A DNA stretch of 25,059 nt from a virus. This document shows positions 1 through 25,059 of this stretch, one piece after another (within the stretch, counting starts at the first letter, position 1; each line of letters begins with the position of its first letter). The DNA lies in IMG/VR virus record IMGVR_UViG_3300029994_000019, positions 1-25,059 of that record, one strand, 5' to 3'. The notes under the pieces are model-generated. The model did not search any database and was not told the DNA's origin. It worked only from the letters and a program-made list of their open reading frames with translations. The translations under genes and the position numbers were made by a program.

Positions 1-291
1 GAAAATTTTCAAGATGTAGACTCTGTATATATGAGTCAAGATATCTATACTCAGTTTTTGAAATCAATGGAGAGCAATAGATTGTATACAGCTAATGGAC
101 AACCTGCCAGCGTTGGTTTAAATGTTGTAAGTATATATACTTCTGCTGGTCTTCTTTTAGTAAAACCTATTCCCTTAATGAGTAATTTTTGTCATGTAGG
201 AACTCATACTACATATGATGATCTTGTTAGGATTCAAGTGGATCAAATGTTTGAAGAGATAGTTTTAAAAGATTGTGAGTATGTAGATTGA
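1..291 (+). CDS. hypothetical protein, 5' end probably outside the window
   Basis: The reading frame is open from base 1 to the TGA at 289-291. An ATG at 31 would give 86 residues, but no Shine-Dalgarno sequence precedes it and the ten upstream codons are open, so the gene probably starts outside the window. At least 96 residues are visible. The product is a mixed alpha/beta-type sequence with a hydrophobic stretch in the middle (LNVVSIYTSAGLLLVKPIPL), and I recognise no catalytic motif. Its stop codon overlaps the TTG start of the following metallophosphoesterase by 4 bases (TTGA), which suggests translational coupling and a shared transcript. Function unknown. The coding call rests on frame openness and this overlap. 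Confidence 0.6.
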   Translation, partial: ENFQDVDSVYMSQDIYTQFLKSMESNRLYTANGQPASVGLNVVSIYTSAGLLLVKPIPLMSNFCHVGTHTTYDDLVRIQVDQMFEEIVLKDCEYVD

Positions 292-1319
292 AAGTTTTAT
301 TTATCGGCGATCCGCATCTTAAGATAAATCGTTTTGATCTAGCTATGCAATTCTTAGCGTGGTTAGATAAAGTTATCTTTGAACAGCGACCAGACCTTGT
401 AGTGAATCTAGGTGACACCTTTGATACACATGCAGTTCTGCGTTCTGAAGTCACTACTGAATTCATGAGACACGTATATAAGATTATAGGTGAAGGTATT
501 CCATATGTATATCTTCTAGGCAATCATGACATGTATAAGCCTAACGATGCAAAGTATCACGCTATGCTTCCATTCAAAGATAAGATTAAAGGTCTCTACG
601 TAGTAGATAAGCCTCAAGATCTATTTGGAATGACCTTTGTTCCTTATCAACCAGATGGATCTACTTTTCCTACTAAGACTCGTAAGATTGTAATAGCGCA
701 TCAAACATTTATTGGAGGAGATTATGGTCCTATCAGAGCAACAGAGGGCGTCGATCCGAGAAGCCTTAATACTTGCGAACTTGTCATCTCGGGGCATATC
801 CATAAGCGACAACGTCTCGTGGATCACGAGGTCGGACCCGAAATCGTATATGTCGGCTCTCCATTTAGTCAGTCTGCTTCAGACGTTGATCAATCGAAAG
901 GAATCTCAGTCTTTGATATGGGTACGTATGCAGAGACCTTTATACCAACTATATTGCCAACGTGGAGAAGACTTCACGTTGTGGTATCGCAGTCTACGGG
1001 GATTGAAATAGTTCATCAACTCGTACAGCAAGATATCTCTGGCAGTAAAGATCATTGGGTACTTGAATTAGAAGGACCTAAAGCAGAGATAGTTGGATAC
1101 TTAGGTTCTACTGAGTATATTAAAGCTATTAATGGTGTTGATGTAAAAGTGAAAACGAAGTTTAACGATAATGAGAAAAAGAAACTCGCTATCGAAGCTC
1201 GGACTATGGAACTTATTGTATCAGAGTATGTAGCTAAAGTGTATAACGGTTCTATAGATAAAAATGAGCTATTATTAGCGGCAAAAGCTGTTCTTAATGA
1301 GTCTAGACTGAGTAAATGA
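288..1319 (+). CDS. SbcD/gp47-like metallophosphoesterase (recombination nuclease subunit)
   Basis: The 343-residue protein has the calcineurin-like phosphoesterase motifs in order: D8-P-H10, GDTFD at 42-46, GNHD with N79-H80-D81, a histidine in IAHQTF near 138, and GHIHK near 168. This is the metal-binding set of SbcD/Mre11/T4 gp47 nucleases, and the length is close to T4 gp47. By family knowledge such proteins pair with an SbcC/gp46 ATPase in double-strand-break processing and recombination-dependent replication. That partner is not in the window and might lie upstream. The TTG start is chosen because motif I begins at residue 8, so no downstream start can work, and because it overlaps the preceding stop by 4 bases. 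The last ~150 residues match the position of the partner-binding cap region. Nuclease versus other phosphoesterase activity is inferred. Confidence 0.85.
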   Translation: MKVLFIGDPHLKINRFDLAMQFLAWLDKVIFEQRPDLVVNLGDTFDTHAVLRSEVTTEFMRHVYKIIGEGIPYVYLLGNHDMYKPNDAKYHAMLPFKDKIKGLYVVDKPQDLFGMTFVPYQPDGSTFPTKTRKIVIAHQTFIGGDYGPIRATEGVDPRSLNTCELVISGHIHKRQRLVDHEVGPEIVYVGSPFSQSASDVDQSKGISVFDMGTYAETFIPTILPTWRRLHVVVSQSTGIEIVHQLVQQDISGSKDHWVLELEGPKAEIVGYLGSTEYIKAINGVDVKVKTKFNDNEKKKLAIEARTMELIVSEYVAKVYNGSIDKNELLLAAKAVLNESRLSK

Positions 1320-1325
1320 AGTTAC

Positions 1326-1351
1326 CCACCTGGTATAATGTTATAAGGTGG
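1326..1351 (+). promoter_or_regulatory. extended -10 promoter inside a palindrome (possible operator)
   Basis: TGGTATAAT at 1331-1339 is a perfect extended -10 element. No good -35 hexamer lies 16-18 bases upstream. The -10 sits inside an inverted repeat, CCACCT at 1326-1331 and AGGTGG at 1346-1351, so a dimeric regulator could overlap the promoter. The predicted transcript starts near 1346 and the next gene begins at 1371, with AAGGAG at 1360-1365. The core CCTGGTATAAT and a following AGGTGG recur upstream of the protease gene at 9956-9975. Promoter function is inferred from sequence. Confidence 0.6.
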
Positions 1352-1370
1352 ATAGCACTAAGGAGCTAAC

Positions 1371-1820
1371 ATGGAGTTCGATAAGTTAAATGAATTTGTA
1401 GATCAGCAGAGATGGTTGTTGAACAACGGTCTCGTGCATGAATCTACAAAGAATCAATTATTCTTTTTCGGCTCTATCGTTCATCCTAGTGTACAAGCTG
1501 TCGAGATGAATCTTCAGACCGACATAAAAACTGTTGATTATATTTTGTATTTTAATAAGAAAGTACTTAATAAGATCGACAAGTACAAAGAGCTCTCCAC
1601 TGCCACATCGTTATTTGGTATGTGGAAGTTTAAACGCCTTCTTCAAAAAGAGGGTGACTTAAATCTTCAGGGCATATTAAATTCGTTTGTTAAAGGCTTC
1701 TGTGGTCCTGGCTGGACTACTAAAATCACTTTAATGGACTTCGATGCGTATATAGATAACATTGGAGAACCAAGTGAGCCCGAGCAACCAGGTCAGCAAC
1801 CTAATAAATTGCCTGACTAA
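1371..1820 (+). CDS. conserved-looking phage protein of unknown function
   Basis: The 149-residue protein has a strong ribosome site (AAGGAG at 1360-1365) five bases before ATG, and is the first gene after the palindromic promoter. It is mixed alpha/beta with several aromatic residues (FFFGSIVHP, GMWKFKR, FCGPGW). It ends in a proline/glutamine/glutamate-rich tail (SEPEQPGQQPNKLPD) that looks disordered. No signal peptide, membrane segment or catalytic motif is evident. Its 3' end overlaps the next gene out of frame by about 47 bases. Position directly upstream of the terminase genes suggests a packaging-era role or a regulatory role, but nothing in the sequence decides this. Confidence 0.75.
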   Translation: MEFDKLNEFVDQQRWLLNNGLVHESTKNQLFFFGSIVHPSVQAVEMNLQTDIKTVDYILYFNKKVLNKIDKYKELSTATSLFGMWKFKRLLQKEGDLNLQGILNSFVKGFCGPGWTTKITLMDFDAYIDNIGEPSEPEQPGQQPNKLPD

Positions 1821-2172
1821 TGATGAAGACCAGCGTCAAAACCTATGGATCCACTATTTAAGTGGTAACCCGCCGTCTTCATTCGCATCCTATTTAAGCA
1901 AGATAGAACGAGAATTCTCTTTAGATTCTCAAATCCAGCAAACGTTATGGGATACCCATTCCAACCCCAAAACGGATAAGTTCCAGGAATTACTAGTAAA
2001 TTTCAGTGAAATTGAGCAATCAGTACTATGTCTGTTGGCACTTGGACTGACGATAAGTGAAATCTCTTCATACAAAGGTATCAGCGAGGTGCGTATTAGG
2101 CAGCTGATCTCAGTTGTAAGGTATAATGAATGCTGGGAAGAGATATATGGCATTAAAGAAAAGACTGACTGA
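1774..2172 (+). CDS. small HTH protein resembling sigma-70 region 4
   Basis: The C-terminal half contains FSEIEQSVLCLLALGLTISE followed by ISSYKGISEVRIRQLISVVR, the pattern of sigma-70 region 4 / LuxR-type helix-turn-helix proteins (an E-x-x-V-L-x-L opening, then I-S-E-I and V-R-I-R-Q-L). I chose GTG at 1774 because GGAG at 1764-1767 is six bases upstream; an in-frame TTG at 1762 is possible but lacks a ribosome site. That gives about 132 residues. No region 2 is present, so it cannot be a complete sigma factor by itself. It may be a DNA-binding regulator or one part of a split sigma-like system. It overlaps the genes on both sides, so it is co-translated with the terminase cluster. Confidence 0.65.
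   Translation: MSPSNQVSNLINCLTNDEDQRQNLWIHYLSGNPPSSFASYLSKIEREFSLDSQIQQTLWDTHSNPKTDKFQELLVNFSEIEQSVLCLLALGLTISEISSYKGISEVRIRQLISVVRYNECWEEIYGIKEKTD
2122..2127 (+). promoter_or_regulatory. possible -10 element ahead of the small terminase gene
   Basis: TATAAT preceded by AGG lies within the end of the preceding gene. A transcript starting about seven bases downstream would begin just at GGGAAGAG (2135-2142), the ribosome site for ATG 2147. No -35 is visible and TATAAT also occurs by chance in AT-rich coding DNA, so confidence is low. Confidence 0.3.
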
Positions 2173-2779
2173 CGAAGAGAAGTACGGGCTAAGTGAAGAA
2201 GAGATTAAACTAGCTGAAAAGTACTTAAGAAAGCATAAGACAGCCGGGGCTCTTAAAGAGCTAGAAGCTGCAAAGTTATTTGAACTGTACCTACTAGGTG
2301 AGTCAATCCCAAAGATAGCCCAACAGTTCCCCCAATACAATTTAGGTCAAGTTGCCCTTACGGCCTCCCTACGAGGATGGGCCCATGATCGCGACAAGAT
2401 GATGCACACCCTGCAAGATCGGGTTCGTGCTAAAGTCGTTAAATCAGTCTTAGAACAAGTCGATTTCCTAACTGCCATGATGTCTGTAGCAAATGCAGAG
2501 CACTTAGAGAAGATGATGAAATACTGTCAAGATCCAATTAATAATCCAAAGCCTGACATGCGTGTGACCAATATTAAAGAATATAAGGATGTTGCAGAGA
2601 CTTTATATAAGATTGTCTCCGGTGCTACTCCTGGCTCTGGCAAGAATAAAGAGCGTTCACCAATGTTTGAAGCCTTGACCCCTCCAACTCCCAAGAAGGA
2701 AGTTGAAGTGCAAGAAGATGATGCAAGTACTTTACTTAGTCATGCGGTAGGAAATAATGAGCAAGAAGACCAGCACTAA
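2147..2779 (+). CDS. terminase small subunit
   Basis: The 210-residue product precedes and overlaps the large terminase gene, the usual position for the small subunit. An HTH-like segment lies in the first third (KLFELYLLGESIPKIAQQFP then a second helix through QVALTASLRGW), fitting the DNA-recognition domain of small terminases. Helices follow (DRVRAKVVKSVLEQVDFLTA and on), matching an oligomerisation core, and the tail is acidic and probably disordered. It would recognise phage DNA, form a ring and regulate the large subunit's ATPase. ATG 2147 is preferred over the in-frame ATG 2126 because GGGAAGAG lies just upstream of it; the 2126 start would add seven residues. Assignment rests on the HTH, size and synteny. 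Confidence 0.75.
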   Translation: MALKKRLTDEEKYGLSEEEIKLAEKYLRKHKTAGALKELEAAKLFELYLLGESIPKIAQQFPQYNLGQVALTASLRGWAHDRDKMMHTLQDRVRAKVVKSVLEQVDFLTAMMSVANAEHLEKMMKYCQDPINNPKPDMRVTNIKEYKDVAETLYKIVSGATPGSGKNKERSPMFEALTPPTPKKEVEVQEDDASTLLSHAVGNNEQEDQH

Positions 2780-4697
2780 GCTTACCTTCGAGCAACAGAA
2801 GAAAATGCTGCTTACTCCTTGTAAAACAAGGAACGAAGTTAAAACTTGGATTAAATATCACCTTGGACTTGAGTTACCGGACGTTACTGTCTCTAGGTAC
2901 TCGGACACTAATCCCTTAGACGTTATCTGGGAAGTGTATCGTATCTGTGTTCTAGGTATCAACCCAGACAATATTCAGGAATTGCTTTTCGTCGCCGGTC
3001 GAGGATCGGGTAAGACTCTCGGTATGGCTATCGCAGAACTCATGATTCTTTTTCATGATAAGCGAGATGTGGTTCACGTTGGAGCTATTCAGACTCAAGC
3101 TGAGCGATGCTATGCATATCAAAAAGGCTATCTATATAATCGCAAGCTAAAACCTATTGTGATGCCGCCGGATCTTCCCGAAGATCAAAGAATTGTTGAA
3201 AAAGCAAACATGTCGAAGTCTATCTTCAACATTGGACATGACAAAGTTACTCTAGAGGTTCTTCCTTGTACGCTAAAAGCTTGTAACGGTCCTCACGTTC
3301 CGCTAGTTGTAGTTGATGAGATCGATACTGTATCTGGTGAAGGTTTGAAAGCCTTCCGAGAGATTTCCGGTATGTTAGACTCAAGAGCTGGCAAGAAGGC
3401 TCTACGCGTAGGTATTTCTACACGTAAGTCTCGCTACGGCTTAATGAATCAGAAGCTTGAAGAGATCGAAGGCAATCCAGATAAGACCCGCGTTGCGCGA
3501 CGTTGGACTGCATTTGAGTTTACAGAGCGTTGTCCTGATAGTCGTTCTGGTACTCAGAAGATGGACTTATTTGTCAACCAAGACAAGATGGAAGTCTTGA
3601 ACCAAGAAGAGTTTGATAAGAAGGATAGAAACAAGCAAAAAGAGTATCTTCCTTACCAAGGATACACTGGTTGCTATAAGTGCCCGCTATTCTCCGTATG
3701 CTTGACAGATGCTAAGAAGCAGAACTCTACTTCTAACATGTTAAAGAGTTTGGATGAGATGATTCAAAAAGTTAGATCCGAGGGCGCCGATTGGGCCCTT
3801 GCTCAGCTCATGAACTTAAAACCTTCAGTTGAAGGTATCGTGTTTCGAGAGTTCGATGAGAAGATTCACATTCGTACTTGGAATGAGATGTGGATGACTC
3901 TAGTAGGTAAAGAGTATCCAGGTGAATGTACTCACGATATGTTCGTCAAGAAGTGCCACGAGATGAGAGTTCCATGCTATGCTGGAATCGACTGGGGTTT
4001 CTCTTCTCCAAATACTGTAGTGTTCTTTTTCGTAGATTCAAGAGATAATATCTATGTAGTCAAGTGTGACGGTATGACTTATGTTAGCTCTCCTACTTGG
4101 ATTCACCATATTAAGACTAAGTACCATAACATGTATCGATGTCAACTTTATGTTCCTGATGCTGCCGATCAAGGTGCGATCATGGAGATGCAGAAGGCTG
4201 GTCTACCGGTCGCCAATCAAGCGGATAAGGGTGCCATCAACACAGGTATACAAGTTATCAAAAAGTTTTTAAAGATGCCGGGTACGATCGACGCAAAACT
4301 ATTCTTAGCAAAAGACCATTGCGTACCTCTTGTGAGAGAGTTCAATCTATATCACTTTAAGACAGATGCTGCAGGATTGGTTACAGATGACCCAGATACC
4401 GAACACGATCACTGGATTGATGCATTGCGTTATCCGATGACCCTACTGTTTGGTGCCTCTCAGATCATCCTTGGAAGCGGTTTGACGGATCAAGCTACTA
4501 ATCTTACGGACAATAACGGTAACTTTAACAGGATGCCGACTCCGACTGAGTATGCGCTCGCTCAGGGTATTCAGATGGCCCCGCAAGAAGTAGATAGGTC
4601 TAAACTTGGAAAGATAGGGAAACCCTCCGAGTTAGAGGACCAAAATGATGACGATGACTCTAATAGTGGAGCCGGAGGTTTTATCTGGTCAGTTTAA
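2757..4697 (+). CDS. terminase large subunit (packaging ATPase/nuclease)
   Basis: The 646-residue protein has an N-terminal ATPase with Walker A GRGSGKT at 81-87 and Walker B LVVVDEID with D187-E188. The C-terminal RNase H-like nuclease shows GIDWGF (D412), DAADQG (D468, D471) and DHWIDALRYP (D551, D555). These are the packaging motor and headful- or end-cutting nuclease of tailed phages. Between the two domains lies a cysteine cluster (C306-x2-C309-x5-C315) that could bind a metal. It starts inside the small terminase gene (22-base overlap). The tail (residues ~620-640) is rich in Asp, Asn and Ser. It is followed by an HNH endonuclease gene that separates it from the portal gene. Confidence 0.95.
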   Translation: MSKKTSTKLTFEQQKKMLLTPCKTRNEVKTWIKYHLGLELPDVTVSRYSDTNPLDVIWEVYRICVLGINPDNIQELLFVAGRGSGKTLGMAIAELMILFHDKRDVVHVGAIQTQAERCYAYQKGYLYNRKLKPIVMPPDLPEDQRIVEKANMSKSIFNIGHDKVTLEVLPCTLKACNGPHVPLVVVDEIDTVSGEGLKAFREISGMLDSRAGKKALRVGISTRKSRYGLMNQKLEEIEGNPDKTRVARRWTAFEFTERCPDSRSGTQKMDLFVNQDKMEVLNQEEFDKKDRNKQKEYLPYQGYTGCYKCPLFSVCLTDAKKQNSTSNMLKSLDEMIQKVRSEGADWALAQLMNLKPSVEGIVFREFDEKIHIRTWNEMWMTLVGKEYPGECTHDMFVKKCHEMRVPCYAGIDWGFSSPNTVVFFFVDSRDNIYVVKCDGMTYVSSPTWIHHIKTKYHNMYRCQLYVPDAADQGAIMEMQKAGLPVANQADKGAINTGIQVIKKFLKMPGTIDAKLFLAKDHCVPLVREFNLYHFKTDAAGLVTDDPDTEHDHWIDALRYPMTLLFGASQIILGSGLTDQATNLTDNNGNFNRMPTPTEYALAQGIQMAPQEVDRSKLGKIGKPSELEDQNDDDDSNSGAGGFIWSV

Positions 4698-4721
4698 GTG
4701 TTTATATGGTACATTTATAAG

Positions 4722-5327
4722 ATGAAACGTTGCGGTGGTTGTTTAAAAGATCAACAATTAAGTGAATACCATAAAAATAATAGGACTTTAGACAGCCTTA
4801 ATACGTCTTGCAAAACATGTGTAGCCAAAACTTCTGCAAAATATAGAGCGAAAAATAAGTCTAAAATAGCTGATGTAAAAAAGAAATGGTACGAAGCTAA
4901 CAAGGATCAGGCTTTGAACTATGCTAGTGAATACTATAAGAATAACAAGAGTGTTGTCATTAAGAAGGTTGTTGAATATAGAAGAAATAGACTAAAGGTT
5001 GACCCTATATTCAAATTGCAAAAGAACATGCGTCATAGGCTTAGTAATTTATTAAAACAGCAATCTTCAAGGGTTGCTATCAATTTCTTGGGTTGTACAT
5101 TAGATGAATTTAAGATCTATATTGAGTCTAAATTTTATAACTATATGACTTGGGACAGCTATGGACAATGGGAAATAGATCATGTTAAGCCATTGGCTTC
5201 TTTCGATCTCAGTGATCCTAATCAGTTGAAGGCGGCTTGTCATTATAGCAATCTTCAGCCACTATGGAAGCAAGATCATGTTACTAAGACAACTAACGAT
5301 GTAAGGCAATCGAAGGGTACAATATAA
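4722..5327 (+). CDS. free-standing HNH homing endonuclease (copy 1)
   Basis: The N-terminus carries a zinc knuckle (MKRCGGC, then SCKTC: C4, C7, C30, C33). A basic helical middle follows, and then the HNH signature TWDSYGQWEIDHVKPL with CHYSNLQPLW and a Lys/Asn-rich end. This layout is typical of phage HNH endonucleases that nick or cut a recipient genome and copy themselves into it. I chose ATG 4722 because it places the zinc knuckle at the extreme N-terminus as in this family; a GTG at 4698 would add eight atypical residues. No ribosome site is obvious. It sits between terminase and portal, ending three bases before the portal start. It is similar to the HNH gene at 22446 and more distantly to the minus-strand one at 15196. 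Confidence 0.88.
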   Translation: MKRCGGCLKDQQLSEYHKNNRTLDSLNTSCKTCVAKTSAKYRAKNKSKIADVKKKWYEANKDQALNYASEYYKNNKSVVIKKVVEYRRNRLKVDPIFKLQKNMRHRLSNLLKQQSSRVAINFLGCTLDEFKIYIESKFYNYMTWDSYGQWEIDHVKPLASFDLSDPNQLKAACHYSNLQPLWKQDHVTKTTNDVRQSKGTI

Positions 5328-5330
5328 GTT

Positions 5331-7304
5331 ATGGCAATCTGGGATCAATGGCTTAAAAATAGAATACAGGGACAAATAGACGATCTCATCAAAGCCGACG
5401 TGGGCGAAACAGAACCATCGTCTCCTCCAGCCGTTGGCGACATCGCAGATGGCGATACTTTACCAGATGTACCAGAAGCCGACCATGATGCCTCAGGTCA
5501 GATCGGACGCAAAGCGTTCGTAGATGATCCTTACTTTGACTTGATGGGAAGTCAAGTAAATTACAAATTTAAACTTACGCGAATCTCCAATAAGACTTTA
5601 AAAGAAGTCTCAGTTCGAGATTGGTTGATATCAGCAATCATTCAATGTCGCGTAGATACACTTTTAAGATTCTCCCGCATCGAGCACCGTCGTCATGAGA
5701 TGGGTTTTCGTATTGTTAAGAAAGACGGAGAAGCGCATTACACAGACGCAGAGAAGGATGAGATTGCGGCAATCGAAGATTTCATCTATCACTGCGGTCG
5801 TAAAGAAGGCACTCCAGCAGACGATAAGAGATTGTTCGGCGAGTTCCTCAAGCTTGTAGGCCGCGACGCATTGACGTTCGGTCACGTAGCTATTGAAAAA
5901 GTTAAGACACGTGCCGGTGGATTGCACCGTTTCCGCCCACTTCCAGGTGAATCAATGTACCTAGTCAACAAGGCTCTCTCTAAAGAGCAGTTGAATTCTA
6001 GTGCAATGAAGAACTATCAACTAACTAAACCTAAGAGTAACAACGATCCGAAAGCTGATCAAGTTATTAATGAAGCAGAGAATGACTACATCAAATATGT
6101 TCAGATCTCTTATGACAACAGACCTCTAGCTACATTCGGCGACGAAGACTGTATCTTCAAACTATTTAATCCTCAGAACTTTGCAGACTCTATGGGTTAC
6201 TGCTACTCTCCGTTAGAGTTGGCGATCATCAACATTACCAACCATATGAACGTAGAGAACTACAATGCTAACTTCTTTACTCATGGTTATGCTGCACGAG
6301 GCGTTCTTCACTTAAAGGGAACAGTAACTCAACAGAACTTAGCTAACTTTCGTAGAACTTTCTATAACTCTATTTCAGGAACTCAGAATGCTTGGAGAAC
6401 TCCAATCGTTGCAGGTCTTGATGAAGTTCAATGGGTACCGATGTCTGCAAATGCCCGTGAGATGGAGTATTTGAACTACAACAACCATTTGATGCGTATT
6501 CTTTGCGCTCAGTTCCAAATTGATCCAGTGGAATTAGGATTAGATTACCTTATCTCTGCAACTGGACGCTCTCCGATGCAGCAAGCTAACAATGAGTATA
6601 AGATCACCTACTCACGTGAGCGTGGTTTAGTGCCTTTGCTCATGTTCATTGAAGATATCATTAACTGCGATGTTCTTACTGCATTAGATAAAGATTTAGC
6701 AGCTAAATATAAGTTCGTATTCACCGGCATGACTGACGAGACTCCTCAAAACGAGATCGCTCAGATGCAAGCTGAGATGACTGTATGGAAGTCAATGAAT
6801 GAACTTCTAGTACAGGCTCAAAAGAACAAGATTACAGAAAAGATTGCCGACGTTCCGATGAACCAAGCTTTCTGGGCGCTCGTTGAGAAGAATTACACCC
6901 GTGGAGAGATTCGCGAGAACTTCTTTGGTGACAAGGGTGCATCTGAAAGACGCGAACTGCAATACATTCCTGGCGATCCATCGTTCTTGAACTGGAATCA
7001 ATTCCTTTTCACCATGGACGCTCAGAAGAAGCAAGAAGCTCAGATGAAAGAGCAGCAAGAAGCTCAGCAAGGCGAAGCTCAGATGAAGATGGCCCAAGAA
7101 CAGCAGAAGCATGAACATGCGGAAGCTGCTCACGGTCGTGATAAAGAGAAGCATGATCTTGAGATGGAGCAAATCAAGGCTAAAGCAGCCCACGACGTTG
7201 TTCAACCTAGTGTAAAGGACACCGCTAAGCAATTTGGCGCTACTAAGTCTGAAAACATCGGCGGAGTTCCAGTCGCCAACCCTATTAACAAATTAGGCCA
7301 GTAA
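5331..7304 (+). CDS. portal protein
   Basis: At 657 residues, directly after the terminase module, this is the expected position and size of a portal. Sequence features fit: an Asp/Glu/Pro-rich N-terminus; a long alpha/beta body with FFTHGYAARGVLHLKG near 330, and PIVAGLDEVQWVPMSANARE, then FQIDPVELGLDY, a pattern seen in portal proteins of HK97/T4-like phages. The C-terminal ~110 residues are highly charged and helical, with many Gln, Lys and Glu (MKEQQEAQQGEAQMKMAQEQ onward). It would form the dodecameric vertex through which DNA enters and leaves and to which terminase docks. The ribosome site is weak because the HNH gene ends three bases upstream, so translation may depend on coupling. 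Confidence 0.85.
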   Translation: MAIWDQWLKNRIQGQIDDLIKADVGETEPSSPPAVGDIADGDTLPDVPEADHDASGQIGRKAFVDDPYFDLMGSQVNYKFKLTRISNKTLKEVSVRDWLISAIIQCRVDTLLRFSRIEHRRHEMGFRIVKKDGEAHYTDAEKDEIAAIEDFIYHCGRKEGTPADDKRLFGEFLKLVGRDALTFGHVAIEKVKTRAGGLHRFRPLPGESMYLVNKALSKEQLNSSAMKNYQLTKPKSNNDPKADQVINEAENDYIKYVQISYDNRPLATFGDEDCIFKLFNPQNFADSMGYCYSPLELAIINITNHMNVENYNANFFTHGYAARGVLHLKGTVTQQNLANFRRTFYNSISGTQNAWRTPIVAGLDEVQWVPMSANAREMEYLNYNNHLMRILCAQFQIDPVELGLDYLISATGRSPMQQANNEYKITYSRERGLVPLLMFIEDIINCDVLTALDKDLAAKYKFVFTGMTDETPQNEIAQMQAEMTVWKSMNELLVQAQKNKITEKIADVPMNQAFWALVEKNYTRGEIRENFFGDKGASERRELQYIPGDPSFLNWNQFLFTMDAQKKQEAQMKEQQEAQQGEAQMKMAQEQQKHEHAEAAHGRDKEKHDLEMEQIKAKAAHDVVQPSVKDTAKQFGATKSENIGGVPVANPINKLGQ

Positions 7305-7305
7305 T

Positions 7306-7452
7306 ATGTACGTCCGAGAAGACGGCACTGTTGTAACTGATGAAGAGCGTTATGCCACAATGATGCTTATTAAGATCCTATATAGACTTCAACTCATAGA
7401 AGAAGAGCAAGCTATGAAAATAGCAACCCAGTTCCATATTCTGTATGTATAA
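7306..7452 (+). CDS. small ORF of unknown function (48 residues)
   Basis: An ATG one base after the portal stop opens a frame of 48 codons. The product begins MYVREDGTVVTDEERYATMM and continues as an apparently amphipathic helix to FHILYV. It exactly fills the space between portal and the next kinase gene, which supports it being real, but the ribosome site is absent and composition alone does not prove coding. Its TAA stop (7450-7452) lies inside a TATAAT (7448-7453) ahead of the kinase gene. No function can be assigned. Confidence 0.5.
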   Translation: MYVREDGTVVTDEERYATMMLIKILYRLQLIEEEQAMKIATQFHILYV

Positions 7453-7453
7453 T
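7448..7453 (+). promoter_or_regulatory. possible -10 element ahead of the kinase gene
   Basis: GTATAAT stands ten bases before the kinase start codon, with AAGGAA (7457-7462) between them. If used, the leader would be only about four bases, shortening the ribosome site. It overlaps the stop of the 48-codon ORF. No -35 is visible. Confidence 0.3.
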
Positions 7454-7463
7454 CATAAGGAAT

Positions 7464-8336
7464 ATGTCATTAATTATCCTTGAAGGTTTAGATCGTACAG
7501 GCAAGACTACGGTAGCAGATTATTTTGCTACTCAGGGCTTTGAAGTTATTCACATGTCTGCGCCTGATAAGGCAATGTCGCAATCTGGTTATATAGGACC
7601 TAGCTATCTAGATCAGATGGTGGAATTACTCACTGGTATCGGCGGTAGGAACGTTGTTCTTGACCGTTCTCACTACGGTGAGTTAGTGTGGCCTCAGGTT
7701 TATGGTCGTAAGGCTATGCTTGATGACGATGATATGGAGATCTTACACGAGATTGAAACTAGCATGGGTGCTAATCGTATACTTATGCAAGATCCTAACA
7801 GCGAGGCTCACTGGCAGCGTTGTGTAGATAATAATGAACCGCTCACTAAGACTCAATTTGTTAAAGCTAGATCGCTTTACTCAAATATGGCTGATAAGTA
7901 TGGCTTTGAGCGTAAGACTTTGAAGGACTTTCCAGATGCAGCACAGCCACTACCCGCGCTTCCGCCAGAAGCCCTTAATAAAACGAGGTCTACTTCGGAT
8001 GATGAGGGAAAGAAATCTGAAACTGCTGGAGCTTCTGGACAAACTGGGAATAATAACTCTGGAAATAACGAGATAAGTAAAACTAAAGAGCAACTTAAAC
8101 TTGAGCGTGCAAACGTTATCAATGAAGTCCTTTCCAAGCGTATCCTTAAGGGTCGCGGCGTTGCATACGACGAGATTGAGAAAAGTTTACGTCACTATTT
8201 GAATACTGAATTGGGTAAAATACTCGGGACTAGCAATGCTGTTACAACAAACGCCGCAGCTGGTTTAACTACTGAAGAAGTTGATTTACTTAAGTTTTTC
8301 TGTAAAACATTGAATGATAAAGGGGCAAAAAGATGA
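7464..8336 (+). CDS. P-loop deoxynucleotide-kinase-like protein with extra C-terminal domain
   Basis: Residues 1-~155 are a thymidylate-kinase-like P-loop fold: ILEGLDRTGKTT (G8-x4-G13-K14-T15) and a VVLDRSHYGE segment matching the DR(S/G) substrate motif. Such enzymes transfer a phosphate to deoxynucleoside monophosphates. After a low-complexity linker (Ser, Gly, Asn, Glu; ~170-205) comes a ~85-residue helical domain with ERANVINEVLSKRILKGRG and LTTEEVDLLKFFCKTLNDKG, which I do not recognise. Kinases of this family are usually about 200 residues, so the 290-residue length reflects the added domain. The gene has AAGGAA before ATG and overlaps the next gene by four bases (ATGA). A second, more canonical thymidylate kinase is at 15823. 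Substrate is uncertain. Confidence 0.75.
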   Translation: MSLIILEGLDRTGKTTVADYFATQGFEVIHMSAPDKAMSQSGYIGPSYLDQMVELLTGIGGRNVVLDRSHYGELVWPQVYGRKAMLDDDDMEILHEIETSMGANRILMQDPNSEAHWQRCVDNNEPLTKTQFVKARSLYSNMADKYGFERKTLKDFPDAAQPLPALPPEALNKTRSTSDDEGKKSETAGASGQTGNNNSGNNEISKTKEQLKLERANVINEVLSKRILKGRGVAYDEIEKSLRHYLNTELGKILGTSNAVTTNAAAGLTTEEVDLLKFFCKTLNDKGAKR

Positions 8337-8974
8337 AGGGTTTTAGAACAGCACCACAAGGTAATCGTAAAGAGAAAATTCGCGCACATGAGGTTCAACT
8401 TAAGAACTTAGAGATGTCTGTTCGCATCAATCAAATGATGACTCAGCAACTTATGCAGAACTTAAAAGGTATGCATGAAGACATCGGCAGAGCGTTGAAT
8501 CTTATCTCAGAAATGCAATATAAGATCCTAGCCATTCAAAAAGTGTCTGGTCTAGATCTCGCAGCTATGAATGCTGTTGCTAACGAGCAACGTCTTCAAG
8601 ATTTCTGTGAAGCTTCTGATAAAGAAGATGCTGAAAAAGGTTTCACTAACGGTGATACAGTCAACGAACAATCTACTGTAGTCATCACTTCTACAACCGA
8701 AGGTAGCGATACTGGTATCTTCCGCTCAAGACTTAAGTTGTCTGAGTGCGGTGTTCCAGATCTTATTAATGCCTTCATGGGCCGTGAAGTTGGAGCAAAA
8801 GCAATTGTTACTCTAAACGGATTAGAACATGAAGTTGAACTCCTCGCTATTAGACAACCCGCTGTGGAAGTTCCAGCAGCTACAGAATCAGAAGAAACTG
8901 CAGCGACAGATGACAGCGAAAGCGAAACTACTAGTTTTACTGCGACTACTCAAGATAACCAGGCCACTGCCTAA
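8333..8974 (+). CDS. coiled-coil protein of unknown function
   Basis: The 213-residue protein starts within the stop of the kinase gene (ATGA). Residues ~15-75 look like a continuous helix or coiled coil (HEVQLKNLEMSVRINQMMTQ and on). A more compact segment follows around 125-170 (FRSRLKLSECGVPDLINAFM, then AIVTLNGLEHEVELLAI). The last ~45 residues are Thr/Ala/Glu-rich and probably disordered. No catalytic motif, signal peptide or membrane segment is seen. It is co-translated with both neighbours, and the next gene's ATG overlaps its stop by one base. Function unknown; a scaffolding or regulatory partner is as likely as a virion protein. Confidence 0.75.
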   Translation: MKGFRTAPQGNRKEKIRAHEVQLKNLEMSVRINQMMTQQLMQNLKGMHEDIGRALNLISEMQYKILAIQKVSGLDLAAMNAVANEQRLQDFCEASDKEDAEKGFTNGDTVNEQSTVVITSTTEGSDTGIFRSRLKLSECGVPDLINAFMGREVGAKAIVTLNGLEHEVELLAIRQPAVEVPAATESEETAATDDSESETTSFTATTQDNQATA

Positions 8975-9387
8975 TGTCTAAAAAGGACAGCACTATGGAC
9001 TCGCGATGCCCTCGGGGTCTAAAGTGCAATCCGGATAAGTTCTGTCCACTTGCGGTAATGCGACTCAGAGCGATTCGTACTGCCGGGCACGAACTAACTG
9101 AAGAGGAAGAAGCAAAGCTTCCAGGTTGTCCATGGGCTGTAAACCACCAGCTTGCTAACTACTGTTTTTTTAACTACATCAAAGACTATGTGGGTGATAA
9201 ACCGCCCTCTGATATCGAAGTTGCATCCTTGAACTGTATCTCTGTTGACGCAGTTAAGAAGACTGAGAAGAACGCTTTGAATAAGATTAGGAACACAGAG
9301 CAGTTTCAAGATTTGAAAGAATCTTTAGATGGCGGAAGTATATTAGATGATCACCTCACAGACGAAGACTATAAGATCTACAGATAA
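8974..9387 (+). CDS. Cys-rich protein with sigma-region-4-like HTH
   Basis: The N-terminal half has six cysteines in a probable zinc- or metal-binding arrangement: CPRGLKCNPDKFCPLA, then LPGCPWA and YCFFNY. The C-terminal half, roughly residues 77-107, reads SDIEVASLNCISVDAVKKTE followed by KNALNKIR, which parallels sigma-70 region 4 (S-x-x-E-V-A, I-S-x-x-x-V, E-K-x-A-L-x-K-I-R). It could be a transcription regulator acting on RNA polymerase or DNA. The ATG at 8974 overlaps the upstream stop. An in-frame ATG at 8995 has a better ribosome site (AAAAGGA seven bases before it) and would drop seven residues without touching the cysteines. The sigma comparison is by eye. Confidence 0.75.
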   Translation: MSKKDSTMDSRCPRGLKCNPDKFCPLAVMRLRAIRTAGHELTEEEEAKLPGCPWAVNHQLANYCFFNYIKDYVGDKPPSDIEVASLNCISVDAVKKTEKNALNKIRNTEQFQDLKESLDGGSILDDHLTDEDYKIYR

Positions 9388-9436
9388 ATCTAATACGATA
9401 TGGGTGTTGTTATGTTTCCTACAGCAACTAAAGATC

Positions 9437-9586
9437 ATGGAGAAACTTAATTTTAGCGCCACTGACGTAACTCCTTTTACCTGGAATCCTACTCTCAATG
9501 GTGGTATGGGCAGCGAAGAACCTCATGGTCCTCAATGGATACTAAGAGTATGGCGAAAGGAAGAATATGAACAATGTAAATTTTAA
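9437..9586 (+). CDS. small hypothetical protein
   Basis: An ATG at 9437 gives 49 residues rich in Gly, Trp and Pro (TPFTWNPTLNGGMGSEEPHG, then QWILRVWRKEEYEQCKF). The frame is open back to 9347, where an upstream ATG would overlap the preceding gene by 41 bases. I prefer 9437 because the extra residues look like read-through of intergenic sequence, but the ribosome site is weak for both. It overlaps the next gene's start by 20 bases. I do not recognise it. The clustered Trp and Arg/Lys residues suggest a folded mini-protein. Confidence 0.5.
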   Translation: MEKLNFSATDVTPFTWNPTLNGGMGSEEPHGPQWILRVWRKEEYEQCKF

Positions 9587-9941
9587 TTTCTGGTTACAGG
9601 GTTACTTTGAACTAATGGGTCCTCAAGATGGAACATCGCCAGAATTACATGGATTTCAAGTTAAACTTATACAAGAGCATATTGCCTTGGTAAAGAAGAC
9701 TGAAGCTCTTGGAGAATTCGCTGCTTGGCTTCAAGGTTATCTAGATGCAGCTATCGGTGTTCCAGGTACTTACACTTCTTTAGGAGCTCAGCATTATTTA
9801 ACTATCAGTGCTAAACTAAGTCAAGTTTTTGCTCATGTAGTTCAACCTGTAGTTGTTCCAAGTGGACCTGGCCAGTCTGCAACCCTTCTTAAGTATCTGG
9901 AGTCTGGAAAAGGCATTGACTCTACGATGCTATACTGCTAA
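9567..9941 (+). CDS. phage hypothetical protein with repeated WLQGY motif
   Basis: AAGGAAG at 9557-9563 is well placed before ATG 9567. The 124-residue protein begins MNNVNFNFWLQGYFELM and has a second copy of the same pattern at EFAAWLQGYLDA, about 45 residues later. LHGFQVKLIQEHIALVKK lies between. FWLQGYFE followed by an I-x-x-H-x-x-L-V helix is a pattern I associate with a common family of uncharacterised phage proteins. No enzyme motif is visible. It is the last gene before the promoter-like element at 9956, so it probably ends this sub-operon. Function unknown. Confidence 0.7.
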   Translation: MNNVNFNFWLQGYFELMGPQDGTSPELHGFQVKLIQEHIALVKKTEALGEFAAWLQGYLDAAIGVPGTYTSLGAQHYLTISAKLSQVFAHVVQPVVVPSGPGQSATLLKYLESGKGIDSTMLYC

Positions 9942-9955
9942 TTCATAGTCGATAG

Positions 9956-9975
9956 CCTGGTATAATCTTAGGTGG
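9956..9975 (+). promoter_or_regulatory. extended -10 promoter of the protease gene
   Basis: CCTGGTATAAT at 9956-9966 matches the 1329-1339 element base for base over eleven positions, and AGGTGG (9970-9975) follows as it does there, with three fewer bases between. There is no convincing -35. Transcription starting near 9973 would leave only about four bases before ATG 9977, so the message may be nearly leaderless, because AGGTGG is only one base from the start codon and poorly placed as a ribosome site. The promoter role is inferred. Confidence 0.55.
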
Positions 9976-9976
9976 T

Positions 9977-11608
9977 ATGTCAAAGAAACCACTTGAGATC
10001 GATATGTGTGCAGGTTCCCAACTTAGGGACACCCAGGGAGAGATGCTCTCTGTAGAGGGAGCCGACATCGGTGAACTCGAAGCAGGCAAGGGCCGCATCA
10101 ACGACAACCACGGTAAAGGTTTCTTCAATTCAATCGGCCGCGTCACTTCAGCTAAGAAGATCTTTAAGGCAGAAGATTGCGACAACGACCGTCAAAAATA
10201 CTATTGGGATAAAGTTAAGGCTCCGTACGTGTATGTTCGTGCAACCTTGTACGACGACGAGGACCACCCAAACGCCAAAGCCGCAGCTGCAATTCTGCGT
10301 AACGTTCATAAAACTGACTGTCCTTTAAAATTGAAAGCGTCAGTAGAAGGCGGAGTAGTTTCACGTGGGATCTCAGACCCGACTCTCCTCGCAAGGACAA
10401 AGATTCATTCTGTTGCACTAACTTTTACTCCTGCCAATACGGCCACTCTAGTTGAGCCACTAAACTTAGATAAATCGCAGCACGATGAGGAATCCGATAT
10501 GGAACTCATCAAATCTGTTATACACCTTGCAGAAACGAACGTACCTTCATTCCGTCATATCGCTCGTGATGCCTCAGCGTCTAGGGTGCGCTCTAACATC
10601 GAGAAGATCGTAGAGTTGATGAAGGGCGATAAAACTATTGATATCCCTACTAAGCAAGAGATACTTCAATACGCTCTTGAGTGCAAGATTCAAAACAATG
10701 TAGCGAAAATTCACGAACTAGTCGAAGCTTCCTCTGAAGAGCTTGAAAAAGACATGAAGAGTAAGTTGGCTGGTGCCGCAATGATGGGTGCTGCCGCTTT
10801 AGCACCAAATACTGCTCAAGCTCCACAAGCTCCAAAAACAGCAATGAGTCAACCGGCCACAAATCTATCTAGAATGCCTTTAGAGCATCAGAATGCATAC
10901 AAGGAGTTCTCTCACAAGAATCCTCTTCTAGGCGCGATCGGGATGGTTGAGTCAAGCGGTGGATTGAATTACGATCACAAGCCTTTAAAGAACGGTCACA
11001 GAGCTGGTGGAATGTTTGGAATGCTGCCTACTGCAGCTGAATATACACTAAGAACTAATCCAGAGCTTGCTAAGAAATACGGCGACATGGCCGAATACTC
11101 TAAAGATTTAAATAAGAATCACGCCAAAATTACAGAGCGTTTCAACAATGATCCTCAAGCTGCCTATGATTTCGCAGATGCATTGTTAAAGAGAAACAAG
11201 TCAAAAACTAAAGATATCAATATGTTAGTGCATTCTTGGACTAACGGTTTGAAGGGAACTTGGGACAAATATAAAGGCGAAGGTCCTCAAGGTATTCAAG
11301 ATTCTGACTACGTGAAAAAAGTTATGACCGAATACGGCAAGTTGCATCCTAAAAAGGCGGCAAAGCCAACTAAGTCAATTAAGAAGGCCCTAACTGCGGG
11401 TTACGGTGGAGCTGGTTCTCCAACAGGTAATACCGGAGGCGGAGTACTACAATCTGAGTCGCTGGATGTAGGAAATGGTAAGGGTTTCAAGTATGTTACA
11501 TGCGATGACTGCGGCACTGAGCAGATATACTCTAAATTTCAGGTGAAATGTAGAGATTGCGGTAAATCATTCCCTTTGGAGAAGTTACACAAGTTGTTTC
11601 TTAGGTAA
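9977..11608 (+). CDS. prohead protease fused to a lytic-transglycosylase-like domain, capsid-like peptide and zinc ribbon
   Basis: Four parts are visible in 543 residues. (1) Residues 1-~165 resemble a prohead serine protease: NDNHGKGF (H45), KASVEGGVVSRG (S122) and IHSVALTFTPAN (H144) give a plausible H-S-H set. (2) After a helical stretch and an Ala/Met-rich hydrophobic run (~263-280), residues ~300-425 look like a lytic transglycosylase: GMVESSGG with E325, then AGGMFGMLPTAAEY and a late SWTNGL. (3) Residues 470-497, starting KALTAGYGGAGSPT, repeat the capsid protein N-terminal region (21 of 28 identical). (4) C509-x2-C512 and C525-x2-C528 form a zinc ribbon. Phage head proteases cleave scaffold and capsid; self-processing that frees the hydrolase is inference. 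The start is fixed by the upstream in-frame stop at 9953. Confidence 0.8.
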   Translation: MSKKPLEIDMCAGSQLRDTQGEMLSVEGADIGELEAGKGRINDNHGKGFFNSIGRVTSAKKIFKAEDCDNDRQKYYWDKVKAPYVYVRATLYDDEDHPNAKAAAAILRNVHKTDCPLKLKASVEGGVVSRGISDPTLLARTKIHSVALTFTPANTATLVEPLNLDKSQHDEESDMELIKSVIHLAETNVPSFRHIARDASASRVRSNIEKIVELMKGDKTIDIPTKQEILQYALECKIQNNVAKIHELVEASSEELEKDMKSKLAGAAMMGAAALAPNTAQAPQAPKTAMSQPATNLSRMPLEHQNAYKEFSHKNPLLGAIGMVESSGGLNYDHKPLKNGHRAGGMFGMLPTAAEYTLRTNPELAKKYGDMAEYSKDLNKNHAKITERFNNDPQAAYDFADALLKRNKSKTKDINMLVHSWTNGLKGTWDKYKGEGPQGIQDSDYVKKVMTEYGKLHPKKAAKPTKSIKKALTAGYGGAGSPTGNTGGGVLQSESLDVGNGKGFKYVTCDDCGTEQIYSKFQVKCRDCGKSFPLEKLHKLFLR

Positions 11609-11660
11609 ACTTCATAGGTAATGTATAGGTGTATGCCGGGCCGGTTTAAGTAATGGGCCA

Positions 11661-11705
11661 TGGTATATTAAGTAATATCAAGTTTTAACTATAGTAGTTA
11701 AGGAG
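11661..11705 (+). promoter_or_regulatory. candidate promoter and leader hairpin of the capsid cluster
   Basis: This is part of the 104-base space between protease and the next gene. TGGTATATT at 11661-11669 resembles the extended -10 elements elsewhere. Downstream, TTAACT (11685-11690) can pair with AGTTAA (11696-11701), forming a six-base stem whose 3' arm touches the AGGAG ribosome site (11701-11705). The hairpin could modulate translation. No strong terminator is visible between the protease stop and this element. Confidence 0.45.
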
Positions 11706-11712
11706 AACTAAA

Positions 11713-12135
11713 ATGGCAAATATTAATTCAATCATGGCAAAAGTAGCCCGTAACGCTCAAACTATCGGTTTGACTGTTGCTTCACAAACTGCTACTACTG
11801 TCGTAATTCAAGACGGTGGAGCAACCCTTACCGTTGGTTACGCTCTAGCATCAATCCAACTTCCACAAGGTGGAGTTGATCCAACTGTGTCGCCTTTCCT
11901 TGGAATCGGCATCGCAAATCCAGGACAACTTACCCTTACTTCTAGCAATTCAGGCGGAACAGTAGCTGACGTTATCGACAGCGCAACTGCTGCTCAAGTG
12001 TTAGCAATGTTAGCGTGGTTCGCAAATGACATCATCCTCGCGGATGCAACAACTCCAATCACCACTACAAACGGCTATGCTCAAGGTATTGCACGTATCC
12101 GTGGCGATTCAGACATGATCAACATTGGACAGTAA
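11713..12135 (+). CDS. probable head-associated structural protein, function unknown
   Basis: The 140-residue protein has an AGGAG ribosome site seven bases before ATG. It is rich in Ala, Thr, Gly, Ile and Val with alternating beta-type stretches (SQTATTVVIQDGGATLTVGY, then GQLTLTSSNSGGTVADVIDS) and few charges. That composition fits a small virion or decoration-type protein. Its position between protease and scaffold/capsid genes supports a head role. There is no signal peptide or catalytic motif. The C-terminal part carries an IARIRGDSDMINIGQ end. Assignment as a structural protein is inference from composition and neighbourhood. Confidence 0.6.
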   Translation: MANINSIMAKVARNAQTIGLTVASQTATTVVIQDGGATLTVGYALASIQLPQGGVDPTVSPFLGIGIANPGQLTLTSSNSGGTVADVIDSATAAQVLAMLAWFANDIILADATTPITTTNGYAQGIARIRGDSDMINIGQ

Positions 12136-12163
12136 TTGACCGATTGATTAACGAGGAGTTAAC

Positions 12164-12952
12164 ATGAAAGACGAATTAAGAAAAAGCTTAACAGACCTGA
12201 TCGATGAAACTCTCCATGAATTGGAAGAGCTTCAAAAGTCACGTTTTGCAGCTTCAGAAATCGACATTAAGGGACCAGGCGAAGGAATCGCTGGCAAACC
12301 TACTAATGGCGATCTTCATGCAAAAGCTGAAGATAAAGACGAAGATAAAGACGAAGATAAAGACGAAGACGACAAAGACGAGAAGGCTGAAAAAGCTGAA
12401 GGTCAGAACCGTCAAGCAGATCCAGATGGTGGACACCACAAGATGGACAAAGGCGAAGGCCAAAATCGTCAAGCTGATCCAGACGGCGGACATCACAAGA
12501 TGGACAAAGCTGAAGATAAAGACGACGACAAAGACGACAAGAAAAAAGACAAAGACGCTAAAGGCGGCGACGAGCACGAGAAGAAAGAAAAAGACGCTAT
12601 CGGCAAACTCGCTAACTTGGCAGGCATGAAAAAGTCTCAAGAAGAGCAAGAATCGTTATTCAAAAGCATGGTTGAAGAGAGAGTAAGACCTCTTGAAGAC
12701 AAGCTTTCAACGATCCTAAATCTTGTTAACAAGATTGCAGACCAACCAGTTCAGACTAAGGGAAGTACTTATCGTGCACAACCATTACATAAAAGTAATG
12801 ATGGTGTAGGTGAGCAGTTGTCTAAAGCTGATGTGGCTTCTAAACTATTTGACTTGAAAAAGTCAGGAACAAAAGTTGACTCTCTGGATATCACCAGGGC
12901 GGAAATGGGACACGATCTCGCAAAGATCGCAGCCAAATATAATATTTCGTAA
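12164..12952 (+). CDS. acidic repeat-containing protein, scaffold/prohead-core candidate
   Basis: The 262-residue protein lies directly before the capsid gene, the classic scaffold position. An N-terminal helix (MKDELRKSLTDLIDETLHEL) leads into a very charged, low-complexity region (~50-150) with EDKD repeats and two 19-residue repeats beginning EGQNRQADPDGGHHKMDK. A coiled-coil-like segment follows (~165-200: EEQESLFKSMVEERVRPLED) and a basic/helical end. Scaffolds are commonly helical, charged and removed by the protease. The AGGAG ribosome site (12153 on) lies between TTAAC and GTTAA arms, a possible weak hairpin. The repeats contain paired histidines, which could bind metal. Function is inferred from position and composition. 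Confidence 0.6.
   Translation: MKDELRKSLTDLIDETLHELEELQKSRFAASEIDIKGPGEGIAGKPTNGDLHAKAEDKDEDKDEDKDEDDKDEKAEKAEGQNRQADPDGGHHKMDKGEGQNRQADPDGGHHKMDKAEDKDDDKDDKKKDKDAKGGDEHEKKEKDAIGKLANLAGMKKSQEEQESLFKSMVEERVRPLEDKLSTILNLVNKIADQPVQTKGSTYRAQPLHKSNDGVGEQLSKADVASKLFDLKKSGTKVDSLDITRAEMGHDLAKIAAKYNIS
12329..12364 (+). repeat. three tandem copies of a 12-base unit encoding EDKD
   Basis: GAAGATAAAGAC is repeated three times without a change inside the scaffold candidate, followed by a degenerate fourth (GAAGACGAC). Exact identity suggests recent slippage and possible copy-number variation between isolates. Confidence 0.9.
12398..12511 (+). repeat. two tandem 57-base repeats encoding a 19-residue unit
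   Basis: Units at 12398-12454 and 12455-12511 encode EGQNRQADPDGGHHKMDK plus a variable last residue (Gly or Ala). Differences between the copies are almost all at third codon positions, so the protein sequence has been kept while the DNA drifted. Confidence 0.9.
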
Positions 12953-12970
12953 TCAAAGGGAGAAACGAAA

Positions 12971-14413
12971 ATGAATGACGCAGTAAACTCAATTTTACAA
13001 GGCCTAGATCAAGGGCTCGTCTCCGCATCGGATATCGAGTCATTGAACAAAGCTATTACAGCAGGATACGGTGGGGCTGGAAAGCCGACCGATCTAACCT
13101 ATGGTGGAGTGCTACAAGCCGAATCACTAGAGGCAACTCTTAAGTCGATCACCTTCGACATGAAGAACCTCAAGTTTTGGCCAGCTATCTCTGTAGACAA
13201 AGCTTATAACCTATTCGAACAATACAATCGTTTGATCAGTTATGGTTCTGACAGTGCTCCGTATATCGGAGAAGGTGGAGCTCCTCAAGAGGAAGATTCT
13301 ACTTACGTACGTGACGGTCAAAAGATCGTGTTCTTCGGAACTAGACGTCGTGTGTCACACCAAATGACATTAGTTCGTGTTACTGTTGGCGACATCGTTG
13401 CTCAACAAGCTAAAGAAGGTACTATGCATCTTCTTAAGAACATCGAACGTGAAATGTATTGGGGACATGCCCACTTCATGAATCAAGTAACTGGTAACGA
13501 AACCGGTTCTGATGCAGATCTTCCATCTAACAGTATCGCGATGAGCGGTTTGTTAAAACAACTTCAAAAAGGCGACACCGATGCGCAAATGCAAGCGGGT
13601 GACTTCTTAGGATATGGCGACTCTAGCTCAATCATCACTGATTTAGCTGGTCAAGTTATGGCTCAAGATGACATCGAACGTTTAGCGGTTATTGCTCTCG
13701 AAAACTTCGGTGCTCCTGATCAATTGCACATCGAACCAGCTGCTCTTTCAGCTTTCGTTAAGCAATTTTATCCTCAATTTCGTTCGGCTCCAGGCCTTGC
13801 AAATCAAACCGTTGGTTACGATGTATCTAAAGTACAAACAACTGCCGGCGCGATCGACCTTAAGCCAAACTTGTTCTTGCGTCCTCGTAGTGGCGTTCGC
13901 GCTATTGCAGTAAACGCAGCATCTCCAGCGGCTTCATTCGGAATCACTCCAACAGGAACTGGTTCTACATCAACCTTCGCAGCAGGTGTTTACCAATTGT
14001 CAGTAACAGCAGTAAACGATTCTGGTGAGTCATCTCCAGTAAACAGCACTGTAACTTTGACAGCCAATCAAAACTTACAAGTTGCGATTTCCTCTGTTCC
14101 ACCAGGCGTTAAGTATTTTAAACTTTACTTAAGTGCACCAGGCGGAGCTGCAGGTTCTCAAAAATTTGCCGGTAACTGGGCAAACCAAGGTTCAGCTAAC
14201 TATATTAGCTCGAACGTTCAATTGCCAGGTCTCGGAGAAGCATTCTTGCTTGATATGTCAGCAGAATGTATGCGTTTCAAGCAATTAGCACCATTAAGCA
14301 AGATCAACTTTGCTATCGTGACTACTGCTCTTGAGTTCGCGATCGTAATGTACGGCGCGTTGTTCGTGTATACCCCACGCTTCAACTGCTTGTTCCGCAA
14401 CATCGGAAAATAA
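12971..14413 (+). CDS. major capsid protein with Ig-like insertion
   Basis: The 480-residue protein follows protease and scaffold genes and has a ribosome site GGGAG upstream. Residues 1-~26 form a short helical N-terminus that is a likely cleaved propeptide, then KAITAGYGGAGKPT (27-40) and the conserved-looking start of the shell domain (SITFDMKNLKFWPAISVDKA). The body (~55-315) is what I expect for an HK97-fold capsid of T4-like/large phages. Residues ~316-412 look like an inserted immunoglobulin/fibronectin-like beta domain (FAAGVYQLSVTAVNDSGESS and on), after which the capsid sequence resumes (LDMSAECMRFKQLAPL to FNCLFRNIGK). The insert is probably exposed on the capsid surface. It is followed by a strong terminator. 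Capsid identity is by synteny and overall pattern, since no catalytic motif exists to check. Confidence 0.88.
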   Translation: MNDAVNSILQGLDQGLVSASDIESLNKAITAGYGGAGKPTDLTYGGVLQAESLEATLKSITFDMKNLKFWPAISVDKAYNLFEQYNRLISYGSDSAPYIGEGGAPQEEDSTYVRDGQKIVFFGTRRRVSHQMTLVRVTVGDIVAQQAKEGTMHLLKNIEREMYWGHAHFMNQVTGNETGSDADLPSNSIAMSGLLKQLQKGDTDAQMQAGDFLGYGDSSSIITDLAGQVMAQDDIERLAVIALENFGAPDQLHIEPAALSAFVKQFYPQFRSAPGLANQTVGYDVSKVQTTAGAIDLKPNLFLRPRSGVRAIAVNAASPAASFGITPTGTGSTSTFAAGVYQLSVTAVNDSGESSPVNSTVTLTANQNLQVAISSVPPGVKYFKLYLSAPGGAAGSQKFAGNWANQGSANYISSNVQLPGLGEAFLLDMSAECMRFKQLAPLSKINFAIVTTALEFAIVMYGALFVYTPRFNCLFRNIGK

Positions 14414-14443
14414 GCATCCCCAGCGCAGATTAAAGCGTAGTTT

Positions 14444-14476
14444 AAAGGCTAGTACCCAATGGGTGCTGGCCTTTTT
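14444..14476 (+). terminator. rho-independent terminator after the capsid gene
   Basis: GGCTAGTACCC (14447-14457) pairs with GGGTGCTGGCC (14461-14471) over eleven pairs including two G-U, with an AAT loop. Flanking A and T residues extend the stem, and it ends in TTTTT. This is the clearest terminator in the window and fits the end of the capsid transcript. Confidence 0.9.
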
Positions 14477-14483
14477 ACTTTTC

Positions 14484-14498
14484 GGGTATAATAGTCGT
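14484..14498 (+). promoter_or_regulatory. -10 element six bases before a start codon (leaderless candidate)
   Basis: GGGTATAAT (TATAAT 14487-14492) stands exactly six bases before ATG 14499, so transcription would begin at or next to the start codon. No Shine-Dalgarno sequence is present. It follows the capsid terminator directly, so the gene needs its own promoter. Confidence 0.55.
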
Positions 14499-14960
14499 AT
14501 GACTAAAGAAGAGATTTTAGAACAACAAGTTGAAGCTTTAGAGAAGCTTCTTGACCTTAAATCAGAGATTGTAGATGCTCAAGCTCGCAAGATTGATCGC
14601 ATCGAAACTGAACTCGCACAAGAAAAGCAGAAGCATACTCCATATCCCGGTGTTTGGTATCCAAGCGTCCAACCGTGGGTTGGCGGCAATACTATAACGT
14701 TGCCTACGGCACAATGTCCAGCAACAGGTAGTTATCACGAGTATCCTAGTTTATGGAATGGAACATCTCCAGCACCTTGCAGCAAATGTGGTCAGTATCC
14801 AAGTTCTAGCGGCATCATTACAATCGGCGGGACCGGCGTTGTAACTGCTCAGGGCAGTGCATTAGGTGGAACCTGTACTGATACAGGTGTTGCTGGCGCA
14901 ACTGTAACTTCAGGCTATATCGCACCAGCTGCTAACGTCGTTAGCCTTGCCAGGAAATGA
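14499..14960 (+). CDS. hypothetical protein with coiled coil and Cys/His motif
   Basis: I use ATG 14499 (153 residues). An ATG at 14463 in the same frame lies inside the terminator and promoter, so it is unlikely. Residues 1-45 form a coiled coil (EEILEQQVEALEKLLDLKSE and on). A Pro/Tyr/Trp-rich stretch (YPGVWYPSVQPWVGG) follows, then a possible metal site with C-x-A-T-G-S-Y-H and CSKCG near 88-107. The end is Gly/Thr/Ala-rich and beta-like (VVTAQGSALGGTCTDTGVAG). The look is of a small virion or adaptor protein, but function is unknown. It lacks a ribosome site and is predicted to be translated from a leaderless message. Confidence 0.65.
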   Translation: MTKEEILEQQVEALEKLLDLKSEIVDAQARKIDRIETELAQEKQKHTPYPGVWYPSVQPWVGGNTITLPTAQCPATGSYHEYPSLWNGTSPAPCSKCGQYPSSSGIITIGGTGVVTAQGSALGGTCTDTGVAGATVTSGYIAPAANVVSLARK

Positions 14961-14964
14961 TTAG

Positions 14965-14970
14965 TAGAAT
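14965..14970 (+). promoter_or_regulatory. weak -10-like element six bases before a start codon
   Basis: TAGAAT has the same six-base distance to ATG 14977 as the TATAAT/ATG pair at 14487/14499. The match to the consensus is one base off and there is no -35, so this is tentative. Confidence 0.25.
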
Positions 14971-14976
14971 TGCTTC

Positions 14977-15177
14977 ATGAAGAAAACTAAAAACAGTCTA
15001 CACGCCACGTTACTTCATTTAGCTATAGCTAATAATTTATGTGGTCCTACAATGACCAAGAAACAGCAAATAGAGGCATTAACTTGGAATGGTTTTACAG
15101 AAGAACAGGCTGCAACATTTCTTGATCAAGTGGAAAAAGTCAACAAAGATCATAATATACAATTTAAAAAGAAATAA
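14977..15177 (+). CDS. small hypothetical protein
   Basis: The 66-residue, basic protein starts MKKTKNSLHATLLHLAIANN and contains MTKKQQIEALTWNGFTEEQA, which reads as two or three short helices, possibly an UBA- or HTH-like bundle (the GFTEEQA turn is typical of small helical bundles). No ribosome site is seen; a second in-frame ATG (MTKKQQ) begins a shorter version. It stands alone before the convergent minus-strand HNH gene. Function unknown. Confidence 0.5.
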   Translation: MKKTKNSLHATLLHLAIANNLCGPTMTKKQQIEALTWNGFTEEQAATFLDQVEKVNKDHNIQFKKK

Positions 15178-15195
15178 TACAAAATCTCTTAACTA

Positions 15196-15774
15196 TCAGT
15201 GATCTGACTTTAATATGTTAGCCATAGATTCTAATGGTCTTAAATTCGATAAAGTCCAACTATCTTTAAAGCCTTGATCGGTGACTAAAGAATAAGTGAA
15301 CTTGCTATCGGCCGTAATATGATCAATTTGCCAAGTTTTCTTATATACACTGTATAGTCCATGATTTTCCCAATTCATCCATGGTTCGAATTGTGCCTCT
15401 AAATGTCTCATCAAATCATGAATAGTGTAAGATAGGTGACGAAAAATACCTTCTTGTTTAGTTAGATTACGATTCTTAAATCTTGCGTTTATGTTAGCTT
15501 TCATGCAGTTATAGGTCTTCTTTTGCTCTTTAGTTTTCTTTGTGTGTCTTTTTGCATGACATTTCAAACAGGTTCGAAGTGCTTCATTGTGTACCTTGTA
15601 TCCGCGATCTGATCCACACTCAGTACATGTCATCTTGTATAAGCGTCTTTCTTTTCCTTCTGGCGTAATATAAATATTGAAGACATCGTAATCCACGTTA
15701 GCATGTGTGTTTCTAAACTTACTGGGATCTTGTTTATGACCCTTTCTACTCTTGATAACGTTGACATTTTTCAT
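15196..15774 (-). CDS. HNH homing endonuclease on the opposite strand (copy 2)
   Basis: This is the only convincing minus-strand gene. Its 192 residues begin MKNVNVIKSRKGHKQDPSKF and contain a zinc ribbon (CTECGSDRG and CLKCHAKRH), basic helices, and a C-terminal HNH-type core: FEPWMNWENHG, then TWQIDHITADSKF and LSNLRPLESMANILKS. WENHG...W-x-I-D-H and the NLRPL ending match the corresponding WDSYG/WDNYG...EIDH...NLQPLW in the HNH genes at 4722 and 22446, although this copy is more divergent. It is convergent with the small gene at 14977 and divergent from thymidylate kinase. Opposite orientation to all neighbours supports independent insertion. Confidence 0.88.
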   Translation of the reverse strand: MKNVNVIKSRKGHKQDPSKFRNTHANVDYDVFNIYITPEGKERRLYKMTCTECGSDRGYKVHNEALRTCLKCHAKRHTKKTKEQKKTYNCMKANINARFKNRNLTKQEGIFRHLSYTIHDLMRHLEAQFEPWMNWENHGLYSVYKKTWQIDHITADSKFTYSLVTDQGFKDSWTLSNLRPLESMANILKSDH

Positions 15775-15779
15775 ATAAG

Positions 15780-15808
15780 TATAATATCACATAAGAGCAC
15801 TTAAGTGC
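15780..15808 (+). promoter_or_regulatory. promoter with 12-base palindrome ahead of thymidylate kinase
   Basis: GTATAAT (TATAAT 15780-15785) is followed by a perfect palindrome GCACTTAAGTGC at 15797-15808, then AAAGGAAGA and ATG 15823. The palindrome covers the expected start of transcription and could be an operator or a leader hairpin. A TTGACA at 15761 is only 13 bases from the -10, too close for a normal sigma-70 promoter. The same region must also contain the upstream sequence of the divergent HNH gene. Confidence 0.45.
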
Positions 15809-15822
15809 CCTAAAGGAAGAAT

Positions 15823-16491
15823 ATGACAGATAAAAAACGCTGTAAATACATATGTTTAGAAGGTTGCGAGGGCGTGGGCAAAACTACACAGACCCAGAAG
15901 CTAGTAGATTTCCTTAGAGCTAAAGGTTATAAGGTCCTTCAAACTAAAGAGCCGGGAACTTCCCACGCTCCACTTACATTACAGCTTCGGGCTATCATGC
16001 TCGATAATAAATACGACAAAGAATTAACAGCTCCTGCTAGAGAGTTGATTAGCCAAGCCATTAGATCTATTCACTTAGAGAAGGTAATCGTCCCTGCTAT
16101 CACCGAATATGACTATATTATTCAGGATCGCGGTATACTTTCGGGGTTAGCTTATGGATTTGCTTGCGGCAATGGAATAGATACCTTATCGATGTTGTCG
16201 GCTTATGTTACAGATAGTGCACGTCATGTATTATGTGATGGCATTTATGACAGTATAATTTATCTTAGGGGAGACACCTCCGCTGGTCTTAAAAAAGCTC
16301 TTGCTGCCAAGCAAGAATTTGAGACTGGTGACGCGATGGAATCGCGTGGTACCTCTTTCTTAGAACAGGCTTCGTCTGCTATGGACGAATTATCTAGCTC
16401 CTTTAACACTAAGAAAATCAGTGTTGACGGTAAGAGTATCGACGCGGTCTTCAGTGAAATATTGAAGACTCTTAATATAAAGGAAGAGTAA
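15823..16491 (+). CDS. tmk: thymidylate kinase (dTMP kinase)
   Basis: The 222-residue protein has the canonical dTMP-kinase motifs: P-loop LEGCEGVGKTTQ (G14-x4-G19-K20-T21), TKEPGT near 41-46 and a QDRG near 102-105 with surrounding LSGLAYGFA. It phosphorylates dTMP to dTDP in the cytoplasm for phage DNA synthesis. Length and motif spacing fit the family. The ribosome site AAAGGAAGA precedes ATG, and its stop overlaps the next gene's ATG by one base (TAATG), so it begins an operon with the exonuclease and CYTH genes. A second kinase of the same superfamily lies at 7464, with a different P-loop and an added domain. Confidence 0.88.
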   Translation: MTDKKRCKYICLEGCEGVGKTTQTQKLVDFLRAKGYKVLQTKEPGTSHAPLTLQLRAIMLDNKYDKELTAPARELISQAIRSIHLEKVIVPAITEYDYIIQDRGILSGLAYGFACGNGIDTLSMLSAYVTDSARHVLCDGIYDSIIYLRGDTSAGLKKALAAKQEFETGDAMESRGTSFLEQASSAMDELSSSFNTKKISVDGKSIDAVFSEILKTLNIKEE

Positions 16492-17327
16492 TGGCTAAGA
16501 GTAAAAGTAAATTTAAGAGATACGATGCGCCAAAAGGCCAGCCAAAGGTTTTGATTTTCGATATCGAAACTGCTCCAATGAAAGCTTGGGTATGGGGACT
16601 TTGGGAAAACAATGTCTCTTTAAATATGGTTGCAGCTGACTGGCATGTCCTCAGTTGGAGTGCTAAATGGCTAGGTTCGCCTGATACTCAGGTGATGTAT
16701 CAAGATCAACGCAGTAAGACAAATGTTGAAGATGACAAGGAATTACTTCAAGGTATCTGGGAACTTCTAGATGAAGCAGATATCGTCGTTACACAGAACG
16801 GTAAATCGTTCGACCAGAAAAAATTACAAGCAAGATTTTTATTGAATAAGATGCAGCCGCATTCTAGCTATAAGCACATTGATACGAAGCTTATCGCTAA
16901 AAAGCATTTCGCATTTACCTCAAACAAATTGGAGTACATGTCTGATAAACTTTGTCAGAAGTACAAGAAGTTGAAGCATAAAGAGTTCCCAGGATTTGAA
17001 ATGTGGGACGAATGCATGAAGGGTAACCTGAAAGCATGGAAAGAGATGGAAGTCTATAATAAGCATGACGTTCTAGCTCTAGAAGAACTGTACAACATCC
17101 TCATGCCTTGGGAAGGCAGTGCAGTTAACTTCAATCTTTATACAGATGATGAGGTGAATACCTGTAAATGTGGAAGTACATCTTTTTATAAGAATGGTTT
17201 CTACTATACCAACGTGGGCAAGTTTCAAAAGCACAAATGTAAGCAATGTGGCGCGGAATCGAGAGACCGCGAAAACTTATTCTCCAAGGAGAAGAAGGCC
17301 TCACTGCGTACGAATACAGTTAGGTAA
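16491..17327 (+). CDS. DEDDy-type 3'-5' exonuclease with zinc ribbon
   Basis: The 278-residue protein has an RNase H-like exonuclease domain: FDIETAP with D24 and E26, TQNGKSFD with N103 and D108, and YNKHDVLALEELY with Y189-x3-D193, the DEDDy arrangement. A C-terminal zinc ribbon (CKCG near 223, CKQCG near 246) follows, and the tail is basic. This resembles stand-alone predicted exonucleases of the YprB/PolB-exonuclease type rather than a polymerase, since no polymerase domain is attached. Likely roles are DNA degradation or repair trimming. AAGGAAGAG precedes the start. It is coupled to thymidylate kinase and followed by the CYTH gene three bases later. Confidence 0.82.
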   Translation: MAKSKSKFKRYDAPKGQPKVLIFDIETAPMKAWVWGLWENNVSLNMVAADWHVLSWSAKWLGSPDTQVMYQDQRSKTNVEDDKELLQGIWELLDEADIVVTQNGKSFDQKKLQARFLLNKMQPHSSYKHIDTKLIAKKHFAFTSNKLEYMSDKLCQKYKKLKHKEFPGFEMWDECMKGNLKAWKEMEVYNKHDVLALEELYNILMPWEGSAVNFNLYTDDEVNTCKCGSTSFYKNGFYYTNVGKFQKHKCKQCGAESRDRENLFSKEKKASLRTNTVR

Positions 17328-17330
17328 TTT

Positions 17331-17885
17331 ATGATGTTCAAGGAGATTGAGTATAAGTACGACGGTGAAGACGTAGCGATGAAAAGCTTCGTTGAGCTAG
17401 TTGAAAAGCTGCCAGTCAATAAAAAGATGATGGTAAGCTCGTACGACGACTACTTCACAAACTCTGAAGGTAACTTCATTCGCTATCGATATACGGATGG
17501 CAGAGGTGAACTCACCATTAAAAGGAAACTCAGTGAGCATAATAACAATGAAAGAATTGAAGTCAATGTACCCACAGCTGGGGACAACCTCAAAACAATC
17601 ACTGCCTTTGTCGATCTCCTCAATTACAAACACAACTTCGGTATATATAAGACGTGTAAGATTTACTGGGTTGACCGTGTCGTACTTGTCTACTACGTTG
17701 TCTATGATAAAGAACTTAAGGAAGCCCGCAGGTTCATTGAGATTGAAGCTGACGAGGACCTTCAATGGGATTCTGAGCAGCAGGCGTGGGATGAGATTGC
17801 TAAGTACGAGAAGCTTCTAGAACCACTTGGAATTAAACCTAAAAACAGACTTAAAAAGTCACTATTTGAGATATTCCGTAAATGA
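17331..17885 (+). CDS. CYTH-fold protein (triphosphate tunnel / class IV cyclase-like)
   Basis: The 184-residue protein starts MMFKEIEYKY, the E-x-E-x-K signature (E5, E7, K9) of the CYTH superfamily. Other alternating charged strands fit the tunnel fold: FIRYRYTDGRGELTIKRKLS, then ERIEVNV, a strand YKTCKIYWVDRVVLVYYVVY, and FIEIEAD. Family members act on triphosphates: thiamine triphosphatase, inorganic triphosphatase, RNA 5'-triphosphatase or class IV adenylate cyclase. Which of these applies cannot be told from the sequence. It is co-transcribed with tmk and the exonuclease and overlaps the next gene by four bases (ATGA). Similar proteins are known in some T4-like phages, with roles that are not settled. 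Confidence 0.75.
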   Translation: MMFKEIEYKYDGEDVAMKSFVELVEKLPVNKKMMVSSYDDYFTNSEGNFIRYRYTDGRGELTIKRKLSEHNNNERIEVNVPTAGDNLKTITAFVDLLNYKHNFGIYKTCKIYWVDRVVLVYYVVYDKELKEARRFIEIEADEDLQWDSEQQAWDEIAKYEKLLEPLGIKPKNRLKKSLFEIFRK

Positions 17886-18232
17886 TGAGAAATCAACAGA
17901 CCGTTAGACTTCTAAGAATTTTAGAAAAACTCAAATTCTATAGTGCTAGAAACCAACTTCGTCAAATGCCTATCCTTACACATATGGGGATGGGTGGAGC
18001 GGGTGGCTCTGGTCAGATAGCTACTACTCAATTATTTGGTGGTAGTGCTGGTGGTGCAACCTATACGGTTCCTCAAGGTGCTACTCATATGACTGTGCAT
18101 ATGGTTGGCGGTGGTGGCGGCGGAGCTGGTGGTTCAGCTGGTGCCGCACAAATCAATGGTCTAACGCAAGCTAATGCTGGTCCAGCTTCTAGTCTATCTA
18201 TTGTCCCGAACCCCAAAAAGTCGGGTATTTAA
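17882..18232 (+). CDS. glycine-rich protein, tail-fibre-tip-like fragment
   Basis: The 116-residue protein begins with a basic helix (MMRNQQTVRLLRILEKLKFY) and continues with GMGGAGGSGQ, then GGATYTVPQGATHMTVHMVG and GGGGGGAGGSAG. Y-T-V-P-x-G-A-T-x-x-x-V followed by a run of glycine is the pattern of glycine-rich domains of phage tail fibres and receptor-binding tips. Here it stands alone rather than at the end of a long fibre, and the sequence stops soon after. It may be a truncated or domesticated fibre tip or a separate virion protein. Starts within the CYTH stop codon. Function unknown. Confidence 0.6.
   Translation: MMRNQQTVRLLRILEKLKFYSARNQLRQMPILTHMGMGGAGGSGQIATTQLFGGSAGGATYTVPQGATHMTVHMVGGGGGGAGGSAGAAQINGLTQANAGPASSLSIVPNPKKSGI
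18205..18230 (+). terminator. possible weak terminator
   Basis: CCCGA (18205-18209) can pair with TCGGG (18221-18225) around an 11-base A-rich loop, followed by TATTTAA. The stem is short, the T run is poor, and it lies within the last codons of the glycine-rich ORF, so it is tentative. Confidence 0.3.
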
Positions 18233-18245
18233 GCCCTCATTGATA

Positions 18246-18251
18246 TATAAT
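18246..18251 (+). promoter_or_regulatory. possible -10 element ahead of the right-hand structural cluster
   Basis: TATAAT preceded by TGATA lies in the 51-base gap before ATG 18284. AGGAG is at 18274-18278. A leader of about 25 bases is similar to that predicted at 1346-1370. No -35 match is seen. Confidence 0.4.
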
Positions 18252-18283
18252 GGTTAAAGAAGTTTTAATCATTAGGAGAATCA

Positions 18284-18652
18284 ATGAAAACATCAAACGT
18301 TGTAAGCGAAAATCTACGCCAGGCAGAGACCGGCTTAATGTGGGAAGAGCAACTCACTAATGCTATGGGGACATTAGCCCTCACTAAACAGGCTACTTTC
18401 AGAGTTAGAGCTACTGGCGCAACTACAGTAACTATTGACGGTGTTCTCGCTATGACTATGAGCGCCGGTGAGATCGTTATATTCAACACTGGTACAGGTA
18501 GCATGGCAGACACAGGTTTACGTACAATCGCTGTTGTGATTGCTGGTGCAGCTGCATTCGTACAGGTTGCAAGAGAAGTTAATCGTTTACCTCTACAAGT
18601 TAATCCTTTCAATCATCTCAATCTTCCACAAGATGGCGATCAGTCTTTATAA
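18284..18652 (+). CDS. small probable virion protein, beta-rich
   Basis: The 122-residue protein has AGGAG five bases before ATG. After an N-terminal helix (NLRQAETGLMWEEQLTNAMG) there is a beta-rich core (TKQATFRVRATGATTVTIDG, then AGEIVIFNTGTGSMADTGLR and TIAVVIAGAAAFVQVAREVN). The mix of Thr, Ala, Gly and Val strands is typical of small head or tail proteins. No motif identifies its role. It is the first gene of the right-hand cluster, and its TAA stop is embedded in a TATAAT (18648-18653) twelve bases before the next start, which may be coincidence. Confidence 0.6.
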   Translation: MKTSNVVSENLRQAETGLMWEEQLTNAMGTLALTKQATFRVRATGATTVTIDGVLAMTMSAGEIVIFNTGTGSMADTGLRTIAVVIAGAAAFVQVAREVNRLPLQVNPFNHLNLPQDGDQSL

Positions 18653-18664
18653 TAGGAGATACTC

Positions 18665-19903
18665 ATGGAACTTAAAAGTTTCAGGGAGATCTTGCTAAAG
18701 AAGGCTGAAGATAATCCCTACCTACAAACGTTGATCAAGTATGCTAAGGACGAGTTGCTAGCTGACGAAGTGCTTGAAGCACTTCTTAAGATGGCAGAAC
18801 CCTCTGCAGCTATGGGTCGTGGTGCAAACCATGCAGTGACCTCATATGGAGCTGGTGTTAAACCAGTTCACGTTGAACAGATGCGTGATGCTTTATCACA
18901 TCACATCTCTCACTATAAGGGAGCTCTTGAAGCCCATCATAAGTCTGAGAACCCAACTGAAAAAGCAAATCTTCGCAATGTTGCAGATCAGCACTTGAAT
19001 AAGATTGTTCCATTGATGCACCTTGCTGGTAAAGCAAGTAAGCACTCTGGAGGAAATCTTACACTTGATTATCCTAGCACTACTCCATGGGAAACAAACT
19101 ACACAAGCACTGAAAGATTGCCTAACGGTAAACTTAAAGAAGGTACCAAGGATCTTGGACGTCGTCCAGCTCCTCGTGCTAACCGTACAGACAACCCAAG
19201 AGCAGTTCCAGATTATCGCTACTTAGAATCACCTCCACATCCAGGTCACGCTTCAACCGATAGACTTGCTACCAAAGGTGGATATCCTTTTGAAGACATT
19301 CAACTAGGATCTCCTGCTAAACGTAATGCGGGTCAAGCTTATCTACCTATTGAAGATGTTGGGCAGAAAAATGAATTTACCCCTCATCCATTTGATTCCC
19401 ATCCAGTGCACCAGCACGCAGACAAGTCTCAAAGTGATATTGGTCCAGATGATCATGAAGCTATTAACTCTGCATTAGCAGGGTGGACTGACAGCGATCA
19501 ACATAAGCAATGGATGGCTGATCAAAAAGCAAAGCATACTAAGGATCCAGAGGCATATAAAGCTAGAGGAACCAAGAAGCCTGAGCACGTGTATGGTAAT
19601 GTTCCGCTTAACATGATGCCGCATCATAATGAAGCATTAGCAAATCAAGCTAAGGCTCCAGCTACTGTTGCACCTGACACCGCTTCGCCACAGCAAGTAG
19701 CGGAAGCACAAGCTGCTACAGCACCAGCACCAGCGCAAGAGCAGAAAGCTGCTCCAGCTACTAAGGCAGCAAAAGCTAAGCAATCATTCGACATGAGCAA
19801 GCCACCAGAAGGTTTAGATGTTAATATCGCTAAGCATTGGAAGTCTTTTCCTGAGAACACTCGCATGGAGATCTTAAGAGATTTCGCGAAGAGGAATAAG
19901 TAA
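18665..19903 (+). CDS. probable virion/internal protein of unknown function
   Basis: The 412-residue protein has AGGAG before ATG. The N-terminal ~50 residues are helical (MELKSFREILLKKAEDNPYL and on). The middle is rich in His, Pro, Asn and Asp with no known domain (SHHISHYKGALEAHHKSENP). Around residues 325-375 there is an Ala/Pro/Gln/Lys-rich linker (SPQQVAEAQAATAPAPAQEQ), and it ends in a basic helix (SKPPEGLDVNIAKHWKSFPE then REILRDF-like residues). The architecture, compact ends joined by disordered linkers, resembles head-internal or ejected proteins, but that is an inference. The stop overlaps the next ATG by one base. Confidence 0.6.
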   Translation: MELKSFREILLKKAEDNPYLQTLIKYAKDELLADEVLEALLKMAEPSAAMGRGANHAVTSYGAGVKPVHVEQMRDALSHHISHYKGALEAHHKSENPTEKANLRNVADQHLNKIVPLMHLAGKASKHSGGNLTLDYPSTTPWETNYTSTERLPNGKLKEGTKDLGRRPAPRANRTDNPRAVPDYRYLESPPHPGHASTDRLATKGGYPFEDIQLGSPAKRNAGQAYLPIEDVGQKNEFTPHPFDSHPVHQHADKSQSDIGPDDHEAINSALAGWTDSDQHKQWMADQKAKHTKDPEAYKARGTKKPEHVYGNVPLNMMPHHNEALANQAKAPATVAPDTASPQQVAEAQAATAPAPAQEQKAAPATKAAKAKQSFDMSKPPEGLDVNIAKHWKSFPENTRMEILRDFAKRNK

Positions 19904-21513
19904 TGTCTAAGTCAAAGCAGCTCGCTAGTACTATTAAAGAATTTTTTAACTCTTCGAAAGAAGATGCTCAATCCCTTGGTGAACTCAAGGCGCTTTTAGA
20001 GAAGGCTCGTAGACGTATGTCTGACGAGGAACAAGATCCAGACGAAGCAGAAGACAACGACCTAGATGGGATGAGAGAATTCAACCCTGACGAGGAAGGT
20101 GACGATGCGGATAAATGGCTGGAGGAAAACGATCCTGAGCAACAGGATGAGGAGCAAGAAGATGAACCTGAAGAATATAATGAGTATGAGCCTGGCGAAG
20201 ATGAAGAGTCTCATCAGCAGTTTGATGATGAAAATGAAGAGCCTAATGCAGAAGCTGTCTCTCCTGGAGAAGGAAGAGGTATCGAAAGCCAAAGCGGAGA
20301 TCCAGAAGGTGGAAGCGGAAGTGAAAGCCAAGGTAGTGGATATCAAGAGCCGCCGCAAGAAGACTCCGAAGAAGTAAGTGGTGGTAGTCGTTTCCGTCAG
20401 CCATCTAAAGGTGAGATGGCGGAGATGCGTCAGTACACTCGTCCATGGGAAGACCGTGCTCGTGATAAGGAACGCTTAGAGGCAGATGCATCTAAGAATC
20501 CTGTATTGCATCATGAAGGTCGTCTCGTAGAAGCGCGTAATGCTGGACACAAAGAATATCAAGATGCTTACAAAAAGCTTCAAGGTTCTAAAGAGTATAA
20601 CGATGCGGATCCTATCACCCAGATGGAGATGGATACTAACTTCGAGAAAGACTGGCACAAGAACAATCCAGATTATCTCTCTAATGCAGCGAAGCTTCAC
20701 AGCCAAGCTCACTTAGAAGGATTAAAGGGAATGTCTCAAGGCGCTGGTGCTAAGAAGGAAAGTATTCAACACGTTCGTGGTGGTGGAGCGCAAGCAGAAA
20801 ACCCTATGTCTGTCGAAGCTGCGATGCAACATGCTGGCGGTCAGAAGGGCGAAGAAGGAACTACTGGGTCCATGATCCAAGATCCGTCTTCCAAGTTTGC
20901 TAATAATAACCAAAACTTCTTAAGAGATGAAGGCGCTAAGCATGAAGGCAAAGCTGCAGCGAGAGAGGCAACCTATAATAAGAAGGCTGCCGATTACGCT
21001 AAGAAGCTTGGTGGAGATATTCCAGAGTACAAGAAGGGCTCAGTCCAAGATGTACTAGGAGATCATCCAGGTTTGAAAGACCCTAAGAATAAAGCGAAGA
21101 TGGATAAGTTCTTTGAACATTATCATCCTCTTATTAACATGAGCGCTCACAAAGTTCTCAATAAGTTAGGTTTGGATAAGAAGAGTATCGATATGGGTCA
21201 GATGCACGAAGCAGGCATGCATGGTTTATTCCGTGCAGTCAATGACTACGAGCATGATAATCCATCTAAGGCTAGCTTTGCTACCCACGCAGGTAATAAG
21301 ATTCGTGGACTTATGCAGACCGCTTTAAGAGATCAGCAGCAAGTTCCACAGCATCTAGCTTCAGCTGCTAAAAAATATAACTTAAAAGATATCATGACTA
21401 AGCACCCACCGGAGCGTGCTGATAGAATGACTAGAGTGAACACTGCAAAGGCAATGGCAACCCCAAAGGTTCCTAAGGCACCAGCAGGAGGAGAAGGTAA
21501 TGAGCAACAATAA
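19903..21513 (+). CDS. acidic linker protein ending in a sigma-70 region-2-like domain
   Basis: The 536-residue protein has three zones. Residues ~35-165 are extremely acidic and disordered (DEEQDPDEAEDNDLD and so on). Residues ~170-395 are charged, partly helical and unrecognised. Residues ~400-485 resemble sigma-70 region 2 and the start of region 3: YHPLINMSAHKVLNKLGLD, then QMHEAGMHGLFRAVNDYE, FATHAGNKIRGLMQTALRDQ and VPQHL. E-x-G-x-x-G-L-x-x-A-V-x-x-Y and F-x-T-x-A-x-x-x-I-R-G are the hallmark positions, closest to flagellar (FliA-type) sigma factors. The tryptophan dyad used by housekeeping sigma for promoter melting is absent. No region 4 is attached. Starts at the upstream stop (TAATG) with GAGGAA as ribosome site. 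It may be a virion-associated or regulatory protein; role unknown. Confidence 0.7.
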   Translation: MSKSKQLASTIKEFFNSSKEDAQSLGELKALLEKARRRMSDEEQDPDEAEDNDLDGMREFNPDEEGDDADKWLEENDPEQQDEEQEDEPEEYNEYEPGEDEESHQQFDDENEEPNAEAVSPGEGRGIESQSGDPEGGSGSESQGSGYQEPPQEDSEEVSGGSRFRQPSKGEMAEMRQYTRPWEDRARDKERLEADASKNPVLHHEGRLVEARNAGHKEYQDAYKKLQGSKEYNDADPITQMEMDTNFEKDWHKNNPDYLSNAAKLHSQAHLEGLKGMSQGAGAKKESIQHVRGGGAQAENPMSVEAAMQHAGGQKGEEGTTGSMIQDPSSKFANNNQNFLRDEGAKHEGKAAAREATYNKKAADYAKKLGGDIPEYKKGSVQDVLGDHPGLKDPKNKAKMDKFFEHYHPLINMSAHKVLNKLGLDKKSIDMGQMHEAGMHGLFRAVNDYEHDNPSKASFATHAGNKIRGLMQTALRDQQQVPQHLASAAKKYNLKDIMTKHPPERADRMTRVNTAKAMATPKVPKAPAGGEGNEQQ

Positions 21514-22444
21514 CGATGGCGGAAACGGTAACGAGACTCCAGCAGGTCTTTACGAGGACCTACCGGAAGATGCGTTCATTGGTGGTAATATTTTAGGGAC
21601 TGGCATTCGTCAAACTCCTACAGTATCTTCATTTCCTTCATGGGCAGTAGAGCAAGACGGTCATGAAGTTAGACGCTATGAAAAGATCCCAGATGTTGAA
21701 GTTATGAAGAACGGTCCTCTTTTTGGATTGCCAATGAGATCATTCCTAACAGGTCAGGTCGTTGAGGATTCTACCATCGAGATGTATATCCAACAAGCAA
21801 TTTCTCAAATAGAGCACACCCTAGACATCTATATCAATCCCGTGACGTTCGTGGAGAGACACGATTATTCTCGCGAGATGATGTTCTATTCTTTCGGAGT
21901 TACTAAACTCCATCATGCACCTATTATTAACGTAGAATCGTATGAGTTAACTTTTAATAACGGTATTGGTATTCCTGGCTCCGTGCCCCTTGTCAAAATA
22001 CCCAACGAATTCATCCATGTTCAACCCTCAGATGGAACTATTCAAATTGTGCCTGCACAAGGTGTAACCATCTCTGGTTTCATCGTGTCTATCTATTCTG
22101 GTTTAGGTTTTCATGCGTTCAACTCACAGGCGATCTCTGCATGGCCAGGAGCTGTGTTAGTTAAGTATCGTGCCGGCTTTGAGAAGCATAAAGTTCCAGC
22201 TATGATGGCTGGCTTAATTCAGAACATTGCTGCATTTAAGTTCTTATCAACTTTGGGACCAGTGTTGTTTCCGTATAACTCTACTAGCGTAGGTATCGAC
22301 GGAACTAGTCAAAGTGTAAGCACTCCAGGTCCGCTATTCTTACAGAATAGGTTGAAAGACTTGGCGACAATGATTCAAACAGATATGGAAGCGGCACGCG
22401 GCTATTATCAAAAAAGGTTCTTGGTCGACGCCCTTAGTTATTAA
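21500..22444 (+). CDS. head-tail connector / head completion candidate
   Basis: The 314-residue protein overlaps the previous gene by 14 bases and has a strong AGGAGGAGAAGG upstream of ATG. After a Gly/Asn-rich start, residues ~90-120 form a helical segment (STIEMYIQQAISQIEHTLDI), followed by beta-rich sequence and then WPGAVLVKYRAGFEKHKVPA with helices to the end (IQNIAAFKFLSTLG, then LKDLATMIQTDMEAARGYYQ). Helix-beta-helix order, the YRAGFE-x-x-x-V-P pattern and size fit head-tail adaptor proteins that dock under the portal. It is downstream of the capsid genes, as connectors usually are. No motif is decisive. Confidence 0.5.
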   Translation: MSNNNDGGNGNETPAGLYEDLPEDAFIGGNILGTGIRQTPTVSSFPSWAVEQDGHEVRRYEKIPDVEVMKNGPLFGLPMRSFLTGQVVEDSTIEMYIQQAISQIEHTLDIYINPVTFVERHDYSREMMFYSFGVTKLHHAPIINVESYELTFNNGIGIPGSVPLVKIPNEFIHVQPSDGTIQIVPAQGVTISGFIVSIYSGLGFHAFNSQAISAWPGAVLVKYRAGFEKHKVPAMMAGLIQNIAAFKFLSTLGPVLFPYNSTSVGIDGTSQSVSTPGPLFLQNRLKDLATMIQTDMEAARGYYQKRFLVDALSY

Positions 22445-22445
22445 T

Positions 22446-22961
22446 ATGAATAAGAAATGTAACCATTGCAACATTGAGTTCTTAGATAAATCAAGGAGTA
22501 AAACTGCCACATTTTGTTCTAAAGAATGTAAGAATAAGAATTGGTATTTACTCAATAAAGAGCATGCTATAGCTAGCAGTAACAACTATGTTTCTCAAAA
22601 TAAGGAACAAGTTAAAGCTACAAAGCGTAAATACGTCAAGAATAGAAAACTAACCGATATAAATTTTCGTTTAGCTTCTAACCTTAGGTCAAGAATCTCT
22701 AGAGCTATGGTAAACAACTTTAAGCACAGCTCTTTGTCAGAATATTTAGGTTGCACTATACAAGAACTTAAAAATCAACTTGAATTCAAATTTCAACCAG
22801 GAATGACATGGGATAATTACGGTGAATGGGAAATAGATCATATCTATCCATTAGCTAAATCAGACTTAACTGACCCAAATATGTTTGCAAAAGTATGTCA
22901 TTACACTAATCTTCAACCTCTTTGGTCACTAGAGAATAAGATTAAAAAGGATAGCGTATGA
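22446..22961 (+). CDS. free-standing HNH homing endonuclease (copy 3)
   Basis: The 171-residue protein has an N-terminal zinc knuckle (C5, C8, C24, C28), a basic helical middle, and the HNH core TWDNYGEWEIDHIYPLAKSD, then CHYTNLQPLWSLENKIKK. It is clearly related to copy 1 at 4722 (same WD-x-YG-x-WEIDH and CHY-x-NLQPLW motifs) and more distantly to the minus-strand copy. It begins one base after the connector candidate's stop and its end overlaps the next gene's ATG by four bases, so it fits a gene junction almost exactly. It would be expected to nick or cut a target near its own site. No ribosome site is obvious. Confidence 0.88.
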   Translation: MNKKCNHCNIEFLDKSRSKTATFCSKECKNKNWYLLNKEHAIASSNNYVSQNKEQVKATKRKYVKNRKLTDINFRLASNLRSRISRAMVNNFKHSSLSEYLGCTIQELKNQLEFKFQPGMTWDNYGEWEIDHIYPLAKSDLTDPNMFAKVCHYTNLQPLWSLENKIKKDSV

Positions 22962-24157
22962 ATAAAACTATTATCGAAACTACAGCAGACGGCAAAGAAG
23001 AAGTGATTCCAGGCAAGGAACCACTGAAGAAAGACCCTAAGAAGAAACTTAGAGATCGTTGGGATTCTTTGAAGAAGGCTCTTGACAACAAGAAAGCTTT
23101 CTTGGACCTTGCTGCTGAAAGCGAAGAGGAACCTGAAGAGGAAGAAGCGGATGAAAACGCTGTAGACCCCCAAGAACAGCAACAACCCGACCAAGAAGAT
23201 GGTGAGCAAGTTGCACCAGAAATTCCAGAAGGCGAAGAGCAAGAGGGTGAAGAAGACCCAGACCCAGAAGCTGAAGAAAATGGCTCACCGTCATTAGATG
23301 AATCACCCGACCAAGATCCAGAAGCAGATGATAATGACGGCCAATCAGATCAAGAACAACCCGACCAAGAGCAAGGCGGAGAACCTGACGAAGAAGAGTT
23401 GATCGAAGCTCTCAAAGAAGAGGGTTATTCAGATCAAGAGATCTCTTACATCGTTCACGGACACCATGCTCCTGAGATCGATGAGTCTAAGCAAGCTAAA
23501 GCCGATGCTACTAAAGCAATGTCCGATATTGATATCGACAATGCTAAAGCAGACGGCGATATGCAGCGTCAGATGATGCAGCAGAAGGCTGAGCAAGAGC
23601 GTAAGCATAAAGAGATGATGGCTGAACATGAAGTCGGTCACAAGAAGCGTATGTCTGATGTAGAGTACGAATCTGCGAAAGCTAGTGCTCCAGATCCAGA
23701 GCTTGATAAAAAGCACCGCGCACGTATGCTAGATCTTGAGTATGAAACTGCTAAGAATCAAGCTCCTGACGCTGAGTACGAGAAGAACCATAAGAAGCGC
23801 ATGATGGATGCTGAGTACGAAAGTACTAAGGCAGGTCAGCCTGATGCTAAGGCAGACGGCGAGCACAATAAGAAGTTAGCAGCTCTTGAAGTTGAAGCTA
23901 AAAAGTTAGAACTTGAAGCTAAGAAGCGTCAGATAGAACTTGAATTAGAGTTTAAAGAAAAAGAGCATGAGTTAAAGTTGAAGCAGATGGAAGCTCAGAT
24001 CAAAGAGCAAGCCAAGCAGAAGACACAGATTGGTGCAGAGAAGCATAAGCATAAACTTGCAGAGGCAAAGAAGCCACCTGCAAAGAAACCTTTAAAGAAG
24101 TCAGAAGATGACGAGGAATACTATGAAGAAGACGGATCAGACGCTACAGAAGTGTGA
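22958..24157 (+). CDS. highly charged acidic/coiled-coil protein with tandem repeats
   Basis: The 399-residue protein starts inside the stop of the HNH gene (ATGA). Residues ~50-160 are extremely acidic (Glu/Asp/Gln/Pro) and likely disordered. A short EEELIEALKEEGYSDQEISY segment follows, then ~180-385 is a long charged helix: three 25-residue repeats (HKKRMSDVEYESAKASAPDP and two similar) and a Lys/Glu-rich coil, ending in a basic then acidic tail. There are no catalytic motifs. This composition, shared with the C-terminal part of the portal, suggests a scaffold, internal head or length-setting function, but none can be shown. The next gene begins 35 bases before its stop. Confidence 0.65.
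   Translation: MNKTIIETTADGKEEVIPGKEPLKKDPKKKLRDRWDSLKKALDNKKAFLDLAAESEEEPEEEEADENAVDPQEQQQPDQEDGEQVAPEIPEGEEQEGEEDPDPEAEENGSPSLDESPDQDPEADDNDGQSDQEQPDQEQGGEPDEEELIEALKEEGYSDQEISYIVHGHHAPEIDESKQAKADATKAMSDIDIDNAKADGDMQRQMMQQKAEQERKHKEMMAEHEVGHKKRMSDVEYESAKASAPDPELDKKHRARMLDLEYETAKNQAPDAEYEKNHKKRMMDAEYESTKAGQPDAKADGEHNKKLAALEVEAKKLELEAKKRQIELELEFKEKEHELKLKQMEAQIKEQAKQKTQIGAEKHKHKLAEAKKPPAKKPLKKSEDDEEYYEEDGSDATEV
23639..23863 (+). repeat. three tandem 75-base repeats encoding 25-residue units
   Basis: Units 23639-23713, 23714-23788 and 23789-23863 each encode H-x-x-R-M-x-D-x-E-Y-E-(S/T)-x-K followed by a variable end with P-D in the second half. A fourth, degenerate unit follows (HNKKLAALEVEAKK). 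The period suits a regular helical rod. Confidence 0.85.
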
Positions 24158-25059
24158 TGAGTTAATCGAGAGATTGAGTGAACTTAAAAAGGCACTCGAC
24201 GGCTTGATGGCACCATCTAACAGAAAGCTTATGCCTTCATTGGGAGCAGGTTGGTCTCAGGATGCTGGGACTGGTGCGTTGCATCACAGTCTACACGGTG
24301 TTATCAACACGTTCAAGAATCCAGACGGATCTTTCCAAGTGAAGCATGCCGGCGGAGTAGTTGGAAACAATCTTCCTAACTTAGCTGCAGCAGGTGCTCA
24401 CATCAAGGACTACGTTGGTTCATTGGGCGGGCAAACTGTAATGAATAACATTGATCCTATGGCTATCGGTAAGGATGAAGACTTTGAAAAAGGTTCTTAC
24501 GGAAAGATGAAAGACACTAATGGTAAAGTCGTATCCCAGTATAACGCAGCTGATAATGCTAAACGTAAGGCTAATAATATGGGAGATGAAGTCCAAGGTA
24601 TAGGCCGTAATAAGAACGTTAAGGCATATAGTTCTAAACCAGGACAATTGAGCGCTAAGCAGCAGGCTGCGAAGGCTCCGTCAGGACCAGCTGGTCCACC
24701 TAAAATCTTCACTCCAGAGCAAATAGCGGCAGAGAACGCAGCACGTAAGTTCAAGAAGAGCCTAGATGGTGCTATACCATGGGCTAATCACCCAGGTGTG
24801 CCTAACGCTGATCAAGAGCTTGCTAAAATGCAGAGAGCTAATCCAGTTGAAAAAGCTGAGAACCTAATGTCTAACCAACTTGCTAACCTTATGGCAGGCC
24901 GTGCTATGCTAGGTAATGCTCCTAGACAGCCTACTGACGAAGAGATGTTTGGGCGCTTTGTTCCAAGCGAAGAAGAGATTCAAAAAGCTGAGTCTAAATG
25001 GGGCAACACCATGAACTGGCTAGAAGAGGCTACAAAGCCAATAGCTTCTAGATTCAGCT
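24123..25059 (+). CDS. probable virion protein, truncated at the right edge
   Basis: An ATG at 24123 has GAGGAA (24113-24118) just upstream and opens 312 codons that run off the window, overlapping the preceding gene by 35 bases. The sequence begins MKKTDQTLQKCDELIERLSE and includes GAGWSQDAGTGALHHSLHGV, a Gly-rich region, a Lys/Asn/Gln-rich middle, and Ala/Glu-rich helices near the edge (ARKFKKSLDGAIPWANHPGV). It lacks known motifs in the visible part. Its position at the end of the structural cluster suggests another head or tail component. The 3' end and full length are unknown. Confidence 0.7.
   Translation, partial: MKKTDQTLQKCDELIERLSELKKALDGLMAPSNRKLMPSLGAGWSQDAGTGALHHSLHGVINTFKNPDGSFQVKHAGGVVGNNLPNLAAAGAHIKDYVGSLGGQTVMNNIDPMAIGKDEDFEKGSYGKMKDTNGKVVSQYNAADNAKRKANNMGDEVQGIGRNKNVKAYSSKPGQLSAKQQAAKAPSGPAGPPKIFTPEQIAAENAARKFKKSLDGAIPWANHPGVPNADQELAKMQRANPVEKAENLMSNQLANLMAGRAMLGNAPRQPTDEEMFGRFVPSEEEIQKAESKWGNTMNWLEEATKPIASRFS

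Follow-up and report, generated by a model that had tools for sequence, protein, structure and literature searches.

A phage head maturation protease with a copy of the capsid protein N-arm

A shared segment in protease and capsid protein

How a destructive protease is counted into a procapsid, and kept in check until assembly is complete, is an open question for most tailed phages. We focused on a 25,059-base window, the complete IMG/VR virus record IMGVR_UViG_3300029994_000019. The window carries a large terminase, portal, protease, scaffold and major capsid protein (MCP) module. A preliminary description, made from sequence alone, proposed that the protease contains a copy of a segment close to the MCP N-terminus. 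Why would a protease carry part of the capsid protein? The relevant features are as follows.

9977-11608 (+): head maturation (prohead) protease, 543 aa
10109-10111 (+): putative catalytic His45 (NDNH)
10340-10342 (+): putative catalytic Ser122 (ASVEGG)
10874-11362 (+): variable insert, lytic-transglycosylase-like (ESSGG ... GMLP signature), replaced by other domains or absent in relatives
11384-11467 (+): copy of the MCP N-arm in the protease, residues 470-497, with a predicted cut after Lys470 (codon 11384-11386)
11468-11605 (+): C-terminal zinc ribbon (Cys509, 512, 525, 528)
12164-12952 (+): probable scaffold, acidic and lysine-rich, with K-S sites at residues 7, 25, 157, 167, 210 and 233 and no arm
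12971-14413 (+): MCP, 480 aa, SPO1/SU10 type
12971-13051 (+): predicted MCP propeptide, residues 1-27, cut after Lys27
13049-13132 (+): MCP mature N-arm, residues 27-54, the partner copy

The protease matches PHROG 1028 (head maturation protease) over residues 17-158 (E 5.8e-11). His45 and Ser122 are invariant in separate alignments of 12 and 25 homologues. The gene lies between the portal (5331-7304) and the scaffold and MCP genes. A search of the PDB with the window protease using phmmer found nothing useful. The zinc ribbon is supported by invariant cysteines in homologues and by weak Pfam matches. The insert was identified by reading the sequence. Pfam SLT matches 2 of 25 homologues, weakly (best E 0.0044), and no match was found for the insert of the window itself. 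The MCP matches PHROG 752 over residues 19-479 (E 1.5e-56) and SPO1 gp6.1 in PDB 9vel (E 5.6e-60). The scaffold is assigned by its position between protease and MCP, as for SPO1 gp3.3. A 140-aa protein of unknown family (11713-12135), between protease and scaffold, has no Pfam or PHROG match. Further along, a thymidylate-kinase-like gene (15823-16491; Pfam 1.2e-18) lies within the head/tail module. Myxococcus phage Mx1 has thymidylate synthase and dNMP kinase genes at the same place.

The observation that had prompted this work was confirmed. Protease residues 470-497 and MCP residues 27-54 are identical at 21 of 28 positions. BLASTP aligned the pair with 23 of 37 identities (E 7e-10), and the Smith-Waterman score is 15.8 sd above composition shuffles. 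Hence, a chance match was rejected. Of the 21 identical residues, 7 share the codon, against 7.7 expected from codon usage, so the synonymous sites are randomised. The preliminary description also noted that the MCP segment follows a stretch resembling a propeptide. A homologue supports this reading: the mature phage-K-type MCP chain in PDB 9row (439 aa) begins immediately after the equivalent lysine of a 463-aa precursor. Two refinements are needed. First, the segment had been placed between the hydrolase domain and a zinc ribbon, but in this window the transglycosylase-like insert also lies between the protease domain and the motif. Second, the match is not a local oddity but a feature of a large part of the SPO1-like phages.

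Distribution and co-evolution of the arm

To determine how widespread the arm is, relatives were fetched by MCP and protease searches and from annotated phages. Scans with the Mx1 and DAC16 MCPs gave no further loci. In a test that did not presume the answer, the N-terminal region of each MCP was aligned to every open frame of 60 aa or more, on both strands of its locus. The protease was the best-scoring frame in 120 of 123 non-redundant SPO1/SU10-type head loci. A strong arm (score at least 54) was present in 115 of the 120 that have separate protease and scaffold genes. A few rank-1 loci outside those 115 (L088, L091, L107, L169 and L172; L numbers denote individual head loci) score at or near the noise level and are not counted as positives. 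The positives include SPO1, Exiguobacterium, Lysinibacillus, Listeria, Staphylococcus, Enterococcus, Bastille-type Bacillus, Aerococcus, Lactobacillus, Myxococcus, Pseudomonas, Morganella and Thermus phages. The SPO1 protease gp3.2 searched against the whole PDB has one match, the SPO1 MCP (E 2.4e-6). Similarly, a Staphylococcus protease matches the phage-K-type MCP (E 9e-5). PHROG profiles also cross-match. SPO1 MCP residues 1-70 hit the protease family at 2.4e-9, and protease tails hit the MCP family at about 1e-5 to 1e-8. The shared arm explains an annotation error in Staphylococcus phage Alsa_2 (L107, 5454-5576). Here, a 40-aa ORF labelled 'head maturation protease' is in fact the MCP N-terminus, separated from the rest by a frame break, and it hits PHROG 1028 better than the MCP family.

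The arm is not universal among prohead proteases. T4 gp21/gp23, HK97 gp4/gp5, Felix O1 and Bacteroides/Chryseobacterium relatives show no similarity clearly above shuffles. Bacteroides phages DAC16/SJC03 and locus L104 have separate scaffolds and no recognisable arm in the protease, L088 lacks it and L122 has lost it. Nor is it a low-complexity or promiscuous motif. Occurrence in many unrelated non-head proteins had been named in advance as grounds for refutation; instead, each of 20 whole or near-whole genome records contains exactly two copies, in MCP and protease. In one sublineage (L009, L012, L014, L016, L017 and L023) the protease gene lies on the strand opposite to the MCP, with arm and zinc ribbon intact. 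What seemed a separate third protein on the minus strand in L009, L012, L017 and L023 turned out to be this inverted protease gene.

Arms differ strongly between lineages but match inside each genome. The arm reads TAGYGGAG.PT...GGVLQ.ESL in the clade of the window, EAG(H/Y).V(N/D)P...EGG..FR.ESL in SPO1, TTG(Y/H)G..PD.Q..AGALRRE in Listeria phages, KAMEAGNFNA.PSTL in Mx1, AGYGSDM..LSGGSA.R.QSL in Touem01 and TAGDPHALD.K.GL.GVPAIR.ESL in Thermus phage Cumys. If the copies had simply diverged after an ancient duplication, MCP arms should group with MCP arms. In a four-point comparison, 225 of 234 cross-lineage pairs instead favour the own-genome grouping. The nine exceptions are all among the Listeria/Enterococcus/Bastille/Staphylococcus/Aerococcus cluster, whose arms are alike. 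The own-pair total (1901) exceeds all 50,000 permutations (maximum 1348). Over 23 genomes, for which arms were delimited by hand around the aligned core, 388 identical residues share 179 codons against 172.6 expected. Hence, recent gene conversion is excluded and the force acts on protein. The R/Q and E/Q positions near the end of the arm switch together in the two proteins from lineage to lineage.

Limits of the shared unit

Similarity starts at a lysine and fades 27-37 residues later. Nothing upstream is shared, so the MCP propeptide was not copied. Given the start of the mature chain in PDB 9row, the shared unit is the mature N-arm with its cut site. K-S is the most over-represented dipeptide in the scaffolds (853 against 301 expected), yet scaffolds carry no arm, so cutting does not need the arm. 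The sequences are related, so these counts are not independent, but the excess appears in each of four lineage groups. The K|S/A rule therefore explains where cutting happens but not why 27-37 residues are kept. The predicted cut after Lys470 of the protease is inferred from the MCP homologue in PDB 9row and from the K-S enrichment in scaffolds.

In the clade of the window, the stretch between protease domain and arm varies from about 37 to 777 residues, and the tail after the arm is usually a zinc ribbon. The protease gene is a hotspot for domains inserted between protease and arm, or between arm and zinc ribbon. In L046, L047, L072, L080, L009 and the window these include HEAT/LRV repeats, a GNAT-like acetyltransferase and a transglycosylase-like domain; the Mx1 protease is 1240 aa. 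In an AF2 model of a minimal homologue (L082), built from only 12 sequences, the protease and zinc ribbon are folded. The arm is predicted to be disordered (pLDDT 31-39), with no docking seen. The top Foldseek matches of this model, which are weak, are herpesvirus proteases (E 2.5e-3, TM about 0.25). An AF2 model of the MCP (mean pLDDT 56) was too poor to place the arm.

Possible roles of the arm and related systems

The interpretation offered in the preliminary description was partly supported. Its view of an old, selected similarity, rather than recent duplication, is strongly supported by recurrence across lineages, covariation within genomes and saturation at synonymous sites. Of the three meanings it suggested, a shared cleavage site is supported for the lysine at the start of the arm but is insufficient. 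A decoy or tether to the capsid lattice is the best supported, although inferred. A relic of a protease-capsid fusion, broken by insertion of 11713-12952, is not supported. A separate scaffold gene lies between protease and MCP in almost all relatives, and the arm persists where the protease gene is inverted or carries hundreds of residues of insert. Moreover, two drifting relics would not track each other lineage by lineage.

We consider it somewhat more likely than not that the arm is a targeting tag made by mimicry of the capsid protein, with a self-release site. In this view, the protease arm occupies the site that normally receives an MCP N-arm, on a neighbouring MCP subunit or on the scaffold, and so places protease molecules in the immature shell. 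Once assembled, the protease would cut K|A/S sites in the MCP, the scaffold and itself. Self-cleavage at Lys470 would separate the enzyme from the docked arm and zinc ribbon. Our data establish the copy, its limits, its co-evolution at protein level and its restriction to MCP and protease. Docking, its partner, catalysis, the cut in the protease and a need for the arm in incorporation are inferences, as is removal of the MCP propeptide in this phage. Some patterns fit. Where protease and scaffold are fused in one ORF directly upstream of the MCP (L094 with relatives L179-L184; L169 and L172), the arm is reduced to a short remnant, as expected if fusion already ensures incorporation. This rests on two lineages, and the armless DAC16/SJC03 and L104 have separate scaffolds. 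Hence, the correlation is suggestive only and the arm is not indispensable in the wider family. There are precedents in the proposed targeting role of the SPN3US protease propeptide, described below, and in procapsids of 80alpha, P22 and phi29, where scaffold ends contact MCP N-arm helices (PMC12749128). Protease was detected in purified virions of three Herelleviridae-type phages, CKA15, fRuSau02 and Bc431v3 (PMC12282133, PMC5618024, PMC3601020). These reports, which do not say which part of the protease was found, are compatible with a docked fragment that stays, although the first two papers suggest residual or undissociated protein.

The chief rival, which seems unlikely but is not excluded, is an in-cis pseudosubstrate or exosite ligand. 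Here, the protease domain would recognise the arm as an extended substrate. Its own copy would occupy that exosite, keeping the enzyme inactive or timing self-cleavage before MCP cleavage. Co-evolution of the arms is equally expected, and both arms follow a K|A/S site. Conversely, recognition would have to reach more than 25 residues past the cut, and scaffolds are rich in cut sites without arms. No docking was seen in the AF2 model, subject to its low confidence, and the variable distance from protease domain to arm is awkward for a cis interaction. A plain shared cleavage site, kept only because the same protease must cut there, seems less likely still. Lysine is followed by A/S/G/T at the start of most arms in both proteins, and mature MCP starts after lysine in PDB 9row. 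However, conserved and co-varying residues extend 27-37 positions past the cut and are lacking at scaffold K-S sites. In addition, in Mecenats66, Lb338-1 and Cumys the spacing between lysine and arm core is shifted while the core is kept. An ancient duplication is the likely origin of the copy, but similarity maintained by inertia or gene conversion is very unlikely, since synonymous codons are fully randomised, inertia cannot keep two copies tracking each other through many lineages, and the arm survives when neighbouring sequence is replaced (zinc ribbon, other tails, large inserts).

A more speculative extension, unlikely on present evidence but not excluded, is that capsid-arm mimicry is the general way in which SPO1-like phages put their protease into the procapsid, and that the clade of the window uses it to carry cargo. 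The hypervariable domains between protease and arm (transglycosylase-like, GNAT, HEAT/LRV repeats) would ride into the head as inserts of the protease, be freed by K|S cuts and become internal or ejected head proteins. More broadly, the arm is a sequence-defined, co-evolving element in much-studied phages (SPO1, phage K, A511-like Listeria phages) that makes the question of protease incorporation directly testable. It also supplies a genome-internal test of MCP-protease pairing.

Targeting of prohead proteases by C-terminal propeptides is already known. Targeting with a co-evolving copy of the mature MCP arm was not found in any paper reached, although much subscription literature on SPO1, A511 and HK97 lay outside our search and earlier mention cannot be excluded. 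The head modules of SPO1 (gp3.2 protease, gp6.1 MCP) and other Herelleviridae share the gene order portal-protease-scaffold-MCP, the PHROG 1028 and 752 families and the arm copy. Their region after the arm is small, with no CxxC motif, where the clade of the window has a zinc ribbon, and they lack the large insert. In Salmonella phage SPN3US, the C-terminal propeptide of protease gp245 is removed by self-cleavage and proposed to target the protease into the prohead (PMC7411985). The arm of the window is likewise C-terminal to the protease domain and follows a predicted cleavage site (K470|A471, in the same context as the MCP site). SPN3US has a T4-like cleavage motif and a different protease and MCP family; we found no mention of MCP-arm mimicry in the text consulted. 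The T4 capsid targeting sequence (CTS) of IP and Alt proteins is also a short tag that brings proteins into the prohead and is cut off by the head protease. However, the CTS is an N-terminal propeptide on cargo proteins that binds the core and leaves. Here, the putative tag is a C-terminal copy of the mature MCP arm, ends 46 residues from the protease C-terminus and, in the 20 genome records, is shared by MCP and protease only, rather than by several internal head proteins. Finally, in herpesvirus assemblin (UL26) with its scaffold extension, and in lambda C/Nu3, the protease is brought into the procapsid by a covalent C-terminal assembly domain. The L082 model weakly resembles pUL26N. There the tag is the scaffold protein, while here it would be the arm of the capsid protein; L169, L172 and the L094 group look like the scaffold-fusion solution.

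Follow-up and report, generated by a model that had tools for sequence, protein, structure and literature searches.

A FliA-type sigma region 2 domain fused to an acidic assembly-cluster protein in phages with an SPO1-type head cluster

In one clade of phages, to which the virus fragment analyzed here belongs, a sigma domain is fused to an acidic protein of the assembly-gene cluster, and in sister phages the same domain is encoded by a separate gene. Sigma region 2 is the part of a sigma factor that enables RNA polymerase to open promoters, and we tentatively read the domain as the -10-recognizing, promoter-melting half of a split phage sigma that has been fused in this clade. The sigma pieces known from phages are free proteins; in the present case a free gene and a fusion are found in related genomes, within one phage group that also has a candidate promoter element, candidate partner proteins and sister sigma factors that stop before region 4.2.

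The window, by which we mean the whole stretch analyzed, is a 25-kb IMG/VR virus fragment (25,059 nucleotides) with an SPO1-type head cluster that includes terminase, portal, head protease and capsid protein. As the sequence-only reading had noted, the fused gene lies within a morphogenesis cluster. Head and tail genes surround it, and its place is between the capsid and neck-type genes. Coordinates of the features discussed are collected in Table 1.

Table 1. Features of the window, with positions counted from its first nucleotide
Feature	Position	Strand	Remarks
136-aa protein with second, weaker region-4-like HTH	1762..2172	+	HTH at residues ~77-117
137-aa Cys-rich protein with region-4.2-like HTH	8974..9387	+	HTH at residues ~78-107; candidate partner
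SPO1-type major capsid protein	12971..14413	+	query for collecting relatives
412-aa upstream neighbor of fused slot protein	18665..19903	+	
Fused protein, 536 aa	19903..21513	+	acidic part, then FliA-like sigma region 2 and a C-terminal tail
Acidic N-terminal and middle part of fused protein	19903..21042	+	residues ~1-380; homologous to shorter sigma-less proteins of sister phages
Sigma-70 region 2 domain, FliA type, with start of region 3.0	21079..21378	+	residues ~393-492; profiles, fold
C-terminal tail of fused protein	21379..21510	+	similar end in several sigma-less homologues, by eye
314-aa downstream neighbor of slot protein	21500..22444	+	PHROG 772 (tail fiber); weakly PHROG 442 (head-tail adaptor)
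GTATAAT	1333..1339	+	upstream of ORF 1371
GTATAAT	2121..2127	+	at start of ORF 2126
GTATAAT	7447..7453	+	upstream of ORF 7464
GTATAAT	9960..9966	+	upstream of head protease gene 9977
GTATAAT	14486..14492	+	~12 nt before in-frame ATG of ORF 14463
GTATAAT	15779..15785	+	upstream of dTMP kinase-like gene 15823

Identity and conservation of the sigma domain

The sequence-only reading had placed a FliA-type sigma region 2 at positions 21100-21360 and called for a sensitive profile comparison. That comparison returned sigma factors from NCBIfam, the PDB and PHROG, and the domain limits we obtained fit the proposed position. Against NCBIfam, the whole protein matched FliA PRK06986 (E=5.7e-11) and FliA_WhiG TIGR02479 (E=1.3e-10), and all of the matches listed for it with E<0.1 were sigma factors. 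The C-terminal 136 aa alone matched TIGR02479 with E=5.1e-12 over residues 404-494. FliA was also found in the PDB, both with the window protein (E=1.3e-5, phmmer) and with a 16-row family profile that includes the window (E=1.1e-8). PHROG 351 (RNA polymerase sigma factor) matched the window domain with E=1.8e-9 and 8 of 16 family members. Pfam Sigma70_r2 matched 6 of 16 members (best 6.1e-7), the window copy falling below the cut-off at E=0.11, and the full-length protein gave nothing at E<=1 in Pfam.

Among named families and folds, FliA/WhiG sigma-28 comes closest to the domain, although the 536-aa protein is not a complete member of it. Its TIGR02479 score is 46 bits against a curated cut-off of 189.6, and the alignment ends at position 87 of the 224 in the profile, short of the later regions. 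Consistent with the claim that region 4 is absent, none was seen among the Pfam and NCBIfam matches listed, and only a 44-residue tail follows the domain. The part in front of the domain is acidic, as described, with a net charge of -45 over the first 391 residues. An AF2 model of the domain had moderate confidence (mean pLDDT 70) and gave a best Foldseek E of 7.4e-3. The best 50 entries listed by VIA-align were all sigma factors by title, the top match being FliA 9wsf (Z 10.8, rmsd 2.1 over 79 residues). While VIA-align cautions that Z values of this size can arise for helical models from a common arrangement of helices, the uniformly sigma list argues against this artefact. On the profile and predicted-fold evidence, we take the C-terminal domain to be a genuine FliA-type sigma-70 region 2. 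Chance resemblance was ruled out by these matches together with selection and conservation in 16 aligned members (window included). Alignment A1 omits the truncated copies L007, L009 and L010.

Position 403 (RpoD numbering) is acidic in RpoD, in FliA and in all seven stand-alone domains (D or E), and in none of the 18 fused domains, where it is M, L, Q, S, V or A. We take D403 of RpoD to be a main contact with the beta' clamp, and the functional roles of the other scored residues are likewise assumed from the sigma literature. FliA thus differs from the fused domain in having D at 403 as well as further regions after region 2. The clamp-binding surface, which the sequence-only reading had named as a check, came out divided: the region 2 fold is present in the model, and D403 is replaced in every fused domain. 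At position 430, 17 of the 18 have H and one has W, compared with Y in four, H in two and F in one of the stand-alone domains. Other positions are uniform among the 18 fused rows, which all have E at 406 and retain G408, L412, F427, T429 and G437. The sigma domain is under purifying selection, with a pN/pS of 0.19-0.30 versus 0.33-0.66 for other parts of the same protein (five pairs, with synonymous sites near saturation).

Fused and stand-alone forms in related phages

The capsid protein search collected 80 loci. The slot between the two flanking genes is occupied by one long ORF in 38 sequences (window included), 18 with the sigma domain and 20 without it by a simple motif search; since several contigs are copies of one phage, these counts are not independent. 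Sigma-less slot proteins (L035, L070, L060 and others) can be aligned over residues ~30-350 of the protein in the window, and because several of them have a similar end, the sigma domain has the appearance of an insert ahead of the tail. Expression of a free sigma domain from within the fused gene, by an internal promoter or start, seems unlikely: the TATAAT at 20974 falls in a YN codon pair and is not kept in L005, L013 or L004 (by eye).

On the capsid tree, all fused members but L080 fall in one 36-row clade (SH-aLRT 99), the other rows of which are in an unknown state ('u') and were not counted. L080 is among the 20 motif-negative slots and has by profile a degenerate sigma-2-like copy (E 3.2e-7, L080:16770-18158) in which most hallmark residues are lost. 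Its position outside the fused clade gives two changes on the capsid tree, but the domain tree, which cannot place L080 (branch 4.3), does not reject a single fused clade (p 0.60). We therefore did not accept two independent fusions, and the L080 copy may be either a second fusion or a relic. The domain tree separates the fused and stand-alone domains, as one group, from seven rows that represent RpoD, FliA and RpoD-like sigmas of phages (98/91), and a long stem (1.83) leads to the fused clade.

In sister phages the domain is a stand-alone gene located elsewhere, of about 120-165 aa from likely starts. A profile of fused and stand-alone domains was positive in 24 of 36 records, our own choice out of the 80 capsid loci: 16 fused, 7 stand-alone and the record of L080. 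All ten records of at least 130 kb were positive with one domain each (six fused, four stand-alone); profile A2 includes rows from seven of these ten, among them all four stand-alone ones, so the E-values for the long records are not independent. A second weak match in one of the records, G010, is its RpoD-like sigma. The remaining 12 records (31-116 kb, with G008 and G013 above 100 kb) gave no match to the sigma-2 profile. Compared with Pfam Sigma70_r2, two of six stand-alone relatives scored above the cut-off of 24 (38.1 and 40.4 bits) and four below it (11.6-23.8). Two human faecal 'Bacteriophage sp.' entries considered as relatives of the stand-alone gene, MT835480 and MT835847, were discarded, the fetched stretches being bacterial flagellar operons with FliA.

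A 110-aa gene on the opposite strand adjoins the stand-alone gene in all seven loci, and nearby are genes that we named by eye as ligase-like (seven loci), ClpP-like (five) and trypsin-like (four). The same neighborhood is found in G001, a fused genome, with no sigma gene in it. SPO1, a phage with a related capsid gene, provides a parallel, as its late sigma genes gp34 and gp33 adjoin DNA ligase. Unlike the window domain, SPO1 gp34 appears to combine the two regions in a single protein, with an E of 4e-5 to Sigma70_r2, just under the cut-off, and a weak r4 match. Using hhalign, we found no relation between gp34 and A2, A3 or A4, or between gp33 and A3, in comparisons of low power with a single sequence on one side. 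Among named phages, tblastn found no match to the whole 536-aa protein or to the 8974-9387 and 1762-2172 proteins. No fusion of a sigma region 2 to an assembly-cluster protein of a phage appeared among the results listed for our searches of an open-access library, and the evidence of novelty is limited to that extent.

A GTATAAT element and candidate partner proteins

Shine-Dalgarno sequences and GTATAA/TATAAT are the prevailing hexamers ahead of structural genes. As a sequence motif, the element reads GTATAAT; a faint T/A signal precedes it by 14-17 nt, and there is no -35. G is found at -1 of TATAAT in 83% of the 174 sites that lie ahead of leading structural genes, compared with 37% of 375 other plus strand sites and 10% of 309 minus strand sites; the 83% figure is descriptive, as the ten leading-gene sets were picked after seeing which had TATAAT. 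A TTGACA-like -35 is present in 1%, 3% and 3% of these three classes, respectively. A comparison of gaps that is less biased than the 83% figure, although with arm limits set by hand, indicated that the element is commoner in the structural arm than in the rest of the contig, both in G001 (6/18 vs 7/99, one-sided p 0.005) and in G009 (7/14 vs 15/107, p 0.004).

GTATAAT is also found outside the structural arm, and all seven stand-alone sigma-2 genes have TATAAT at most 45 nt from the start (GTATAAT in five of the seven). Distances of the motif are approximate because ORF starts were taken as the first ATG, GTG or TTG. In 40 of the 174 sites the element lies 10-14 nt before the listed start, a spacing that would predict leaderless transcripts, though the phage has strong Shine-Dalgarno sites. 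In the window, the element at 2121 overlaps the listed start of ORF 2126, and the true start is therefore probably a later ATG. The dTMP kinase-like gene itself contains a seventh GTATAAT (TATAAT at 16254).

Two small proteins encoded in the window, at 8974-9387 and 1762-2172, are candidate region-4-like partners on the basis of their sequence. Of 81 sequences, 66 have the first protein, and it is missing from none of the 64 that extend beyond 5.2 kb upstream of the capsid gene. Pfam Sigma70_r4 matched 16 of 25 members of its family at E<=0.5 (best 9.2e-6), the window copy not being among them. A fold search with a model of this protein gave a best Z of 2.4 and a Foldseek E over 1, and plain HTH scores for the family (25-49) overlap noise (up to 26). 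Four cysteines are invariant (C12, C24, C52 and C64 in the window copy), which suggests a metal or Fe-S site beside the HTH. A homologue of the 1762-2172 protein was found in 18 of 20 records; Sigma70_r4_2 matched 3 of 12 members of this family (best 0.0032), and PDB sigma-H was matched with E 0.0011.

Three genomes with the stand-alone sigma-2 gene, G009, G010 and G011 (L103, L102 and L104), encode an RpoD-like sigma as well, 228-229 aa long when counted from the first ATG. Its alignment ends at E. coli RpoD residue 565, before the region 4.2 HTH, and there the protein stops. We found no HTH downstream in any frame of the 3.6-kb loci, where the best score was 26 compared with 56 for the FliA control. 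Because these sigmas end before the 4.2 HTH, region 4.2 seems to be either unnecessary or provided by a different protein, and the truncation would fit promoter use without a -35 or with an HTH from another protein. While the truncated sigmas help the split sigma reading, they could themselves be the late sigma.

Possible roles of the fused domain

The fused domain is a constrained but altered sigma 2. For this reason we hold the split sigma reading tentatively, at somewhat below an even chance, and we also weigh, as rather unlikely, exaptation of the domain, in which the sigma-2 fold, once fused, ceased to act as a sigma and was kept as a module by which an assembly or packaging protein binds DNA or protein. 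The domain is related to a phage sigma-2-only protein, the one with a separate gene in sister phages. As a split sigma, the sigma-2 half would redirect host RNA polymerase to the GTATAAT promoters of structural genes, and a small region-4-like protein from the same cluster would be its probable second half, as gp33 is to gp55 in T4. No beta' homologue was found in any of 10 records, indicating that host RNA polymerase is needed. The free gene presumably came first and was then fused before the C-terminal tail of the acidic assembly-cluster protein, and the fused sigma activity, made from the structural regulon, may feed back on that regulon. The assembly-linked transcription switch suggested in the sequence-only reading is plausible in so far as GTATAAT precedes structural units, stand-alone homologues exist and the region-4-like proteins are conserved; the function itself is a prediction.

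Known systems offer precedents for parts of this scheme. T4 gp55 and gp33 are called a split sigma in an excerpt of PMC2988020. According to the same excerpt, sigma similarity in T4 is likewise confined to domain 2 in one protein, with a region-4 mimic in a separate protein, use of the host polymerase and late genes as the target (PMC2988020). Of the features of a split late sigma, we found the region-2-only domain and, as a sequence motif only, a -10 without a -35. T4 differs in that gp55 is a free protein working with the gp45 clamp, whereas the present domain is FliA-like and fused to an acidic cluster protein. A beta clamp search found no match, and a gp45-type clamp was seen in 0 of 10 records in a search without a useful positive control. 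In Bacillus subtilis, SigO-RsoA is a sigma likewise divided over two proteins, as part of PMC10141391 describes, although it is cellular and without fusion to an assembly protein. Group 2 jumbo phages have minimal HTH-only sigma factors, again a sigma piece as a separate protein (in part of PMC7824862); there the piece is the HTH, and here it is region 2. For the SPO1-family phage K, sections of PMC11598898 describe late promoters with a -10 and without a -35, report that host rpoC mutations block late genes, and call late promoter recognition in SPO1-related phages still poorly understood. The presence of both states in one group makes testable how a sigma half moves into an assembly-cluster protein, whether polymerase is still bound after loss of the acidic clamp contact, and how late transcription proceeds in SPO1-related phages.

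Several observations count against the split sigma. The structural cluster, where the fused gene lies, is a late place to encode an activator of late genes. GTATAAT could simply be a strong -10 of the ordinary host kind, the sequence matches of the region-4-like partners are weak and find no confirmation in their fold, and 12 of the 36 records lack a sigma-2 match. D403 is lost in 18/18 fused domains and Y430 is replaced, with H at 430 also in 2/7 stand-alone domains. These same losses speak for exaptation, since acidic 403 is lost in no stand-alone domain (0/7) and Y430 in all of the fused ones, and the long stem to the fused clade, the gene position between capsid and neck-type genes and the degenerate L080 copy, short of most hallmark residues, are consistent with it as well. 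Exaptation is harder to reconcile with the six fused records of at least 130 kb, which have no other sigma-2 domain by the profile used, whereas the sisters keep a separate gene. The five residues from G408 to G437 kept in 18/18 fused rows and the strong constraint on the domain also speak against exaptation.

Position in the head/neck cluster, and fusion to a protein conserved there, would also suit a protein that is packaged and injected, with a sigma-2 domain that takes hold of host polymerase when infection begins. Such delivery would provide an initial amount of an activator that is encoded within its own regulon, and an injected phage polymerase is described for N4 in an excerpt of PMC4496689. 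We regard it as quite unlikely, however: the sole family leads are weak N-terminal matches of two sigma-less homologues to PHROG 1108 (portal; E 0.0037 and 0.013), and the annotations of SPO1 and Mx1 show no slot protein in the corresponding position. The combination in which the fused capsid-cluster protein enters the particle and each virion brings its own late-promoter recognition subunit, priming the first structural transcripts, is decidedly improbable; if true, it would constitute an assembly-coupled, self-amplifying transcription switch. An anti-sigma or decoy role, in which the domain would turn off host transcription by keeping host sigma from the clamp or from regulators, might be suggested by the presence of sigma region 2 without region 4 and by the altered clamp face; it is very improbable, given the late cluster position and the stand-alone genes that themselves lie behind the GTATAAT element.

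Some further observations concern the hosts and coding of these phages. The capsid gene is present in three MAG contigs (L182, L183 and L184), assigned to Saprospiraceae, Cytophagales and Flavobacteriaceae. One Bacteroidota MAG contig has the same coordinates and 146,658 bases as the contig of L030 and may thus be misbinned phage. The strong Shine-Dalgarno and TATAAT signals seen here are, we presume, unlike Bacteroidota. Recoding of TAG in G001 is unsupported: 26 ORFs stop at TAG, and a long extension is seen for one ORF that ends in TAG. The same genome has two adjacent CTA-anticodon tRNAs (L134:6344-6499), which ARAGORN calls tRNA-Pyl.
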